Positions 1 to 64,000 of a DNA stretch of 64,000 nt are shown here, one piece after another (the first letter of the stretch is position 1; the number at the start of each line of letters is the position of its first letter). Where the stretch lies: NCBI GenBank assembly GCA_021779955.1, contig JAJXZS010000034.1, positions 124,001 through 188,000 of the forward strand, in the 5' to 3' direction. The DNA comes from Chloroflexota bacterium. GTDB lineage: Bacteria; Chloroflexota; Anaerolineae; Anaerolineales; Anaerolineaceae. The notes below the pieces were generated by a model. That model saw nothing but the letters and a program-made list of their open reading frames with translations. It made no database searches and was not told where the DNA came from. The position numbers were made by a program, and so were the translations under genes.

Positions 1-54
1 ACCGTGAAAAACAACCCAAAACTTCAGGTTCGTCAAGGTAAAATGAGTGTATGA
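1..54 (+). CDS. 3' end of an upstream gene (partial, unidentified)
   Basis: Frame 1 is open from the first base to a TGA at 52-54 and encodes the last 17 residues of a protein, ending in ...GKMSV. The stop overlaps the ATG of the next gene in an ATGA arrangement, which is typical of translationally coupled neighbours and is the main reason for believing it is a real 3' end. Too little is present to name a family. Confidence 0.45.
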   Translation, partial: TVKNNPKLQVRQGKMSV

Positions 55-1067
55 ATTGTTTGCCTGAAACGCAAGAAATTGAATCGATGCTTGGGAAGAG
101 TTTGAACGCCCGGCGGGAAATGCTGGAAAATGGAAAAACCAACGCGCTGCGCTTGTTTTCCGGTTTTTATGAGGGCTTTCCCGGGTTGGCGGTCGATTTG
201 TACGACCGGACATTGCTATTGTTCGATTATCGCGTTACCCTCTCTGCCCTGGATCCCTGGATGGATGCTGTGCAGTACTTTTACCTGGCCCGGCTGCCAC
301 AAATCGATTGCGTGCTGCGGAAATCCCGCAATTCGCCCGATCCCCTTCAGAAGAATGGGATCGTGACTTATATCGGTTTACCGTCTCAGCAGGTGACCGA
401 AAGCGGCGTCCATTACGCGATTGACCTCACGCTCAACCGGGACGCCAGTTTCTACCTCGATATGCGCAACCTGCGCAACTGGCTGCTGGAGACCAGCGGC
501 GGCTGTTCCATCCTCAACACGTTCGCGTACACCGGTTCACTGGGTGTGGCGGCCCTGGCGGGAGGAGCAGCGGAAGTTGTGCAAACCGATCTCAACAAGA
601 AATTCCTGGCCATAGCCCGCAAGTCGTGCATGCTCAATCACCTCGACCTTGGGAAGATGAAGCTGCGTCCCGTGGATTTCTTTGTCGAGATCGGCCAGTT
701 GAAGAAGAGCGGACAGCTATTCGATCTCGTGCTTCTTGACCCTCCATTCTTCTCGACGACTGAGAAGGGCAGGGTGGACCAGGTGGCATCCTCTATGAAG
801 CTGATCAATAAAGTCAGACCGCTCGTTAAGGATGGCGGCAAGATCGTGGCGGTCAACAACAGCCTTTTTCTATCGGGTGAAGAGTACATGCGCACGCTGA
901 ACGAGCTTTGTGCCGGTGGATATCTGCAGATTGATCAGTTGATCCCGGTTCCGGAGGATGTGACCGGATTTCCAGATACGCACGTTTCGAGCCCGCCTGT
1001 CTCACCGGCTCCATTCAATCATCCGACAAAGATTGCTGTCTTGAGCGTAAAGCGGAAACAGGTTTAA
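51..1067 (+). CDS. RlmI-like class I SAM-dependent RNA methyltransferase
   Basis: A 338-residue protein resembling the RlmI/RlmK group of 23S rRNA methyltransferases, which transfer a methyl group from SAM to rRNA bases. Visible features are a SAM-binding block around residues 160-185 (NTFAYTGSLGVAALAGG followed by an acidic VQTD) and the catalytic-site motif LLDPPFF near residue 230. RlmI proteins are usually near 390-400 residues with an N-terminal PUA domain. This one is shorter and the first 60 residues (LFSGFYEGFPGLAVDLYD) resemble the linker after PUA, so PUA is reduced or absent. The ATG at 51 overlaps the preceding stop. The exact target base cannot be read from the sequence. Confidence 0.8.
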   Translation: MNCLPETQEIESMLGKSLNARREMLENGKTNALRLFSGFYEGFPGLAVDLYDRTLLLFDYRVTLSALDPWMDAVQYFYLARLPQIDCVLRKSRNSPDPLQKNGIVTYIGLPSQQVTESGVHYAIDLTLNRDASFYLDMRNLRNWLLETSGGCSILNTFAYTGSLGVAALAGGAAEVVQTDLNKKFLAIARKSCMLNHLDLGKMKLRPVDFFVEIGQLKKSGQLFDLVLLDPPFFSTTEKGRVDQVASSMKLINKVRPLVKDGGKIVAVNNSLFLSGEEYMRTLNELCAGGYLQIDQLIPVPEDVTGFPDTHVSSPPVSPAPFNHPTKIAVLSVKRKQV

Positions 1068-1184
1068 GCACTTCTGCGGCAATTCCGATTAAACGTTATC
1101 GCAATTCATATCTAAATTGTGTAAAATAATCCTGAAAACAGGGTGCGTGAATTTCATCCTGGCTATCAGAATTGAGGAATAATA

Positions 1185-1958
1185 ATGACAAGCAATCGTC
1201 TTCCAGTTATCTTCTTTGGGCATGGCAGTCCTATGAATGCCATCGAATCGAACGATTATAGCAAGAGCTGGAAGGAAATCGGCGAATCTTTGCCAAAACC
1301 GAAAGCGGTTCTTTGTATTTCTGCGCATTGGGTATCGTACGGCCTCGAAGTCACGGGGATGGAGAAACCCCGTACGATTCATGATTTTCTGGGTTTTCCC
1401 GAGGAATTAAGTGAGTTTCAATATCCGGCTCCTGGCTCGATCGAATTGGCGAACCAGGTAGTCGAGCAACTGCGTCCGCACTCGGTTCACCTGGATACGC
1501 GCTGGGGGCTCGACCATGGAAGCTGGGTGGTATTGCACTGGCTGTTCCCCAAGGCAGATGTGCCTGTGGTGCAGCTCAGTGTAGACCACAGTCTGAGCTT
1601 CGAAGAGCACTATCACCTGGGGCGGATGCTGCGCGACTTCAGAGATGAGAATATTTTGGTGATTGGCAGCGGCAATCTGGTTCACAACCTGTCGATGGCT
1701 TCATGGGACGTCAAAGCTTACGACTGGGCCCTGAAATTCGACGAGAAAGTGAAATACTGGATCATGGAAGGTCAGCATGACCCGATCATTCATTATGAAA
1801 GGCAAGGATCAGAGGCTGTATTTTCTGTGAGCAGCAAGGAACACTACATTCCTCTGCTCTATGTGCTTGGCGCCTCTTATCCGGAAGAGAAAATCGCGTT
1901 CTTCAATGAAGATGTGATGGCGGGGTCAATTTCGATGCGGGGAGTACGGATCGGATAA
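1185..1958 (+). CDS. ygiD: 4,5-DOPA dioxygenase extradiol-like protein (YgiD/DODA, LigB superfamily)
   Basis: A 257-residue single-domain member of the class III extradiol dioxygenases, close to E. coli YgiD and plant DODA in length and motifs. The four metal-binding or catalytic histidines of the family are all recognisable: H13 (FFGHGSPM), H48 (CISAHW), H167 (GNLVHN) and H220 (KEHYIPL). Family members open catechol rings next to the hydroxyls, DOPA being the substrate characterised for YgiD; the physiological bacterial substrate is unclear. The ATG at 1185 follows a GAGGAAT stretch. The 3' end overlaps the convergent diguanylate cyclase gene by 33 nt. Confidence 0.88.
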   Translation: MTSNRLPVIFFGHGSPMNAIESNDYSKSWKEIGESLPKPKAVLCISAHWVSYGLEVTGMEKPRTIHDFLGFPEELSEFQYPAPGSIELANQVVEQLRPHSVHLDTRWGLDHGSWVVLHWLFPKADVPVVQLSVDHSLSFEEHYHLGRMLRDFRDENILVIGSGNLVHNLSMASWDVKAYDWALKFDEKVKYWIMEGQHDPIIHYERQGSEAVFSVSSKEHYIPLLYVLGASYPEEKIAFFNEDVMAGSISMRGVRIG

Positions 1959-3614
1959 ACCGAAAGCCTGGAAATCTGCGAATTTGTCATCGTTACCGGT
2001 CTGATGAACCAGGTTTTTGCCTTGTTGCTTGGCGGCGTACATCGCCTGGTCGGCGCCGTTGATCAGATCTTCAGCAGATGAGCCATCCTGAGGGAATGTG
2101 GCCAGACCAATGGAAACGGTCACATTTGCTTTTCCGCGAGGTGTCTCGAATAGCAAGTCAGAAACGGATTTTCGCCAGTCTTCGGCGCGCCTGTAGGCGT
2201 CCACGGCTGCAAGATCAGGCAGGATGAGCAAAAACTCATCGCCGCCATAACGGCACGCAATATCTTCACGCCGGCTTGTCTTCTTGAGAATCTCGGCGAA
2301 AGCCTGAAGCGCCTGGTCACCGATGAGATGGCTGAACTGGTCGTTCACTTCCTTGAAGTTGTCGAAATCGATCATCATCACCGACACAGAGTTACCGGTA
2401 CGCTGTGCGCGGCTGATCTCGCGTTCCAGAGTTTCTTCGAGGTAGCGGCGATTATAAAGATTGGTCAGCGGGTCGCGGACAGCCTGAGCCCGCAGCGATT
2501 CTTGCAGCACTTCGATCTGCTGGATCTCTTTCTGAAGCTGGATGTTGCTCTCCTGCAGTTTGATTTCGGCTACCTTGCGGCGGGTGATATCCTGCAAGAC
2601 GATCAGTGTGCCGGAAGGGTTGAAGCGCTTCGAATTCAAATGGATCGGATAGATATTCAGATAGGTCTTCTGGTCCTTCGCCAGCATCTCGTACGAGACC
2701 GGGTTGCGCGGGTCGAAGTCGAAGAGCCCAGCCAGCATCGGGGGAAGATGATCCATTGCAGGTTTCCCGATCACCAGGCGGGGATCGAGCAGCATGAATT
2801 TCTGAGCTGAAGGGTTGACATCGACAAGTCTTCGTTCGGCATCGACGACGATCACGCCATCACGCATGTTGTCGATCAGGCTCTGGCGGGCGATGGGGAG
2901 AAGGTCGAGAAACTTGAGACGAAAGACCGCAAAGGCGATAATGATGCCCGCAAAGGCAAATCCCAAGGCGGATATGTCCATACCTGGGACAGGCACGCTG
3001 CCAAAAAAGACGAGCGATCCGGAAACGAGGGGGAAAGCAAAACCGCCCAACATCGCTATGATCTGCTGCCGAAAAACCTTCTGACTTGAGATGTACCCCT
3101 TGATCAGCAGGATGATAGAAAGGATGACCAGGAGGTAGATGTATATACCATTGACATAAAACCAGGGGCCATGGTGATAGATGAGGATATTGAGTGCCCG
3201 GCTGCCTTGTTCGAAGGAAGACCACAGCAGGTGATGATATGAATTTGTCCAGGCCAGACCGATCGTGATCAGGGGCAGGAGAAAGACGGGGAAGATTTGC
3301 CTCCTGGTAAGCTGTTCGCTTGAGAGATAGCGTTTGACAAAGAGGTAGGCAAATGGAACAAGAAGAACGAATCCTATGTATTCAATCTTTGAAAGCAATA
3401 TCTTCGTCTCTTGCGACGTCGCGACGGCTTCGGCGATGCCCAAAAGCGTAAACTCCGAAAGGCTGATGGCAAACATAAAGATATACCAACCGCCTGTGAA
3501 TCTGCGTCTTGGCCAGACGATCCACGCTGTCATTATCGCAATAAAAAGTGTGATTATCCAAAGGATAACGTGAGGAAGAAGGAAGTAATTCATGCTCATG
3601 GTTTTCCAGCTCAT
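1926..3614 (-). CDS. Membrane-bound PAS-GGDEF diguanylate cyclase
   Basis: Predicted to make cyclic di-GMP from two GTP at the membrane. Residues 1-230 contain seven or so hydrophobic segments resembling the 7TM N-terminal sensor domain of histidine kinases. A PAS domain follows at about 240-350, then a short coiled coil (KLQESNIQLQKEIQQ) and a GGDEF domain from about 385. The active-site motif GGDEF is intact at 457-461 and an RRED inhibitory I-site lies five residues before it, so product feedback inhibition is expected. No EAL domain is present. The first ATG has no clear ribosome binding site; ATGs at 3599 and 3593 are alternatives. The 3' end overlaps the convergent dioxygenase gene by 33 nt. 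Confidence 0.92.
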   Translation of the reverse strand: MSWKTMSMNYFLLPHVILWIITLFIAIMTAWIVWPRRRFTGGWYIFMFAISLSEFTLLGIAEAVATSQETKILLSKIEYIGFVLLVPFAYLFVKRYLSSEQLTRRQIFPVFLLPLITIGLAWTNSYHHLLWSSFEQGSRALNILIYHHGPWFYVNGIYIYLLVILSIILLIKGYISSQKVFRQQIIAMLGGFAFPLVSGSLVFFGSVPVPGMDISALGFAFAGIIIAFAVFRLKFLDLLPIARQSLIDNMRDGVIVVDAERRLVDVNPSAQKFMLLDPRLVIGKPAMDHLPPMLAGLFDFDPRNPVSYEMLAKDQKTYLNIYPIHLNSKRFNPSGTLIVLQDITRRKVAEIKLQESNIQLQKEIQQIEVLQESLRAQAVRDPLTNLYNRRYLEETLEREISRAQRTGNSVSVMMIDFDNFKEVNDQFSHLIGDQALQAFAEILKKTSRREDIACRYGGDEFLLILPDLAAVDAYRRAEDWRKSVSDLLFETPRGKANVTVSIGLATFPQDGSSAEDLINGADQAMYAAKQQGKNLVHQTGNDDKFADFQAFGLSDPYSPHRN

Positions 3615-3836
3615 TGTATTTGAACGTTGTACCGGTATAGCGACTTCTTCGTCATTTCGTTTGCATAAATTTGATCTTACAGAAATGAGAGCGTCGATGC
3701 GATCAAATACGATTGCAGAGGTGACCTTGTGATCCGTTTTCCCCTGATCCGGTTGTTACAGAGAATATACCATTAATATAACTATTCCTCAATAAAATCT
3801 ATCTAAATCTAACTAATAAGACCGGTTCCTTTTACT

Positions 3837-3860
3837 AAAACGGGCTGAAAACTCAGCCCG
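3837..3860 (-). terminator. Rho-independent terminator after the VTT protein gene
   Basis: A perfect 8-bp stem CGGGCTGA/TCAGCCCG with a 4-nt loop (3841-3860) is followed on the minus strand by TTTT. It lies 78 nt after the stop of the minus-strand membrane protein gene. The rest of the gap 3615-3937 is AT-rich with no gene; it should hold the diguanylate cyclase promoter, and no riboswitch motif was recognised. Confidence 0.75.
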
Positions 3861-3937
3861 CCGGTACATGATATGCACAATGAAGATTATACAACGTAAA
3901 CCTGCGGGCGATAAGGCGCGCCCAAACTAACTTTCCG

Positions 3938-4510
3938 CTAACCTTTTGAAAACAGCGATCCCAGACCCGATCCGCCAAAGGCGAACAATGCCGCGCCCAT
4001 AAAGACAGACACCGCAGATGTCCAGAAATACCGGAAAAGGGGCACATGGTAGACCCCTGCGGTCACCGAAACGAGCTTGGGACCCACTCCGGGCACCATT
4101 CGCGCACCAATCAGAAACAAGGGGCTGTCGACTCTCAGTTTTCCCAGACCCCACGGCAGTTTTTCCTTGCGCTCTAGGAAATTGGTGGCAATTCCCAGGC
4201 GTTTACCAAGATAATACTCGACGAGCGCCGATAATGTATTGCCCGTTCCGGCAATCAACAGGGCAATATAAGGGCCAAATAAAGCGCCGATGAACAAGGT
4301 AAGCGGCTCGGATGGAATGAGCGTCAGACCAAGCACCGCATAAACCGCGATGCTGATGATCACTCCCCAGGGCCCCGCTTTTTCGATAAAAGCGCGAATA
4401 TAGTTCATGTCCTGCGTAACGAGCACGGCCAGGATCACCATGAGCAATACTGAGAAGACTAATATCGAAATGGATTGTGAGCGCTCTTTGTTGGTCGTTG
4501 GAGTATCCAT
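3938..4510 (-). CDS. TVP38/TMEM64-type VTT-domain membrane protein
   Basis: A polytopic inner-membrane protein of 190 residues when started at the ATG at 4510 (MDTPTT...). An in-frame start 68 codons earlier would add an unlikely hydrophobic leader overlapping the divergent promoter region, so I prefer 4510. Visible are an N-terminal transmembrane helix, the VTT core with the Pro/Glu-containing re-entrant segment (LTLIPSEPLTLFIGALFGP), and the second conserved block with an arginine (FLIGARMVPGVGPKLVS). Family members (DedA/TMEM41/VMP1 relatives) are linked to phospholipid flipping or membrane homeostasis; the specific role here is unknown. Divergent from the DegV gene. Confidence 0.82.
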   Translation of the reverse strand: MDTPTTNKERSQSISILVFSVLLMVILAVLVTQDMNYIRAFIEKAGPWGVIISIAVYAVLGLTLIPSEPLTLFIGALFGPYIALLIAGTGNTLSALVEYYLGKRLGIATNFLERKEKLPWGLGKLRVDSPLFLIGARMVPGVGPKLVSVTAGVYHVPLFRYFWTSAVSVFMGAALFAFGGSGLGSLFSKG

Positions 4511-4640
4511 AGAGGCAAGTATACCTGAAAAACGAAATCGAAAGTTGAATACATTCATCCATTCAAGATGTGCACTTTTATACATAGCCTCTGTAATGCG
4601 GCTGGATATAATACTTAAAACGAGTTTGAGGACTGGTGTT

Positions 4641-5492
4641 ATGCACGATATCGAAGTGATCACCGATAGTACTTGTGACATTCCACAAGAGTTGATCGAA
4701 CAATACGAAATCAAAATTGTTTCGCATTACATCCTCTGGGGTGACAAGCAGTACATCGACCGCGTCGATATACAACCGCAAGAATTTTACGAAAAGTTCA
4801 AAACCGAAAAAATTTATCCGACGACATCTCAGGCGACCACTGAAGACTTCCTTAAGAAATACGAGGAAGCGATCCTTGGCGGGGCGAAGGAGATTATCGT
4901 TCTGACCGTTTCGAGCGCGATGAGCGGCGCCTATCAAATGGCCCTCAATGCTTCCAAACTGGTCAATATCCCCGTCAAAGTGGTCGACTCGAGAGGTCCG
5001 ACCATGTCTTTGGGTTGGCAGGTGCTCGAAGCAGTGCGCCTTCGAAATATGGGTGAAAGCGTCCAATCGATCTTGGAGAAAGTCGATCTCCTGCGTCAAA
5101 AGCTGGTGCAGATTGTTGGCATGGATTCACTGGTCTTCCTCCAAAGAGGCGGCAGGATTGGCGATGCAGCCAACTGGATCGGCACAAGGCTGCAGATCAA
5201 ACCGATTGTCAGCATCAACCATGTCAGCGGCAGAGTGGAACCTGCTGGCATCGTGCGCACCTATTCAGCCATGGTCGACATGGTGTATCACAAGTTTTTC
5301 GAAAAAGCCGGGTCAGGTTCGAAACTGCACATTGCCGTACTCCATGGCAATGCCCTGGACGAGGCGAAAAAGCTGGCAGACAGGCTAGTGCAGGAATACC
5401 ATCCGGTCGAGTTGCTGATCAACATTACAGGGCCTGTATTGGGCATCCACACGGGTCCCCGGGCCGTGGCTCTCTGCGGCTATTTCGAATAA
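4641..5492 (+). CDS. DegV family fatty-acid-binding protein
   Basis: A 283-residue DegV protein, the usual family length, when started at ATG 4641 (MHDIEVITDSTCDIP). The frame is open 78 codons further upstream, but that would cross the start of the divergent gene, and the DegV family begins exactly at this motif. The fatty-acid pocket signature TTSQATTEDF and the late VDSLVFLQRGGRI block are present. Proteins of this family bind long-chain fatty acids and, in Firmicutes, serve as FakB subunits of fatty acid kinase. No FakA is seen in the window, so its partner is unknown. A GAGG lies upstream of the start. Confidence 0.9.
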   Translation: MHDIEVITDSTCDIPQELIEQYEIKIVSHYILWGDKQYIDRVDIQPQEFYEKFKTEKIYPTTSQATTEDFLKKYEEAILGGAKEIIVLTVSSAMSGAYQMALNASKLVNIPVKVVDSRGPTMSLGWQVLEAVRLRNMGESVQSILEKVDLLRQKLVQIVGMDSLVFLQRGGRIGDAANWIGTRLQIKPIVSINHVSGRVEPAGIVRTYSAMVDMVYHKFFEKAGSGSKLHIAVLHGNALDEAKKLADRLVQEYHPVELLINITGPVLGIHTGPRAVALCGYFE

Positions 5493-5571
5493 GCGATTGC
5501 CGCACGAGCATTTGTGGGTGGCATCTCTTGCTGCTCTTTTGCTCCATTTTTCCCGTAATGCGCGCAAAGAT

Positions 5572-5600
5572 TTGTCCAACAGAGGTAAAAAATTTATAAT
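5572..5600 (+). promoter_or_regulatory. Candidate sigma-70 promoter for the tldD-pmbA pair
   Basis: TTGTCC (5572-5577) and TATAAT (5595-5600) are separated by 17 nt. The start site would fall near 5607, giving a leader of about 93 nt before the TldD gene. Confidence 0.5.
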
Positions 5601-5699
5601 AGGGATTGGCTCAATTCTGAGGGTATCAGGGGGAGCTTTCGGTGAATTGACTCAAAGCATCTAAAATCGAATCGCCGAAACACCAATGGAGGGTTTCGT

Positions 5700-7154
5700 A
5701 TGCTCGACCAAATAAAGCAAGAAATCGATCGTTTGAAGTCACGCGGGGCAACTTATGCGGATGCCCGCTGGTATCCGGCAGAAGATTCAGAACAACTGGT
5801 CATGGTTAATGGCAACTTGAAGGCCAATGAATCTTCCAATCAGAGCGGCATCGGGATCAGGGTATTGTACAAAGGAGCCTGGGGCTTTTCGGCAGCCTCA
5901 GACGTCAATAATCTGCCTGCGATTTTCGACAGCGCATTTGATAACGCTAAAATCGCCGCTGAACGGGTGACGTTTCCGGTGCGATTGGCAGAGAAGGAAG
6001 CGCTGCAGGCGACATTTACCAGTCCATCAAAAGAAGATCCAACGAAGGTGCCTTTATCTGAAAAGGTGGCTTTTCTCAGCGATATGGATCATAAGCTCGA
6101 TCAACCGGGTGTGATTCAGCGCTATGGCATTCTCAATTTCGACAAGAAGAAGACTATTTTCGTCGATTCCGAGGGCAGCCAGATAGAAAAGAATATTACC
6201 GAGGTTTTCGCTTTTCTGCAGGTTTCCGCACTGGACAAAGCCGGCGTGATGCAGAGCCGCACCTTCCGATTGAATCGTACAGGTCTCACCCGCGGGTGGG
6301 AATCGATCGACCCGGTCTTCTTTACTCAGCAATGCGAACGGATCGTCAGCGAATTGAACCAACTTCTCGTGGCTGGGGACTGCCCCAAGGAAATCGGCTC
6401 CGTGATCCTCAAGCCGGGTCAAATGTACCTGCAAACGCACGAGACGATCGGGCATGCACTTGAACTGGATCGCATCCTGGGATACGAACTGGCTTTTGCC
6501 GGCGGATCGTTTGTCACTTTGGACGACTTTGGCAAGCTGCGCTATGGATCGGAAAAGCTCACCGTCCGTGCTGACGCCACGGTACCCAATTCCCCCGGAA
6601 GCTTCGGTTTCGATGATGATGGAATTCCTGCCCAAAACAATCTGCTCATCGATAAGGGCATCCTGGTGGGAGCGATCAACGGGCGTCAAATGGTCGAGGA
6701 AGCCAATGCCAAAGCTCGAAGGCCCATCTTCCAGGGCAGCAGTGGGGCAAACAGGGCCACGGCATTCTACCGTGTGCCCATCGAACGTATGACCAACATC
6801 GATATCGATGCAGGGCATGATGGTACGTTGGACGACATCGTTCGAAACACAGAAAACGGCATCGTGCTCGATGGCGACCGGAGTTGGTCCATCGGGTCGA
6901 ACCGGGAACAATTCCACTTCGGCACCGAAATGGGTTGGCTGGTGAAAGACGGCAAGATTACGGATGTGGTCAAGAATTCAACGTATCAGGGTGATACGTT
7001 GAAGTTCTGGAATTCGCTTACAGCGGTCGGTGATGAATCGACATGGGAAGTGGTTTATGTCAGCAATTGTGGCAAGGGGCAGCCCAACCAGGTGATGCAG
7101 CTCGGACATGGCATCCCCGTCTGCCGCTTTGACAATGTGAGAATAGGAGAATAA
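5700..7154 (+). CDS. tldD: TldD family metalloprotease
   Basis: A 484-residue TldD subunit carrying the zinc-binding HExxxH motif as HETIGH, with H247, E248 and H252. TldD works as a heterodimer with TldE/PmbA and cleaves unfolded peptides. In known cases it matures ribosomal peptides such as microcin B17 or degrades CcdA. The start ATG has a strong GGAGGG 7 nt upstream. The partner gene begins 2 nt after the stop, so the two are surely co-expressed. No RiPP precursor or modification enzyme is visible nearby, so the substrate remains open. Confidence 0.92.
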   Translation: MLDQIKQEIDRLKSRGATYADARWYPAEDSEQLVMVNGNLKANESSNQSGIGIRVLYKGAWGFSAASDVNNLPAIFDSAFDNAKIAAERVTFPVRLAEKEALQATFTSPSKEDPTKVPLSEKVAFLSDMDHKLDQPGVIQRYGILNFDKKKTIFVDSEGSQIEKNITEVFAFLQVSALDKAGVMQSRTFRLNRTGLTRGWESIDPVFFTQQCERIVSELNQLLVAGDCPKEIGSVILKPGQMYLQTHETIGHALELDRILGYELAFAGGSFVTLDDFGKLRYGSEKLTVRADATVPNSPGSFGFDDDGIPAQNNLLIDKGILVGAINGRQMVEEANAKARRPIFQGSSGANRATAFYRVPIERMTNIDIDAGHDGTLDDIVRNTENGIVLDGDRSWSIGSNREQFHFGTEMGWLVKDGKITDVVKNSTYQGDTLKFWNSLTAVGDESTWEVVYVSNCGKGQPNQVMQLGHGIPVCRFDNVRIGE

Positions 7155-7156
7155 CC

Positions 7157-8542
7157 GTGAATGACAAGATTCTAAATACGTTGAAAGAACTGCGGGCCTA
7201 TGCCTTACAGCGCAAAGCGGAGGTTTCCATCTCGATACATGCCGAAGACAGCCACCTGATGCGCTTTGCCAACTCGGCCATTTCGCTCAATACCAACGAG
7301 ATGCTCATCCGCCTGGAGATCACGGCATTCGAAGGCCGCAGGCGCGCCGGCTACGAGATGATCACCGACCTGGAAGACATGGCCAAGCTGAAGCAAGGAG
7401 TCGATCACGCCGTAGAAATGGCCCATCTTGCCCAACCTTTGACCTACGAGCCCAGCATCCCGGTCTATACCACAGATTTCCTGGACGAAAGCGGGTATGA
7501 TGCTGCCCTGGCCAACCTGGCCAATGCCGAACGGCTCGATTTCTTCAACCAGGTTTCAAAAGGGCTGGAGACTAATGAGCTCAAGCTTTCAGGCATCATC
7601 TCGAACGGCACGAATACCCTGGCAATGATCAACACCCGTTCGGAGCACTGGCAGTACTTCCTGTTCACGGATTGCCAGGTGACTTCAGTGCTCGCGCACT
7701 CAACCTTGAAATGGGAAGTCTCGGCCGAACAATCTGCGCAAAAGAAGTCGGAACTGAAGCCGTCAGCCATGCACGACCGACTCGAAAAGTTGGTGGATCT
7801 TTATCAAAAGGGCAAGCCCGAACAGCTTCCATTGGGGAATTACGACATCGTCTTCGGCTCGGCAGCGATCGGCGCCTGGCTCGAGTATATCGTCTACATC
7901 GGTCTGGACGGCGGTGAGATGAAACGCGGAAACACTTTCCTGCTCGAGAAGGACCTGGGGCAAAAGAAGTTCTCCAGCCGGTTTACGCTGCTGGATAACC
8001 CCACCCGGCTGGAAACCTTCCCATTCAGGCGTGATTTCACCGGGATCGAGCGCAAGCTTTTCCCGATCGTCGAGAACGGCGTGTTCAAATCCTTCGTGTG
8101 GGGTCAGGATGATGCGGATGAGTTTGCGGCCAACCCGACCGGTCATACTGTAATGCACCTGAGCCTCGAGGTAAAGACAGGGCAGAAGCCTGTCAACAGC
8201 CTGGACGAGTTGCTCGCCATGCCGCGAGACAAGGATATCCTTTACATTCCGTACATCCACTACATCGGCCTGGTCAATCCCACAGAAGGCATCCTCACGG
8301 GAAGCTCGAGGTTTGGGGCATTGCTGCTCAAGAAGGATGGCACCGTTGCGATCCCTTACAATGTACGTGTGACTGAGAGTCTCTTGACTCTCTTTGGCGA
8401 GGGTATCGAGTGGCTTTCGAGCGTGTCTGAGCCGTATAACGTTTCACGCAGCTACGGCGCCCGCAATCCAACCTCCATCATCGTGCCCAGGTTCATGCGC
8501 GTCAACAACCTGGAGATTTCGCACTCCAACTCCTCCTATTGA
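7157..8542 (+). CDS. pmbA: TldE/PmbA-like protease subunit
   Basis: A 461-residue paralogue of TldD that lacks the HExxxH motif, as expected for the non-catalytic partner that shapes the active-site cavity of the TldD/E heterodimer. It begins 2 nt after TldD. The C-terminal half (SSRFTLLDNPTRLE, then a TGHTVMHLSLEV stretch and YIHYIGLVNPTEG) matches the PmbA core. A stem-loop follows the stop at 8566-8600. Confidence 0.88.
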   Translation: MNDKILNTLKELRAYALQRKAEVSISIHAEDSHLMRFANSAISLNTNEMLIRLEITAFEGRRRAGYEMITDLEDMAKLKQGVDHAVEMAHLAQPLTYEPSIPVYTTDFLDESGYDAALANLANAERLDFFNQVSKGLETNELKLSGIISNGTNTLAMINTRSEHWQYFLFTDCQVTSVLAHSTLKWEVSAEQSAQKKSELKPSAMHDRLEKLVDLYQKGKPEQLPLGNYDIVFGSAAIGAWLEYIVYIGLDGGEMKRGNTFLLEKDLGQKKFSSRFTLLDNPTRLETFPFRRDFTGIERKLFPIVENGVFKSFVWGQDDADEFAANPTGHTVMHLSLEVKTGQKPVNSLDELLAMPRDKDILYIPYIHYIGLVNPTEGILTGSSRFGALLLKKDGTVAIPYNVRVTESLLTLFGEGIEWLSSVSEPYNVSRSYGARNPTSIIVPRFMRVNNLEISHSNSSY

Positions 8543-8565
8543 TGCTCGACCTTTCATGATTCATG

Positions 8566-8600
8566 CCTCCCCCATTTCCGGTTGTGGAAAATGGGGGAGG
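8566..8600 (+). repeat. Stem-loop between pmbA and the ICMT-like gene
   Basis: CCTCCCCCATTTCC (8566-8579) pairs with GGAAAATGGGGGAGG (8586-8600) with one bulged A and a 6-nt loop. There is no T-run after it, so it is more likely a partial terminator or mRNA stabiliser than a full stop. It also argues against the in-frame ATG at 8582 as a start, because that codon lies inside the loop. Confidence 0.5.
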
Positions 8601-8635
8601 TGGGCAGGGGGCTTTCCGGAAAGCGGAGCGACGGC

Positions 8636-9325
8636 ATGCCTGCTAGCAAATTCACGAAGACCAAACTGACAGTCATTGCGTTAGTCGAAGTGCTCGCGTT
8701 TATTGTGGTGATGGCAGCGATTTGCCATCTGACCTCGGGCAGGTGGAATTACTGGCAGGCGTGGGTGTTTATCGCCATCCTGGTTGTCGCAGTGCTCGCC
8801 ATCCTGGTGTACCTGATCAGGAATGATCCCGAACTGCTCGCCCGCCGAATGCAATACCGGGAAAAAGAGACCAAGCAGAAAAAGATCGTCAATATTTCCG
8901 GGATCCTGATCACCATTGCCTTTGTTTTGCCCGGGTTGGACATCCGGTTTGGCTGGTCGCATGTGCCGGCTGCAGTCGTTGTTCTGGCAGAAATTGGCAT
9001 CCTGGCTGCATTCGCGCTCTTTTTCTGGACAATGCGCGAGAACACGTATCTATCGCGCATCGTTGAGGTACAGTCTGAACAGAAAGTCATCACCAGCGGA
9101 CCATACTCGGTAGTGCGGCACCCCATGTACGTTGCCGTCATTCTAATGTGCATCGCCACCCCCATCGCATTGGGCTCCTATTGGATGGTGATCCCCGCAA
9201 TTCTCACGATACCGATTATGACCGCGCGAATTCTGAATGAAGAAAAACTCCTGCAGGAAAACCTTGTCGGTTACACCGAATACATGGGCAAAACCCGTTA
9301 TCGCCTGATCCCTGGAATTTGGTAA
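8636..9325 (+). CDS. Isoprenylcysteine carboxyl methyltransferase-like membrane protein
   Basis: A 229-residue integral membrane methyltransferase of the ICMT/PEMT type. Four or five hydrophobic segments are followed by the C-terminal SAM-binding signature: VVRHPMYVAVIL, then EEKLLQENLVGYTEY and a final R...W. Such bacterial proteins methylate isoprenoid or phospholipid-like substrates, or amines. The true substrate is not evident. Start chosen at ATG 8636 because CGGAG sits 7 nt upstream, whereas an earlier in-frame ATG is buried in a stem-loop. Confidence 0.82.
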   Translation: MPASKFTKTKLTVIALVEVLAFIVVMAAICHLTSGRWNYWQAWVFIAILVVAVLAILVYLIRNDPELLARRMQYREKETKQKKIVNISGILITIAFVLPGLDIRFGWSHVPAAVVVLAEIGILAAFALFFWTMRENTYLSRIVEVQSEQKVITSGPYSVVRHPMYVAVILMCIATPIALGSYWMVIPAILTIPIMTARILNEEKLLQENLVGYTEYMGKTRYRLIPGIW

Positions 9326-9393
9326 GAATTGCGATACAATCCAAACTTGCGGTTTGACAGCACAATCCTGGATCAAATGAAAGAAAGTACATC

Positions 9394-10023
9394 TTGAACA
9401 TCCCAACCAACAGAACAAATCCCCGCGCCCTTGTTTTCGACTTCGGCGGAGTAATTTTCGATTGGAACCCCTATTATCTTTACCGCCATTTCTTCAATGA
9501 CGACAGGCGGGCTGTTGAATTGTTTCTTGAAGAAATTAAATTCCGCGATTGGAATTTCAAACTCGATATCGGCTATCCATTCAAACAGATGATCGACGAT
9601 CTGTGCCGCGAGTTCCCGCAATATGCCGATCAACTCCGCGCATATGACGAGCGCTGGCTCGAGACCTTTGGCGGTCCCATTGAACCGACGGTCGAGGTCG
9701 TAAAGAAGCTGCATCAACAAGGCCATCCACTGTATGCATTGAGCAACTGGTCGCTGGAGAAGTATTTGCTTGTCCGGCCGCAGTTCGATTTCCTGGACTG
9801 CTTCGAACGAATTGTCATCTCAGGTGAAGAAAAAGTTGGCAAGCCCGACAGGCGCATCTTCGAAGCTTTTCTGGCGAAGACCGGCTTGAAGGCAGAAGAA
9901 TGCCTCTTCATCGATGATTCGGATGAGAATATCCGGGTGGCGCATAATCTTGGATTCGACACGATCCGGTTTAGCAGTCCAGCGCAATTAACGGAAGAAA
10001 TAATACTTCGAAAATTGCTCTAG
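9394..10023 (+). CDS. HAD-superfamily hydrolase (subclass IA, YihX-like)
   Basis: A 209-residue cytosolic HAD phosphatase. Motif I is DFGGVIFDW (nucleophile Asp in the DxGGV form typical of YihX-like sugar-phosphate phosphatases), motif II is LSNWS, and motif III/IV is KVGKPDRRIF followed by FIDDSDENI. The reading frame has no ATG; the start is TTG at 9394, preceded by AAGAAAG. Substrate cannot be assigned; alpha-glucose-1-phosphate is the known one for YihX. Terminated by a strong hairpin shared with the convergent pirin gene. Confidence 0.85.
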   Translation: MNIPTNRTNPRALVFDFGGVIFDWNPYYLYRHFFNDDRRAVELFLEEIKFRDWNFKLDIGYPFKQMIDDLCREFPQYADQLRAYDERWLETFGGPIEPTVEVVKKLHQQGHPLYALSNWSLEKYLLVRPQFDFLDCFERIVISGEEKVGKPDRRIFEAFLAKTGLKAEECLFIDDSDENIRVAHNLGFDTIRFSSPAQLTEEIILRKLL

Positions 10024-10048
10024 GTGTATTCGGCAGCCCGCCCCGCCA

Positions 10049-10096
10049 AAAAAATACGAGCCAATCTTAATCAAATAGGATTGGCTCGTATTTTTT
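10049..10096. terminator. Bidirectional rho-independent terminator
   Basis: AAAATACGAGCCAATC (from 10051) pairs with GATTGGCTCGTATTTT (10079-10094) to form a 16-bp stem with A-run and T-run on either side. It separates the plus-strand HAD gene from the minus-strand pirin gene and can serve both. Confidence 0.9.
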
Positions 10097-10148
10097 ATAA
10101 CCTGATATACTCGCGGATCAGGTTGCGAAGGAATGCCAAATCCCTGAT

Positions 10149-11054
10149 TCAGTCCTTGATAAATGTTCCCTTGTTCAACTCATCGAATGCCCCCCGCAGT
10201 TCGTCGACTGTGTTCATTACGATTGGGCCGTACCAGGCAACCGGTTCACGCAGCGGTTTGCCTGAGAAGAATAGAAATCTCACCCCATTTTCGCACGCTC
10301 TGACCTGGATCTGATCGCCCGGCTGGAAAACGATTACAGAATGGTTCCCCAGTTCACTCGGGCGCTTGAGGTCGAAATAATTGGCTCCCTCGCGTTCGTA
10401 CGAGTAAGGATCTTCTTCGCTACAAAAGACTCCGCTGCCTGCATATACATAGGCGATGGCGGTGTGGTCTGAGGGTGTGGCGTGAGTGAAAATCTCGTTG
10501 GCAGGAATGTGCACGTCGAGATACACAGGTGAGACGTGCACATCCGTCACGGGGCCTTTGACGCCGTCCAGCTCGCCGCAGACGACACGTACTTCGATGC
10601 TGTTGGGCAGATTCACCACAGGGATCTCGGCGTCGGTAATGCCCTGATAGTTGGGTTTCGACATCTTCTCAGCGCGGGGGAGGTTTGCCCAGAGCTGGAA
10701 GCCTTCCATCTTTCCATCGGGGTCGCCCTTGGGCATCTCCTGGTGGATGATGCCGCTGCCCGAGTTCATCCATTGAACATCACCCTTCCGGATCACGCCT
10801 TTGTTGCCCAGGCTGTCGCCGTGTTCGACTCTGCCGCCAAGCATGTATGTAATCGTCTCGATGCCGCGGTGCGGATGCCAGGGGAAACCCTTGATGTATT
10901 GTTCGGGCGAGTCTCCCCGGAAATCATCCAGGAGCAGGAAGGGATCGGTCAACTTCGTATCGCTGAATCCAAATCCACGCCGCAATTGCACTCCTGCACC
11001 CTCCAGGGTGGGCTTGCTGACCATCACTTTCTTGATCTTTCTGGTCGTCGCCAT
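10149..11054 (-). CDS. Pirin family protein (cupin)
   Basis: A 301-residue bicupin of the pirin family. The iron-binding motif appears as HPHRGIETITY, with further ligands in IIHQEMP. The C-terminal pirin domain begins near residue 170 (HVSPVYLDVHIP). Bacterial pirins include quercetin dioxygenases and redox-responsive regulators; a specific role cannot be read here. Good ribosome binding site (AAAGGAG) ahead of ATG 11054. It follows the GlsB-type gene but is separated from it by a hairpin terminator. Confidence 0.92.
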   Translation of the reverse strand: MATTRKIKKVMVSKPTLEGAGVQLRRGFGFSDTKLTDPFLLLDDFRGDSPEQYIKGFPWHPHRGIETITYMLGGRVEHGDSLGNKGVIRKGDVQWMNSGSGIIHQEMPKGDPDGKMEGFQLWANLPRAEKMSKPNYQGITDAEIPVVNLPNSIEVRVVCGELDGVKGPVTDVHVSPVYLDVHIPANEIFTHATPSDHTAIAYVYAGSGVFCSEEDPYSYEREGANYFDLKRPSELGNHSVIVFQPGDQIQVRACENGVRFLFFSGKPLREPVAWYGPIVMNTVDELRGAFDELNKGTFIKD

Positions 11055-11082
11055 ACTTGACTCCTTTTAGCAGCATGACAAA

Positions 11083-11119
11083 GAAACCGCCCAGATTCCT
11101 TTTGCGGAAATGTGGGCGG
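11083..11119 (-). terminator. Terminator after the GlsB-type gene
   Basis: CCGCCCA (11087-11093) and TGGGCGG (11113-11119) form a stem with a 19-nt loop. On the minus strand it is followed by TTTCTTT. It lies between the small membrane protein gene and pirin. Confidence 0.6.
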
Positions 11120-11148
11120 GAGCTGGTTTCTATGATGGTTCGCAGAGT

Positions 11149-11403
11149 TCAGTGGCGGATGGCTCGCAGGATCAAGAGAAGGATCACCGCTCCGACGAAT
11201 GCAGCAATGATCTGTCCGAGCAGGTTGCCTCCAAATAGAATGATTCCCAACAAGCCGAACAACCACCCACCCAAAAATGCGCCTAGAATTCCAATGATGA
11301 TCTTTCCGATCAAGCCCAGGCGAATGCCTTTGATGACCCAGTCCGCGAGTATACCGGCGATGGCACCGACAATGATCCAGGTAATGATATTCGTAGGTTC
11401 CAT
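11149..11403 (-). CDS. GlsB/YeaQ/YmgE family small membrane protein
   Basis: An 84-residue protein that is almost entirely three hydrophobic helices rich in Gly, with the family pattern IVGAIAGILADWVIKG...GLIGKIIIGILGAFLGGWL. This family is induced by general stress and located in the inner membrane, with no known biochemical activity. The ATG at 11403 has AAAGGAG 8 nt upstream. Confidence 0.9.
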   Translation of the reverse strand: MEPTNIITWIIVGAIAGILADWVIKGIRLGLIGKIIIGILGAFLGGWLFGLLGIILFGGNLLGQIIAAFVGAVILLLILRAIRH

Positions 11404-11474
11404 AATCCACTCCTTTTTATATTAAACAGTGTAGCATCACTTTAGGGTCAAATTCAAGTATTGACCGCATACAA

Positions 11475-11505
11475 ATACAACCCCGAATGGCTTTCGGAGT
11501 TGTAT
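11475..11505 (-). terminator. Terminator of the long catabolic operon
   Basis: A 13-bp stem with one mismatch (11475-11487 with 11493-11505) and a 5-nt loop lies 22 nt beyond the stop of the alcohol dehydrogenase gene. On the minus strand it is followed by a T-rich stretch (TTGTATG) rather than a pure T-run. Confidence 0.55.
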
Positions 11506-11527
11506 GCGTTCTTTCCTGCAGGGAAAT

Positions 11528-12556
11528 CTAGAATTGGGTTTCGACTTTTACTGCTGTATTGCCCGGTGTGAGAAGCAGATCGAAGCCTTTCTGCAATTCG
11601 GATAATGGGAACCGGTGGGTCACCATATTCTTCAGCGGGACGAGCCCATTGTGCGCGAGGGTAATGGCATCATCGAAATCCCAGGCATAGCCCTGCGACC
11701 CGACCAGGCCGATCTCGCGCTGGATGAAGAGATGAACAGGCACGCGGATATCGCTGTCTTCGAAAATGCCGAGCAATGTAACGCTTCCCCCTTTGCGCAC
11801 CGATTCAAGCGCCTGCGCCAGGGTTTGTTCGCGCCCAACAGCTTCGAACGCCAGGTCCACGCCCATACCGCGCGTATCCTCGCGGATCACATCGAGTGCA
11901 TTCTCCGAAAGGTTGTTGATCGAGCGTGTGGCGCCCATCTCGAGCGATTTTTGCAGGCGGAAGTCGCTCACATCAACGCAGTAGACGTTCGATCCCCCGG
12001 CGTGCTTCACCAGCGAGCACACAAGCAATCCGATAGCTCCGGCGCCGAATACTGCAACCGAATCGCCAAGCCGGATCCCGCTCTTTTTCACGGCGTGCAG
12101 GGCCACCGATAACGGTTCGATCAACGCGCCCTCTTCATACGATAGCGAATCGGGAAGCAAATAGGTGCGTTTTTCCGGTGCGTAGAAATATGGGGCAAAG
12201 GCTCCCTGACCCTTGCGGTACTGGAAGCTGATATTCGAGCAAAGGTGATATTGACCGCGCAGGCAGAATTCACAATGTCCGCAGGCGATCACGGGTTCGA
12301 CGGTGACCCTGTCGCCTTCCCTGAACCGGGTCACGGCGGTTCCCGTTTTGATCACGCTGCCCGAAAGTTCATGCCCAACCGCCGACGGCAGCTGAACCGA
12401 TGGGTGCTTGCCCTTGAACAGGTGCAGGTCGCTGCCGCAAATGGCTGCGGACTGCACCTGGATCATCACTTCGTCCGATCCGGGCTCGCGCAATTCTGTC
12501 TCGCGAAATTCGATCTTGCCCGGCGCCGTAATATACGCCATTGGGAACGTTTTCAT
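11528..12556 (-). CDS. Zinc-dependent medium-chain alcohol/polyol dehydrogenase
   Basis: A 342-residue MDR dehydrogenase. Catalytic zinc ligands are C40, H62 and E63 (AAICGSD, GHE). The structural zinc site is complete with C92, C95, C98 and C106. The NAD(P)-binding motif is VFGAGAIG near residue 168. It resembles sorbitol, threonine and sugar-acid dehydrogenases (for example L-gulonate or L-idonate 5-dehydrogenase), which suits a catabolic operon. It is the last gene of the unit and overlaps the preceding FAH gene by the ATGA tetranucleotide, so it is translationally coupled to it. Confidence 0.88.
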   Translation of the reverse strand: MKTFPMAYITAPGKIEFRETELREPGSDEVMIQVQSAAICGSDLHLFKGKHPSVQLPSAVGHELSGSVIKTGTAVTRFREGDRVTVEPVIACGHCEFCLRGQYHLCSNISFQYRKGQGAFAPYFYAPEKRTYLLPDSLSYEEGALIEPLSVALHAVKKSGIRLGDSVAVFGAGAIGLLVCSLVKHAGGSNVYCVDVSDFRLQKSLEMGATRSINNLSENALDVIREDTRGMGVDLAFEAVGREQTLAQALESVRKGGSVTLLGIFEDSDIRVPVHLFIQREIGLVGSQGYAWDFDDAITLAHNGLVPLKNMVTHRFPLSELQKGFDLLLTPGNTAVKVETQF

Positions 12557-13497
12557 GATCTTTCCTGTTCTTCAGCGATAGCTGTATTTGTAAGGGTGCC
12601 CAACTTTTCGATGCTTACTTCAACCACATCTCCAGGCTTTACAGCCACGCTGGGGTTTGGAGACTCTCCCATCAGTTTTGGACTCCCGCTGAGGATGACA
12701 TCGCCTGGCTCCAGTGTCGTCAGTTCAGATAGCATGCTGACCAGGTTGGGAATATCAAAGAACATCTGGTCGATGTTGCCTTGCTGCACCACTTGACCGT
12801 TGACCCGGGTTGTCATCTCTAGCGTACCGGCATCGCGCAGTTCGTCGGGCGTCACCAGTACCGGGCCCATCGGGGTGAAGGTATCGAACATCTTGCCGCT
12901 GGTCCACTGGGAGGTCCTTTTTTCCAGCATTCGATCGCCCATGTCATTGGCAAGGGTGTAGCCGGCAACGCTGCCGAGCCCTTCTTCAGGGGCAACGTTT
13001 CTCGTGCGGCTGCCAATGACCACTGCCAGTTCCACTTCGTAAGCCACGTTTTTAGCCAAAGCCGGGATGATCACATTTTGTTCGTCGCCGATCACACCGC
13101 TCGAGGGTTTGAGAAAGACGGTGGGATATTCCGGCTTTTCCATTTTTCCTTGCGCCGGATAGTTCCCGGCGATGCAAATTACCTTGCCGGGGTTGGGGAT
13201 AGGCGCGAGCAGACCAACTGAATCGAATTCGAATACGATACCCTTTAGCCAGGAGCTTTCATCTTTTTTCGCATAGCTATTGAGAATCCAATCCGTTGCC
13301 CTTTCAATCAGGCGCAGTCCGGTGCTGCCCAGGCGGATCCAATCCAGCAGGGAAACGGGCGTCTCGGTCAGTTCTTCGCACTCAGCAGGGTGATCTTCGC
13401 AGAATGCCTGGGTTGCCAGGCTGATGTCGACGCCTAAGGCTCCAACCTGGCGGCCAGGAGCAGGCCGGTGATCTACCACATAAGTAAAGAGGTACAT
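12553..13497 (-). CDS. Fumarylacetoacetate hydrolase family protein
   Basis: A 314-residue FAH-fold enzyme of the group that hydrolyses or decarboxylates acylpyruvates and 2,4-diketo sugar acids with a divalent metal. The metal-site pattern is visible as YEVELAVVIGSRTRNV and the downstream NDMGDR, and the C-terminal GDVILSGSPKLMGESPNP matches the family end. Start chosen at ATG 13497 because GGAGG lies upstream; the frame is open further upstream but that part overlaps the crotonase gene. In operons with 2-keto-3-deoxy sugar-acid enzymes, such proteins often cleave diketo intermediates; that role is inferred here. Confidence 0.85.
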   Translation of the reverse strand: MYLFTYVVDHRPAPGRQVGALGVDISLATQAFCEDHPAECEELTETPVSLLDWIRLGSTGLRLIERATDWILNSYAKKDESSWLKGIVFEFDSVGLLAPIPNPGKVICIAGNYPAQGKMEKPEYPTVFLKPSSGVIGDEQNVIIPALAKNVAYEVELAVVIGSRTRNVAPEEGLGSVAGYTLANDMGDRMLEKRTSQWTSGKMFDTFTPMGPVLVTPDELRDAGTLEMTTRVNGQVVQQGNIDQMFFDIPNLVSMLSELTTLEPGDVILSGSPKLMGESPNPSVAVKPGDVVEVSIEKLGTLTNTAIAEEQERS

Positions 13498-13511
13498 AAA
13501 ACCTCCGAAAG

Positions 13512-14327
13512 CTATTTGTTGAAATGCGCCTGTCGCTTCTCCAGGAAAGCAGCGCGGCCTTCGATGGCGTCCGGTCCGCGCCCGGTTTTCACCCGCAGGT
13601 CGCTCTCCGCTGCCAGACCTGCATCGAACCCATCCCGCAAGCCGGTATTGACGCACTTTTTCGTCGCAGCTGTGACCAGGCCCGAGTGTGAGGCGATAGT
13701 TTGGGCAATCTTCAGCGCTTCTTCCATGAAGACATCGTCAGGAAAAACGTATTCCACCAGTCCAAAGGTCAAAGCCTCATCGGCTCCGATGATACGGCCG
13801 GTCAGTAGAAGGTCCAGCGCACGTCCGCGCCCGACAAGCCTGGGCAAACGTTGCGTGCCACTGCCTGAGGCAAACGCGCCCACTTTGACTTCAGGAAAAC
13901 CGAATTTGGCGGAAGCCGCCGCGATGCGGAAGTCGCATGATAGAGCCAGCACAGCGCCGCCGCCCAACGCGTGACCGTTGCATGCGGCAATGACGGGGAA
14001 GCGCGCATCCTCGATCATCTGGTTGAGATTCGCTTCCCAGTAGTCATTCTCGAGCAGCCATCCCACTTCCTGGCTGAAATCGTTGATATCCGAGCCGACC
14101 GAGAAAGCTTTGCCGCTGCCGGTAAGCACCGCGCAACGGACGCTTGCATCCGCTTCGAGTTCGCGCAAAGTCGTCATCAACGCTCGCTTGACGGCATGCC
14201 TCAATACACCCAACGGCTCAGACTGGATGGCGATGATGGCAACACCGTCAGCAGGACGGGTGACTTTGATCGATTCCGTTTCTTCTGGCGGGTTTACGCC
14301 CGCCGGTCCCATAGATTCCTGCGTCAT
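13512..14327 (-). CDS. Enoyl-CoA hydratase/isomerase (crotonase) family protein
   Basis: A 271-residue crotonase fold. The oxyanion-hole blocks are GKAFSVGSDI and the later CNGHALGGGAVLALSCD, followed by FGFPEVKVGAFASGSGTQRLPRL. The position usually holding catalytic Glu in hydratases reads PEVKVG, and the second Glu position is altered (GSGTQRL), so activity may be isomerase- or hydrolase-like. It starts one base after the stop of the CoA-transferase gene (TGA-A-ATG), with AAGGAAT as ribosome binding site inside that gene. This coupling suggests they act on the same CoA ester. Confidence 0.85.
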   Translation of the reverse strand: MTQESMGPAGVNPPEETESIKVTRPADGVAIIAIQSEPLGVLRHAVKRALMTTLRELEADASVRCAVLTGSGKAFSVGSDINDFSQEVGWLLENDYWEANLNQMIEDARFPVIAACNGHALGGGAVLALSCDFRIAAASAKFGFPEVKVGAFASGSGTQRLPRLVGRGRALDLLLTGRIIGADEALTFGLVEYVFPDDVFMEEALKIAQTIASHSGLVTAATKKCVNTGLRDGFDAGLAAESDLRVKTGRGPDAIEGRAAFLEKRQAHFNK

Positions 14328-14328
14328 T

Positions 14329-15918
14329 TCAGCATTCCTTTCGCAACCTTGCCGGAACGTTGCATGGAGTCTTGGCCTGCAAGTCCGCTCCAAGGTTCAT
14401 TTTTTCTTCCATAAATAAGCGCGAATCCATCTTGCGCAGGCCTGGCGCGATCGATGGCTTGAAATCCATGTGGGCAAGCACGTCGCGCTCCAGGTCTATG
14501 CCTGGGGCAATCTCGATTAGCTCGATACCATGATCGCTGATTTGGAAGACGGCCCGCTCGGTGACATACAGGGCTTCCTGCCCGCGTTCGAGGGCAAAGG
14601 GACCGCTGTAGGAGATTTGCTCGACGTCTGTGACGAACTTGTTGAATTTTCCCTCATGCCTGATCGTCATTACGCCGCCAGCATACCCGATCTCGAGTCC
14701 GCCCGCAGTAAATGTGCCGCTGAAGATGACCTTTTTGGCATTCTGGCTGATATTGATGAATCCGCCCACACCAATGATCCGCCCGTTGAAGCGGCTGACG
14801 TTGACATTACCCAGGCGATCCACCTCTGCAAACGAGAGGAAAGCCAGGTCGAGCCCGCCGCCATCGTAGAAATCGAACTGGTAGGGCTGGTCGACGATGG
14901 AAGTGTAGTTGATTGCCGCGCCCGCGTCGTCAGAGGGTGCCCCGCCGATCAGCCCCTGTTCATTGGTCAGCACGATCTGGTCGAGCACGCCTTCTTCGGC
15001 GGCGATGGTGGCGATGCCGGTCGATACGCCCGAACCCAGGTTGCAAATGGCGTGCGGACGCAACTCCAGGGTTGCGCGCCTGGCAATCACCTTGCGCGGG
15101 TCGAGCTTCATCGCCGGGATTTGGGTCAGGGGTATCTTCAGTTCGCCTGCATATGCCGGGGAATAATCCATCTGGTAGGTTTGACGCTGGTCGGGGTCGA
15201 TCACGACGAGGTCGACAAGCATGCCCGGGATCTTCACGTTTTTGGCTGGCAGCGAGCCGCGTTCGGCCAGCCGTGCCACCTGAACGATCACCAGTCCGCC
15301 CTGACGGTGGGTGGCCTGGGCCATCGATAGCATTTCGGTGAATACGGCTTCCCGCTCCATGGTAACGTTGCCGTCCTCGTCGGCAGTGGTGCCGCGCAGG
15401 AAGCATACGTCTACAGGATAGGGCTTGTAGAACAGCCATTCCCTGCCTGCCAGTGTGACCAGTTCGACAAGATCTTCACTGGCGCATTTACTCTGCCGGC
15501 CGCCGTCGATGCGTGGGTCGATAAATGTGTGCAAGCCAACATGACTGAGCAGGCCGGGGCGTCCGGCTGCCATCTCGCGCATCAATTCGCACAAGGCGCC
15601 CTGGGGCAGCGTGTAGGCTTCCACGGTATCGGCTTCGGCAGCCTTCTGAAAGGCAGGGCTGTTGACGAGAGCCCCTGTGACGATGCGCTTCACCAAACCG
15701 GGATGCGCCAGGTGACCCACGCCCTGACTGACATTGTCGCCGATGCCAACAGGGTGGAGCAGGGTGATGTTTTTGGGACTGTTTTCGTGGACGTAGCGTT
15801 CTCCGAGCGCCACGATCAGCGCTTCAGGCACGGCATGTCCGCCACCCGAACCGCCGATCAGCAGGGTGTCGTAATCTTTAATGTAGGATACTGCTTCAGC
15901 AAAGGATACAACTCTCAC
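14329..15918 (-). CDS. Class I acyl-CoA transferase (fused alpha/beta, propionate CoA-transferase type)
   Basis: A 529-residue protein with both CoA-transferase subunits in one chain, like YdiF and propionate CoA-transferase. The alpha part begins with DTLLIGGSGGGHAVPEALI. The catalytic glutamate that forms the CoA thioester is E320 in TNEQGLIGG, within the beta part. It would move CoA from acetyl- or another acyl-CoA to the carboxylate imported or formed by this pathway. The start is GTG at 15918, with CGGAG 8 nt upstream. Confidence 0.9.
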   Translation of the reverse strand: MRVVSFAEAVSYIKDYDTLLIGGSGGGHAVPEALIVALGERYVHENSPKNITLLHPVGIGDNVSQGVGHLAHPGLVKRIVTGALVNSPAFQKAAEADTVEAYTLPQGALCELMREMAAGRPGLLSHVGLHTFIDPRIDGGRQSKCASEDLVELVTLAGREWLFYKPYPVDVCFLRGTTADEDGNVTMEREAVFTEMLSMAQATHRQGGLVIVQVARLAERGSLPAKNVKIPGMLVDLVVIDPDQRQTYQMDYSPAYAGELKIPLTQIPAMKLDPRKVIARRATLELRPHAICNLGSGVSTGIATIAAEEGVLDQIVLTNEQGLIGGAPSDDAGAAINYTSIVDQPYQFDFYDGGGLDLAFLSFAEVDRLGNVNVSRFNGRIIGVGGFINISQNAKKVIFSGTFTAGGLEIGYAGGVMTIRHEGKFNKFVTDVEQISYSGPFALERGQEALYVTERAVFQISDHGIELIEIAPGIDLERDVLAHMDFKPSIAPGLRKMDSRLFMEEKMNLGADLQAKTPCNVPARLRKEC

Positions 15919-15935
15919 GATAGTTACTCCGATGA

Positions 15936-17390
15936 TTATTTCTTCAATTCTGCTTTGATGCGTTTGACCTCTTCGGCTTCAGGCAGACTCTTGTAGAACT
16001 CGTCCAGCGGATAGCAGCCGGAGATGAGGCCTTTGCGCGGGGCAGTGGTGCAGTCGCTGAAGGAGCGGCATATGGCAGTTCGTTTGATCGCGCGCCCGTT
16101 GAGGATATCGGCCGGATACTCGGGATACGATATGGATGACCGCCCGAGACCCACGAAATCGATCATGTTCTTGCGGATCACCGCCTGGGCAACATTCGGA
16201 ATGTAATCCTGCAGGTAGCTGTAACCGGACCCCACACAGGCCAGTTTGGTTACGTGACTGTGCAATTCGTTCGCCACTGCGATATGGCGAGCAACACCCA
16301 CCAGGGGATCCTCCGGAGCATCATAGCCGTCGGATGGGGGGAAGTAGGCGGGGCGTGTGATGTGATGATTGTAGTACGGGCTGGCCAATGAAAAATTGAT
16401 AAGCTCGACGCCGATCTCTTCGAGCAGCTTGAGGAAGGCAATCGTCTCGTCCAGTTTGTAGTTTTCGGGATGCTCGGGATCGCCGCCAAATGCGAAGGGA
16501 TAGCGCCCAATCGCGTCGCGATACTCGAGCATGCGGCCGATGTTGTTTTCATCAGGCCTGTAGGGCGGAAAGTCGATCGCGCTGAGCCTTACGCCGAGAG
16601 TCAGACCGGGGCATTCGCCCTGGATGCCTTTGACAATTTCACGCAAAAAGCGGGTGCGATTCTCGAATGAGCCTCCATACTTGCCCGGGCGGTTGAACGA
16701 GCTCAAGAACTCGTGCCCCAGGTAGCCGTGGCAGTGCTTGATATCGACAAAGTCGAACCCAATCGTTTGCGCGCGTTTGGCAGCACGAATGTAGTAGCCG
16801 ATCAGATCCTCGATTTCAGCATCGGTCATCACCGGGGTATCCGGAGAGATGTTGTATATTTTCTCGAGAAGCGGATGATGGTACAGGATCCTGGGTTCGA
16901 GTTTGGTCTTAATATTCGGGCGGGCGAATCTGCCTGAATGGGTGAGCTGCAAGCCGACGAAGAGATCGTCTGTATTGCCGTAAAGGCTGCGATGGGCTTC
17001 GACCAGGTCCTTGCGGATGGATTCCATCGCCGCCATGTTCTCATCGAGGATCATCAGTTGGTTGGGGTTGGCACGGCCGTCGGGGCGAACTGCGGTCGCT
17101 TCGCCGCCCCAGATCAGCTTGGCGCCGCTGCGTCCGAAATTCTTCCAGCGCCGGATGGTATATTCGGTGGGATTCCCCTCATGGGTTCCATCCCAACCTT
17201 CCATGGGATGGATGGCAAAGCGGTTGCCGATCTTCCTTCCGCTTGCGAGCGTAAACGGCTGCGCCAATGGGCTATCTTTGCCGGCGATCACATCCGCATC
17301 AAAGGGTATTTCAACCTGATTTTTCTTAAGCTCTGCTTCGAAGGCAGCCTGAGTCTTGAGTGATGCAACACGTGAATAATTGGTTTTCAT
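15936..17390 (-). CDS. Old Yellow Enzyme family NADH:flavin oxidoreductase
   Basis: A 484-residue FMN-binding TIM barrel. Typical motifs are NRFAIHPMEGWDG at the FMN site, the Q-L-x-H-S-G block (LQLTHSGRFARP), HCHGYLGHEFLS in place of the common HxAHGYL, and the GKYGGSFENRTRFL signature. The barrel is followed by about 100 extra residues, but there is no second FAD/NADPH domain or clear 4Fe-4S cysteine cluster as in DCR-type 2,4-dienoyl-CoA reductases. It could reduce an alpha,beta-unsaturated carbonyl or enoyl intermediate. It lies between the KDPG aldolase and the CoA-transferase with short gaps on both sides. Confidence 0.87.
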   Translation of the reverse strand: MKTNYSRVASLKTQAAFEAELKKNQVEIPFDADVIAGKDSPLAQPFTLASGRKIGNRFAIHPMEGWDGTHEGNPTEYTIRRWKNFGRSGAKLIWGGEATAVRPDGRANPNQLMILDENMAAMESIRKDLVEAHRSLYGNTDDLFVGLQLTHSGRFARPNIKTKLEPRILYHHPLLEKIYNISPDTPVMTDAEIEDLIGYYIRAAKRAQTIGFDFVDIKHCHGYLGHEFLSSFNRPGKYGGSFENRTRFLREIVKGIQGECPGLTLGVRLSAIDFPPYRPDENNIGRMLEYRDAIGRYPFAFGGDPEHPENYKLDETIAFLKLLEEIGVELINFSLASPYYNHHITRPAYFPPSDGYDAPEDPLVGVARHIAVANELHSHVTKLACVGSGYSYLQDYIPNVAQAVIRKNMIDFVGLGRSSISYPEYPADILNGRAIKRTAICRSFSDCTTAPRKGLISGCYPLDEFYKSLPEAEEVKRIKAELKK

Positions 17391-17402
17391 TGGTTAATTG
17401 CC

Positions 17403-18089
17403 TCATCCAATAAGATTCTTGCCGTTGCGAGCCGCTGCCACATAAGCGCAGATATCGCGCACATTCGCAGTGATTTCTTCGAAACGTCCAGCTTTGATCA
17501 TTTCGGCGGGGAATAGTTTGCTGCCCATTCCCACGCATGCAACGCCTGCAGCGAACCATTTGCCGATGCTTTCCTCGGTCGGTTCGACGCCGCCCGTGGG
17601 CATGATCCGCGACCAGGGCATGGGAGCTAGCAAGTCCTTGACGAAAGCTGGTCCGCCAACCGAGCTGCCAGGAAACACCTTGCAGATTTCCACGCCGTAT
17701 TCCTGCGCTTGAGAGATCTCGGTTGCGCTTCCACAGCCCGGCATGTAGGCCACCAGCCTGCGGTTGCACACTTTGGCGACGTCAGCATTGAACACAGGTC
17801 CAACTATGAAATTCGCGCCGAGCTGCAGGAAAAGTGAGGCAGTTCCGGCATCCAGCACAGAGCCAGCGCCGAGAATGATTCTATCATCACCCTTGAAGCG
17901 GTTGACCAGCTCCCGGAAGACTTCATGCGCCTGGTCGCCGCGGTTGGTGAACTCGAAGCAATGCGCTCCACCATCCAGGCAGGCGCGAACGACTTTTTCT
18001 GCCACGTCGACATCGGCATTGTAGAAGACGGGAATAAAACCGGTCTCGATGGCGGAAGTCAGAACTTTGAGACGAGAATATTTAGCCAT
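17403..18089 (-). CDS. KDPG/KHG aldolase family protein
   Basis: A 228-residue class I aldolase of the Eda family, which splits 2-keto-3-deoxy-6-phosphogluconate (or 4-hydroxy-2-oxoglutarate) into pyruvate and an aldehyde. The Schiff-base lysine is K137 in EICKVFPG, and the phosphate-binding end is PTGGVEPTEESIGKWF. Start at ATG 18089 with AAAGGAG, 10 nt after the kinase gene. Placed directly after KDG kinase, it would complete the lower Entner-Doudoroff step. Confidence 0.9.
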   Translation of the reverse strand: MAKYSRLKVLTSAIETGFIPVFYNADVDVAEKVVRACLDGGAHCFEFTNRGDQAHEVFRELVNRFKGDDRIILGAGSVLDAGTASLFLQLGANFIVGPVFNADVAKVCNRRLVAYMPGCGSATEISQAQEYGVEICKVFPGSSVGGPAFVKDLLAPMPWSRIMPTGGVEPTEESIGKWFAAGVACVGMGSKLFPAEMIKAGRFEEITANVRDICAYVAAARNGKNLIG

Positions 18090-18099
18090 GAGTTCTCCT

Positions 18100-19134
18100 T
18101 TAGCGGCTGACTCTGCCGGAGGCATCCCCGGCAAGCAATTTTTCGACTTCGTTCACGCTCACCAGGTTAAAGTCGCCGACGATGGTATGCTTGAGAGCAG
18201 AAGACGCCACCGCAAAATCGATCGCCTTCTGCGAATGGCCTTTGAATTGCGAAAGGCCGTAGATCAAACCGGCCATAAAGCTGTCGCCGCCGCCAACCCG
18301 ATCGACGATGTGCGTAATATCGTAAGCGGGACCTTCGTAAATCTGTCCCTTGTCCCACAGGATGCCGCTCCAGGTGTTGTGCGAAGCTGAAAGCGATCCG
18401 CGCAGGGTGATGGCAATTTGCTTGAGAGATGGAAATTGCCTGCTCAATTCATCACAGACGAATCGATATTGTTCTGCACTGACCTTCCCGTTGATCACAT
18501 CTGACTCGGGAGCTTTGATGCCGAATACCTTCTCGGCATCTTCTTCATTGCCGATTGCCACGTCGCAATAAGAGATGAGCTCGCGCATCACTTCGCTGGC
18601 GGGTTTACCCCACTTCCAAAGCTTGGCGCGGTAGTTCAAATCGCTCGAGACGGTGATACCCATCTCGTGCGCGGTCTTGACTGCTTCCAGACAGACAGCG
18701 GCTGCACTCTGTGAGATGGCAGGGGTGATCCCGGTCCAGTGGAACCATTGGGCACCGGCGAAGATGCCCTTCCAGTCGATGCTGCCTGGCTTGATATTGG
18801 CAAAGGAGGAATCCGCCCGGTCGTAAATGACCTGGCTGCCGCGCATCACGGCGCCGTATTCCATGAAGTAGATACCCAGGCGCTTACCGCAATGTTGAAT
18901 ATAACGCGTTCCAACATTGTACTGGCGCAGGAATTGCAGTGCAGCCTCGCCCAGGTCGTTGGCGGGAACGCAGGAAATGAATTCAGTCGGCAACCCGTAA
19001 TTGGCCAGTGACACGGCCACATTCGATTCTCCACCGCCGTATGCCGCGTCAAAAGAGCGTGCCTGTCCAAAGCGCAGCATACCGGGTGGTGAAAGGCGAA
19101 GCATGATTTCGCCAAAGGTGACAAAGTTCTTCAT
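18100..19134 (-). CDS. kdgK: PfkB-family sugar kinase, probable 2-keto-3-deoxygluconate kinase
   Basis: A 344-residue ribokinase-fold kinase. It begins with the PfkB pattern FGEIMLRLSPPG and has the C-terminal catalytic motif as RVGGGDSFMAGL (base Asp). The N-terminal pattern and the adjacent KDPG aldolase point to phosphorylation of KDG with ATP. The ribosome binding site TAGGAG overlaps the stop of the SDR gene 8 nt upstream. Confidence 0.85.
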   Translation of the reverse strand: MKNFVTFGEIMLRLSPPGMLRFGQARSFDAAYGGGESNVAVSLANYGLPTEFISCVPANDLGEAALQFLRQYNVGTRYIQHCGKRLGIYFMEYGAVMRGSQVIYDRADSSFANIKPGSIDWKGIFAGAQWFHWTGITPAISQSAAAVCLEAVKTAHEMGITVSSDLNYRAKLWKWGKPASEVMRELISYCDVAIGNEEDAEKVFGIKAPESDVINGKVSAEQYRFVCDELSRQFPSLKQIAITLRGSLSASHNTWSGILWDKGQIYEGPAYDITHIVDRVGGGDSFMAGLIYGLSQFKGHSQKAIDFAVASSALKHTIVGDFNLVSVNEVEKLLAGDASGRVSR

Positions 19135-19142
19135 GACTGCTC

Positions 19143-19922
19143 CTAGAGGCGGTGCATATGGAACCCACCGTCCACGTCGAATACCTGGCCTGTGGAAAAC
19201 GGGAAATAACCTTCAGCGATGGCAACAATTGCTTTGGCAATGTCTTCAGGCAGACCCCAGCGCTTGATGGGGGTAATGCCGCCGGCAATCAGCTTGTCGT
19301 ATTTTTCTCGAACCACCTCGGTCAATGGTGTCTTGATGATACCCGGCCGGATTTCGTAGACATTAATCCCATATTCGGCGAGCCGATCTGCAAACAATAA
19401 GGTTGACATCGATACCGCTGCCTTGGAGATGCAATACTCAGCCCTGCTTGTGCTGCTGGTGTATGCGCTGTTCGAACTGATATTAATGATCTTTGGCTGT
19501 TCGATTTTGCCACCGCCGACTTCCTGGATCATGGTCTTCGCGATCAGCTGGGTCAGGAAGAATGGCCCAATGGTGTTGACTTCGAGCACCTCATGCATGC
19601 TGTCGATGCCCATTTCGAGCATATCCATGCGCACACGCGGTGCTATGCCGGCGTTGTTGACCAACAGATCGATCTGGCCAAACTTGTCCAGAGTTTCTTT
19701 TAACAGGCGTTCGCGGTCGCCGGCGGATGTCACATCTGCCATAACGATCAGGCCTTCAGCGCCTTCCGCTTCGACCAGTTGCAGCGTCTCTTTGGGCGGT
19801 TCGGGATTGCCAAAATCGTTGATCACTACTGACCAGCCGTATTTAGCCAGCAAAGCTGCAATTCCGCGGCCGATTCCACGTCCAGAACCTGTGACAATAG
19901 CCACTTTTTTTGGTTTATTCAT
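19143..19922 (-). CDS. SDR-family NAD(P)-dependent dehydrogenase
   Basis: A 259-residue classical short-chain dehydrogenase. The cofactor loop is TGSGRGIGRG (11-20), NNAG lies at 89-92, and the catalytic residues are Ser about 150, Y163 and K167 (AEYCISK). It resembles FabG-like and KduD-like sugar-acid dehydrogenases. Its position between the importer and KDG kinase suggests it makes or interconverts the 2-keto-3-deoxy acid, which is inference. It is separated from the LivM gene by 62 nt. Confidence 0.87.
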   Translation of the reverse strand: MNKPKKVAIVTGSGRGIGRGIAALLAKYGWSVVINDFGNPEPPKETLQLVEAEGAEGLIVMADVTSAGDRERLLKETLDKFGQIDLLVNNAGIAPRVRMDMLEMGIDSMHEVLEVNTIGPFFLTQLIAKTMIQEVGGGKIEQPKIINISSNSAYTSSTSRAEYCISKAAVSMSTLLFADRLAEYGINVYEIRPGIIKTPLTEVVREKYDKLIAGGITPIKRWGLPEDIAKAIVAIAEGYFPFSTGQVFDVDGGFHMHRL

Positions 19923-19984
19923 GGTTTCACCTCAAGTAATGTTTTGGACGCGGCCACCCGCGCCCAAATGATTTTTGAGCTACT

Positions 19985-21016
19985 TCAATCCCAATCGAGG
20001 AAAGATGGCAGCTTGTTCCTTGCCTTCAAACTCCCCACGATGCCTTCCGGGAAGAACAACAGAACGAAGATCAAAATCAAACCTGTGACGACGATATTCA
20101 GTTCGGTGGCGCCAAGCTTGGCAACCACAAATTCGTTTACGGCGATCATGATCGCCGTGCCGACGACCGGCCCTGCAATTGTACCTTTACCGCCGAGGAT
20201 CGTGTTAAGCACGATGCTGGTGCCGAGCGACACGGTCAGGAAAATGGAGGGGCGCAGGTACGTCAGGTAGGATCCCCAAACCGCACCCGCGACTCCGATG
20301 AAGAGGCCGCTAAGCCCGAAAGCCAGGATCTTGTATTTGCGGGTTGGAATTCCTGCGACTTCAGCCTTCGTCTCATCCTGAGAAATGGCGCGTAAAGCCA
20401 GGCCGAATTTCGAATGCTTGATGAAATAACTCGCGACAACACACAAAACCATCACGACCAACAGATAGTAGTAATAGGGGATCTTCGCGAATTGACCTGG
20501 CAGGTCGATCAGGGGCAGCGCCAACCCGTTGGTGCCGCCTGTCAACTTCCAGTTATCGAATAATTCAGCCATCAAAAGCACAAGGGCGATGGTCGAGATA
20601 ATGAAAGTGGAACCGCGCGTACGTAGGGCGATGAGCCCAAAGAGCAGACCGAACCCCATTGCCAGCAGGCCGGCAACGGGCGCGCTGATGAACGGTGAGA
20701 TTCGCGTCGCCAGGAACAACATACCGGCGAAGTAGGCGCCTAATGCGAAGAATACGTTATGTCCCAGGGAGACATATCCCGCGAACCCCCCGATGATATT
20801 CCAACTCGAAGACATGATCACGTACAGGAAGACATACATCAACATGTGAATCCAGTAATTCAGCGTTCCTTCCACGATTTGGAATACAGGTAACAAGGCC
20901 AATATGGCCAGGATCAGTAGAGGGATGCCCCGTTTGAGCCAGAGGCTCACTTTGCTGCGCACCCGAATGGCGCCTTCTTTGCCTTTCAAATCTACCTGGA
21001 TCAGTTCTTCTGCCAT
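19985..21016 (-). CDS. livM: Liv-type ABC transporter permease LivM
   Basis: A 343-residue inner-membrane permease with about nine or ten hydrophobic segments. The LivM signature (FAGYVSLGHNVFFALGAYFAG) near residue 80 and the EAA-like cytoplasmic loop with AISQDETKAEVAGIPTRKYK at about 210 are clear. Together with LivH it forms the channel for a branched-chain amino acid type substrate; members of this family also move urea, amides and aromatic or other carboxylates. The start ATG directly follows the LivH stop. Confidence 0.93.
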   Translation of the reverse strand: MAEELIQVDLKGKEGAIRVRSKVSLWLKRGIPLLILAILALLPVFQIVEGTLNYWIHMLMYVFLYVIMSSSWNIIGGFAGYVSLGHNVFFALGAYFAGMLFLATRISPFISAPVAGLLAMGFGLLFGLIALRTRGSTFIISTIALVLLMAELFDNWKLTGGTNGLALPLIDLPGQFAKIPYYYYLLVVMVLCVVASYFIKHSKFGLALRAISQDETKAEVAGIPTRKYKILAFGLSGLFIGVAGAVWGSYLTYLRPSIFLTVSLGTSIVLNTILGGKGTIAGPVVGTAIMIAVNEFVVAKLGATELNIVVTGLILIFVLLFFPEGIVGSLKARNKLPSFLDWD

Positions 21017-21892
21017 TTAGCCCTCCACCTTTTTGCCAAATAATCCCTGCGGTCTGAACAATAGGATCAAGAAGAGGGACAAGTAAAATGTGATCGGCGA
21101 CCAGGCTGCTCCAAAGTAGAAATTCACGTAGGCCGCGGCGGTAGCCAACAGGAAAGAACTCACCAGTGCGCCCACCAGACTACCCATTCCGCCCAAAACC
21201 ACCAGGCACATGATCATCCCGATCCACGCGATATGTTTCGCCGGATAGAAGGTGAATACAAAGCTGAGCAGTGAACCGGCCGCTCCCGCCATAGCCAATC
21301 CAATTCCGAAAGACAGGGTCGAGATCCAAGTCACGTTGACGCCAACTACCTGGGCGGCGTTGCGGTTCTGCATGGTTGCGCGGATCGCATTTCCTATTCG
21401 CGTGTAGCGCATGAACATCCATAATCCAACGATCAGGACGATGCTGATGATGAGTGCATAGAGCTGACTTTGGGGAATGAAAAAAGGTCCAAAATTGATG
21501 GAAGTCTTCGCATAAGTTGGAGTCGTCGAACGATAGATTCCGGTGAAGATGAAAGCCAGGATGCCTTCGATGACCAGGGCGGTGGCAAAGGTGACCAGAA
21601 CGGTGATGTCTGCAAAGCGTGGATTATCAGCCCTGGATGCGAAGAGGAGACGGTAATAGATCACTCCCACGAGGAACATCACAGGCATGGTGAATGCCAT
21701 GGAGACGATGGGATCGATGTTGAAAGTCTTGAACACAAAGAATGCCAGGTAGGCAGCCAGGACGATAAAAGCGGAATGAGCCAGGTTGACGATGCGCATC
21801 ACCCCAAAGATCAGTGTCATGCCGGACGACATGAGAGCGTAAACCCCTCCCAGCGCAATTCCGAGAATTAAAATCTGAATGACTTGTATCAT
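21017..21892 (-). CDS. livH: Liv-type ABC transporter permease LivH
   Basis: A 291-residue permease with the LivH N-terminal pattern LGIALGGVYALMSSGMTLIFGVMRIVNLAHSAF and an EAA loop RATMQNRNAAQVVGVN. The ATG at 21892 is preferred over the one two codons upstream. It places GGAGGA six bases ahead and forms a 4-nt ATGA overlap with the LivF stop. It partners LivM in the membrane. Confidence 0.93.
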   Translation of the reverse strand: MIQVIQILILGIALGGVYALMSSGMTLIFGVMRIVNLAHSAFIVLAAYLAFFVFKTFNIDPIVSMAFTMPVMFLVGVIYYRLLFASRADNPRFADITVLVTFATALVIEGILAFIFTGIYRSTTPTYAKTSINFGPFFIPQSQLYALIISIVLIVGLWMFMRYTRIGNAIRATMQNRNAAQVVGVNVTWISTLSFGIGLAMAGAAGSLLSFVFTFYPAKHIAWIGMIMCLVVLGGMGSLVGALVSSFLLATAAAYVNFYFGAAWSPITFYLSLFLILLFRPQGLFGKKVEG

Positions 21893-22635
21893 TTGCATTC
21901 CTCCGCAGCCACAGCCTGGTGGCGTTTGCCAAGGTAGAGTTCCTGAATCCGCGGGTCGTTCAGTACATCACAAGCAGGTGCCTCAAAACTATTGGTCCCC
22001 AAATCGAGCACCACTCCCATGTCAGCAATTTGAAGTCCTTTGCGCGCATTTTGTTCGACGAGCAGAATGGTCAAACCCTGGTCGCGCAGTGTGGTGATCG
22101 TGCCAAAGATCTGCTGCACCACCTTGGGTGAGAGACCGAGGGATGGCTCGTCGAGCATGATCATCTCAGGCTTGAGCACCATGGCGCGTGCGATGGCGGC
22201 CAACTGCTGCTGCCCACCCGAGAGCGTTTTCGCCATTTGTGAGCTCTTCTCCTTCAGAATTGGGAATTGGGCAAAAAGCTCATCGATGCGCTCATCCACT
22301 TTGCGTGTGTCGCGCATCACGAATCCGCCCATGCGCAGATTCTCTTTGACTGTCATGTCGGGGAACAAGCTGCGATCAGATGGGACATAGCAGAGTCCGC
22401 GTTGCAGCACCTGGTCGGCTCGAAGCGGGGTAATATCCTCACCCTTGAAAAAGATCTTTCCTTCGCGCGGCTTGAGCAAGCCGGCGATTACCTTGATCAG
22501 TGTAGATTTTCCGGCACCGTTTGGACCGATGATGCAATAGGCTTTTCCGGATTCCACGGTCAACGACAGCCCCTTGAGAATGTTTGGACCACTCCCGTAT
22601 CCGGCGACTACATTTTCAACAACAAGAGTTCCCAT
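21889..22635 (-). CDS. livF: Liv-type ABC transporter ATPase LivF
   Basis: A 248-residue ATPase with Walker A GPNGAGKST (about 37-45), Q-loop, signature LSGGQQQ and Walker B MIMLDEPSLGLSP. The VPSDRSLFPDMTVKENLRMG block is diagnostic of LivF. Begins 4 nt after LivG ends and overlaps LivH. It energises import together with LivG. Confidence 0.94.
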   Translation of the reverse strand: MGTLVVENVVAGYGSGPNILKGLSLTVESGKAYCIIGPNGAGKSTLIKVIAGLLKPREGKIFFKGEDITPLRADQVLQRGLCYVPSDRSLFPDMTVKENLRMGGFVMRDTRKVDERIDELFAQFPILKEKSSQMAKTLSGGQQQLAAIARAMVLKPEMIMLDEPSLGLSPKVVQQIFGTITTLRDQGLTILLVEQNARKGLQIADMGVVLDLGTNSFEAPACDVLNDPRIQELYLGKRHQAVAAEECK

Positions 22636-22638
22636 TTT

Positions 22639-23370
22639 TCACTCTCCCAGGTAGGCTTCAAGTACTTGCTGATTGTCCTGGATCTCTTTGGGCGATCCCT
22701 GTGCCAGCACCGTACCATACGCCATGCAGATCACCGGGTCACTGATCTTCATCACCAGTTCCATATTATGCTCCACGATCAATATCGTGACGCCTTTTTT
22801 ATTGAGTTCCACGATCCTATCGATAATGCTTTCAAGCAAGGTGGGGTTGACTCCACCTGCGGGCTCATCGAGCATAAGAAGCTTCGGTTCAGACATGAGG
22901 ACTGAAGCAAATTCCAAGAGTTTCTTTTGACCGTATGACAAGTTCTTCGACTTTTCATGCGCAAGATGGGTAATGCCGACGAAGGAAAGCAAATCCATTG
23001 CCCTCTCTTCTTCTTCCTTGAGCATGCTACTGCCAAACATATCCCAGAAGCCGTGCACCTGAGATTGGACGACCATATTTTCGAGCACAGTCATTTCCTG
23101 CAGATCGCGGGTGATCTGAAACGTGCGGCTGATGCCCATGCGGGTGATCTGATGGGGCTGCAGGTGGTTGATCTTCTTGCCTTCGAACAGGATTTCACCT
23201 GAATCCGGTGAGAGCAGGCCGGTTACCAGGTTGAACACGGTGGTTTTTCCGGCGCCGTTGGGTCCGATCAGGCTCGTGATCTTGCCCTTTTCGACGGAAA
23301 TATTGCAGTCACTCACGGCCTGGATGCCGCCAAAGCTTTTGTTTAAGCCTTTTATTTCAAGTAGCGCCAT
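22639..23370 (-). CDS. livG: Liv-type ABC transporter ATPase LivG
   Basis: Walker A GPNGAGKTT, signature LSYGQKK and Walker B LLMLDEPAGGVNP identify LivG; the C-terminal MAYGTVLAQGSPKEIQ is typical. Started at ATG 23370 (MALLEIKG), which has GGAG 6 nt upstream, giving 243 residues; an in-frame ATG eight codons earlier lacks a site. A perfect stem-loop lies between this gene and the binding protein gene. Confidence 0.94.
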   Translation of the reverse strand: MALLEIKGLNKSFGGIQAVSDCNISVEKGKITSLIGPNGAGKTTVFNLVTGLLSPDSGEILFEGKKINHLQPHQITRMGISRTFQITRDLQEMTVLENMVVQSQVHGFWDMFGSSMLKEEEERAMDLLSFVGITHLAHEKSKNLSYGQKKLLEFASVLMSEPKLLMLDEPAGGVNPTLLESIIDRIVELNKKGVTILIVEHNMELVMKISDPVICMAYGTVLAQGSPKEIQDNQQVLEAYLGE

Positions 23371-23424
23371 GGTTTCTCCATTTGACCCTGCCATTTCAAC
23401 ACTTTGCGGGTCGGTGATAAGGAA

Positions 23425-23454
23425 TTCCGTGTCTGGCGTGAGCCAGACACGGAA
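23425..23454 (-). repeat. Perfect stem-loop between binding-protein gene and livG
   Basis: TTCCGTGTCTGGC (23425-23437) and GCCAGACACGGAA (23442-23454) are exact inverse complements with a 4-nt loop. No T-run follows on the minus strand. Such a structure just after a binding-protein gene is expected to protect the 3' end of its mRNA or let only part of the transcripts continue, giving more binding protein than membrane components. Confidence 0.75.
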
Positions 23455-23469
23455 GGAGAGAAATCTAGA

Positions 23470-24861
23470 TTACCATTCGGGTTTTGGATAAACGAGGGGT
23501 TTGACGCCGGGGAATGCATCGGTAGGATAGACGAATTCCAGCTTTCCATCCTGCCATTGGGTCATGATGAAGGATTTGTTGATCGGCAAACCGCGTTCGT
23601 CCCAGTAGAAATCGCCCAGGATGGTTTTGACGGGATCATCTGCTGTACGGGCGGAGAGCCAGTCGCGCAGAACCGTGTTATCGGTGGATCCGGTGGCGCG
23701 AACAGCCTGCTCGATGCCCTGGCAGAGAGCGAAGGGGATGGCTTCATCTTCGCCGCCATCAGTGCCATATTTGGATTTGAAGGCGTCAAGGAACATCTGG
23801 TTGGTGAACTCTTTTCCATTCAGCAGGCCGGTGAAATTCGCCAGCGGGTGCCACGATGCCTGAATGGTGATGCCATTTGCGGCAGAACCAAGCGCTTCGC
23901 CAAATTCCTTCTGTGCGCCCTGGCTCATGAAGAGACCTTTGGGATTGTAGCCAACCTGCTGAAGCGCGCGAACCAGGTTGATCGCTTCGTCGGTTGAGGT
24001 AACAGGGGCGAACAGGAAGTCGGCGTTGGCTGCTTTGAGCTTGGAGGCAAGAGTCGTCCAGTCAGAGAACCCGGCGGGCCACATTTCCTTGTAGACGATC
24101 TTGACATTCAGCTTGGAGAGTTCGCCCGGTGCAAGGCTGACGGTCTTCTCGGTGCCATCGTTGTTCTGGAAGGTAACATCTTCACCCAAAAGGCCGGTGA
24201 TCAATGCGCTGGCGTAGAAATCATCAGCCCATGCCAGTGCAACGGTTGCGGGTTGGGCATCGGCGGGGATCAGGTCTTTGATCATCATCACAGGCGATGC
24301 GCCAATGTATTCAGCGGCGTTCGGCTGGAAGTAAACCAGGTACTTGAATCCACGCTCGTAAATGCGCAGCGCAGCAGCGGAGGGGATGGGGTGAAGGTAA
24401 TTGGACTGCTCGGTGATTGCCGTGGCGGGGAATTCCAATTTGCTCGAGAAGGTGCCAAAAATTAGGTCGACCTTGTCCACATTGATGAATCGTTCCATTT
24501 GGGCAAGAGTGGTATCGACATCCGATTGGTTGTCGCTGACGATCAGATCGACTGGACGTCCAAGCAGGCCGCCGGCTTCGTTGATCAGATCGACGCACAA
24601 TTGATAACCGTCACGGTGCTTGGTGCCGGTGATCGAGAATTCGCCTGTCAAAGGCAGCGAGGTACCGATCTTGATGGGTGTGGCTAGAGCAGCTTCCGTG
24701 GGTGCCACGGTTGTCTCTGCTACAGATTCGACGGTAGCTCCGCTGCCGCTACCTGCATCAACGGGGGCCTGGGTGGGGGCTGCGGTGGGTTGGGCACAGG
24801 CGCTTAGCACAGTCGCCGCGATCATAATGATCGCCATTACAAAAATCAAACTTCGCTTCAT
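23470..24861 (-). CDS. Liv-type ABC transporter substrate-binding lipoprotein
   Basis: A 463-residue periplasmic-binding-protein type I domain anchored as a lipoprotein. The signal peptide ends in the lipobox LSAC with the modified Cys near residue 21. A flexible linker rich in Pro, Thr, Ala, Gly and Ser follows to about residue 60. The mature fold starts at IKIGTSLPLTGEFSITG, the usual LivK/peripla_BP_6 beginning. It captures the substrate outside the membrane for LivHM. It is the first gene of the probable 13-gene unit, with AAAAAGGAG before the ATG. Substrate unknown; the downstream enzymes suggest a hydroxy- or keto-acid rather than an amino acid. Confidence 0.92.
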   Translation of the reverse strand: MKRSLIFVMAIIMIAATVLSACAQPTAAPTQAPVDAGSGSGATVESVAETTVAPTEAALATPIKIGTSLPLTGEFSITGTKHRDGYQLCVDLINEAGGLLGRPVDLIVSDNQSDVDTTLAQMERFINVDKVDLIFGTFSSKLEFPATAITEQSNYLHPIPSAAALRIYERGFKYLVYFQPNAAEYIGASPVMMIKDLIPADAQPATVALAWADDFYASALITGLLGEDVTFQNNDGTEKTVSLAPGELSKLNVKIVYKEMWPAGFSDWTTLASKLKAANADFLFAPVTSTDEAINLVRALQQVGYNPKGLFMSQGAQKEFGEALGSAANGITIQASWHPLANFTGLLNGKEFTNQMFLDAFKSKYGTDGGEDEAIPFALCQGIEQAVRATGSTDNTVLRDWLSARTADDPVKTILGDFYWDERGLPINKSFIMTQWQDGKLEFVYPTDAFPGVKPLVYPKPEW

Positions 24862-24980
24862 TTCTTACTCCTTTTTCGGTTGTGTTGCTGGATGGGGTTA
24901 TCCCGGTGTTCCATCGAGTACAGAGCCTGATTGGGTTAGGTTCACCTCCAAATGTAGGGGATCGGAAATTAGCAAGGTTG

Positions 24981-25778
24981 TTAGGGACGATAACTCTCGC
25001 TGGAGTGTCCCATTTGTTGCGATATTCTTCCGGCGGCTTCAATCAGCTTGCTGCCAAATTCTTTGACCGATTCGATGGGGAGACGTTGAATGGGAACCGA
25101 AATACTGATGGCTGCGATGGGGTACCCGGTATGATCGAAAATGGGAGCGCCTACACACCGGCCGCCCATTTCGTTTTCCTGTTCATCGACCGCATATCCA
25201 AGCTTACGGATCTTCTGTGCCTCGAGATTGAACTGTTCGCGATCTGTGATGGTAAATGGCGTGACTGTAAAGAATTCATACCGGCTCATGATCGAGTCGT
25301 ACTCGGCTTCAGGTAAAAAAGAAAAGATTGCCTTGCCCAGAGCCGTGCTGTGCAGCGGACCTCGCTTGCCAAGCTCCGAGCGAATACCGAGCGCATGGTT
25401 ACCAAAAAGCCTCTCGATATAGACGACTTCCAACCCATCTCGCATGGCCAGATTGATGCTTTCATCGCACCATATCCGAAGTTCTTCGAGGTATTGCGCG
25501 GATATTTTGCGGATGTCCAATTGATCGAGCAGGATGGCCGCGCGTTCGGCCAGTTTCATACCCAGCCGGTATTTGCGATTGGTGGGATTTTGATCGAGAT
25601 AATTGTTGATCTTGAGGGTGTAGATCAACCCAGAAGCGGTGCCTACTGGAAGGCCAACGAGCCTGGCGATCTCGGCGTTGCCGAGTTCGTTCTGACCGTT
25701 GTTGAACAGGTCGAGAATGTCCAGAGCTCGCTGGACAGAGGCGATCGTACGACGGCTTTTCGGTTTCGCTGTCGGCAT
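24981..25778 (-). CDS. IclR family transcriptional regulator
   Basis: A 265-residue regulator with an N-terminal winged helix (ASVQRALDILDLF, then NAEIARLVGLPVGTASGLIYTL) and a C-terminal effector domain ending in the IclR signature (GGRCVGAPIFDHTGYPIAAISIS). IclR proteins respond to small carboxylates or aromatic acids. It lies 119 nt upstream of the binding-protein gene on the same strand, so it very likely controls the importer and enzyme genes. A 15-nt perfect palindrome sits in front of its own start. Confidence 0.92.
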   Translation of the reverse strand: MPTAKPKSRRTIASVQRALDILDLFNNGQNELGNAEIARLVGLPVGTASGLIYTLKINNYLDQNPTNRKYRLGMKLAERAAILLDQLDIRKISAQYLEELRIWCDESINLAMRDGLEVVYIERLFGNHALGIRSELGKRGPLHSTALGKAIFSFLPEAEYDSIMSRYEFFTVTPFTITDREQFNLEAQKIRKLGYAVDEQENEMGGRCVGAPIFDHTGYPIAAISISVPIQRLPIESVKEFGSKLIEAAGRISQQMGHSSESYRP

Positions 25779-25832
25779 ATGGGGTTGTTTTCGTATCCTT
25801 TAAGGTGTGAAGTGTCAAAATGTGCGGCAATG

Positions 25833-25847
25833 CCAAATGACATTTGG
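25833..25847. promoter_or_regulatory. Candidate IclR operator palindrome
   Basis: CCAAATG-A-CATTTGG is a perfect 15-nt inverted repeat, extendable on both sides (ATGCC...GGTAT) with one mismatch. It lies 55 nt upstream of the IclR start codon. IclR-family operators are usually palindromes of this size, so autoregulation is likely. A single half-site CCAAATG occurs at 24948-24954, upstream of the binding-protein gene. Confidence 0.55.
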
Positions 25848-25911
25848 TATTATCGCATTTAATGGAATATTAATGCAAGTGATTAATGTCATATACATAG
25901 GATTTCAAAAT

Positions 25912-25943
25912 AAAAATCCCTGCCGGGACCATTGGCAGGGATT
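25912..25943 (-). terminator. Terminator after the flavoprotein gene
   Basis: AATCCCTGCC (25915-25924) pairs with GGCAGGGATT (25934-25943), loop 9 nt, followed on the minus strand by TTTTTA. It separates the flavoprotein gene from the IclR gene, so the two are probably independent transcripts. Confidence 0.82.
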
Positions 25944-25964
25944 GCATGTTGAAATGCTGTGTGA

Positions 25965-27932
25965 TTACCGGTAGATCTCTCCGTTGCGGAAACGTGCCCA
26001 GCTTGTCTCGAACCAGGCATCAGTTTCCGGAATCGGACGGCAGTCCACCCATTCGCTGCGTACGCGACTGCCTGCTGGCGTCGTTTCGAGCACCTTGCGC
26101 CGGAATTCGGTATCTTCGGGTTGGATTTTCCACGAAGAATCCAACAACTCATGTACCTGGCTGCCTGCCTTGTCCAACACAATAGCCGATCCGCGGCTGC
26201 CAACCCCGCTTTCGAGATCGAAGCGGATCGCCTCGAGGTAAACGGCCTGGGCATAAGCCAGTTGCCGGGTTCTGAAGGCGTATTTCAACCTTTGAGCGTC
26301 ATCCACTTTGCACGCCATTTCAGCGAGACGGGCTACCTGAAGCCAGGCCTGCGGCACGGCTTTCTCAAGATCATCCAAATTACGGATATGCGCTCCCACC
26401 CGGGTCATGCGCTCCTGGATTTCGCGCATTTCCTCCAACCAAGGGGTATCGGCGCTTAAGCAAGCCCCGGCCCATTCCTGCATCTTTTCGGCGGCCGCGC
26501 GAATCGTTGCAAGGCTTTCTGTTTCAGCCAGGGTCCACTCGGCGTAGCGATTGGCAATGAATTCTGCTGCACGGAATCCTGCCACCTGCCCCGCATTCAA
26601 CGCTGACCCGCCGGGACGGGTGACGCCGTGTGATCCGTTCACCTCGCCAATGGGAAACAGGTGCTTGATATTGGTCGATTCGTACCAGATATTGCCTGCC
26701 AGCCCGCCGTTGTTGTGTTGCGCACAAACGGCAACTTCGAGCGGCTCGCTGCGCAGGTCGATTTTGTGCTCTGCATAAAGCTCGACGGCCCCGGGGTTCA
26801 TGAACAGCAGGCGTTCGATCGGTGTTTCCTGAAGAGCCTTGGACTTCTCCAGGTACTCCCTGGCTTCAGTCGGAAGCTCGCCAAGCGAGAACCCGCTTGG
26901 ATTTTGTCTGAAGTCCAGGTAGACGCGCCTGCTTTTGACTACCGTCTCGATATACACCAGGATGTCGATGATCGACGATCCGCCGATGGCTTTTCGAGCA
27001 TCGAACGGCCATTGGTAGCCCTTGAGGAAGACCATCCCGTTCATCTCTGCGCCTGATTTGAAATAGGGCGGCAGGAATTCACGTTCGTCCGAGACGCCGT
27101 CAGCAGCGCGGCTGATCACCCGCGGGATCACCTGCATGTATGTTCCCGATACGTTCCAGCGGAATTTCGTCGATGCCAGTCCGTATTGCGATTCGGGCAG
27201 GTTGGCGGCCCGCGCGCCGGCCATCAGCGCCAACCCGATTGCCCCCGATTGCACAGGCGGATAGACGCTCGTTTTGTACAGTCCACCCGGCCCGCCAACG
27301 GCAAAGATCATGTTTTCGCACTGGTAGGCCTCAAGATTGCCGTCATGGTCAAGGGCAAGGCAGCCGGCGATTCTTTTAGTCTGATCGCCAACCGTGATCA
27401 GCTCGATGGCGTTGCGGTTTTCGCGTACGGGAATGCCAAGGCGCTTCACCTGTTCGATCAGTCTGATGCACATTTCTCTTGAAGTGTAAGGCCCGATCGA
27501 TGTGGCGCGTTGGCGCGGATCGTGATCGGTCTTATAGCCTACAAACTGGCCGAACTCATCGCGGGGGAAGGGCACGCCGAGGTTCACCAGGTTGATGAAG
27601 CTGCGCACAGACAGGCTCGATTCGACCAGCGCCAGGTCTCCGTGCATCGAACCGTTGGCGAAATAGGTTTCCGCCATGGTCCGGGGACTGTCGGCCTCAT
27701 CACCGCAGAGCGACAACTTGTAATAAGTCTGCTTGTCGCTGCCCGTGTTGATCGAGGTACCCATGTTCAAACCTTCGGTGAGGATCAAAAGGTCGGTTAC
27801 GCCGTTGTTGAAGAGCTGGGCTGCAGCGTTCAATCCTGCTGCGCCGCTCCCCAGGATAAGCGTATGGACCCTCGTTATTGGAATCTCGATCTTCGTGTAC
27901 TGACGTTCGATAACCAACCGATCTTCATCCAT
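25965..27932 (-). CDS. FAD-dependent oxidoreductase of the fumarate reductase/succinate dehydrogenase flavoprotein family
   Basis: A 655-residue flavoprotein with no signal peptide or membrane segment. The dinucleotide-binding motif is LILGSGAAGLNAAAQL (about 26-41). Further family blocks are MIFAVGGPGG, the QHNNGGLAGNIWYEST region corresponding to the capping-domain active site, and the FAD-binding C-terminal motif LFPIGEVNGSHGVTRPGGSALNAGQ. Relatives include fumarate reductase, L-aspartate oxidase and urocanate reductase. No iron-sulfur or cytochrome partner gene lies nearby. Proximity to the catabolic cluster suggests, without proving, a shared pathway. Confidence 0.82.
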   Translation of the reverse strand: MDEDRLVIERQYTKIEIPITRVHTLILGSGAAGLNAAAQLFNNGVTDLLILTEGLNMGTSINTGSDKQTYYKLSLCGDEADSPRTMAETYFANGSMHGDLALVESSLSVRSFINLVNLGVPFPRDEFGQFVGYKTDHDPRQRATSIGPYTSREMCIRLIEQVKRLGIPVRENRNAIELITVGDQTKRIAGCLALDHDGNLEAYQCENMIFAVGGPGGLYKTSVYPPVQSGAIGLALMAGARAANLPESQYGLASTKFRWNVSGTYMQVIPRVISRAADGVSDEREFLPPYFKSGAEMNGMVFLKGYQWPFDARKAIGGSSIIDILVYIETVVKSRRVYLDFRQNPSGFSLGELPTEAREYLEKSKALQETPIERLLFMNPGAVELYAEHKIDLRSEPLEVAVCAQHNNGGLAGNIWYESTNIKHLFPIGEVNGSHGVTRPGGSALNAGQVAGFRAAEFIANRYAEWTLAETESLATIRAAAEKMQEWAGACLSADTPWLEEMREIQERMTRVGAHIRNLDDLEKAVPQAWLQVARLAEMACKVDDAQRLKYAFRTRQLAYAQAVYLEAIRFDLESGVGSRGSAIVLDKAGSQVHELLDSSWKIQPEDTEFRRKVLETTPAGSRVRSEWVDCRPIPETDAWFETSWARFRNGEIYR

Positions 27933-28077
27933 TGCATCTTCTCCGCAAACCGGGTTTCTGCCCCTCGATTGTAATGAACTGCTTTCGCAGATTATATCAT
28001 TTGAAAATCAGGGTCAAAACCCGGCTGGCCGAAAGTAGATATAATGTCTCTATCTCAAACAATTCAGGAGTCATGGT

Positions 28078-29190
28078 ATGGCAGACCCCCGCATCGAAAA
28101 CCTCGCAAAGATTCTGGTCCACTATTCCACCAAGGTCAAGAAGGGCGAGCAGGTGATGATACGCGGCTATCCGCTGGACCCGATCGCTACCCCGTTGCTT
28201 GCTGAAATTTACCGCGAGGTGTTGAGGGCAGGAGGTCACCCGCACATTGAGGTCGATCTTGAGGGCATTCAGTACATTTTCCTCACCGAAGCTGCCGATT
28301 TCCAGCTCCTGCACCCGGATCCTGTGGCTAAAATGGTTGCCGAGCAGTTCGATGTCGACATCCGTATTGGCAGCAATACCAATACCCGTGCACTGACGAA
28401 CGCCAAACCCGAAGCTTCAAAGCTTGCGCTTCGCGCTGGCAAGGAGACCTCCGACACTTTCTTCCGCCGCACCTCGACGGGACAACTGCGCTTCGTGGTT
28501 TCACGATATCCCACCCAGGCCTATGCGCAGGATGCGGAGATGAGCCTCGAGGAGTTTTCCAATTTCTTCTACCACGTCGCCTTTGCCGATCTGACGGATC
28601 CGATCGCGCGATACGAAGCCATACGCGTCGAGCAGGACCGCCTGATCCGCTGGTTGGCGGGTAAAAAGCAGGTGAAGATCACCGGCTCAGGCATCGACCT
28701 CGAAATGTCCATTGAAGACCGCAAATTCGTCAATTGCTGCGGATTGGTCAATGTTCCGGACGGCGAAATCTTCACGGGGCCCGTGGAGAACTCGGTCAAC
28801 GGGCATGTGCGCTATTCGTTCCCATGCATTTGGCAAGGCGTCGAAGTGACAGGCGTCGAGCTGAATTTCGAGCATGGAAAGGTCGTCAAAGCCAGGGCGG
28901 ATAAGAACGAAGCGTTCCTCTTGAGCGTACTGGAAACGGATGCGGGAGCGCGTTTCCTGGGCGAACTGGGCATCGGCACCAATTTCGAGATCAACCGCTT
29001 TACCAAGAACATGCTCTTCGATGAAAAGATCGGAGGCACGATCCATCTTGCCATCGGTATGGGCTACCCCGAAACCGGTTCGACGAACCACAGCTCGGTG
29101 CATTGGGATATGCTCTACGACATGCGCGATGGCGGCAAGATCATCGTGGATGATGCCCTGTTCTACGACTCCGGCAAATTCATGATCTAA
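28078..29190 (+). CDS. M29 family aminopeptidase
   Basis: A 370-residue metallo-aminopeptidase of the thermophilic AmpS/PepS/AmpT family, which releases N-terminal amino acids with two bound metal ions. Likely metal ligands or catalytic residues are visible: a Glu in GPVENSVNG, E296 in FLGELGIGTN, H323 in TIHLAIG, and H342 and D344 in SVHWDM. AGGAG lies 7 nt before the ATG. It heads a three-gene run with an ACT-domain protein and an ATPase. Confidence 0.92.
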   Translation: MADPRIENLAKILVHYSTKVKKGEQVMIRGYPLDPIATPLLAEIYREVLRAGGHPHIEVDLEGIQYIFLTEAADFQLLHPDPVAKMVAEQFDVDIRIGSNTNTRALTNAKPEASKLALRAGKETSDTFFRRTSTGQLRFVVSRYPTQAYAQDAEMSLEEFSNFFYHVAFADLTDPIARYEAIRVEQDRLIRWLAGKKQVKITGSGIDLEMSIEDRKFVNCCGLVNVPDGEIFTGPVENSVNGHVRYSFPCIWQGVEVTGVELNFEHGKVVKARADKNEAFLLSVLETDAGARFLGELGIGTNFEINRFTKNMLFDEKIGGTIHLAIGMGYPETGSTNHSSVHWDMLYDMRDGGKIIVDDALFYDSGKFMI

Positions 29191-29202
29191 CAGGCTGACG
29201 GG

Positions 29203-29610
29203 ATGAGCAGTGTTTCCGATCTTTCCATTCTGCTTCACGGGTTGGCGCCGGAACTCCATCCCGGCGAATTTGTCTATTGCACGCTCGACTCCACCGATGT
29301 TCCTGCCACGGTCGAGCCCGTGGCTGCCATTCGCGAAGCGGAAGGGCTCACGCTTGTCCTCCCCAGAATCCAGGCCGAGCAGCTCGGATTGGGCTTTTCC
29401 TTTCCCTGCGCCTGGATTACATTAACGATCCATTCGAACCTCGAGGCGGTGGGCTTGACGCCTGTCGTTTCCAAAGCGCTTGCGGCAAACGGAATCGCAT
29501 GCAACATCATTGCCGGCTATTATCACGACCATCTTTTTGTGCCGTTCAAGCACGCTGAACGGGCGATGAACACGCTCATTTCACTTGCTGCAGGGAATGA
29601 AGGCCGATGA
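29203..29610 (+). CDS. ACT-domain small protein (COG3602-like)
   Basis: A 135-residue cytosolic protein with two ACT-like halves. The first has FVYCTLDSTD, and the second has the pattern WITLTIHSNLEAVGLTPVVSKALAANGIACNIIAGYYHDHLFVP. Proteins of this group are thought to bind amino acids, but no function is established. It starts 12 nt after the aminopeptidase and overlaps the ATPase gene by ATGA, so amino-acid sensing linked to peptide turnover is a reasonable inference. Confidence 0.78.
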   Translation: MSSVSDLSILLHGLAPELHPGEFVYCTLDSTDVPATVEPVAAIREAEGLTLVLPRIQAEQLGLGFSFPCAWITLTIHSNLEAVGLTPVVSKALAANGIACNIIAGYYHDHLFVPFKHAERAMNTLISLAAGNEGR

Positions 29611-30416
29611 CCGTGCATCTGAGGTCGATTGCGCTGCACCGGTGGCAGGAATCTGGCCCCGATATCTTTCCATTCAATCTTCCTATGATCCGGGCGTTCA
29701 GCTCGCTTGAGTTCACGGCCCCGGTCACATTTTTCGTCGGCGAGAACGGCTCGGGCAAATCGACCGTGCTCGAGGCGATCGCTTGCGCCGTGGGCTCGAT
29801 CACGATCGGCAGCGAGAGCGTTTCCACCGATAAGACGCTCGAAGATATCCGCAAGCTCGCCGGTCAGCTGCGCTGCACCTGGAGCAAACGAACGAGAAAG
29901 GGATTCTTCCTGCGCGCCGAAGATTTTTTCGGCTACGAAAAAAAACAGGCGCAACTCCGCATGGAACTCAAGCAAGACATGATGGACGCCGACCGAGAAT
30001 CTCGGGGCCGATCGGCCCTGGCTGCAGAACTGGCAACTCTGCCCTACCGGCGGGAGCTGGCGGACATGCAGCAGCGCTATGGTGAAGGTTTGGAAGCCCA
30101 TTCGCACGGAGAGGCTTTTCTGGCGCTATTTCAATCTCGTTTCGTTCCAGGTGGTTTGTACCTGCTCGATGAGCCTGAAGCTCCGCTTTCCCCCATCCGC
30201 CAGATGGCCATGATTTCAATTTTGCGCGAGATGATCGAACAGGACGCGCAATTCATCATCGTCACGCATTCCCCGATCCTGATGGCTTTCCCCCGGGCTG
30301 TGATCTACAATTTCGACACGGTTCCAATGCAAAAGGTCAATTATCAGGATCTTGAGCACGTCCGTCTGATGCGCGATTTTCTGGATAATCCGGAAGCCTA
30401 TATCAATCGTTTGTAG
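29607..30416 (+). CDS. AAA/ABC-type ATPase (COG3910-like)
   Basis: A 269-residue soluble ATPase with Walker A GENGSGKST (about 47-55) and Walker B LYLLDEPEAPLSP, with a conserved histidine switch region FIIVTHSPIL. The central insert is short and charged. This type is related to SMC/RecF-like ATPases, lacks membrane partners, and its role is not known. ATGA overlap with the ACT gene shows translational coupling. Confidence 0.85.
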   Translation: MTVHLRSIALHRWQESGPDIFPFNLPMIRAFSSLEFTAPVTFFVGENGSGKSTVLEAIACAVGSITIGSESVSTDKTLEDIRKLAGQLRCTWSKRTRKGFFLRAEDFFGYEKKQAQLRMELKQDMMDADRESRGRSALAAELATLPYRRELADMQQRYGEGLEAHSHGEAFLALFQSRFVPGGLYLLDEPEAPLSPIRQMAMISILREMIEQDAQFIIVTHSPILMAFPRAVIYNFDTVPMQKVNYQDLEHVRLMRDFLDNPEAYINRL

Positions 30417-30511
30417 ATTCAGTCGCCGCGATATCTTGCCAATCGCCCATGCTACAATAAAAGGGTACCCGAAATTGTGAATTTTTTGGTAGAAAAAATA
30501 GGGTGATGCTC

Positions 30512-30916
30512 ATGCTACCCACCCAGGTGATCGCAAGCCATTTCTGTTTCCTCAGCCCAGATGCCCTCTCTGTGATGCTCGAGTTGAGGAATATCATCGG
30601 TCGGGTTGCGCCGGATGCCACCGAGGAAATCCGCCGCCAGGGATTGGTCTATTACGACGGCAAACGCGGAGGACCTGTCAGCGCCGGTATTTGCCAGGTT
30701 CTCATCGAGGGTGGAGCATTACACCTGTCGTTCATCCACGGCGCGTTCATCCCGGACCCCCACGGTCTGCTCATGGATGAGGGCGGACGCCTTGCGAAGC
30801 GTTACCTGCCGCTTCAGAACTACGATGATGTGCCATGGAATGACGTCGAGCAGTTCATCCTCGCTCACAGCCGGTTCGACCCTTTCACATTCTTTAAGAA
30901 AACGGATGGAGCCTAG
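30512..30916 (+). CDS. DUF1801 domain protein
   Basis: A 134-residue protein resembling the DUF1801/YdhG fold: the opening LRNIIGRVAPDATEEIRRQG and the later HGAFIPDPHGLLMDEGGRLAKRYLPL are the family blocks. Function is unknown. Three starts compete (GTG 30503, ATG 30506, ATG 30512). I take 30512 because AGGG is then 8 nt upstream. The stop codon lies in the middle of a perfect 26-nt palindrome. Confidence 0.72.
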   Translation: MLPTQVIASHFCFLSPDALSVMLELRNIIGRVAPDATEEIRRQGLVYYDGKRGGPVSAGICQVLIEGGALHLSFIHGAFIPDPHGLLMDEGGRLAKRYLPLQNYDDVPWNDVEQFILAHSRFDPFTFFKKTDGA

Positions 30917-30927
30917 GCTCCATCCGT
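30902..30927. repeat. Perfect 26-nt palindrome centred on the DUF1801 stop codon
   Basis: ACGGATGGAGCCT is followed immediately by its exact inverse complement AGGCTCCATCCGT, and the TAG stop lies in the centre. It can form a cruciform or an RNA hairpin of about 11 bp with a 4-nt loop. No T-run follows. It may terminate or stabilise the mRNA. Confidence 0.7.
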
Positions 30928-31001
30928 GGAATACTCAAGCAATCAGGAAATATCTTCGTTCGCTTCAATTACACATCTTGAGATATGAGCGAGTTCGATG
31001 C

Positions 31002-31667
31002 TCAGCACTTGACGACTTCGTAGCTCGGGCTGACGTAGCGCATCGTGCTCGCGGCGTTCCAATGATCCTTTGCCAGCAGCGTCACAAAAATCAGCCCCAT
31101 CGATTCGAGGCCTCTGGCTTTCACAAGCGGACCAACGTTGATGGGAACCATCTTTCCGTCGAGAATCAGGTCTGATACGATGCCCTTGGCCTTCTCATCG
31201 CCGCCCGCAAAGAAGATTTCGAGTGGAATATCGTCCATCTTGCCTTCCAACAGCGAACCTGCTGTGACACTATTGAATGCTTTGACGACGCTGGCGCTCT
31301 TTGGGACGATTTCAGCAATTTCCTCCGGCGAAGACTTCCCGCTTTCGGTCTGTACGGTATCCATCCCCGAGCCAATCGGATTCGAGATGTCGACGATCAC
31401 CCTCGCTGCAAGCCGGTCTCCCAGTTGGCGCGCCACTTCCTTATTGGTCGGGTAGTGCAACGCCAGCACAACCACATCGCCCAACTCGGCCTCGTCGATT
31501 ATGTCCGCACTTGCCCTGTCGCTCTTGCTGAAAGAATTCAGTTCTCGCGCCAGCTTTTCACCATCTTCCGGTTTGTGAGCGATGATCGAAACCGAATGGC
31601 CCCCATCAATGAAACGATATCCAAGCGCCCTCCCCATTTTTCCGGCACCAATAATAGTTATTTTCAT
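31002..31667 (-). CDS. NADPH-dependent F420 reductase-like protein
   Basis: A 221-residue Rossmann protein with the dinucleotide motif IIGAGKMGRALG and the later DISNPIGSG and KAFNSVTAG blocks seen in F420H2:NADP+ oxidoreductases and related pyrroline-carboxylate-reductase-fold enzymes. It could use NADP with or without F420; F420 biosynthesis genes are not in the window. Divergently transcribed from the ArsR-type regulator, which may control it. Confidence 0.78.
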   Translation of the reverse strand: MKITIIGAGKMGRALGYRFIDGGHSVSIIAHKPEDGEKLARELNSFSKSDRASADIIDEAELGDVVVLALHYPTNKEVARQLGDRLAARVIVDISNPIGSGMDTVQTESGKSSPEEIAEIVPKSASVVKAFNSVTAGSLLEGKMDDIPLEIFFAGGDEKAKGIVSDLILDGKMVPINVGPLVKARGLESMGLIFVTLLAKDHWNAASTMRYVSPSYEVVKC

Positions 31668-31744
31668 TTTTTCGCTCCTTTTCCTGATTGTTTTGATGAG
31701 GTTATCATCGACAGGGTTACACCACTCGCAACTGTCTCTTTCCC

Positions 31745-31773
31745 TTGACGAAAATCCAGGGTCAATATAAAAT
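31745..31773 (+). promoter_or_regulatory. Candidate sigma-70 promoter of the ArsR-type gene
   Basis: TTGACG (31745-31750) and TAAAAT (31768-31773) are 17 nt apart. An inverted pair TTGAC/GTCAA lies at 31745-31749 and 31761-31765 within the spacer, a possible operator for autoregulation. Confidence 0.55.
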
Positions 31774-31814
31774 CATTTCGATATGCATAATAACATTACG
31801 ATGGAATACGTCGC

Positions 31815-32399
31815 ATGACCTCTGAGCAGCAATTTGTTGACTTGCTTGCCTTCTTCAAGGCCCTTTCGGATGAAAACCGGCTGAAAATCGTCGGTCTGCT
31901 TGCCGAAAAACCATACACTGTGGAACACCTGGCGGAAACAATTGGCCTGAGCATCTCGACCACTTCACATCACCTGGCAAAACTCTCAAGCGCCGGCCTC
32001 GTTGAAGCCCGGGTCGAAGGTCATTTCTACTTCTACTCGCTGCAGCTGGAGAATCTCAAGAAAATGAGCCGGCAGATGCTGCAGGATGAAGAGATCGTCA
32101 AGCTTTCTAAAAATGTGGAAGAAGATGTATTCGAACGAAAAGTGCTCAAGGCCTTTCTCGATAAAGAAGGACGCATCACAAGCCTTCCTGCCCAGGAGAA
32201 GAAATTCATTGTTTTGCTGCATTACGTGCTTGACTCATTCGAATCCGGCATCCGATACACTGAAAAACAGGTGAATGAAATCCTTTTACGCTTCAACGCA
32301 GACACGGCGAGCCTGCGCCGTGGACTGATCGAGTACCACCTGATGGAGCGCGAAAGTGGCGGTGCCGCTTACTGGCGGACGGACGCCGGTGCGGAATAG
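31815..32399 (+). CDS. ArsR-type HTH regulator with C-terminal DUF2087
   Basis: A 194-residue protein. Residues 5-75 form a winged helix (FKALSDENRLKIVGLLAE, TVEHLAETIGLSISTTSHHLAKL), and about 105-190 match DUF2087 (LKAFLDKEGRITSLPAQEKKF...LLRFNADTASLRRGLIEYHLMER). There is no metal-binding cysteine set, so it is unlikely to sense arsenic. Transcribed divergently from the reductase gene and followed after 6 nt by the cysteine-cluster gene. Confidence 0.88.
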   Translation: MTSEQQFVDLLAFFKALSDENRLKIVGLLAEKPYTVEHLAETIGLSISTTSHHLAKLSSAGLVEARVEGHFYFYSLQLENLKKMSRQMLQDEEIVKLSKNVEEDVFERKVLKAFLDKEGRITSLPAQEKKFIVLLHYVLDSFESGIRYTEKQVNEILLRFNADTASLRRGLIEYHLMERESGGAAYWRTDAGAE

Positions 32400-32405
32400 G
32401 GTAGA

Positions 32406-33104
32406 ATGGGCAGAATGAACTTGTTTTCGATCCCCCTGGATGTACGCGCGCTGTACGATCGTTTCGACGCGCCTGTCACCTCATTCGATTGCGGCGAAAA
32501 GTGCCGCGTCCATAACCCGGGCGGCAAGCCATTTTGCTGCGATATCTGCCACGCTATACCCGTTGCATATCCGCAGGAATGGGAATATTTGCGCAGTTGT
32601 ACGGATCTCTGGCACGATTGGCGCGGGGATGAATGCCCTGAAGATCCCACAGATCCTGAGGTCCTGCACGAAGAAACGCCTGATCATCTGATGCTCCTGG
32701 CCTGCAAAGGGCCGCAGTTTTGCCAGCGCGAATACCGCGCCAGCAGCTGCAGGCAATTTCCCTTTTTTCCATATGTAACTTCGGACTATAAGTTTATTGG
32801 GTTGGCCTATGAGTGGGCTTTCGAATCGAGTTGTTGGGTCATCAGCCACCTCGATTCTGTGACGCAGGCCTATCGCGAAGAGTTCGTCCGCACCTACGAT
32901 GATCTGTTCTGCCGCATCCCCAACGAATTCGAGAGCTACGCCGGGGCGTCCGAGGAAATGCGCGAGCATTTTGCCGGGCTCAAGCGGCGCATTCCCATCC
33001 TGCACCGCAATGGCGGAACTTATCTGCTGAGCCCCGCTAGCGAACGCCTTCGGAAGGCAACCCCGGCGACATTTCGCAAATTTGGTTTCTACACCAAAGA
33101 TTAA
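32406..33104 (+). CDS. YkgJ-like cysteine-cluster protein
   Basis: A 232-residue soluble protein with clustered cysteines: C29, C33, C44, C45, C48, then C100, C106 and C115 (CGEKC, CCDIC, CKGPQFC, SSC). The spacing resembles zinc- or iron-binding cysteine-cluster proteins of the YkgJ type, but the match is from pattern only. Co-transcribed with the ArsR-DUF2087 gene. A second ATG at 32415 is an alternative start. Confidence 0.6.
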   Translation: MGRMNLFSIPLDVRALYDRFDAPVTSFDCGEKCRVHNPGGKPFCCDICHAIPVAYPQEWEYLRSCTDLWHDWRGDECPEDPTDPEVLHEETPDHLMLLACKGPQFCQREYRASSCRQFPFFPYVTSDYKFIGLAYEWAFESSCWVISHLDSVTQAYREEFVRTYDDLFCRIPNEFESYAGASEEMREHFAGLKRRIPILHRNGGTYLLSPASERLRKATPATFRKFGFYTKD

Positions 33105-33138
33105 AATCCACAACGCCAACAATCAGGTTGATTTTGCG

Positions 33139-34338
33139 TTAATTTTCGACAGTTTGGGGGATAACTTTGGTGCGGACCAGACGGCTTCGCACAAAGAGAA
33201 GCATGACAAGCATCAATACCGCTTCAGCGGCGATCATAAATCCTGCTGGCCGGGGCCCCTGGCCTGCGATGATGACTCCTTGAAGGGATGGCAGGAACAT
33301 CGCGCCGATGGAGCCCATCGAGATCACCAGGCCGGCGGCTTTACCCGTGGATTCACGAAAAACAATCGTGGTCAGGGCGACCATCGTGGGGTAGGTGCCG
33401 CCGTATCCCAACCCGATGGCCATCACGCCGATCACGCTGAGCACCGGGTTCGCATAGCCCGCGATCAGGATGATCGTTCCGATGACGGTGGTGATTAATG
33501 TGGCAGCCAGCACCTGCACATCGCTTAACTTCGAACCCAACCAACTGCAGATGATGCGGCCAAGCGTCAGCATCATATAAAACGCCGAGGTGGCAAAAGC
33601 CGCCTTTTCAAGCGTGAAACTGACGCTTTGCTGCAGATAAGTGGTCGTCCAGCCCGACATCCCCGTCTCAGATCCGCCGTAGAAGAGCGAAAGCAGGGCT
33701 AATGCCCACAAAATAGGGCTGGCATATACCGCCAGCTTGCTCCCATGCGGACCGGATGCTTCAGTGGACAGGGGCGCCCGCCTGGGGCTGACCCGCACCA
33801 TCAGTATGGCGGCGATAAAGATCAGCCCCGCGCCTGAAAGAAGTACCCCTGTGCCGGAATTCAGGCGCGGGACAACAAAGCCCACCAAAGCAGGTCCGGC
33901 GAACGCGCCCAATCCATAAAAGATGTTGATGAAATTGACCGCGGTAACACGCCGGTCGTGAAATATCGCAGCGATAGTGAGATTACCGCCCAAATTGATG
34001 GCGCCGTGGCCAAAACCTGCGATCAATGCAGCTCCAAGCAAAATGAACAGGCTGCGGCTGAAAGCAATGCCGCTAAACCCAAAGGCTACAAGGATCGCGC
34101 CTCCAATCAGCAGCGGTGTGAGACCAATCCGTTCGCTGACGAATCCATTGATGATTTGTGAGACCAATGCGCCGAGGAAGAAGGTGGTAAAGATCACCCC
34201 GACCGCAGCAAGGGTCGCCGACGTGTTGGCTGCAAATTCACCAAGCAGCGGGCCAAGCGATGCCGTAACCAGGCCAAGCGAGAAAAAGATGAAGCACACC
34301 GCCGCGAGCGCGTGGTTGGCGTCCTTTGACGATCTCAT
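33139..34338 (-). CDS. MFS transporter
   Basis: A 399-residue major facilitator with about 12 hydrophobic segments, the loop 2-3 motif region as NGFVSERIGLTPLL, and a second-half equivalent SWLGSKLSD. I start it at ATG 34338 (MRSSKD). The upstream in-frame ATG at 34383 overlaps a TATAAT at 34382-34387 and has no ribosome binding site. The sequence resembles sugar/FucP-like MFS proteins in layout, but substrate is unknown. Convergent with the cysteine-cluster gene and divergent from another MFS gene. Confidence 0.82.
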   Translation of the reverse strand: MRSSKDANHALAAVCFIFFSLGLVTASLGPLLGEFAANTSATLAAVGVIFTTFFLGALVSQIINGFVSERIGLTPLLIGGAILVAFGFSGIAFSRSLFILLGAALIAGFGHGAINLGGNLTIAAIFHDRRVTAVNFINIFYGLGAFAGPALVGFVVPRLNSGTGVLLSGAGLIFIAAILMVRVSPRRAPLSTEASGPHGSKLAVYASPILWALALLSLFYGGSETGMSGWTTTYLQQSVSFTLEKAAFATSAFYMMLTLGRIICSWLGSKLSDVQVLAATLITTVIGTIILIAGYANPVLSVIGVMAIGLGYGGTYPTMVALTTIVFRESTGKAAGLVISMGSIGAMFLPSLQGVIIAGQGPRPAGFMIAAEAVLMLVMLLFVRSRLVRTKVIPQTVEN

Positions 34339-34439
34339 TGCAACACTCTTGAGAGATTCAACGTATGCATGACTATCAGGCATTATAATTCATTGGCAAA
34401 CCATACACTGCGGGAATTCTGTCGAAAAGGAATCTGGGT

Positions 34440-35768
34440 TTGAAAAACGACGACAATGGATTCGATAATGGTATCCCCAATATTTTCTGGCTCTACTTGG
34501 CTGGAAAGTTCATCCAAGGTTTGGTAAAGAACATAAAAGGGATTTATCACGAATTTCCCCCCAAATTCTGGGCCGTCGTTGGGGTAAGCTTTATCGACCA
34601 CGTCGGCGGAACCTTGCTGTTTCCATTCTTCTCCCTTTACATTACCCAGAAGTTCAATGTTGGCATGACGCAGGCGGGGATTGTGCTTGGGCTCTTCTCT
34701 GCATTTGGCCTCGTGGGTTCGATGCTCGGCGGCGCGCTGACCGACAAGTTCGGACGCCGCAAGCTGATCATCTTCGGCCTGGTCTTCAGCGCGATGAGCA
34801 CGCTCTCGCTTGGTTTCGCCAATTCATATACTCTTCTGATCCCACTGGCGGTGGTAATCGGGATGCTTTCGGACATCGCCGGCCCAGCTCACAATGCCAT
34901 GATCGCAGATCTGCTGCCCGAGAACAAGCGTCAGGAGGGCTTCGGCGTGCTCAGGGTGGTTGGCAATATGGCCTGGATCATCGGCCCGACGATTGGCGGA
35001 TTCGTTGCGAACAAGTCATTTCTGGCCCTGTTCATCATAGACGCGGTCATCAGTTCCATCGTGGCTCTGCTCTTCTTCAAGTTCATTCCTGAAACCAAAC
35101 CCCAGGCTTCTGCTGCCGTCGAACATGAAAGCCTGGTCAAAACTTTCAAGGGTTATAACGTTGCCCTTATCGATAAAGCCTTCATGGCGTTTTTAGCCGC
35201 CAGCATCCTCATGGGCCTGGTTTACGGGCAGATGTACAATTCGCTTTCAGTGTTTCTCAGCCGCTATCACGGCATCCAGCCCAACGGTTTTGGTTTCCTG
35301 TTGACAACCAGCGCCATCATCGTGATCCTGTTCCAGTTCACCACCACACGCCTTGTCAAGAATCTGCCGCCGTTCCTTATGTTGGGCATCGGCACGCTGT
35401 TCTACATGGTCGGGTTTGGCATGTTTGGTGTGGTTTCGGCTTACTGGATGTTTGCGCTGGCGATTATCATCATCACGGTTGGTGAAATGATCATCGTGCC
35501 CATTTCGAGCGGGTTGGTTGCCAACTTTGCTCCGGCAGATATGCGCGGCAGATACATGGCGGTCTATGGCATTGCCTGGGGCATCCCGGCGACGATCGGT
35601 CCTGGGGCTGCCGGCTTGATTCTCGACAACCTCAATCCCAATTTGCTCTGGTATATCGGAGGCGGGCTCTGTCTCATGTCTGCATTTGGGTTCTATGTGC
35701 TTCACTTACGGTTGGGAAAACAGACCCGCTTCAAGCTCGAATCGATCGAAGCTGATGCGGCAGATTAG
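34440..35768 (+). CDS. MFS transporter
   Basis: A 442-residue 12-helix facilitator. The classical MFS loop motif is clear as GGALTDKFGRRKLI (about 95-108). The reading frame starts with TTG at 34440, with AAAGGAA 8 nt upstream; the first 40 residues are hydrophilic or amphipathic. The family resembles multidrug or MDR-type exporters, but the substrate cannot be assigned. Ends in a strong terminator. Confidence 0.86.
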   Translation: MKNDDNGFDNGIPNIFWLYLAGKFIQGLVKNIKGIYHEFPPKFWAVVGVSFIDHVGGTLLFPFFSLYITQKFNVGMTQAGIVLGLFSAFGLVGSMLGGALTDKFGRRKLIIFGLVFSAMSTLSLGFANSYTLLIPLAVVIGMLSDIAGPAHNAMIADLLPENKRQEGFGVLRVVGNMAWIIGPTIGGFVANKSFLALFIIDAVISSIVALLFFKFIPETKPQASAAVEHESLVKTFKGYNVALIDKAFMAFLAASILMGLVYGQMYNSLSVFLSRYHGIQPNGFGFLLTTSAIIVILFQFTTTRLVKNLPPFLMLGIGTLFYMVGFGMFGVVSAYWMFALAIIIITVGEMIIVPISSGLVANFAPADMRGRYMAVYGIAWGIPATIGPGAAGLILDNLNPNLLWYIGGGLCLMSAFGFYVLHLRLGKQTRFKLESIEADAAD

Positions 35769-35792
35769 CAAGTCACAAACATGGATACGAAC

Positions 35793-35822
35793 TGCGCCCC
35801 GATTGTCGGGGCGCAATTTTTT
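35793..35822 (+). terminator. Rho-independent terminator after the MFS gene
   Basis: TGCGCCCCGA/TCGGGGCGCA, a perfect 10-bp stem with a 3-nt loop, is followed by A and six T. Confidence 0.92.
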
Positions 35823-35897
35823 GCCCTTTTGCTTACCCCTGCTATTGCATACCCATTGATGCTCATACCGGTTGCAGAGGTTGCTTTACGAAGGTGG

Positions 35898-35921
35898 TTT
35901 ACCAAATCAAAAATTGGTAAA
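35898..35921. promoter_or_regulatory. Inverted repeat upstream of the aldo/keto reductase gene
   Basis: TTTACCAA (35898-35905) and TTGGTAAA (35914-35921) are perfect inverse complements with an 8-nt spacer, 86 nt before the start codon. It is a plausible operator; no regulator is adjacent. Confidence 0.35.
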
Positions 35922-36007
35922 ATGAGAACAGAACCGGCATCTGCCGGGTTACGAACCGCCAGCTTGAATTCGAGCATGGCGTAGATTATTGTTCAGGAGA
36001 GTTATTG

Positions 36008-36988
36008 ATGGAATATCGACATTTGGGTCGGTCGGGAATACGCGTCAGCGCGCTTAGCCTTGGTTCATGGGTGACCTTCTATAATCAGGTGGATGTGGAT
36101 GCAGCAATTAACGCCATGGCAGCCGCTTACGATGCGGGCGTCAATTATTTTGATAACGCAGAATCGTATGCGCGGGGAAAATCTGAAGAAGTTATGGGCG
36201 AGGCGATCAAGAAATTGGGTTGGCGCCGCTCGAGTTTCCTGGTTTCTTCGAAGTATTTCTGGGGGTTGAACGACGGCGTCAACGAGAGAAACACGCTCAA
36301 TCGCAAATATCTCCTCGAAGCAGTCGATGGATCGCTCAAACGCTTTGGCCTCGATTATCTTGATCTTATTTTCTGTCATAGGGCAGATCAATCAACCCCC
36401 ATCGAAGAGACGGTCTGGGCAATGCACAACATCATCGAACGGGGCAAGGCGATCTATTGGGGCACATCGGAATGGTCGGCGCAGGAGATCACGGCTGCGA
36501 TCGAGATTGCCGAGCGTCACCACCTGCACAAACCGGTGATGGAACAACCCCAGTACAACATGTTCAATCGGAATCGATTCGAAATCGAATATGCCCGCCT
36601 GTTCAAGGACTATGGGTACGGTGCAACCATCTGGAGCCCGCTGGCCTCGGGCCTGCTCACCGGAAAGTACAACGAGGGCATTCCTGCAGGATCGCGCGGC
36701 TCGCTCAAGGGATTCGAATGGCTTCGCAGCCAGCTTACCGATCGGGATGCCATCGACAAGATCAGGAAATTGCAGGTAATTGCAGGTGGCCTTGGTGTTA
36801 CGATGGCGCAGATGGCCATTGCATGGTGTTTGAAAAATCCGAACGTGAGCACCGTGATCACCGGCGCAAGCCGGGTCGAGCAGGTGCGCGAAAACATGCG
36901 CGCCATGGATGCGCTGCCAAAGCTGACCCCCGAAGTGATGGTCCGCATCGAAGAAGTGATCGGCAAATTGGAAATGCCCGAGCTCTAA
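36008..36988 (+). CDS. Aldo/keto reductase (potassium-channel beta-subunit-like)
   Basis: A 326-residue NADPH-dependent TIM-barrel reductase. The catalytic tetrad is complete: D49 and Y54 (YFDNAESY), K82 (SSKYF) and H124 (IFCHRAD). The [13 protein letters not shown] block and the C-terminal [13 protein letters not shown] cofactor site match the KCNAB/YghZ-type AKR subgroup. ATG 36008 has AGGAG upstream; a TTG one codon earlier is less likely. Confidence 0.93.
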
Positions 36989-36995
36989 ATATTAC

Positions 36996-37030
36996 GAAAG
37001 AGTCAGGTTTCTGGCTCTTTCTTTTATTTT
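36996..37030 (+). terminator. Rho-independent terminator after the aldo/keto reductase
   Basis: GAAAGAGTCAG (36996-37006) and CTGGCTCTTTC (37011-37021) form an 11-bp stem with one G-T pair and a 4-nt loop, followed by TTTTATTTT. Confidence 0.88.
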
Positions 37031-37041
37031 ACGTTTGACTA

Positions 37042-37047
37042 TATAAT
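37042..37047 (+). promoter_or_regulatory. -10 element of the CDGSH gene
   Basis: TATAAT lies within TTTGACTATATAATG (37034-37048). The same 15-mer recurs before the sensor kinase gene at 43095-43109. No good -35 is seen at the normal distance. Confidence 0.4.
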
Positions 37048-37070
37048 GGATGAATCTCAGCGGGGTAGTG

Positions 37071-37763
37071 ATGAACAAATCTACAAGACAAGCCAGGATC
37101 ACGACTCAGACAGACGGCCCTTTCAAAGTGGAGGGCGAGATTCCGCTTGTCAAAAAGAGCCAGGTCGTTTCGGAATACGGCGAACCCCTCAATTGGCGCA
37201 AAGATGGAGACATCGAGTGCGAAGGGCAGGTGCTTTTGTGTCGCTGCGGTTTTTCGAAGAACAAACCCTTTTGTGACAGCACGCACCTGGCTACGGACTT
37301 CGATGGCACCGACCAGGTGGATAACCGGCCAAGTGTCGAACGCCGCATCGATTACCCCGAGGGTGTGGGCATCGTCGTGCGCAAGGACGAGTACCTGTGT
37401 ACCGAATCGGGCTTTTGCGGCAACCGGCGCATCGATATCTTTGGCATGATGTCGCATACGGATGAACCCAGTGTGAGGGCAGAGATCATGGCCATGATCG
37501 ACCGCTGTCCATCCGGCTCGTTCACCTATGCCCTCGACGAACACGGGCCCGACATCGAAGCCGACCTGCCGGTGGAAATTGCCGTCACCACTGAAATCCT
37601 CTCCGATGGTCCGGTTGAAGGTCCGCTCTGGGTTACCGGCAATATCCCTGTGATTTGCGAAAACGGCGCGCTGCTCGAAACACGCAACCGGGTGACATTG
37701 TGCCGCTGCGGGCGGTCGGAAAATAAACCGCTTTGCGATGGTACGCACAGACTAAAGGATTAG
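37071..37763 (+). CDS. Double-CDGSH iron-sulfur protein
   Basis: A 230-residue soluble protein with two CDGSH-type 2Fe-2S sites, each C-x-C-x8-C-x3-H. The first uses C57, C59, C68 and H72 (CRCGFSKNKPFCDSTH); the second uses C211, C213, C222 and H226 (CRCGRSENKPLCDGTH). In the first, Ser replaces the Gly of CDG. The roughly 140 residues between contain an extra cysteine pair (YLCTESGFCGNR). Such proteins are redox or Fe-S transfer factors without firm function in bacteria. ATG 37071 follows CGGGG; a start seven codons upstream lies almost at the expected transcription start. Confidence 0.9.
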   Translation: MNKSTRQARITTQTDGPFKVEGEIPLVKKSQVVSEYGEPLNWRKDGDIECEGQVLLCRCGFSKNKPFCDSTHLATDFDGTDQVDNRPSVERRIDYPEGVGIVVRKDEYLCTESGFCGNRRIDIFGMMSHTDEPSVRAEIMAMIDRCPSGSFTYALDEHGPDIEADLPVEIAVTTEILSDGPVEGPLWVTGNIPVICENGALLETRNRVTLCRCGRSENKPLCDGTHRLKD

Positions 37764-37800
37764 AAACACACCCATAATTCGATAATTCTCCCCCCTTACA

Positions 37801-37836
37801 TCCTCCCGAGGTATCCCAGCCTTGGGAGGACTTTTT
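37801..37836 (+). terminator. Terminator after the CDGSH gene
   Basis: TCCTCCC (37801-37807) and GGGAGGA (37824-37830) pair around a 16-nt loop, followed by CTTTTT. Confidence 0.75.
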
Positions 37837-37866
37837 AATCCAGACGCCGGAAAGACTTACTGCAAC

Positions 37867-37893
37867 TTGGAGTTCAGGTCGACGTATTATAAT
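37867..37893 (+). promoter_or_regulatory. Candidate promoter of the ABC-2 exporter operon
   Basis: TTGGAG (37867-37872) and TATAAT (37888-37893), spacing 15 nt, which is shorter than ideal. Confidence 0.4.
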
Positions 37894-37964
37894 GAGGAAG
37901 AGTTCTTCTTCCGAAATTCCTCCATTCCGTTCCTTGCCATTCCATAACCTCATCCGAGGGCGAT

Positions 37965-38909
37965 ATGAATTCTATTCTTGAAGTGCACGAACTGGTAAAG
38001 AAATACGGCGCTACCGTCGCTGTGAACGGCATCTCTTTCGATATTAAGGAAGGCGAGATTTTCAGCCTGCTAGGCCCGAACGGTGCAGGAAAGACGACGA
38101 CAATCTCGGTGCTTTCCACCCTGCTCGCGCCAACCGCCGGCGATGCCATGATTGGCGGTTTCTCCATTCGCAAGGACCAGCTTGCGATCCGCAGGATGAT
38201 CGGGGTCATTCCCCAGGAGCTTGCCCTTTACGACGATCTCTCTGCGCGCGAGAACCTGTACTTTTGGGGGAGCATGTATGATTTGCGCGGTAAGCAGCTC
38301 AAAACCCGGGTCGATGAAATCCTGGAGCAAATTGGCCTCACCGACAAGGCGAATCAGAAGATCAAAAGCTATTCCGGGGGCATGAAGCGGCGGGTCAACA
38401 TCGGGGTTGGCTTGCTGCACCGCCCCAGGCTCATTTTCATGGACGAACCCACCGTGGGCATCGACGCTCAATCCAGGCGCGCCATCCTGGACTCGGTCAA
38501 GAGCTTGAATGCCCAGGGGATGACCGTGCTCTATACCACCCATTATATGGAAGAAGCTCAGGAACTCTCGGACCGGGTGGGCATTATCGACCACGGCGAC
38601 CTGATCGCTCTGGGCACCCAATCTGAACTGACCATGCAAGTGGGCGAGAGGGAGACTCTAGTGCTCCACGTGGGTGAATTGGACGCACCGGAGGAGTTCG
38701 TCGAGCGGTTGAAGATCCTGCCTGGGGCTGAGCACGTCCAGCGCACAGACCATGAGATCAGCATCAACACACCCAAAGCAGATGAATTGCTCTCGCCGGT
38801 TGTCGCGCTCTCGAACGAGCTGAACATCAAGCTCAAGTCGGTAGATATGCAGGCGCCCGATCTCGAGACTGTCTTTCTCCACCTTACCGGACGCGCTTTG
38901 CGCGACTGA
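37965..38909 (+). CDS. ABC-2 exporter ATP-binding protein (DrrA-like)
   Basis: A 314-residue ATPase with Walker A GPNGAGKTT (about 40-48), signature YSGGMKRRVNIGVG, Walker B LIFMDEPTVGID and the H-switch TTHYMEEAQ. The extended C-terminal domain of about 80 residues is usual in DrrA/NatA-type drug and ion exporters. First gene of a three-gene operon with two different membrane subunits 11 and 12 nt apart. Confidence 0.92.
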   Translation: MNSILEVHELVKKYGATVAVNGISFDIKEGEIFSLLGPNGAGKTTTISVLSTLLAPTAGDAMIGGFSIRKDQLAIRRMIGVIPQELALYDDLSARENLYFWGSMYDLRGKQLKTRVDEILEQIGLTDKANQKIKSYSGGMKRRVNIGVGLLHRPRLIFMDEPTVGIDAQSRRAILDSVKSLNAQGMTVLYTTHYMEEAQELSDRVGIIDHGDLIALGTQSELTMQVGERETLVLHVGELDAPEEFVERLKILPGAEHVQRTDHEISINTPKADELLSPVVALSNELNIKLKSVDMQAPDLETVFLHLTGRALRD

Positions 38910-38920
38910 ATCAGGACATA

Positions 38921-40171
38921 ATGAACAAGATACTGGGTATCGGTTGGAAAGAGGTCAAGCTGGCATTCCGCGATCGCGCCGGTCTGATCCTGATGTTGCT
39001 AGCGCCCATGCTGCTCACCCTGGGACTCGGATTGGTCACCGGGAGCTTCAATCGTTCCAGCAGTCCGGTGAGCGGCATCCCCGTCGTGCTGGTGAATCTC
39101 GATCGTGCTCAGATCGGCAATGCCATTGTCGACACATTTGCCAGCGCCGAGCTGAAAGACCTCATGGATCCGATGCTTGTTTCTGATGCAGCCTCAGCCC
39201 GGAAAATGGTCGATGACGATAAAGCCGCAGCGGCTTTGATCATCCCTGTGGGTTTCACCGATTCAATTATTCCAAACACCTCCACCGGGGCAACCGGGCC
39301 GCTTGAGCAAATTGAGCTGTACGCCAACCCCACCCGCACCACCAGCGCAAGCGTGGTCAAGACGATCCTTGAAGGCTTTCTCGGGCAGGTGGAAGTCGGG
39401 CGTATCAGTGCCGAAACCAGTGTCGCTGCTCTTATCGATCAGGGGCTCATCCAGCCTGGTGATGCTGCCCAACTTGGCGCTCAGATCGGCATGCAACAAG
39501 GGGTGGGTTTGACGGCGAACCCTGCAATCGCTCTCGAACAGAGTACGACATCGGGTTCGGCAGCTGGATTCAATGCCCTGGCATATATGGCGCCTGGCAT
39601 GGCGCTGATGTTCCTCATGTACACGGTCAGCTACGGCGGTCGTTCGATTCTTTACGAGAAGCAGCATGGCACCCTTCCGCGGTTGATGGTCGCGCCGCTG
39701 ACCACGTCTCAGATCCTCGGCGGAAAGATACTTGGTGTCTATCTCACCGGTGTCATCCAGATGCTGATCCTTATCGGCGCTTCGGCAGTATTATTTGATT
39801 TGAACTGGGGAAATCCGCTGAGCATTCTGCTCGTCGTGCTTTCCGCGGTCTTTGCAGCTGTTGGCTGGGGCAGCCTGATCGTGGCGTTTGCCAAAACACC
39901 TTCCCAGGTAGCAAACATCGGCTCTGCGATGATGCTTACTTTTGGTATCCTTGGAGGCAGTTTTTTCAGCGTCGAAAGCATGCCGGGTTGGTATACCATC
40001 TTGAGCCGGATTACCCCAAACGCCTGGGGTATATCTTCCTTCAGCACACTTGCAGCAGGCGGAACCCTGCTCGATATCCTTCCTGCTGTCTTCGCCCTGC
40101 TTGCGATGGGCGGAGTGCTGTTTATCATTTCGGTTGTCGTAATTCGACGCCGCGGTTTGTTCCAGGAATAG
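38921..40171 (+). CDS. ABC-2 type transporter permease (YbhR/YhgE-like)
   Basis: A 416-residue membrane subunit: one N-terminal helix (about 23-40), a large extracytoplasmic domain (about 45-220), then five or six C-terminal helices with the ABC-2 consensus around LPRLMVAPLTTSQILGGKI. Such architecture is typical of permeases that export drugs, lipids or peptides. Pairs with the next gene to form a heterodimeric channel. Confidence 0.88.
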   Translation: MNKILGIGWKEVKLAFRDRAGLILMLLAPMLLTLGLGLVTGSFNRSSSPVSGIPVVLVNLDRAQIGNAIVDTFASAELKDLMDPMLVSDAASARKMVDDDKAAAALIIPVGFTDSIIPNTSTGATGPLEQIELYANPTRTTSASVVKTILEGFLGQVEVGRISAETSVAALIDQGLIQPGDAAQLGAQIGMQQGVGLTANPAIALEQSTTSGSAAGFNALAYMAPGMALMFLMYTVSYGGRSILYEKQHGTLPRLMVAPLTTSQILGGKILGVYLTGVIQMLILIGASAVLFDLNWGNPLSILLVVLSAVFAAVGWGSLIVAFAKTPSQVANIGSAMMLTFGILGGSFFSVESMPGWYTILSRITPNAWGISSFSTLAAGGTLLDILPAVFALLAMGGVLFIISVVVIRRRGLFQE

Positions 40172-40183
40172 GGCAGGCAGACG

Positions 40184-41377
40184 ATGAACAAACTGATCGC
40201 AATCTTTCGCAAAGAACTCCTGAACAGGTTTACCGTCCCCGCTGAATGGCTCTACTTCATCATTCTGCCGGTCGTATTCGCTTTCGTCATCTCTGCGAGC
40301 ACAGGCAGCCCCTCGGAGACGCGTATCCGCCTGCTGGTGACCGACCAGGCGAACACCCCGCTTTCTGCCAGCCTGGTTCAACAACTGTCCAATTCTGCCA
40401 CGGTGATTCCGGAAAACGTCAGCCTGGAGACAGGGCAGCGTATGCTCAAACGCCAGTCAGCGTCGGCGCAATTGATCATTCCCGCCGATTTCGACCTGGC
40501 ACACGCGCTTGAAGGTACAGCCAAAGTGCAGCTTTTCGAACTTCCCAACAACCTGAATGCGCTGGCCGCTTCGCAGGCGGTCACGGCTGTGATCGGGCGT
40601 ATCAATGGAGACGTCGCCATTGCCGGGAATGCGGCGAATATTGCCGAATCGATCAAGCCCTTCGCCTCTGTGCAAGGCAAAGTGATCTTCATCGAAAATA
40701 CGCTTGTCCAGGCAGATACTGCCATGTCAGATGCGCCTGTCCGTTTGAACGAAGTGACCGGATCCACCGTCAGTCAGGTTCAATACGACCAGCAGGCGAA
40801 TTCATCCGCGGGTCAAATGATCACCTGGGTCTTCATTCCGCTGTTTACGCTATCTTCCGTTTTCGCAGGAGAACGGCTTTCAGGAACGCTCAAACGCCTG
40901 GTTGTGACGCCTTCTTCTAAGGCCATCATCCTCTTTGGGGTGATTTTCAGCAACCTGGTTTTTGCGCTGATTCAGATGTTTCTCCTGATGCTGTTTGGCG
41001 CCTTCGTGATGGGTGTGGACTGGTTCAGGGATCCTTTGGCGATCAGCCTCATGCTGGTCACTTCGATATTGGCTGCGGCAGCCATCGGCACTGCGCTCGG
41101 CACCTTTGTCAAAACGGAATCGCAAGGTTCCGGGCTTTCGATCATGATGGGCATGGTGATGGCGCTGTTAGGCGGCTGCTGGTATCCCATCGAACTTTTC
41201 CCCCAGGCTGTCCAAACTGCGACCCGCGTTCTTCCCACCCGTTGGGCCATGGAAGGGATGCTCGATGTCATCGTGCGCGGCCAGGGAGTGGCAGCCATTT
41301 TGCCTGACGCCGCCGTGCTGCTGGGATTTGCGGCGCTCTTCTTCGTCATTGGCGTTCTACGCTTCAGATATGAGTAA
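40184..41377 (+). CDS. ABC-2 type transporter permease
   Basis: A 397-residue paralogue of the preceding permease with the same plan: N-terminal helix at about 20-38, extracytoplasmic domain to about 215, and a C-terminal membrane domain with GERLSGTLKRLVVTPSSKAIILFG. Twelve nt separate it from the first permease. Ends before a strong terminator. Confidence 0.88.
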   Translation: MNKLIAIFRKELLNRFTVPAEWLYFIILPVVFAFVISASTGSPSETRIRLLVTDQANTPLSASLVQQLSNSATVIPENVSLETGQRMLKRQSASAQLIIPADFDLAHALEGTAKVQLFELPNNLNALAASQAVTAVIGRINGDVAIAGNAANIAESIKPFASVQGKVIFIENTLVQADTAMSDAPVRLNEVTGSTVSQVQYDQQANSSAGQMITWVFIPLFTLSSVFAGERLSGTLKRLVVTPSSKAIILFGVIFSNLVFALIQMFLLMLFGAFVMGVDWFRDPLAISLMLVTSILAAAAIGTALGTFVKTESQGSGLSIMMGMVMALLGGCWYPIELFPQAVQTATRVLPTRWAMEGMLDVIVRGQGVAAILPDAAVLLGFAALFFVIGVLRFRYE

Positions 41378-41387
41378 CCAGCCTACC

Positions 41388-41428
41388 CAGACTCCCGAAT
41401 TCTTAAAGAATTTGGGAGTCTGTTTTTT
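41388..41428 (+). terminator. Rho-independent terminator of the exporter operon
   Basis: A 17-bp stem (41388-41404 with 41406-41422, one mismatch) is followed by six T. It lies between the exporter and the convergent sugar dehydrogenase gene. Confidence 0.92.
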
Positions 41429-41434
41429 GGCATC

Positions 41435-42712
41435 TCATTTGGCCGTCAACTCGTACAATCCGCCTTGCTTTGAGACAAAATAGATCTCGCCGTTTTCATC
41501 AGTGCCAAAGCCGGTGACATTGACGCCGGTCTTGAACATTGTCTGGTTTTGCCAGTTGCCATCGGATTGTTGGATTAACCCCCAGACGGTGCCCGAACAA
41601 TAATCGCTGTAGAGATAGATGCCGGTGAAGGCAGGCAAATTCTTGCCACGGTAGACATCCCCGCCGATCACCGCGCACCCGAGAGAATGGCTGTATTCAT
41701 AGACGGGGTTGATCAGGTTTGTGGGCATGTTGGCAACAGGCTTGTAGGGGTGATCGCCTTCCATCAAGTTCCAACCGAAGTTTGCGGGTAATGCCGAGAA
41801 GTTCTCGGGCAAATAGTCGATCTCTTCCCACAAGTCTTGTCCAACATCGCCGATATAGAGCGCTCCGGTCGACGAATCGAATGAAAATTGCCAGGGATTG
41901 CGCAGTCCGTAAGCCCAGATCTCCGGCAGTCCTCCGCTGCCCGAGGCAAACGGGTTGGTCGCCGGAATGGAATAAGGATCTCCATTGTTCACGTCGATGC
42001 GCAGCATTTTGCCTAGCAGCGTGTTCAAATTCTGCCCATTGCCTTGCGGGTCGCCCTCACTGCCGCCATCGCCGCTGCCGATGTAAAGATAGCCATCCGG
42101 GCCAAAGACCATGTGCCCGCCGTTGTGATTGGCATACGGCTGCTGGATGGAGAGGATCATTTTTTCGCTCGTTGGATCGGCGACCTGGCTTGCGGCTGGC
42201 GCAGTGGGGTCTGCCGAGAAGCGCGAGATCACGGTGTTTCCGTTCAGATCGATATAGTTGACGTAGAAATAACCGTTCTGCTTGAAACTTGGCGAAAACG
42301 CAATTCCAAGCAGCCCCTGTTCGCTTCCCGTGCTGAGCACCCGGTCGCGAATATCCAGGAAGGGTGTGGATTGAAGCTGTCCGTTGCCATAGACACGCAC
42401 ATCTCCCCGCTTTTCGAGGATGAAGAGGCGGCCCGATCCATCCGCTGCATTGCCCAGATCGATGGGAAAGCTCAACCCGCTGGCGACTTCGCTGAATTGA
42501 TAGCTGGAAGGGTTGGGAAAAGCTGTGACAGAAGTGGGCGAAGCTGCAGGGGTAACCGTTGGGGGTTCGACCTTTACGGTCGGCGTGCCGATCTCAGTGG
42601 AAGTAGCCTGGCTCGAAGGCAAGCCGGTGGGTGTATTCGGTGCGGGGGCGGTGCATGCTGCAAGTATCAAGGTGGTGACGAGCCCGGCTGCCCATAAAAC
42701 TCTCTTTTGCAT
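41435..42712 (-). CDS. PQQ-dependent aldose sugar dehydrogenase-like lipoprotein
   Basis: A 425-residue secreted beta-propeller of the glucose/sorbosone dehydrogenase family (GSDH, YliI/Asd-like). The lipobox is LAAC at about residues 17-20, followed by a Thr/Pro/Ser linker to residue 66. Family blocks are SGLSFPIDLGNAADG, GLLGIAFSPSFKQNGYFYVNY, HNGGHMVFGPDGYLYIGSGDGG (with the catalytic-site His) and YGLRNPWQFSFD. PQQ biosynthesis genes are absent from the window. Would oxidise sugars at the cell surface if PQQ is available. Confidence 0.9.
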   Translation of the reverse strand: MQKRVLWAAGLVTTLILAACTAPAPNTPTGLPSSQATSTEIGTPTVKVEPPTVTPAASPTSVTAFPNPSSYQFSEVASGLSFPIDLGNAADGSGRLFILEKRGDVRVYGNGQLQSTPFLDIRDRVLSTGSEQGLLGIAFSPSFKQNGYFYVNYIDLNGNTVISRFSADPTAPAASQVADPTSEKMILSIQQPYANHNGGHMVFGPDGYLYIGSGDGGSEGDPQGNGQNLNTLLGKMLRIDVNNGDPYSIPATNPFASGSGGLPEIWAYGLRNPWQFSFDSSTGALYIGDVGQDLWEEIDYLPENFSALPANFGWNLMEGDHPYKPVANMPTNLINPVYEYSHSLGCAVIGGDVYRGKNLPAFTGIYLYSDYCSGTVWGLIQQSDGNWQNQTMFKTGVNVTGFGTDENGEIYFVSKQGGLYELTAK

Positions 42713-43177
42713 GCTACTCCTTTCTACTACCGGAGAAGTGAGAAGCTTCCTTCATCTTATAGAAACCAGGTTAAATCCGGATGAAGAGGTAATTTCAGGC
42801 AACCTGTGGACGGGAATAAGTAAAAAATTGAAACATGCTCACGATCACAATAGGATATTTCGGGTCAGCCAACCCTGCTGATCGTCAATGAGTCAATCTG
42901 CCCGGCAGCGAAGCAGATCGTTATATTGAAGGTGATCCTCAGAATGTCGACTTTTTGAAAATGCCTGGTAAAAACCTGTCGCGTAGGGGCGCTAACTGCT
43001 ATACAATTTTAATTCATGAGGGATCGAGGTTCCAGGGCATTCAATTGCTTAATTATTTCGGTTGTACAGACATAGATGCTATCTCTTTCAAGAATTTGAC
43101 TATATAATGATTAATCATCAGTACCTTCGTATATGCATTGACGTGCTGAATCCTGACAACGCTACTCAAACAAAAAA
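42713..43177 (+). other. Non-coding gap before the sensor kinase
   Basis: It separates two divergently transcribed genes. It holds a -10-like TATAAT at 43103-43108 within the 15-mer shared with the CDGSH promoter, 70 nt before the kinase start. A 48-codon frame from ATG 42961 has no ribosome binding site and is not convincing. No other structure was seen. Confidence 0.5.
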
Positions 43178-45451
43178 ATGAAAAGGCCTAGTTTTAATAA
43201 TCTTCCGGATTATTCTATTGACAATCCTGACTTCACCAGGCGAAGGAAGAACCTCACCTGGATATTTCTGCTGGTATCTGCTGCGATCGTTTTTGTGTCT
43301 GAAGTTCTCCTTATCTTCACTCTGAATACTTTCACAAATTTGCCGGATGGCTGGATTATCTTTCTGGACGGCATCTTCCTGGTAGTGATCCTGTACCCCT
43401 TGAACTACCTTTTCATGATTCGTCCGTTGGTGAGGCAATTCGAGGAAAGAACAACGACGAATTCTGCGCTGCTGAAATCGCAGGAGATTTTCGAGCACTT
43501 CTTTTCGGTTTCAGACATCCTGATCGCCTACATGGACAACAAGTTCAACTTCATACGGGTGAACCAGGCTTATGCAGATGCCGATGACCGCAAAGCCGAA
43601 GACTTTATCGGCAAGAATCATTTCGAGCTTTACCCCAGTGATGATAATCTACAAATATTCCAGGCTGTAGTTGACAGCGGAAAACCCTTTACCATCATTG
43701 ATAAACCCTTTGCATATGCAGATGCCCCTGAGCGCGGCCTCAGCTATTGGGATTGGAACCTTTTCCCAATCAAGAATCCCAAAGGTCTGGTCATCGAATT
43801 ATTGATGATCCTCACCAATGTTACCGAGAGGCACAACAACCTTCTGGCGATCGCCGAGAAAGATCGACAATTTCGGGCAGTGTTCGACCAGACCTACCAC
43901 TTCAACTTCCTAACGGATGCCGAAGGGGTGGTTATGATGATCAACCGGTCCGGATTGGACTTCTTGCAGCGTCCTCCGGAAGAATTGTTTGGAAAGCACA
44001 TTTGGGAACTGCCAAATCTTTTACCGGATACCGAGAAGCCACTCAGAGAGTCACTTAATGAAGCGATTGGCGGCAAAGTGGTGCGCAGGCCGTTGAAAGT
44101 TCGTTATTCGAATGGGGAACCCTGCACATTGGAAGCAGCGGCAAAAGCCATTGTCAACGCAGAAGGCAAGGCCGAATTATTCCTCTTCGAAGCGCTGGAT
44201 ATCACACGGATTGTGAACAGTGAAGAAGCGTTAAGAGAGAACGAACTGAAGCTCGAGCAATTGTATAACACTGAAAAGGAAGCACGGAGAAGCGCAGACT
44301 TATTGCGGAATGCAGTACTTGCCCTGGCAAATTCACCGGATATTGACAGCATTTTCGAGAATCTTCTAAATTATGTGCACCAGAAGCGCCCTTACGAACT
44401 TGCGCATATATTCCTTTTCGATGAAGACAATATGCTCAATATCAATCATGTTCGAGGTGAAGAGCTGTTGCCCGAAAACGAAAGATTGCTTGGCAAGTCC
44501 ATAGCTCCTGAAGAGTTATCGACCATACTTGCGCCGCTGTTCGAAAGACACAAGATCATTCATGTCGATGATGCCGGCAAGTATCCTTCGGCCAATGTCT
44601 TGTTTCCTTCATTTCCCCTGGGAAGCTGGATCGCATTTCCTTTGATTGTGGGCACGGAGATGATCGGAGTCTGCGTCTTTGGTCACAGGCAAAAATGCTA
44701 TTTCTCCCCTGAATTTGAGGAATGGACCTATACGATCGTGAACCAATCGGCCATTTCCATTCAAAATCACCTGCTTTTCGAGCAGGTCAGCGAAAGCCGC
44801 GAGCGCCTACAGGCACTTGCCAGGCGGCTGGTGGAAGTTCAGGAAAAGGAACGCCGCTACGTGGCCCAGGAACTGCATGATGAGACAGGTCAGGCATTGG
44901 CTTCGATCAGGGTGGGTCTGATGCTGCTCGAACGCGAGAGTGCAGACTCTGAAGCCGTCGTCAAACGCTGCCATGAGTTGAATGATGTTACCAAAGAGGT
45001 TCTGGAAAATCTGCACCGTCTTTCGATGGATTTGCGTCCTGCAGCTCTCGATCATTTAGGTCTCGTCCCTGCACTTCGCCAGCAGATCGAGATCCTCGGT
45101 GAACAGCATGGTATCGACATGCGCTTCGATACGATTGGCGAAATGGGGCGACTGCCGAGTGGGACAGAAACAGCGATCTACCGTATCGTTCAGGAAGCTC
45201 TTACGAATGTGATCAAACATTCGCATGCCACGCATGTAGACGTTATGTTCGAAAAAAGAAACGCCGACTTGTTGATAGTCGTTGAAGACAATGGCATTGG
45301 TTTTACCCCCAATGTTATGGCAACCGATCATCTGGGTACGATGGGGATGAGCGAGCGTGCTTTATCTGTTGGGGGATCAGTTAGAATCGAGAGCTCGCCT
45401 GGTGAGGGAACCGCAGTATTTCTGGAGGTACCATGCCCATCCGAATCGTAA
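43178..45451 (+). CDS. PAS-PAS-GAF sensor histidine kinase (HisKA_3, NarX/DesK class)
   Basis: A 757-residue membrane kinase. Two transmembrane helices (about 28-50 and 58-83) with a very short outside loop are followed by two PAS domains (about 100-215 and 225-345) and a GAF domain (about 370-530). Next comes a HisKA_3 dimerisation helix with phosphoacceptor H567 in AQELHDETGQAL, then an HATPase domain ending with DNGIGF and the glycine-rich GTMGMSERALSVGG. The sensory input is likely cytosolic, via PAS or GAF ligands. Its 3' end overlaps the response regulator by 19 nt. Confidence 0.93.
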   Translation: MKRPSFNNLPDYSIDNPDFTRRRKNLTWIFLLVSAAIVFVSEVLLIFTLNTFTNLPDGWIIFLDGIFLVVILYPLNYLFMIRPLVRQFEERTTTNSALLKSQEIFEHFFSVSDILIAYMDNKFNFIRVNQAYADADDRKAEDFIGKNHFELYPSDDNLQIFQAVVDSGKPFTIIDKPFAYADAPERGLSYWDWNLFPIKNPKGLVIELLMILTNVTERHNNLLAIAEKDRQFRAVFDQTYHFNFLTDAEGVVMMINRSGLDFLQRPPEELFGKHIWELPNLLPDTEKPLRESLNEAIGGKVVRRPLKVRYSNGEPCTLEAAAKAIVNAEGKAELFLFEALDITRIVNSEEALRENELKLEQLYNTEKEARRSADLLRNAVLALANSPDIDSIFENLLNYVHQKRPYELAHIFLFDEDNMLNINHVRGEELLPENERLLGKSIAPEELSTILAPLFERHKIIHVDDAGKYPSANVLFPSFPLGSWIAFPLIVGTEMIGVCVFGHRQKCYFSPEFEEWTYTIVNQSAISIQNHLLFEQVSESRERLQALARRLVEVQEKERRYVAQELHDETGQALASIRVGLMLLERESADSEAVVKRCHELNDVTKEVLENLHRLSMDLRPAALDHLGLVPALRQQIEILGEQHGIDMRFDTIGEMGRLPSGTETAIYRIVQEALTNVIKHSHATHVDVMFEKRNADLLIVVEDNGIGFTPNVMATDHLGTMGMSERALSVGGSVRIESSPGEGTAVFLEVPCPSES

Positions 45452-46092
45452 TTGCAGATGACCATAGCTTGCTGCGAGCTGGACTGCGCTCATTGCTGAA
45501 CTCAAGCCCCGATATGGAGGTGGTGGGCGAAGCCACCAATGGCGCTGAAGCCGTGAAGCTTGCGCAAGAACTCATGCCAGACATCGTTTTGCTGGATATC
45601 GTCATGCCGGATACCGATGCTTTAGCCACCACCAAAGAGCTGGCAGAAGTATCAAATACGACCAAAGTCATGATGTTGACCATGCACGAAGATACGGCGC
45701 TCATGCAAGAATACCTGCGGGCAGGCGCTTCAGGCTATATCATCAAGCGCGCGGCCGAAACGGAGTTGATCGATGCTATCGTCGCTGTCAACCATGGCAT
45801 TATCTATATTCATCCCTCGCTCATGCACGCGATCATCAATCCCAAACCCAGAATGGAATTCCAATCCGAAGATAAATCCGAATCTCTGACCTTGCGAGAG
45901 ACAGAGATCCTTCGTTATATCGCTGAAGGTCATACCAACCGTCAGATTGCCCAGACGCTGAACATCTCCGTTCGAACAGTTGAATCGCACCGCTCGAACT
46001 TGATGGAAAAGCTTGATCTTCACAGCCGGGTGGAACTTGTGAGGTACGCCAACAAGTTCGGCCTTTTGAATACGAATACCAGCAAAGATTAA
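45433..46092 (+). CDS. NarL/FixJ-type response regulator
   Basis: A 219-residue regulator. The receiver domain has D9-D10, phosphoacceptor D55 (VLLDIVMPD) and K105-region KRAAE; the LuxR-type HTH is LTLRETEILRYIAEGHTNRQIAQTLNISVRTVESHRSNL. It is surely the partner of the overlapping sensor kinase. Likely targets include its own downstream region, where palindromes and repeats occur. Confidence 0.95.
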   Translation: MPIRIVIADDHSLLRAGLRSLLNSSPDMEVVGEATNGAEAVKLAQELMPDIVLLDIVMPDTDALATTKELAEVSNTTKVMMLTMHEDTALMQEYLRAGASGYIIKRAAETELIDAIVAVNHGIIYIHPSLMHAIINPKPRMEFQSEDKSESLTLRETEILRYIAEGHTNRQIAQTLNISVRTVESHRSNLMEKLDLHSRVELVRYANKFGLLNTNTSKD

Positions 46093-46174
46093 TGCTTGTC
46101 TAAACATTTATCCGTACTTTCTACTGAAGAACTGCCAGCATCCCGCAATGTAGTCTCCGTGTTCGCTTCCCTTT

Positions 46175-46201
46175 AAATCCCATCAAAGTACTGTTTTGGA
46201 A
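46175..46201 (+). repeat. 27-nt imperfect direct repeat, copy 1
   Basis: The sequence follows AAATCCCATCAAAGTACTGT and continues TTTGGAA. It matches copy 2 at 46460-46486 in 23 of 27 positions. It lies downstream of the response regulator and just overlaps the hairpin at 46199. Confidence 0.65.
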
Positions 46202-46459
46202 CGATCTGGTTTGTCGTATTCTGTAACCAGATCGTTCATTATTGGTTTATCAGTAGCTAAACTTCTTTGCTCCCCCTAATATCAACTGCGGATTTAGGGG
46301 GGGCAGTGTTTTAACACGAGATTCGATAGCCCGATTTTTCTATCGATCGGATCATAGGGTTCAACTCTTCCGACAACGCTGCTTTTCTGATGTACCGTAA
46401 TTACTACGTAGGGCGATGCTCCTTTTTGTATAGAAAGAAATCAGTATATTGAATCCGTG

Positions 46460-46486
46460 AAATCCCACGAAAATACTGTTTTGAAA
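46460..46486 (+). repeat. 27-nt imperfect direct repeat, copy 2
   Basis: Second copy, 285 nt after the first. Its end (TTGAAA) could act as a -35 element for the secreted-protein gene, which begins 139 nt downstream. Confidence 0.65.
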
Positions 46487-46624
46487 GGCATTGAGATTTG
46501 TTAAGATAGGATTAGAAAGCAGGTGGCCTCGCACGGTCCATCTATTCTGGGCGACAGCAACAGAAACTTTCAGGGAAGCGATTGAGACGGGGGCGTCCGG
46601 CAGTTGCAAGAAGGGAGGGGTAAG

Positions 46625-47026
46625 ATGGGTGATCGGAAAACTGTTATCTTCATCATTGCCCTGCTGCTTGTTTCTTCGATGCTTTTTTCCGCAAGCTACA
46701 CGGTATCTTCAATGCCGGCTGGTGCAGTTACCTTGCAAGATGCGCAGGCATACTTTGGCTCGAATAATGGCGCCAACTTGTTATCCGTTCACGACACCGA
46801 ATTCTTAATGGGTGATGGCTCGCTGAGCGATCAAGGATCAATCTCTGTCGACGCAATCGGTGATAAGGGTTCCATCGATTACACAAATTTGGCTGTGCTT
46901 TTATCAGAACCATCCATTGACATGTTCAACGTGAGCGGGTCGGTTACTGCGGTGAGTTTTGCAGTAACGATCTCGGGTCTTATCCCCGAAATGAGCTTTG
47001 ATGTTCAGGCTGGGCATGCCAACTAG
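46625..47026 (+). CDS. Small secreted or membrane-anchored protein of unknown function
   Basis: 133 residues. After MGDRKT comes a hydrophobic stretch (VIFIIALLLVSSMLFSASYTV) that can be a signal peptide or anchor. The mature part of about 105 residues is polar and acidic, has no cysteines, and contains Gly/Ser/Asp-rich segments (GDGSLSDQGSISVDAIGDKGS). No family recognised. The start at ATG 46625 has GGGAGGGG just upstream, a very strong site; an ATG seven codons earlier overlaps that site. Followed by a strong terminator. Confidence 0.7.
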   Translation: MGDRKTVIFIIALLLVSSMLFSASYTVSSMPAGAVTLQDAQAYFGSNNGANLLSVHDTEFLMGDGSLSDQGSISVDAIGDKGSIDYTNLAVLLSEPSIDMFNVSGSVTAVSFAVTISGLIPEMSFDVQAGHAN

Positions 47027-47156
47027 TCGACAGGTTCATCTCCGGGGCAAAGAGGCGGCAATTCAATTCCGCAATCGGTCGTTCTTTGACTGACGGTAAT
47101 TCCTGACGCGGGAAATCCTTACGGATGATTGCGCCATCAAAAATCCGTAGACAAAC

Positions 47157-47202
47157 AAAACACCTCCCCCGAATTCGTACTGATGGCGGGGGAGGTGTTT
47201 TT
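47157..47202. terminator. Bidirectional rho-independent terminator
   Basis: AAAACACCTCCCCCG and CGGGGGAGGTGTTTT form a 15-bp stem with a 15-nt loop, flanked by A-run and T-run. It separates the secreted-protein gene and the convergent transaldolase gene. Confidence 0.93.
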
Positions 47203-47223
47203 GCATTTGGTTGCTTGCCGCAG

Positions 47224-48369
47224 CTAACCCCTCACGGGCGATTGCATCTGTCTGCGGATCTTTTCCTCAAGCCTGTCCATCAGCTTTTGATACGAAAAGC
47301 TGAACTTTTCAACTCCTTCATCTTCCAGTTCCTGCGTTACCCCATCGATATTGATCTTCAGGTACTCCAGGCTGTCGAGCACCTTGTGCGCATGCTCCAA
47401 ATCGTCTTCGATGCGGGCGGCCGGGTTGCCGTGATCGCGGTAAGCGTCCACCGTCTCTATCGGAACGGTGTTGATGGTGTCAGGGCCGATCAACGGCTCT
47501 ACGTACTTCACATCCGAATAGGCGGGATTCTTGGTGCTCGTGCTTGCCCACAAGACGCGTTGTTTTTGCGCTCCCCTGGCCGCCAGTTTCTGAAAACGCT
47601 CACTCTCGACCGATTTCTTGAACGTCTCATAAGCCAGCTTCGCGCTTGCGATTGCCACTTCACCCTGCAATGAGCGGGCCAGCGCCTCGGTTTCCTTGTT
47701 TTGATGGGCCGAAAGGTTCGCCAGCAATGGGTCGACGAGCACATCGATTCGGCTGAGGAAGAAGCTTGCTACCGATGAGACGCGCGCCAGGGGTAACCGC
47801 ATGGTAGCGCGCTCTTCGAGGCCCGCTATGTAAGCCTCGATGACTTCCTCATACCGGGGTATTCCAAACAGCAGGGTTATGTTGATATTCACTCCCTCGC
47901 TGATCATTTGCTGAATCGCCGGCAGGCCTTGCGTCGTCCCGGGGATCTTGACGTAGATATTGGGCCGGTCCACCGTCTGCCACAAGCGACGGGCTTCCTT
48001 GATCGTCGATTCGGTATCGGTTGCCAGGTAGGGGTTCACCTCGATGCTGACGAAACCGTCTGCGCCGTTCGTGCGGTCAAAAACTGGCCTGAACTGATCG
48101 GCAGCCTGCTGAATATCGCTGATGGTCAGCGCGTCGTAGATTTCCGTCGAGGACTTGCCCTTATGCACGAGGTCTTCGATCTCGGCATTATAATCGCGGG
48201 TTTCGGCGATCGCCTTTTCGAAGATGGTCGGATTCGAAGTCATACCGCTAACGCCATCCTCTTCGATCCAGCGTTTGAGTTGCCCGGAGGTGATCACGTT
48301 GCGGCTGATAAAATCCATCCAGATGCTTTGTCCAAAACTCTCCAGCTTCTTTAGAGGATTTTCCATCAT
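47224..48369 (-). CDS. tal: Transaldolase
   Basis: A 381-residue transaldolase of the long bacterial subfamily. Active-site blocks are DGVSGMTSNPTIFEKAI, GFVSIEVNP and the Schiff-base lysine in NIYVKIPGT. The later QKQRVLWASTSTKNPAYSDV is also typical. It moves a dihydroxyacetone unit in the pentose phosphate pathway. ATG 48369 is chosen because AAAGGAG is 8 nt upstream; a GTG three codons earlier is too near. It lies 86 nt after the AIF-like gene on the same strand, with a small inverted repeat (TGAATA/TATTCA) at 48433-48448 between them. Confidence 0.93.
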   Translation of the reverse strand: MMENPLKKLESFGQSIWMDFISRNVITSGQLKRWIEEDGVSGMTSNPTIFEKAIAETRDYNAEIEDLVHKGKSSTEIYDALTISDIQQAADQFRPVFDRTNGADGFVSIEVNPYLATDTESTIKEARRLWQTVDRPNIYVKIPGTTQGLPAIQQMISEGVNINITLLFGIPRYEEVIEAYIAGLEERATMRLPLARVSSVASFFLSRIDVLVDPLLANLSAHQNKETEALARSLQGEVAIASAKLAYETFKKSVESERFQKLAARGAQKQRVLWASTSTKNPAYSDVKYVEPLIGPDTINTVPIETVDAYRDHGNPAARIEDDLEHAHKVLDSLEYLKINIDGVTQELEDEGVEKFSFSYQKLMDRLEEKIRRQMQSPVRG

Positions 48370-48455
48370 ATGCCACACTCCTTTAATTTCGTTTTGGCGC
48401 TGGCGAGATCATCTCGTGGCGCCATACAATAATGAATAACAATATTCAATGAAAC

Positions 48456-49652
48456 CTAACGTTCCGGCAATCTCACTTTCAAGTCAGCCTCGGTATGCGT
48501 CTCGCCTTCGGCGATCAGCTTGCGGGCTGCGTCCACCTGGCCCCAGGTGTTCCACAATAAAACGCCACGGACTTTTTGGTCCCGTAGATAGTAAACGATG
48601 CCCTGCTTATACGGATCGACCCAATCTTCGATGATATCCAGGCGTGAATCGAGCTCGCCAACCGCTTCATATCCAAGCTCGAAGATATCGGAATAGAAAT
48701 AAGGCTGGTGAATATAGGGTGTCACCTGTCCGGCCATGTTCAATCCGGCGGTTTTGCCCATCGTCAGAGCGTTATCTTCATGCTCCACGCGCATGCTGCG
48801 TTTGAGCGCAGGATTGTAGAACGATGCCACGTCACCCGCAGCATAGATATTTTCGAAATTGGTGCGCAGGTGTTCATCGACGATGATCCCCCGCCCGCCT
48901 TCAGGCCCGGCAATGGCGATACCCGCAGCGGCTGCCAGTTCAGTATTGGGAATGATCCCCAGCCCGGCAATGATATGGTCTGCCGTTATATCTTGCCCAT
49001 CCCTGGCATGCATCACCAGGCTGTTTCCCTTCTTCTCGATGCCCTGGATGTCAACGCTCGGGTGGACCTCGATGCCCTTGCCCTGGAAATAGCGGGTGAC
49101 ATACTCGGCCAGGCCCTTGGGATAGACCCGCTCCCCGATGAGTCCTTCGAGATAGATCATGCCGACCTTTTCGCCGTTGTCTACCAGCGAGGCAGCGACT
49201 TCAGACCCGATGAATCCTCCGCCGAGAATGACGATCTTCGCCTGCTTCCCCAGCCAACTCCGGAGCATATGGTAATCGTCCACCGTGCGGTAATAGATGA
49301 TCTCGCTCGGAGCATTGGGGATGACGCGCGGAGTCCCGCCGGTAGCCAGCAGCAGCTTTTTATATCCATAGCGGTTGCCGTGCTCGTCCACAATCTGCTT
49401 GTGTTCGGGGTCGAGCGATTCCACCCGGGTGTTGGTCACCAGGTCGAAATTGTCTTCAGGCAACTTGAACCAGATCGTGTCTTCCGGCTTTCCGTGCCAA
49501 AGTTTCTTCGACAGGGGCGGCCGGTTGTACGGAGCGTGATTTTCCGAGCCGATCATCCCGATCACTGCCTTCTTGTCCACCTCGCGAATCGCCAGCGCCG
49601 CCGATGCAGCGGTCATGCCGCTGCCCACAATCAAATAATCATATGACTTCAT
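48456..49652 (-). CDS. AIF-like NAD(P)H/FAD-dependent oxidoreductase
   Basis: A 398-residue pyridine-nucleotide-disulfide-type flavoprotein. The FAD site is YLIVGSGMTAASAALAI, the NAD site VILGGGFIGSEVAASL, and the second FAD motif NIYAAGDVASF. The C-terminal part (YSDIFELGYEAVGELDS, then GIVYYLRDQKVRGVLLWN) resembles the C-terminal domain of mitochondrial apoptosis-inducing factor more than that of rubredoxin reductases. No redox-active CxxC is seen. Probable role is NADH-dependent electron transfer; the partner is unknown. ATG 49652 has GGGAGG; an earlier in-frame ATG lacks one. Confidence 0.85.
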   Translation of the reverse strand: MKSYDYLIVGSGMTAASAALAIREVDKKAVIGMIGSENHAPYNRPPLSKKLWHGKPEDTIWFKLPEDNFDLVTNTRVESLDPEHKQIVDEHGNRYGYKKLLLATGGTPRVIPNAPSEIIYYRTVDDYHMLRSWLGKQAKIVILGGGFIGSEVAASLVDNGEKVGMIYLEGLIGERVYPKGLAEYVTRYFQGKGIEVHPSVDIQGIEKKGNSLVMHARDGQDITADHIIAGLGIIPNTELAAAAGIAIAGPEGGRGIIVDEHLRTNFENIYAAGDVASFYNPALKRSMRVEHEDNALTMGKTAGLNMAGQVTPYIHQPYFYSDIFELGYEAVGELDSRLDIIEDWVDPYKQGIVYYLRDQKVRGVLLWNTWGQVDAARKLIAEGETHTEADLKVRLPER

Positions 49653-49834
49653 TTGCACCTCCCGCACACCCTTCATTTTCCTATGCGCTATTGCGCAAGG
49701 CCCTCGCGCGCTCGTTTGAAGCCTTGACCAAAATCAATATACAACGCCAACATTAGGAATTCAAATGAATTAGATGAATATAGGATTAAATGTTGTTAAT
49801 CCTTGCGATGGATTTGCAGTGAGCCATACGGCGG

Positions 49835-50026
49835 CTATGCGGAGATGATGGAAATCGCTTGATTCACAAATAGGTTGTCAGCCCAAAGGTCGCTCGACGC
49901 CGTTATCTCCACCCTGCCGTACGGCTTGAAGTAAGCCGACCAACCGCCGGGATAGCGGCCCGCAAGCCGAATCAGGCGCAACGCGGCAAAGAGAGCCCAA
50001 CCTGGCAGATCGGCAATTCGACCAGA
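49835..50026 (-). pseudogene. Met-less 63-codon reading frame, possible gene remnant
   Basis: Between a TAA (50027-50029) and a TAG (49835-49837) the minus strand is open for 63 codons. The protein-like composition begins SGRIADLPGWALFAALRLI and ends NQAISIISA. There is no ATG in the frame, and the GC-rich stretch contrasts with AT-rich flanks. It also contains small inverted repeats (CGGCTT/AAGCCG, CCGC/GCGG), so a structured RNA is an alternative. No family recognised. Confidence 0.35.
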
Positions 50027-50044
50027 TTAAATCAAAATGAGGGA

Positions 50045-50072
50045 TTGACATTTTGAATTCTTAATCTATAAT
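50045..50072 (+). promoter_or_regulatory. Near-consensus sigma-70 promoter of the ROK gene
   Basis: TTGACA (50045-50050) and TATAAT (50067-50072) with a 16-nt spacer: both hexamers are exact consensus. The start site would lie near 50079, giving a short leader of about 30 nt. Such a strong promoter usually implies repression, here perhaps by the ROK protein itself. Confidence 0.8.
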
Positions 50073-50109
50073 GAGAACATACTTCATTCACTAAATAAAG
50101 AAACTAATT

Positions 50110-51303
50110 ATGCCTAATTATCCTCGTGGTAACCGCGATCTCATGCGCGGAATCAACCGTGCCATCCTGCTGAATGCGATCAAAACCAACGGACCCATCT
50201 CCAGGGTCGTTCTTGCGCATCTCAGCGGGCTGAGCCCTGCCACGGTCACCGCGATCACAGGCGATCTCATCGATGAAAACCTGGTTTTCGAAAAAGAAAC
50301 AGGCGACTCCAGCGGCGGCAGACGCCCGATCTTGCTCGCACTCAACCCGCGCGGCGGATTTGTGATCGGCGTCAAATTGATGGAAGATCACGCGGTGGGC
50401 GCCCTTACCGACCTGAATGCTGCCGTTCTGTACAAGGACAGCATCATCTTTCCGGATGGCAGCCTGGATTCGGTCATCAGCGCCCTGGTTTCACTGGTCA
50501 ACACGCTCATCTACCAGGGCGGCATCCACAAGAAACAGCTTTTGGGAGTCGGTATTGGCCTGGCAGGCGTGGTCGATTCGTCATCTGGAATGCTGCGCCA
50601 GAGCCCCTTCTTTGGCTGGAAAGATACCCCGCTTCGTGATCTCCTGCATGCCAGGCTTCACGTTCCCATCCACATCGACAACGACGTTAACACGCTCACG
50701 CTGGGAGAAAAGTGGCTTGGCGCAGGTCTGCCCGAGGACAATTTCGTGGTGATCACGGTTGGACGCGGCATTGGCATGGGTATGGTCATCAATGGACAAA
50801 TTGTGCGGGGCAAGAGCGGCGGGGCAGGCGAGTTCGGCCATATCGTCGTCGACCCCGACGGCCCGCCTTGCGAATGCGGCAAACGTGGCTGCCTTGAAGC
50901 GTTTCTCAGCGACAAGGCCCTGCTCGCCACCGCCCGCAAAGAGATAGGCCAGGATGTTCTCGATATCGACGATCTGATCGGGCGCGCATCTGCAGGCAAC
51001 CCGGCCGCACATCGCGTGCTGACCCGTGCCGGCACACTGCTTGGCCGCCAGATTGCCAACCTGATCAACATTCTCGACCCCAAGCTGATCGTCATCAGCG
51101 GAGAGGGAGTCAGAATGGGCGAGGCGTTCTTCTCTGCTTTGCGCGTGGCAGTAGAACAAAACGTCATGCCGGGTTTGGCAAAAGACAGTGAAATTCGCAT
51201 TGCGGCCTGGGAAGATGATGTTTGGGCCCGCGGCGCTGCCAGTGTAGTGATTGGCGAGTTATTCAATTCGCCAATTCAAAAGGAGGAGGCAACTATAAAA
51301 TAG
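50110..51303 (+). CDS. ROK family transcriptional regulator
   Basis: A 397-residue NagC/XylR-type repressor. Residues 10-65 form a winged helix (NRAILLNAIKTNGPISRVVLAHLSGLSPATVTAITGDL). The ROK sugar-kinase-like domain follows, with GVGIGLAGVVD, HIDNDVNTLTLGE, the E-x-G-H sugar/zinc site GEFGHIVV, and the zinc motif CECGKRGCLEAF. It should bind a sugar released from alpha-glucosides and control the operon 100 nt downstream. AAAG is the only ribosome binding element before the ATG. Confidence 0.93.
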   Translation: MPNYPRGNRDLMRGINRAILLNAIKTNGPISRVVLAHLSGLSPATVTAITGDLIDENLVFEKETGDSSGGRRPILLALNPRGGFVIGVKLMEDHAVGALTDLNAAVLYKDSIIFPDGSLDSVISALVSLVNTLIYQGGIHKKQLLGVGIGLAGVVDSSSGMLRQSPFFGWKDTPLRDLLHARLHVPIHIDNDVNTLTLGEKWLGAGLPEDNFVVITVGRGIGMGMVINGQIVRGKSGGAGEFGHIVVDPDGPPCECGKRGCLEAFLSDKALLATARKEIGQDVLDIDDLIGRASAGNPAAHRVLTRAGTLLGRQIANLINILDPKLIVISGEGVRMGEAFFSALRVAVEQNVMPGLAKDSEIRIAAWEDDVWARGAASVVIGELFNSPIQKEEATIK

Positions 51304-51406
51304 CAACAAAATTTTTTTACCAAAAGATAATTTGATCAGCGTATAAAGTTCGAAAAACCCTGCCCGTCAGGCTATATCTCGGCAATACAATTCAAAGGAG
51401 TAGAAG

Positions 51407-52750
51407 ATGAAGAACAGTAAGTTGTTTGTTGTTTTGTCGGTCTTGCTTGCGCTGGGAATGCTCCTGGCCGCATGCGGACCTGCTGCCACCACACCCGCCG
51501 GCGATACTGGTTCATCGGCCGGTTCTGCTGGAGGATCCGTAGCAGTGGATACTCAGGCTGCATCGAGTGGAAAAACGACTATCAAGGTCATGTCTTTTTT
51601 TGCTTATGATACTCCTGAAGTTGAGACTGCTGTTGTAGCAGCTTTCGAAAAGAAATATCCCGATATCAAAGTTGATTTCGAATCAGTGGCGTTCTCGGAT
51701 ATTTTCCTGAAATACAAGACCCTCATTGCAGGGAATACTCCTCCGGATGTCATGTCAATGAACTTTGATCAGGCATACTCGTTTGCCTCTTTGGGTGCGC
51801 TTGAACCATTGGATAGCTGGATCAAGTCCACGAACCTCGATACCAGCATCTACTTCCCCGCCACTCTTGATATGTTCAAAGTCGATGGTGTCCAATACTC
51901 AATGCCGGGAACGTTCTCTGATGTTGTGCTCTTCTACAACAAAGACCTTTTCGATGCTGCCGGTCTCCAATATCCCAATAAGAATTGGACTGCTCAAGAC
52001 CTCAAGACAGCAGCATTGACTTTGACCAAAGATACAAACGGCGACGGAAAGATTGATCAGTTTGGCTATGAATACCCCTGGTATCCTATTGTGCTGGAAC
52101 AATACAATGCAAAGATTTGGGATCCCACAACCAACAAATGTACTCTAAACTCTGATGCGGGTATCAAAGCGCTTCAGGCGATCGTTGATTCACGCTACGG
52201 CTCTGAACAATACGCGCCTACTCCTGACGATTTAAATCAACAAGGAGACTGGGATATGTTTATGGCAGGTAAACTCGCCATGATGCCGACCGGTCCATGG
52301 GCTGTTGGCACTTTCAACCAAAAGATCACAACCTTCACCTATGATATTGCGGATATGCCCGCAGGTGAAAAACTGGCTACTCATGTTTACGCCAATTCAT
52401 ACGCCATGGCCGCGGGTTCAAAGAATAAGGAAGCTGCCTGGAAGTTCATTGAGTTTGCTACCGGCCCTGAAGGCACCAAGATCCGCCAGGATGGCAAATA
52501 CGAAATTTCGCCCGTCAAATCAGTTGCTGATGGTTTTGTGGCCGGCCTTGCCGGCGGAAACCCTGAACATGCGTCTGTGTTCATGGATGTGATGAGCTAT
52601 GCTGTTGCCCAACCTGTGCATGCCCACTGGACTGAGATGAGCGATGCTATTGATAGCGAACTCAATCTTGCACTGAGTAACCAAAAACCTGTCAAAGACG
52701 CATTGGACGCAGCCTGCGTTGCTGTCGATTCCATCTTAGCTCAACCATAA
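51407..52750 (+). CDS. Sugar ABC transporter substrate-binding lipoprotein
   Basis: A 447-residue family 1 extracellular binding protein. The lipobox is LAAC with the Cys at about 23, followed by a Gly/Ser/Ala-rich linker to about 55. The mature domain starts with TTIKVMSFFAYDTPEV. Family blocks include NTPPDVMSMN and GDWDMFMAGKLAMMPTGPWAVG, as in maltose-type binding proteins. The ribosome binding site is AAAGGAG. A stem-loop follows before the permease gene. Confidence 0.92.
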   Translation: MKNSKLFVVLSVLLALGMLLAACGPAATTPAGDTGSSAGSAGGSVAVDTQAASSGKTTIKVMSFFAYDTPEVETAVVAAFEKKYPDIKVDFESVAFSDIFLKYKTLIAGNTPPDVMSMNFDQAYSFASLGALEPLDSWIKSTNLDTSIYFPATLDMFKVDGVQYSMPGTFSDVVLFYNKDLFDAAGLQYPNKNWTAQDLKTAALTLTKDTNGDGKIDQFGYEYPWYPIVLEQYNAKIWDPTTNKCTLNSDAGIKALQAIVDSRYGSEQYAPTPDDLNQQGDWDMFMAGKLAMMPTGPWAVGTFNQKITTFTYDIADMPAGEKLATHVYANSYAMAAGSKNKEAAWKFIEFATGPEGTKIRQDGKYEISPVKSVADGFVAGLAGGNPEHASVFMDVMSYAVAQPVHAHWTEMSDAIDSELNLALSNQKPVKDALDAACVAVDSILAQP

Positions 52751-52765
52751 TTAGATCTTTGAAAA

Positions 52766-52796
52766 AGGGGTGAGGCTTGAAAAAAGCCCCACCCCT
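52766..52796 (+). repeat. Stem-loop between sugar binding-protein and permease genes
   Basis: AGGGGTGAGGCTT (52766-52778) pairs with AAGCCCCACCCCT (52784-52796), one mismatch and a 5-nt loop. No strong T-run follows. It probably stabilises the binding-protein mRNA or partly terminates it. It also covers the in-frame TTG at 52777, arguing for the later start of the permease. Confidence 0.75.
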
Positions 52797-52815
52797 GTTA
52801 TTGGAAAGGTTTCCC

Positions 52816-53742
52816 ATGGAAATAACCCAAGACCTGACAGTCGTTGCGAAGAAGGAAAGCTCACTCAGTTCGATCAAGATTCGAGAGGCAATTTGGGGAT
52901 TCCTGTTTATCACCCCGAACTTCATTGTTGTTCTTATTTTTACGATATTCCCCGTCATATTCTCGTTCTACATGAGCCTGACGAATTGGAACATTCTCAG
53001 CAATCCGACTTTTGTGGGCCTTGCCAATTATCAGCAAATGCTGGGCGATTCGGTAGCCAAGGAAACTTTTCTCAACACTCTCTACTACACAATAATTAGT
53101 GTGCCGATTAATGTGTTACTTACTATGGTATTGGCTGCCATGCTGAATCAGAAAATGCGTGGTCTTGCTTTCTACCGTACTGCCTATTACCTTCCAGTAA
53201 TCACTGCTTCAGTAGCTGTAAGCCTGATGTTCATGTGGGTATTATCAACCAATGGTCTGGCAAATCAACTGCTTGGAATAATCGGACTGCAACCCGTCAA
53301 ATGGCTTACGGATGCAAAAATTGCATTAAATTCGGTAATTAGCGTAACGATTTGGAAAAGCCTTGGAATGAATATGATCATTTTCCTGGCGGCTCTGCAG
53401 GATGTTCCGAATGAATTGGTCGAAGCCGCAGCTATTGATGGCGCAAACCGAGTTCAGCAATTCATACATATTACAGTTCCGCTTATTTCACCTGTTATTT
53501 TCTTTGTGACAATTACCGGGATCATTGGCTCATTCCAAAGCTTTGATCTTGTTTACAACATGACTAAAGGTGGTCCAGGGCATGCTACAACAGTGATTGG
53601 CTATTACATCTGGCAACAAGCATTCAATTATATGCACATGGGGTATGGTTCAGCGCTAGCCTACATTGTCTTCATTGCCATTTTGGTTTTGACGATCTCC
53701 CAGTGGCTTCTGCGCAAGCGCTGGGTTTATACCGAGGAGTAA
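52816..53742 (+). CDS. Sugar ABC transporter permease (MalF type)
   Basis: A 308-residue permease from ATG 52816, with GGAAAGG upstream. Six hydrophobic segments and the EAA loop ELVEAAAIDGANRVQQFIHITVPL near residue 205 are clear. It pairs with the following permease, 3 nt apart, as the channel for a sugar or oligosaccharide. Confidence 0.92.
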   Translation: MEITQDLTVVAKKESSLSSIKIREAIWGFLFITPNFIVVLIFTIFPVIFSFYMSLTNWNILSNPTFVGLANYQQMLGDSVAKETFLNTLYYTIISVPINVLLTMVLAAMLNQKMRGLAFYRTAYYLPVITASVAVSLMFMWVLSTNGLANQLLGIIGLQPVKWLTDAKIALNSVISVTIWKSLGMNMIIFLAALQDVPNELVEAAAIDGANRVQQFIHITVPLISPVIFFVTITGIIGSFQSFDLVYNMTKGGPGHATTVIGYYIWQQAFNYMHMGYGSALAYIVFIAILVLTISQWLLRKRWVYTEE

Positions 53743-53745
53743 ACG

Positions 53746-54603
53746 ATGGAATCCAAATATTCATCATTGCGGACTCTTGATTATGGTAGATTGATTCTTA
53801 AAATGCTGGCTGTCACCCTCCTGACACTCGGTGCGATCTCAATGATTATTCCGTTTCTGTGGAGCATAAGCACGTCAATCAAAAGCACTGAAAATATATT
53901 TGCACATAGTGCTTTTTGGATTCAATGGCCCCCAGATTTCTCTGCTTACACAAAAATCTTAAAAGAAGTCCCTATTTTTCAATATGCTCTAAATACTTTG
54001 AAAGTAGCCTGCATCGTCACTTTTGGACAATTACTTACTTCCTCAATGGCGGGCTATGCATTTGCGAAATTAAAGTTTCCGGGCAGAGACAGGCTCTTTG
54101 TTTTTTACCTGGCGACGATGATGATCCCTGGTACTGTACTCCTAATTCCCAACTTTATCGTAATGAGCAAAATCGGTGCGGTCAACACACATTGGGCTTT
54201 GATCCTATCTGCAGTGGGCAGTGTTTACAGTACATTCTTGATGCGTCAATTCTTTCAGACTTTTCCATCAGAATTGGAAGATGCTGCCAAATTGGATGGA
54301 TGTACGCCGATCTCTTTTTACTGGCGGATCTTGTTACCAAATTCAAAACCGATATTACTTACTCTGGGGTTAATGGCTTTTCAGGGAATATGGAATGACT
54401 TTCAATGGCCACTGATCGTTTTAAGTCGTCCGGAAATCCGCACCTTGCAGGTGGGGCTGTCCTACCTTACCAATGAGTATTATACCGATTGGAACCTTTT
54501 GATGGCCGGTTCGATACTCACAATTCTCCCAATTATTGTTTTGTTCTTCTTCGTGCAGAAGTATTTTGTCCAGAGCTTTAAATTGACCGGATTGAAAGGA
54601 TAA
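53746..54603 (+). CDS. Sugar ABC transporter permease (MalG type)
   Basis: A 285-residue permease with six hydrophobic segments and the EAA loop ELEDAAKLDGCTPISFYWRILLPNSKP near residue 180. Co-expressed with MalF-type permease. No ATPase gene is present in the operon, so a shared MsmX-like ATPase must be encoded elsewhere. Confidence 0.92.
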   Translation: MESKYSSLRTLDYGRLILKMLAVTLLTLGAISMIIPFLWSISTSIKSTENIFAHSAFWIQWPPDFSAYTKILKEVPIFQYALNTLKVACIVTFGQLLTSSMAGYAFAKLKFPGRDRLFVFYLATMMIPGTVLLIPNFIVMSKIGAVNTHWALILSAVGSVYSTFLMRQFFQTFPSELEDAAKLDGCTPISFYWRILLPNSKPILLTLGLMAFQGIWNDFQWPLIVLSRPEIRTLQVGLSYLTNEYYTDWNLLMAGSILTILPIIVLFFFVQKYFVQSFKLTGLKG

Positions 54604-54612
54604 TTGATTTTT

Positions 54613-55758
54613 ATGTCCTCTTTGTATCATTGCAGTATTAACACCATTAAAAACGGTCAAGCAAATACTGGGGCTTATATCGCTTCGCCAAGTTTTCCCA
54701 ATTATCAGTATTGCTGGTTACGCGACGGAAGCTTCATAGCCCATTCAATGGATCTGGCGAACGAATATGCCAGCGCTGAAGATTTCTTCCGCTGGGTCGA
54801 TCGGGTGATCCTTCGTTACTCGCATAAGATTGTCGCGCTGGAGAAGTGCATCAGAGACGGATTGCCGGTGGGTCGTGAGGCGATCCTTCACACCCGTTTT
54901 ACTCTCGACGGATTCGAAGGGACGATCGATGACACCTGGGGGAATTTTCAGGTCGATGGGTATGGAACCTGGCTTTGGGCGCTTGCCTATCACGTGCGCA
55001 AAACCGGCCATTATGGAATGTTGGACGAGCTTAAAGAGTCAATTGAGATGACAGTTCGTTACCTGGAGCTCGCCTGGCAGCTCCCAAACTACGATTGTTG
55101 GGAAGAACATCCCGAGTATTTGCACCCTTATTCGTTGGCAAGCCTTTACGGCGGATTGAACGCAATCGCATTGCTCGAAGCTGAAGGCAGATTGGTATTA
55201 CCGCATCTTGAACCCAGGAAACTGGCGGCAAAGATCAAAGAGTTCGTCTTGAGCTACGGAACCACCGAAGGACGCCTGGTCAAGCATATCCTGCCTTCGA
55301 ATGGCGATCAACCGCCAATGCCTCTGATTGAAAGTGCTGTGGATTCCAGTCTGCTCGGCATGTCAATACCGTTCCGCCTGCTCGATCCGCTCGACCCATT
55401 GATGGTCGAAACTGTAAAAGAAATCGATCGAGATCTTGTGCATGAGGATGGTGGTGTATACCGGTACCGCGCCGACGTCTATTACGGCGGCGGACAATGG
55501 ATTTTGTTATCGGCGTGGAAAGCGATCTATAATCTGCGCCTTGGAAAAAGAGACCTGGCCATCAAGATGATGACCTGGATAGAGGATCAGGCAGACGCTC
55601 AGGGAAATCTCCCCGAGCAGGTCAGCCGGAATTTGTTGGCGCCGACCCAGTACGAAGTGTGGTTGGAAAAATGGGGCCCGATCGCTTCACCTTTATTGTG
55701 GTCCCACGCGATGTATCTGATCCTCTATCATGAACTACAGGAGTCTCAAACGACATGA
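54613..55758 (+). CDS. GH15-type glucoamylase catalytic domain protein
   Basis: A 381-residue (alpha/alpha)6-barrel glycosidase with no signal peptide, so it acts in the cytoplasm on imported sugars. Substrate-binding motif WLRDGS lies at 35-40, the general acid is E164 or E165 in DCWEEHPEY, and the general base E335 is in GNLPEQV. The protein lacks the N-terminal beta-sandwich domain of most bacterial GH15 enzymes (which are often 600 residues or more). The start is taken as ATG 54613; TTG 54604 is close to AAAGGA and is an alternative. It overlaps GH31 by ATGA. Confidence 0.85.
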   Translation: MSSLYHCSINTIKNGQANTGAYIASPSFPNYQYCWLRDGSFIAHSMDLANEYASAEDFFRWVDRVILRYSHKIVALEKCIRDGLPVGREAILHTRFTLDGFEGTIDDTWGNFQVDGYGTWLWALAYHVRKTGHYGMLDELKESIEMTVRYLELAWQLPNYDCWEEHPEYLHPYSLASLYGGLNAIALLEAEGRLVLPHLEPRKLAAKIKEFVLSYGTTEGRLVKHILPSNGDQPPMPLIESAVDSSLLGMSIPFRLLDPLDPLMVETVKEIDRDLVHEDGGVYRYRADVYYGGGQWILLSAWKAIYNLRLGKRDLAIKMMTWIEDQADAQGNLPEQVSRNLLAPTQYEVWLEKWGPIASPLLWSHAMYLILYHELQESQTT

Positions 55759-58502
55759 ACACGCAAGGTTATGATGTGATCGTTCACAAACCTTATGGCA
55801 AACACCATCCCTTTGACCAGGAACCTGAAGAAAGATTTCCTCGCGAACCGCTTGCCGGTTCACCTGTGACGCTGGGCGTAAAGACGCTCGCGTCTGAGAA
55901 AATCGATGCCCTCTGGGCTGAATGGATATCGGACGTTTCAAATCAACCGCATCGCGCCGAAGGCATATGCGCGGAGCGCGGAAGCGGGCACGACCTGTGG
56001 CGGATCGAATTGCCGGCCTTTCAGCCTCGTGAACGCGTGCGCTATACGATCCATGCTCGAAATGCCGACAGGCAGGCCCAAACCGCGGCCTTTGATTTCA
56101 AAACAGGGTACTGGGCAACCTATTCCGGTGCTGCAATCCTCGAGCAAAGTGATGAGGAAATCTCGCTTCAATTTCACTCGCACGGCGATGCTACTCCGGT
56201 CCGGTTGACCATCACCACTCGTGAGGCCGGGGATATTGCCCTGCACTTCTCCAAAGCTGGCGAACCGGCGTCAGCACCGGCGAAGGAAGCGAAGCATTGC
56301 AGCCTGGATTCGTTGCAGGTGCGGTTGGATGCCTCATCAGGCCAACTCAGCCTGATCGATGACCAGCGCAAGTTCGAAGTGTATCAATGCGCACCTCTTA
56401 GAGTTCTTTTCTCCGGCGAGGGAGCGCTCGATCGCATCGAGATGTCGTTCCGCTCGCCCTCCGGTGAATCTTTTTGGGGGTTTGGCGAACGGTACAATGC
56501 GCTGAATCAACGCGGCAACTCTTTGCGCAACCGTGTTGTCGATCAGTACAAACGCCAGGGCAAAAGAACCTACTACCCGGTGCCCTTCTTCATCTCTTCC
56601 CGCGGCTACGGACTTTGGCTCGAAACCGACAGAGACGTGCTCTTTGACATGGCAGAGACCGATTCAAACGCGTGGAAAATCAACGCTGAAGCCGGCCTTG
56701 AGCATTCAGATCTCGACTTGCTCTTCCTTCCCCAGGGAAAACCCGTTGATGTGATCCGTGAATTCACCCGTCTTACCGGAAGACCCAAGATGCCCCCTGC
56801 CTGGGTATTTGGACTGTGGATGAGCAGCAACGATTGGAACTCTCAAGCGGAGGTCTTGCGGCAGTTCGATCTCACGCATAAGTACAATATTCCCGCCACA
56901 GTGTTGGTCATCGAAGCCTGGGCGGATGAAGTGAACTTCTACATCTGGAACGATGCCCAATACAAGCTCAAGGCGGGTGGCGACGCATTCAAGCTTTCCG
57001 ATTTCACTTTCCCTAAAGAAGGCCGCTGGCCCGACCCCAAAGGCATGGTCGATGCTCTGCATGCCAAAGGCACGCGCCTAATCTTGTGGCAAAACCCCAC
57101 TCTGAAGCGCTGCACGCCTGAAGAAAACCTCGACGAGCGCCAGAATCATATAGACGAGCAATACCTGATCGACCACCGGCTTTGCGCAATGGAAGAGGAC
57201 GGCGAGCCCTATCGTGTCCTTTCAGGCTGGTTCTATGGCAGTCTTCTTCCCGATTTCACCGATCCAAAGGCCATCGGCTGGTGGGTTAGCCAGCGAGAAT
57301 ACCTGGTCAAAGAGATGGGCGTGGATGGATTCAAAACCGACGGCGGCGAACACATCTGGTCGCAGACGGTTCAGTTCTCCGATGGCACCACGGGCAGGGA
57401 ACGCTGTAATTCTTTTCCGGCCTTGTATCTTGGCGCATACGACCGGTTTCTCGAATCCATCCGCGGGCGCGACAGGTTCCTCTTCAGCCGCGCGGGCTAC
57501 ACAGGGGCGCAGAATCACCCGGGTCACTGGGCAGGCGATGAAGATTCGAATTGGGATGCGTTCCGCTCGAACATGCGCGCGATGCTGAACATGGGGCTTG
57601 CCGGCGAGCCGTTCGTCGGTTGGGACATGGGCGGGTTTGGTAATGAACCCCCAGGTGCTGAACTCTACCTGCGCTCGGCAGCGGTTTCGGCATTCTGCCC
57701 GATCATGCAGTACCACTCTGAATACAATGCGCGATTGAAACCGAGCCGCGACCGCACACCCTGGAACATCCAGGAACGATCGGGCGATGCACGCGTGGTA
57801 CCCGTTTTCCGCAAATTCGCTCACCTGCGCATGAATCTGATGCCCTACATTCTCTACGCAGCCTGGCGCTCCTGTCAGTCGGGTTTGCCCATGATGCGTC
57901 CGCTCGCCATCGAGTTCCCGGATGATGCGGATGCAACTCGTGATTCGTATGAATATCTCTTTGGTGATGCTCTGCTCGTTGCTCCGGTCGCGGATGAGGG
58001 CAAAGAGGAGATCGAAGTCCATCTCCCGGCAGGCAAATGGCGCGACTTCTGGACAGACAGGGAATACGAGGGGGGGCAGTCGATCCACTTGAACGTGCCC
58101 CTTGATTCGATAGCCGTATTCCAGCGTGAAGGGAGTATCGTCGCATTGAATCTCGACGACAAGTTCGAATTGGGCAGCGATGTGGGTAATGACCCAGAGG
58201 AATATCGCAATCTGTCTTTGCGCATTTTCCCGGGCGCTGGTTGCAGCTGCGATTTGGTCCGCAACCAGGGTGACAACATCGGGCATATCGAGGTAAAGGT
58301 TGATGATTCAACTGGAAGAATCGAAATTCAGATCCCTTCCATGGATTGCCCCCTGGAGCTTATCGTCTACACCCGAAAACTGCAAACTGTGACTCTGGAT
58401 GGCAAGCCTGCCCAAGTTGCCTGGTCTGATGAAGAACAGAAGGTGAGGCTCCATCTGCCTTCGCCAAATTCGGAGCACCGGATTCTTGTTGATCAGGGTT
58501 GA
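55755..58502 (+). CDS. GH31 family alpha-glycosidase
   Basis: A 915-residue cytosolic glycoside hydrolase. N-terminal beta domains extend to about residue 330; the barrel begins at MPPAWVFGLWMSSNDW. The nucleophile is D529 in GFKTDGGE, and the acid/base is D595 in HWAGDEDSNWD. The KTDGGE form is closer to YicI-like and other specialised GH31 enzymes than to WxDMNE-type maltases, so the linkage or sugar specificity is uncertain. C-terminal beta domains follow from about 715. Last gene of the operon. Confidence 0.92.
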   Translation: MNTQGYDVIVHKPYGKHHPFDQEPEERFPREPLAGSPVTLGVKTLASEKIDALWAEWISDVSNQPHRAEGICAERGSGHDLWRIELPAFQPRERVRYTIHARNADRQAQTAAFDFKTGYWATYSGAAILEQSDEEISLQFHSHGDATPVRLTITTREAGDIALHFSKAGEPASAPAKEAKHCSLDSLQVRLDASSGQLSLIDDQRKFEVYQCAPLRVLFSGEGALDRIEMSFRSPSGESFWGFGERYNALNQRGNSLRNRVVDQYKRQGKRTYYPVPFFISSRGYGLWLETDRDVLFDMAETDSNAWKINAEAGLEHSDLDLLFLPQGKPVDVIREFTRLTGRPKMPPAWVFGLWMSSNDWNSQAEVLRQFDLTHKYNIPATVLVIEAWADEVNFYIWNDAQYKLKAGGDAFKLSDFTFPKEGRWPDPKGMVDALHAKGTRLILWQNPTLKRCTPEENLDERQNHIDEQYLIDHRLCAMEEDGEPYRVLSGWFYGSLLPDFTDPKAIGWWVSQREYLVKEMGVDGFKTDGGEHIWSQTVQFSDGTTGRERCNSFPALYLGAYDRFLESIRGRDRFLFSRAGYTGAQNHPGHWAGDEDSNWDAFRSNMRAMLNMGLAGEPFVGWDMGGFGNEPPGAELYLRSAAVSAFCPIMQYHSEYNARLKPSRDRTPWNIQERSGDARVVPVFRKFAHLRMNLMPYILYAAWRSCQSGLPMMRPLAIEFPDDADATRDSYEYLFGDALLVAPVADEGKEEIEVHLPAGKWRDFWTDREYEGGQSIHLNVPLDSIAVFQREGSIVALNLDDKFELGSDVGNDPEEYRNLSLRIFPGAGCSCDLVRNQGDNIGHIEVKVDDSTGRIEIQIPSMDCPLELIVYTRKLQTVTLDGKPAQVAWSDEEQKVRLHLPSPNSEHRILVDQG

Positions 58503-58549
58503 TCCTTAGCCCTTTCCTTCTCTTTAAGAAGTTCGAACGGCTCCAAGCG

Positions 58550-58585
58550 AAAAACCTGCGTCCTTGGGTAAGATGCAGGTTTTTC
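58550..58585 (+). terminator. Terminator of the alpha-glucoside operon
   Basis: AAAAACCTGC and GCAGGTTTTT pair around a 15-nt loop. It lies 48 nt after the GH31 stop. Confidence 0.85.
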
Positions 58586-58706
58586 ACCCCGAAATGGTCG
58601 TCTATACTTTCAAATGCCAGTTTTTTCACAATTATCTTACGTTGTAGTTTTTTACATTTGCGCTATACTCATTTGTAAGCTTAATTCAATCTAATGGAGG
58701 AATCGT

Positions 58707-59042
58707 ATGTCAGAGCAACCCGTTACACCCGCACCTGAGGTTTCGAGCGATGATCGATTGTGGGTTCTGCTTGAATTTTTGATCCCGCTTCTCTCCCTCA
58801 TCACACTGTTCATGGCCGAGAAAAAAGACAGGCCGTTCATCAAATACCACACTGTTCCCACCCTACTGCTGGGGATTGCTGAAAGTATTGTTGCCATCAT
58901 CCTTGGCTTCATCCCCATCATCGGCTGCTTCGCTCCTCTTCTTTGGATCATCAACCTCATCTACGGGTTGCGCGCAAACAAGGGCGTCTACACCGATATC
59001 CCGGTGCTCACCAACTTGTCCAAGGGTCAGGGCTGGTCATAA
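58707..59042 (+). CDS. DUF4870-like small membrane protein
   Basis: A 111-residue protein with an N-terminal polar tail (MSEQPVTPAPEVSSDDR) and three hydrophobic helices (about 18-36, 50-68 and 70-88), followed by a short polar end. The pattern FIKYHTVPTLLLG...IINLIYGLRANKG matches DUF4870-like proteins of unknown function. GGAGG lies upstream of ATG. A strong terminator follows. Confidence 0.75.
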   Translation: MSEQPVTPAPEVSSDDRLWVLLEFLIPLLSLITLFMAEKKDRPFIKYHTVPTLLLGIAESIVAIILGFIPIIGCFAPLLWIINLIYGLRANKGVYTDIPVLTNLSKGQGWS

Positions 59043-59058
59043 TCTGAATACGCTTTAG

Positions 59059-59094
59059 CACTGGCAGGGGGATTCCTCCTGCCAGTGTCTTTTT
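59059..59094 (+). terminator. Rho-independent terminator
   Basis: CACTGGCAGG and CCTGCCAGTG form a stem with a short loop, followed by TCTTTTT. It ends the DUF4870-like gene. Confidence 0.92.
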
Positions 59095-59254
59095 AATCCA
59101 AAATGATCATGGGAATGGCTCCTCTGGGCTTGAATCGGCTGAGTCCAGGGAGCGTTCTACTATTTCGTTAACCGGCATCCGTTTTCATGGCGTATGTGCT
59201 AAGATCAGAAATGATCAAATAAAGCCGTGAGGTAATGCTGACCATAGGAAGGGG

Positions 59255-59533
59255 ATGGTGGAAAACTCAATTCGATTTGAAGGCTATCTGGCAGTCTTGG
59301 AGACACGCAAAAAGGCATATCATCGAAATGTGGTCATAGCCGGGGGATTGTTGATCTTTGCCATTCTTTGTACCACCGGGACGCTATTGTTCACCGCCTG
59401 GAATGAACGATCCATCTGGTTAATGGGTATTTTTGACCTTCTCTCCACCATAAACTTCTTGATGGCCTGGGTCAGATACGAAATGAACAATCAGAAAATT
59501 GATTTGGTGAAAAACCTTCAGATTCGGGATTAG
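59255..59533 (+). CDS. Small two-helix membrane protein of unknown function
   Basis: A 92-residue protein with hydrophobic segments at about 25-45 and 52-70 and charged ends. GGAAGGGG lies immediately before ATG 59255. No family recognised. Confidence 0.6.
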   Translation: MVENSIRFEGYLAVLETRKKAYHRNVVIAGGLLIFAILCTTGTLLFTAWNERSIWLMGIFDLLSTINFLMAWVRYEMNNQKIDLVKNLQIRD

Positions 59534-59709
59534 GGGATTGCCAGATTGCCGGACATCGCTTGAACCCTTATGAATTCAAATCAGATGCACAAATTTCGAA
59601 CGATTGTTGAAGATTGTTACATAAAAGCATTTTGCGAGCCTACTATGTCGTTCAGGATTCCGTAATATGCTTTGAGTATCCTACTGTAACCGATGCAGGA
59701 GGAGATTTT

Positions 59710-59787
59710 GTGGACGTTTTCTTCGATGTTAAAAACTCGATAGGAATTCCCAAGTCCGTTGAGCAGTTCTTTTGCTTTCAGCGATAA
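59710..59787 (+). CDS. Possible 25-residue leader peptide
   Basis: A short frame begins with GTG and has a perfect AGGAGGAG five bases upstream (59697-59704). It encodes VDVFFDVKNSIGIPKSVEQF and five more residues. It ends 23 nt before the next gene. The strength of the ribosome binding site is the only support. Confidence 0.35.
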   Translation: MDVFFDVKNSIGIPKSVEQFFCFQR

Positions 59788-59810
59788 ATCATCAAATCCG
59801 GAGGATTCTC

Positions 59811-60026
59811 ATGGCCAATTATGGATTAAGTGTTGCACCTCTTCTTGCTCTACTACTCAATCTGATCTTGATTCTCGCCTGGCCGGTATTGAGCATCATT
59901 GGCCTGTTCCAACTGCGCAAGCAGACCTTACCTGCCACGGCTAAAGCCATCTGGGCTTTGATCATCCTTGTGATCCCTCTTTTTGGAGCGATCGCATATT
60001 GGATCGTCAGGCCATCTGAATTATAG
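59811..60026 (+). CDS. PLDc_N-domain small membrane protein
   Basis: A 71-residue protein with two hydrophobic helices. It contains the phospholipase-D-nuclease N-terminal pattern ALIILVIPLFGAIAYWIV. Family members are small membrane proteins without catalytic domain. Start at ATG 59811 has GGAGG; an in-frame ATG 13 codons upstream has no such site. Confidence 0.75.
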   Translation: MANYGLSVAPLLALLLNLILILAWPVLSIIGLFQLRKQTLPATAKAIWALIILVIPLFGAIAYWIVRPSEL

Positions 60027-60089
60027 GCATGAGCAGTTGAGTGGACAGTGTTTGTGAATCGGAATAACTTTAAGTTGCACAACCATTAT

Positions 60090-60109
60090 GCGCTGCCCAG
60101 GGGCAGCGC
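60090..60109. terminator. Hairpin between convergent genes
   Basis: GCGCTGCC and GGCAGCGC pair with a 4-nt loop, extended by AGTTGC/GCAACT further out. T-runs are weak on both sides. It probably ends both the PLDc_N gene and the MFS gene. Confidence 0.5.
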
Positions 60110-60139
60110 AACTATGTTTCGGGAATCGATAGAGCCTTC

Positions 60140-61381
60140 CTAATTCACAACGCTTTTTTCCATCTCGTCTGCGGTTTTGAGTTCCCCACGCTTCCTTAGT
60201 TGGATCCCGATGAAATACAGGGTCGCTTGCGTGCCGAACAGGACGAGCAGGCAGAGCGGAATGACTTCAAGGCTGATGCTCCTGGCAAGCACACCGATGA
60301 GCGCCGGGATGGCTGCCGTGCCGAGGCTGGCAGCGCTCATTTGCATGCCGATGGTATTCGCCCCAAAACGGTCGCCCACCCGCTGCGCCGTGCCCGAGAC
60401 CAGGCCCGGGAAGATCGGCGCGATCGCAAACCCGATGATCGCCACGCCCACCAGGCTGACCGTGCCCGAGGGATTCCACCATAAGAGTAATGCGCCTGTC
60501 AATGCTCCCGCCAGGCTGCCGAAGATCAGCTTGTTCACGCCAATCCGCTTCGCGTAAAGCCCGGCAAGGATCCTACCTGCGGTAAAGAACGCCCAATAAC
60601 CGCCCGTCCAGAAACCCGCCAGTTGCGCCGGAACATGCCGCGATTCGGTTAGCAGCGTATAGGCCCATGCGCCAAGGGTCACCTCGGAGCCGGTATAGAA
60701 AAAGAAGATCAGCAAACTCAACCAGACTGCAGGCTGGCGTAGCGTCTCGGCAAGCGGAGTCTTGTAATCCGTCAGCAGCTTTTTCGGCTGCTCATCAATC
60801 CCGCGCCGGCTGTGATTCCACATCGGCAGCGTCACGGTGAATACCAACGCAAGCGCAAGTTGAATGCCGCCAACGATGGCATAGCCGCCCCGCCAGGAGC
60901 TGGGCAGGGTGAGGGCAACGGTCATGATCATTGGCCCAATGGTGATGCCGACGCCGTAACTGGCGTGCAGCCACTGCATGATCCCCGCGCCGAAATTTGC
61001 GGCGACATAGGTGTTGAGCCCTGCATCGATCGCTCCGGCGCCAAGCCCTGCCACCACGCCAAGCAGCACCATCATCCACCAGGCAGGCACGAGCGTATAG
61101 CCGATCAGGGCGATCCCGGTCAATCCGCAGCTGATCGCCAGCACCTTGCCCACGCCGATTCGCGAGACCACAAATCCGCTCGACGAACTAGAGGCGAGGT
61201 ACCCGCTGACGCTGGCAAAGAGCAGGATGCCAAGCGCATCCAACGGCAGCCCAAAACTACCGCGGATCGAAGGCCACGCAACCCCGACCAATCCATCGGG
61301 CATGCCGAGCGCAATGAAGGCAACGAACGCCAGTAAGATCAGACCGATTCGTGATGGGAGCTTGATTTGGGGTTTCACCAA
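60140..61381 (-). CDS. MFS transporter
   Basis: A 413-residue facilitator with about 12 hydrophobic helices. The motif pattern VVSRIGVGKVLAISCGLTGIA stands in for the usual loop motif, and the AIDAGLNTYVAANFG block in helix 4-5 is typical of FucP/FHS-like sugar permeases. Substrate unknown. The frame starts with TTG 61381 or GTG 61378, with GAGGGAAG upstream. Confidence 0.85.
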   Translation of the reverse strand: MVKPQIKLPSRIGLILLAFVAFIALGMPDGLVGVAWPSIRGSFGLPLDALGILLFASVSGYLASSSSSGFVVSRIGVGKVLAISCGLTGIALIGYTLVPAWWMMVLLGVVAGLGAGAIDAGLNTYVAANFGAGIMQWLHASYGVGITIGPMIMTVALTLPSSWRGGYAIVGGIQLALALVFTVTLPMWNHSRRGIDEQPKKLLTDYKTPLAETLRQPAVWLSLLIFFFYTGSEVTLGAWAYTLLTESRHVPAQLAGFWTGGYWAFFTAGRILAGLYAKRIGVNKLIFGSLAGALTGALLLWWNPSGTVSLVGVAIIGFAIAPIFPGLVSGTAQRVGDRFGANTIGMQMSAASLGTAAIPALIGVLARSISLEVIPLCLLVLFGTQATLYFIGIQLRKRGELKTADEMEKSVVN

Positions 61382-61527
61382 CTTATCTTCCCTCTAGAGT
61401 GAGCTATGCTGGGTCGATTGTATCATGTCAGTTCATCTGAAGGGCATAACCGGCTTTCCCTGGCAACATAAAAACCCGCTTTCACTTTTGGGAAGGGGCA
61501 GGGGTTCAGTCGATGTATGCCCGGAGT

Positions 61528-62397
61528 TCAGGCTTTTTCCTTGTCCTTTCTCACGGCTGATCCCATGCCCTTGATCAATCCCCCCGGCTGACACGTCCTG
61601 CAGAAATTGGTGATCCTCTGATTCGCGCCGATCACCGAGATCGGCGTCCCATCTCTGGGGCAAGGTTGACCTGTTTTCATATGCACAGCAAAGAACTCGC
61701 GCGGCTCCAGGTCGATTCTTTCACCCATTTGATCCCGCACGATCCCGACGGCATTCATCAGCGTGGACTGCACGGCGTGGTAAAGCGTTTCGATCTCCAC
61801 CGCTGTCAGTGACGTTCGCTTGCGGTAGGGATGGATCCGGGCAGCCCAAAGGATTTCATCAGCATAGGCATTCCCGATGCCAGCCACGAAACTCCCCCGG
61901 GTGAGAATGCCCTTGATCTCACCGTGATAGGGCTTGATCCGTTCGCGGAACTGCTCGAGAGAGATGTCGAATGGCTCGGGACCCATTCCTGAAAAATCAG
62001 GGATCGTCTCCAGGTCACGGGTGAGATAGAGCTGTCCCATTTGTTTTTGATCCCTGAAGCGCAGCTCTCCACCAGACTCAAGCTCGAAAATCACCAGGGT
62101 CTTCTGCTTCTTCTTCTCGGCGGGTGATGCCAGTTGCAATCGGCCGGTCAGCTTCGGATTGAGCACGAGCAGCAAAGGCGCCGGCTCTACCTGTAAGGTG
62201 AAAATGATGAATTTACCCCGCCGTTCGATGGTTTTGAACGTCTTCCCCGCCAGTGAGACCTCGAATCCCTCGTGCGTCAGGTCGCGCACCACCACCAGCC
62301 CGCCGGGCGGAAACACCCTTACCGAACGGATGGTTTGACCGGCGATCCTGCGGTTCAGCACCTCACACACCACTTCGAGTTCAGGCAGTTCTGGCAT
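61528..62397 (-). CDS. mutM: Formamidopyrimidine-DNA glycosylase (Fpg/MutM)
   Basis: A 289-residue base-excision enzyme that removes oxidised purines and nicks the strand. P2 and E3 (MPELPELE), K62 in RRGKF and the H2TH signature GIGNAYADEILW are present. The C-terminal zinc finger is atypical: C246-PR-D249 replaces the usual CxxC, while C266 and C269 (CRTC) are intact, and R261 is present. The start is set by the fixed N-terminal Pro; a TATAAT lies 7 nt upstream of the ATG. Confidence 0.93.
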   Translation of the reverse strand: MPELPELEVVCEVLNRRIAGQTIRSVRVFPPGGLVVVRDLTHEGFEVSLAGKTFKTIERRGKFIIFTLQVEPAPLLLVLNPKLTGRLQLASPAEKKKQKTLVIFELESGGELRFRDQKQMGQLYLTRDLETIPDFSGMGPEPFDISLEQFRERIKPYHGEIKGILTRGSFVAGIGNAYADEILWAARIHPYRKRTSLTAVEIETLYHAVQSTLMNAVGIVRDQMGERIDLEPREFFAVHMKTGQPCPRDGTPISVIGANQRITNFCRTCQPGGLIKGMGSAVRKDKEKA

Positions 62398-62403
62398 AGC
62401 TCC

Positions 62404-62409
62404 ATTATA
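62404..62409 (-). promoter_or_regulatory. -10-like TATAAT directly upstream of mutM
   Basis: TATAAT on the minus strand is separated from the ATG by only GGAGCT. If used, the transcript would be leaderless or have a leader of a few bases. No clear -35 was seen. Confidence 0.35.
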
Positions 62410-62548
62410 CAAAACGCCAATGATATTCACGGATGAATAAACATCGGATGCTTGGGGGGAAATGCAAAATAATAATGAATTGTCACGCCTGGCAGCCATT
62501 GCCCCCTCTTGCCGGGCCACAATGGTCTGCAGCCGCTTCTTTCCCGGC

Positions 62549-63661
62549 TTACCTTCTTCGCACCTTCAGCCCCAGGAACTCGCCATACTTCTCTGCAGCC
62601 AATTCAAACGCTGCCAATTCCTTTCCATCCGGATCCTTTAAACACTTCGCCTCCACCTCGACCGCATCCTTCTTCAATTTCCTCGTCCACGTCCCCTTGA
62701 CCAACCCATCGATGACGATGATCGGGTTCAACATTCCCCCGTTGGCATTCACATGCCGTGCCAGTTCCGGGTCGAGAACGGCGCTCCGGTCTGTGTACCC
62801 CACCAGATACTCGTCGAAACCCGGAAGAAGCACTGCCCCCTCATTCATCGTGCCCGGTTCGGGCTCTACGGCAGCCATCCAATACTCTTTCCCATCGATG
62901 GTCTCCTCGATCAGCCTTGACCTGACGTCCTCCAGCCCGGTTTTGACATCTGCCAAGGTCAATCCGCTCCACCATGCGAAGTCCTTCAACGTTGCGGGTC
63001 CATGGCTGGTAAAGAACCGTAGCGTCAACTCGCTCAGTCCCTCCGACCGCGGCTTTGACTTCAGATCTGGCACCCATTCGTCCAGGAGCACGAACGTCTG
63101 CTGTTTCCCACTGCGCGGACCGAAACAGATTAGCTTTTGGAAAGCAAGATGAGAAAGGATGTGAATGCCCCTCTGTCCTTCGGTCGAGACGCCGCCCCTT
63201 TCAAGTACCTGGAAGCTTTCCTGCCGGGTAAGCTGATGCTTCATATTCAATGCTACTTCGATCAACCTGGAGCTGACCCTAAAGTCTTCCTCAATCAATT
63301 CCAGTTGACGATAACGTCCCTGGCGCGCTGCGATGGCGCGGGGCGCCAGCAGATCAAGGACCCAGCGCACATCCTCAGCAGCGGTATATCCCAACGTGCT
63401 CCGCGAAGGCCATGTGCGAACGATCGACCGCTCGGCCAGCGCCAGCTCGATGCTCTTTTCGCTTGAGCGCTTCATTCGCAGGCCCACTGCCCACAGAGAA
63501 CCGAGATAATCCTGGGCCTGAAGAAACCCCATCGCGCTGACCACATCATGCGGGGTCTCGAATTTCTCTCCGCGGATGTGCTGATGATGCATTCTTTGCC
63601 TGGCGATCAAAGGATTCAAGGGCACATAGGCCTTCGTTTGAAGCGGATCATGTTCGGTCAT
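62549..63661 (-). CDS. AlkZ-like winged-helix DNA glycosylase (HTH_42)
   Basis: A 370-residue member of the winged-helix DNA-binding family (PF06224). The N-terminal region carries the Q-x-Q motif, Q48-A-Q50 in FLQAQDY, used by AlkZ and YcaQ for base excision of alkylated or crosslinked DNA. Other family blocks are GIVRTWP-like SIVRTWPSRSTLGY, GPATLKDFAWWSGL and LLPGFDEYLVGYTDR. Adjacent to Fpg, on the same strand. Confidence 0.85.
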   Translation of the reverse strand: MTEHDPLQTKAYVPLNPLIARQRMHHQHIRGEKFETPHDVVSAMGFLQAQDYLGSLWAVGLRMKRSSEKSIELALAERSIVRTWPSRSTLGYTAAEDVRWVLDLLAPRAIAARQGRYRQLELIEEDFRVSSRLIEVALNMKHQLTRQESFQVLERGGVSTEGQRGIHILSHLAFQKLICFGPRSGKQQTFVLLDEWVPDLKSKPRSEGLSELTLRFFTSHGPATLKDFAWWSGLTLADVKTGLEDVRSRLIEETIDGKEYWMAAVEPEPGTMNEGAVLLPGFDEYLVGYTDRSAVLDPELARHVNANGGMLNPIIVIDGLVKGTWTRKLKKDAVEVEAKCLKDPDGKELAAFELAAEKYGEFLGLKVRRR

Positions 63662-63745
63662 CGGAATGATTCTTCCGCACGATTCTGAGTGGAAATAGAA
63701 AGGTGAGCGGTTCCTGGTTCGAGCCGCTCACTATATTACCGCGAA

Positions 63746-64000
63746 TTACGCAGGCATTGGCTGCTTCTGGTAATTCACCATCCATTGGATGCCGTAACGG
63801 TCGGTCAACATACCGAAACGACCTCCCCAGAACGTATCTCCCAACGGCATGGATACCATCCCTCCCTCGGAGAGTGCCTTGAAGATCTTCTCCTGTTCCA
63901 TGCCATCTGTCAGATCGATGGACAGGGTGACATTGTTGCCCGGTTTGGCCTTCCATCCGGGCATACCGTCTGAGGCCATTAAATGCACACCTTCGGCCTT
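63746..64000 (-). CDS. VOC-family (PhnB-like) protein, N-terminus cut by window edge
   Basis: The C-terminal 84 residues of a glyoxalase/bleomycin-resistance-fold protein. The frame is open to the right edge (KAEGVHLMASDGMPG), so the gene starts beyond the window. The VOC/PhnB end is visible as VSMPLGDTFWGGRFGMLTDRYGIQWMVNY. Metal-binding and substrate are not known. Confidence 0.85.
   Translation of the reverse strand, partial: KAEGVHLMASDGMPGWKAKPGNNVTLSIDLTDGMEQEKIFKALSEGGMVSMPLGDTFWGGRFGMLTDRYGIQWMVNYQKQPMPA

What the first reader, a model, noticed from the sequence alone, without database searches (positions are those of the whole stretch)
46093..47026. Repeat- and hairpin-rich gap plus an unknown secreted protein after a two-component system
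The 532-nt gap has two hairpins, a CTACGTAG palindrome and two copies of a 27-nt sequence (23/27 identical, 285 nt apart). The next gene encodes a 133-residue secreted protein with an unusually strong ribosome binding site and terminator. The layout suggests the regulator binds the repeats and controls the secreted protein, or that a small RNA is made from the gap.
Basis: partly seen in the sequence, partly recalled or inferred. Interest (0 to 1): 0.5.

Follow-up and report, generated by a model that had tools for sequence, protein, structure and literature searches.

The report
Twin regulator-controlled promoters before secreted gene
The odd repeats after a two-component regulator gene are two copies of a promoter-like control unit that recurs beside related regulators in distant bacteria of the same class, so the regulator probably controls the neighbouring small secreted protein.

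Summary
In detail: the 27-nt pair (23/27, 285 nt apart) exceeds 300 shuffles and occurs only here in its genome. CTACGTAG alone is chance-level, the RBS ordinary, the terminator shared with the convergent gene.

Each repeat belongs to a ~110-nt unit: a CCGTA-N5-TACGG palindrome, 77-79 nt later AAATCC-N8-TACTG against a weak -35, a 17-nt spacer and a -10. The window has two (P1 46112-46222, P2 46395-46507). I count the unit in 18 other genomes, often directly behind a regulator of this subfamily or before DUF772-like, Fe-S or exported-protein genes. A matrix of 18 sites from seven other families ranks the two window copies first and second in 64 kb. Regulators beside the unit fall in one supported branch (16 of its 19 rows).

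Best reading: the response regulator binds these sites and activates tandem promoters for the 133-aa exported protein. The DUF772-like gene that follows the unit in near orthologs is undetected here; the protein may be a shortened relative of giant exported proteins found at this position elsewhere. Binding and transcription are inferred; a simple sigma-70 scan finds no promoter. Six literature searches showed no description.

The parts
43178..45451 (+). histidine kinase (PAS, GAF, HisKA_3, HATPase_c)
   Evidence: Pfam
45433..46092 (+). LuxR/NarL-type response regulator (receiver + GerE), the proposed activator
   Evidence: Pfam; tree
46112..46126 (+). P1 palindrome CCGTA-N5-TACTG (inverted TACKG half-sites)
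46175..46199 (+). P1 proximal site AAATCC-N8-TACTG and weak -35 (TTTTGG); first copy of the 27-nt repeat
46199..46237 (.). 13-bp dyad centred on the P1 -10 (hairpin 1); role open
46217..46222 (+). P1 -10-like box TATTCT, 17 nt behind the -35
46272..46301 (+). hairpin 2, CCCCCTAA/TTAGGGGG; role unknown
   Evidence: read; fold
46395..46409 (+). P2 palindrome CCGTA-N5-TACGT (overlaps CTACGTAG)
46460..46484 (+). P2 proximal site AAATCC-N8-TACTG and weak -35 (TTTTGA); second copy of the 27-nt repeat
46502..46507 (+). P2 -10-like box TAAGAT, 117 nt upstream of the ORF
46625..47026 (+). 133-aa protein with a signal-peptide-like start, no family match
47157..47201 (.). terminator-like 15-bp stem shared with the convergent gene
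   Evidence: sequence

Best explanation
The gap holds two tandem copies of a regulated promoter. Each has an upstream inverted pair of TACKG half-sites (CCGTA-N5-TACKG) centred roughly 110 bp before the expected start of transcription, and a proximal site, AAATCC-N8-TACTG, directly against a weak -35, then a 17-nt spacer and a -10. The response regulator encoded just upstream, phosphorylated by its kinase, binds these sites and helps RNA polymerase start. P2 then drives the 133-aa exported protein, and P1 would read through P2 into it. In near orthologs the unit stands before a DUF772-like gene followed by a giant exported protein; here the DUF772-like gene is missing and the second unit stands before the short exported protein, which may descend from the start of the giant protein. 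Shown: sequence, geometry, recurrence, co-occurrence with this regulator subfamily. Inferred: binding, activation rather than repression, start sites, gene loss.
For: Same geometry behind orthologous regulators in G186 and G103 (RR 58% and 55% identical, kinases 43-46% over almost full length). A pattern from these copies found G107, where a DUF772-like gene follows. A sequence model of 8 copies gave 6 places at E<=1e-5 in 147 family genomes: 5 known and a new one in G186 before a second DUF772-like gene and a second giant protein. In 396 class genomes it gave 22 places at E<=0.01; of the 18 not in the model, 16 have the palindrome, 11 the full proximal geometry, 10 a regulator of this family ending 2-102 nt upstream (regulators rescored). 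A matrix without any site from the window's family scores the window copies 31.0 and 15.2, next best -4.3, best of 20 shuffles 4.2. In a tree of 41 regulators the 16 beside a unit lie in a 19-row branch with 99/97 support; 3 label changes against 12.9 in shuffles, 0 of 500 as low.
Against: The consensus sigma-70 scan found no promoter in 45900-47300 (1.8 expected by chance). The palindrome alone is not significant in the window: two matches with at most one mismatch, 0.62 expected, 12 of 100 shuffles have two or more. The pattern had 7 matches and its reversed control 13 in the same 147 genomes, so position, not count, is the evidence. The proximal block of P2 scores only -1.9 by the outside matrix; P2 rests on its palindrome, spacing and likeness to P1. 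The 18 sites of that matrix were collected with a model holding both window copies. In several genomes the palindrome is also a terminator stem. G056 has an orthologous regulator and a DUF772-like gene but no recognisable unit. No binding or transcript data exist.
Confidence: 0.75

Rival explanations
1. The gap makes a regulatory or small RNA: P1 starts a transcript that folds into the hairpins between P1 and P2, with no protein product of its own.
For: No ORF of 50 aa or more lies on the + strand between P1 and P2; the gap folds better than shuffles (z -4.16).
Against: No Rfam match at the gathering threshold and only sub-threshold ones in this locus, G186 and G103. What is conserved elsewhere is promoter-like sequence at fixed spacing. 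The 13-bp dyad is absent from 5 of 9 copies tested.
Confidence: 0.1
2. The unit is a remnant: the genes it served were lost and neither copy works now.
For: DUF772-like genes stand behind the unit in three family genomes and none is detected in this genome. The window -35 boxes are weak and P2's proximal block scores low with the outside matrix. The 133-aa protein has no detectable relatives in 101 genomes.
Against: Both copies keep palindrome, proximal site and -10 in register while the DNA between them has diverged. The ORF behind P2 scores as coding. No DUF772 remnant in 46060-47230 by tblastn (best E 0.24).
Confidence: 0.08
3. The palindromes are only transcription terminators, and the proximal site belongs to another regulator or to a constitutive promoter.
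For: In G065, G055, G287b and G402 the palindrome is the core of a longer stem followed by a T-run.
Against: The core letters are kept, not just the pairing, and the same TACKG half-site recurs at the -35. The window copies have no T-run behind them. Co-occurrence with one regulator branch.
Confidence: 0.07

Closest known systems
[quoted passage not shown]
   Same: HisKA_3 kinase, receiver-GerE regulator, half-sites that begin with TAC near the promoter (site quoted in a passage of PMC4886647).
   Different: Half-site here is TACKG/TACGC, not TACYYMT; the upstream pair is CCGTA-N5-TACGG, with GTA on the left and TAC on the right, whereas the NarL site quoted (TACTCCAATGTAGGTA) has TAC outermost. 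Signal unknown.
   Same: Orthologous or related kinase and regulator (RR 49-58% identical), an exported product downstream, and in G186, G103 and G065 the same unit behind the regulator.
   Different: The window has two units in tandem, no DUF772-like gene and a 133-aa protein instead of a giant one; G056 lacks a recognisable unit. The giant protein of G065 was not scanned for domains.

Membership tests
LuxR/NarL-type response regulator with HisKA_3 kinase | Receiver domain plus GerE (LuxR) helix-turn-helix; adjacent HisKA_3/HATPase kinase | tested here: met
   Pfam above cut-offs
LuxR/NarL-type response regulator with HisKA_3 kinase | Regulator binds its promoter sites and changes expression | not testable with these tools
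   needs footprinting and reporter assays
NarL/NarP regulon | TACYYMT heptamers at target promoters | tested here: not met
   sites read TACTG, TACGG, TACGC; heptamer from a passage of PMC4886647
Unit conserved beside this regulator subfamily (defined here) | CGTA-N5-TAC palindrome, 76-80 nt to TAC, AAATCC 14 nt before it, TAnnnT at N19 behind the 9-mer | tested here: met
   both window copies
Sigma-70 promoter | TTGACA/TATAAT-like hexamers 16-18 nt apart, at least 9 of 12 matches | tested here: not met
   one search found none at that threshold; class copies read TTCACA-N17-TATACT, the window copies are weaker
Known structured RNA | Match to an Rfam family at its gathering score | tested here: not met
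   0 matches in the window

The most novel reading that the evidence does not exclude
An undescribed, class-wide NarL-like regulon uses its own operator-promoter layout (CCGTA-N5-TACGG upstream; AAATCCG-N7-TACGC against the -35) to control giant exported multicopper-oxidase proteins, cohesin-domain proteins and Fe-S respiratory subunits, with a stand-alone DUF772-like protein, probably a domesticated transposase domain, as a recurrent partner. In this genome it has shrunk to one locus that drives a short relic of the giant protein.
Probability: 0.5. Interest if true: 0.6.

Novelty: new member of a known kind. Interest (0 to 1): 0.5.

Why it matters
It offers a concrete, testable operator for a regulator subfamily of a bacterial class known mostly from environmental genomes, and ties it to exported and respiratory redox proteins. 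It turns a remark about repeats near a regulator into a motif that can be sought in any genome of the class. The recurrent stand-alone DUF772-like protein is a candidate domesticated transposase domain of unknown role.

Tried and rejected
Relatives of the 133-aa protein: none besides itself in 101 genomes, none in phages or viral contigs; the one genome-contig hit (Acinetobacter) lies in a TsaC/Sua5-like protein (name recalled) and is taken as chance. NCBIfam gave only a hit at E 7.1. Structure prediction without an alignment is useless (pLDDT 42); no fold search was run.

A 28-nt match (89%) of the gap to G065, inside the regulator gene beside its best kinase match, suggested a decayed regulator copy reading REAIETGASG; Pfam found no receiver domain in that frame, so I dropped it, though the co-location is odd.

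DNA similarity of gap plus ORF to 101 genomes: best foreign match E 0.006, in the terminator.

Errors of mine: misread loci whose regulator lies on the minus strand; redone, where 19 of 30 loci gave a usable regulator end (4 of 19 have the palindrome with at most one mismatch). One search built its regulator profile with the window row probably empty (a variable picked an alignment row), and the nhmmer step ran on the wrong sequence and printed nothing; one search stopped on the same fault. replace them; the positions of regulators beside the units still come.

Rows not counted as copies: G403 and G557 (no palindrome), G183 (partial), G107:C194 and G105:C196 (full-length at E 0.14 and 0.12; behind another regulator), G132 and G013 (no regulator or DUF772-like gene seen). 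G326 was kept although its palindrome lies 112 nt upstream. G269 was added from the matrix scan.

Full report
What is there. The window lies in contig 12 of an unnamed 2.8-Mb genome. A histidine kinase gene (43178-45451) overlaps a LuxR/NarL-type response regulator gene (45433-46092). A 532-nt gap follows, then a 133-codon ORF with a signal-peptide-like start (46625-47026), a terminator at 47157-47201 and a convergent transaldolase-like gene (name from reading the ORF, no family call). The repeat is beyond chance: 23/27 against at most 20/27 in 300 shuffles, and one of 239 window tiles. CTACGTAG alone is not (2 palindromes, 2.09 expected). The RBS is ordinary (one of 15 of 39 start sites with a match of 5 or more).

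The repeat is local as an exact sequence: 2 places in its own genome with up to 3 mismatches, and only in this genome among 16 genus genomes with up to 2. The kinase has no match at E<=1e-60 in the 15 other genus members, and the 133-aa protein no match in 100 other genomes.

It is part of a larger unit. Regulator relatives were sought in 147 family genomes (27 with E<=1e-45). The DNA behind the two closest, G186 and G103, shows the same arrangement. In register: a CCGTA-N5-TACGG-like palindrome; 76-80 nt downstream a TAC box followed by a -35-like stretch; AAATCC or AAATAC exactly 14 nt before that TAC; TAnnnT exactly 19 nt after the 9-mer that begins with TAC. The window has this twice (palindromes 46112 and 46395, TAC 46189 and 46474, -10 46217 and 46502). 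G107, G065 and G486 show it too, and G425 in a weaker form (AATTCC, and the last box off by one). Within the 64 kb the only two palindrome matches with at most one mismatch are these, but 12 of 100 shuffles also have two.

Tests on data not used to build it. (a) A pattern from the window, G186 and G103 copies, run on 147 family genomes, gave 7 matches, four of them known. Of the other three, G107 lies directly before a DUF772-like gene while G132 and G013 show no such context. The reversed control pattern gave 13 matches, so the count proves nothing; the place of the G107 match does. (b) A sequence model of 8 copies gave six places at E<=1e-5 in the 147 genomes: five in the model and one new, in G186, directly before a second DUF772-like gene and a second giant protein. 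(c) In 396 genomes of the class, drawn from a larger group, it gave 22 places at E<=0.01, four of them in the model. Of the other 18, 16 carry CGTA-N5-TAC, 11 carry the full proximal geometry, 10 have a regulator of this family ending 2-102 nt upstream, and one has a DUF772-like gene downstream; G403 and G557 have none of these. (d) A matrix from the 16 good ones plus G486 and G425, seven families, none of them the window's, scored the window copies 31.0 and 15.2, the two best positions on both strands; third was -4.3, the reversed window's best -2.0, the best of 20 shuffles 4.2. The sites were collected with a model that held the window copies, so the choice of sites is not fully independent; no window letter is in the matrix. 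P2's proximal block alone scores -1.9. Among other loci (1.32 Mb) the best score outside the loci of the matrix was 33.6, in G269, another locus with a DUF772-like gene (sequence); the next was 10.4.

By inspection I count 26 copies in 19 genomes: two here, two in G186, one each in G103, G107, G065, G486, G425 and G269, and the 16 of test (c).

Co-occurrence with the regulator. In a tree of 41 regulators the 16 beside a unit fall with three others (G055, G174, G056) in one branch, support 99/97; the label needs 3 changes against a mean of 12.9 in 500 shuffles, none as low. The rows were not a random sample: those without a unit all come from the window's family. G055 has the palindrome as a terminator stem. 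Stand-alone DUF772-like genes occur in 4 of 147 family genomes, G103, G107, G186 (two) and G056; a fifth match, G102, lies in a 561-aa frame. All of them but the one in G056 have the unit in front. The label DUF772 rests on the Pfam hit of the G056 protein (E 8.5e-7); the G186 protein had no Pfam match and is linked to it by 27% identity over 271 residues (E 4e-29).

How it most likely works. TACKG is shared by the palindrome arms and by the site at the -35, as expected of one binding protein, and TAC begins the NarL heptamer TACYYMT (passage of PMC4886647). Class copies read TTCACA-N17-TATACT, a good promoter; the window copies have weak -35 hexamers (TTTTGG, TTTTGA), and the plain promoter scan misses them, which would suit activator-dependent promoters (inference). 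I propose that the phosphorylated regulator activates P1 and P2. P2's -10 ends 117 nt before the ATG. A dyad centred on the -10 is present in P1, G186a, G103 and G107 and absent in the other five copies tested; the first three stand directly behind the regulator gene, G107 at a contig end. It may end the kinase-regulator transcript (inference).

The exported protein. No family matches. Its first 46 residues align without a gap to the first 46 of the giant exported protein of G103 (28% identity, MPAG and YFG at the same places; 30.4 bits, against at most 24.6 in 300 controls with the signal peptide kept and the rest shuffled; eight proteins were compared). The part behind the signal peptide alone is not significant (18.9 bits; shuffles reach 22.7). 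Descent from the giant protein is therefore suggestive, helped by the matching place in the locus.

Genes behind the unit elsewhere: DUF772-like proteins followed by large exported proteins, one of which (G186b) has a multicopper-oxidase domain; 4Fe-4S proteins (G296, G326, G350); cohesin-domain proteins (G393b, G413b); receiver-domain proteins (G463, G562, G480). I scanned only part of them for domains (6 genes directly or nearly behind a unit plus the G186b giant and a neighbouring cytochrome peroxidase; one of the eight proteins, that of G287b, had no match). The signal is unknown.

Literature. Six searches of the open library: the listings shown describe no such unit. For the motif strings 452 papers held at least one term; only 10 were listed, and these held AAAATCCG only. 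I read passages of PMC8199190 and PMC4886647 and nothing else beyond listings. Most subscription papers are not in that library, so absence in print is not established.

Noticed in passing
L054:4368-5213, L248:3890-4723, L092:203-1045, L058:4774-5664, L059:4792-5607 (minus strand): A stand-alone ~280-aa protein related to the DUF772 transposase domain recurs between the regulator and a giant exported protein in other genomes; possibly a domesticated transposase domain.
   Followed up: partly
window 46573-46600: 28-nt match (89%) to the regulator gene beside the best kinase match in G065, reading REAIETGASG in frame; probably chance.
   Followed up: partly
L252:5978-8722 (G184:C51): A decayed version of the G186-type locus: shortened kinase and regulator frames, then pieces of the exported-protein and cytochrome-peroxidase genes.
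   Followed up: no
L248:3831 and surroundings (G186:C18:133749-133865): G186 carries a second unit, DUF772-like gene and giant protein 8 kb behind the first set, with a cytochrome c peroxidase gene between.
   Followed up: partly
L250:2084-2199 (G107:C194) and L251 (G105:C196): Full-length but weak model hits (E 0.14, 0.12) behind a different LuxR-type regulator; perhaps a related site of a sister system.
   Followed up: no
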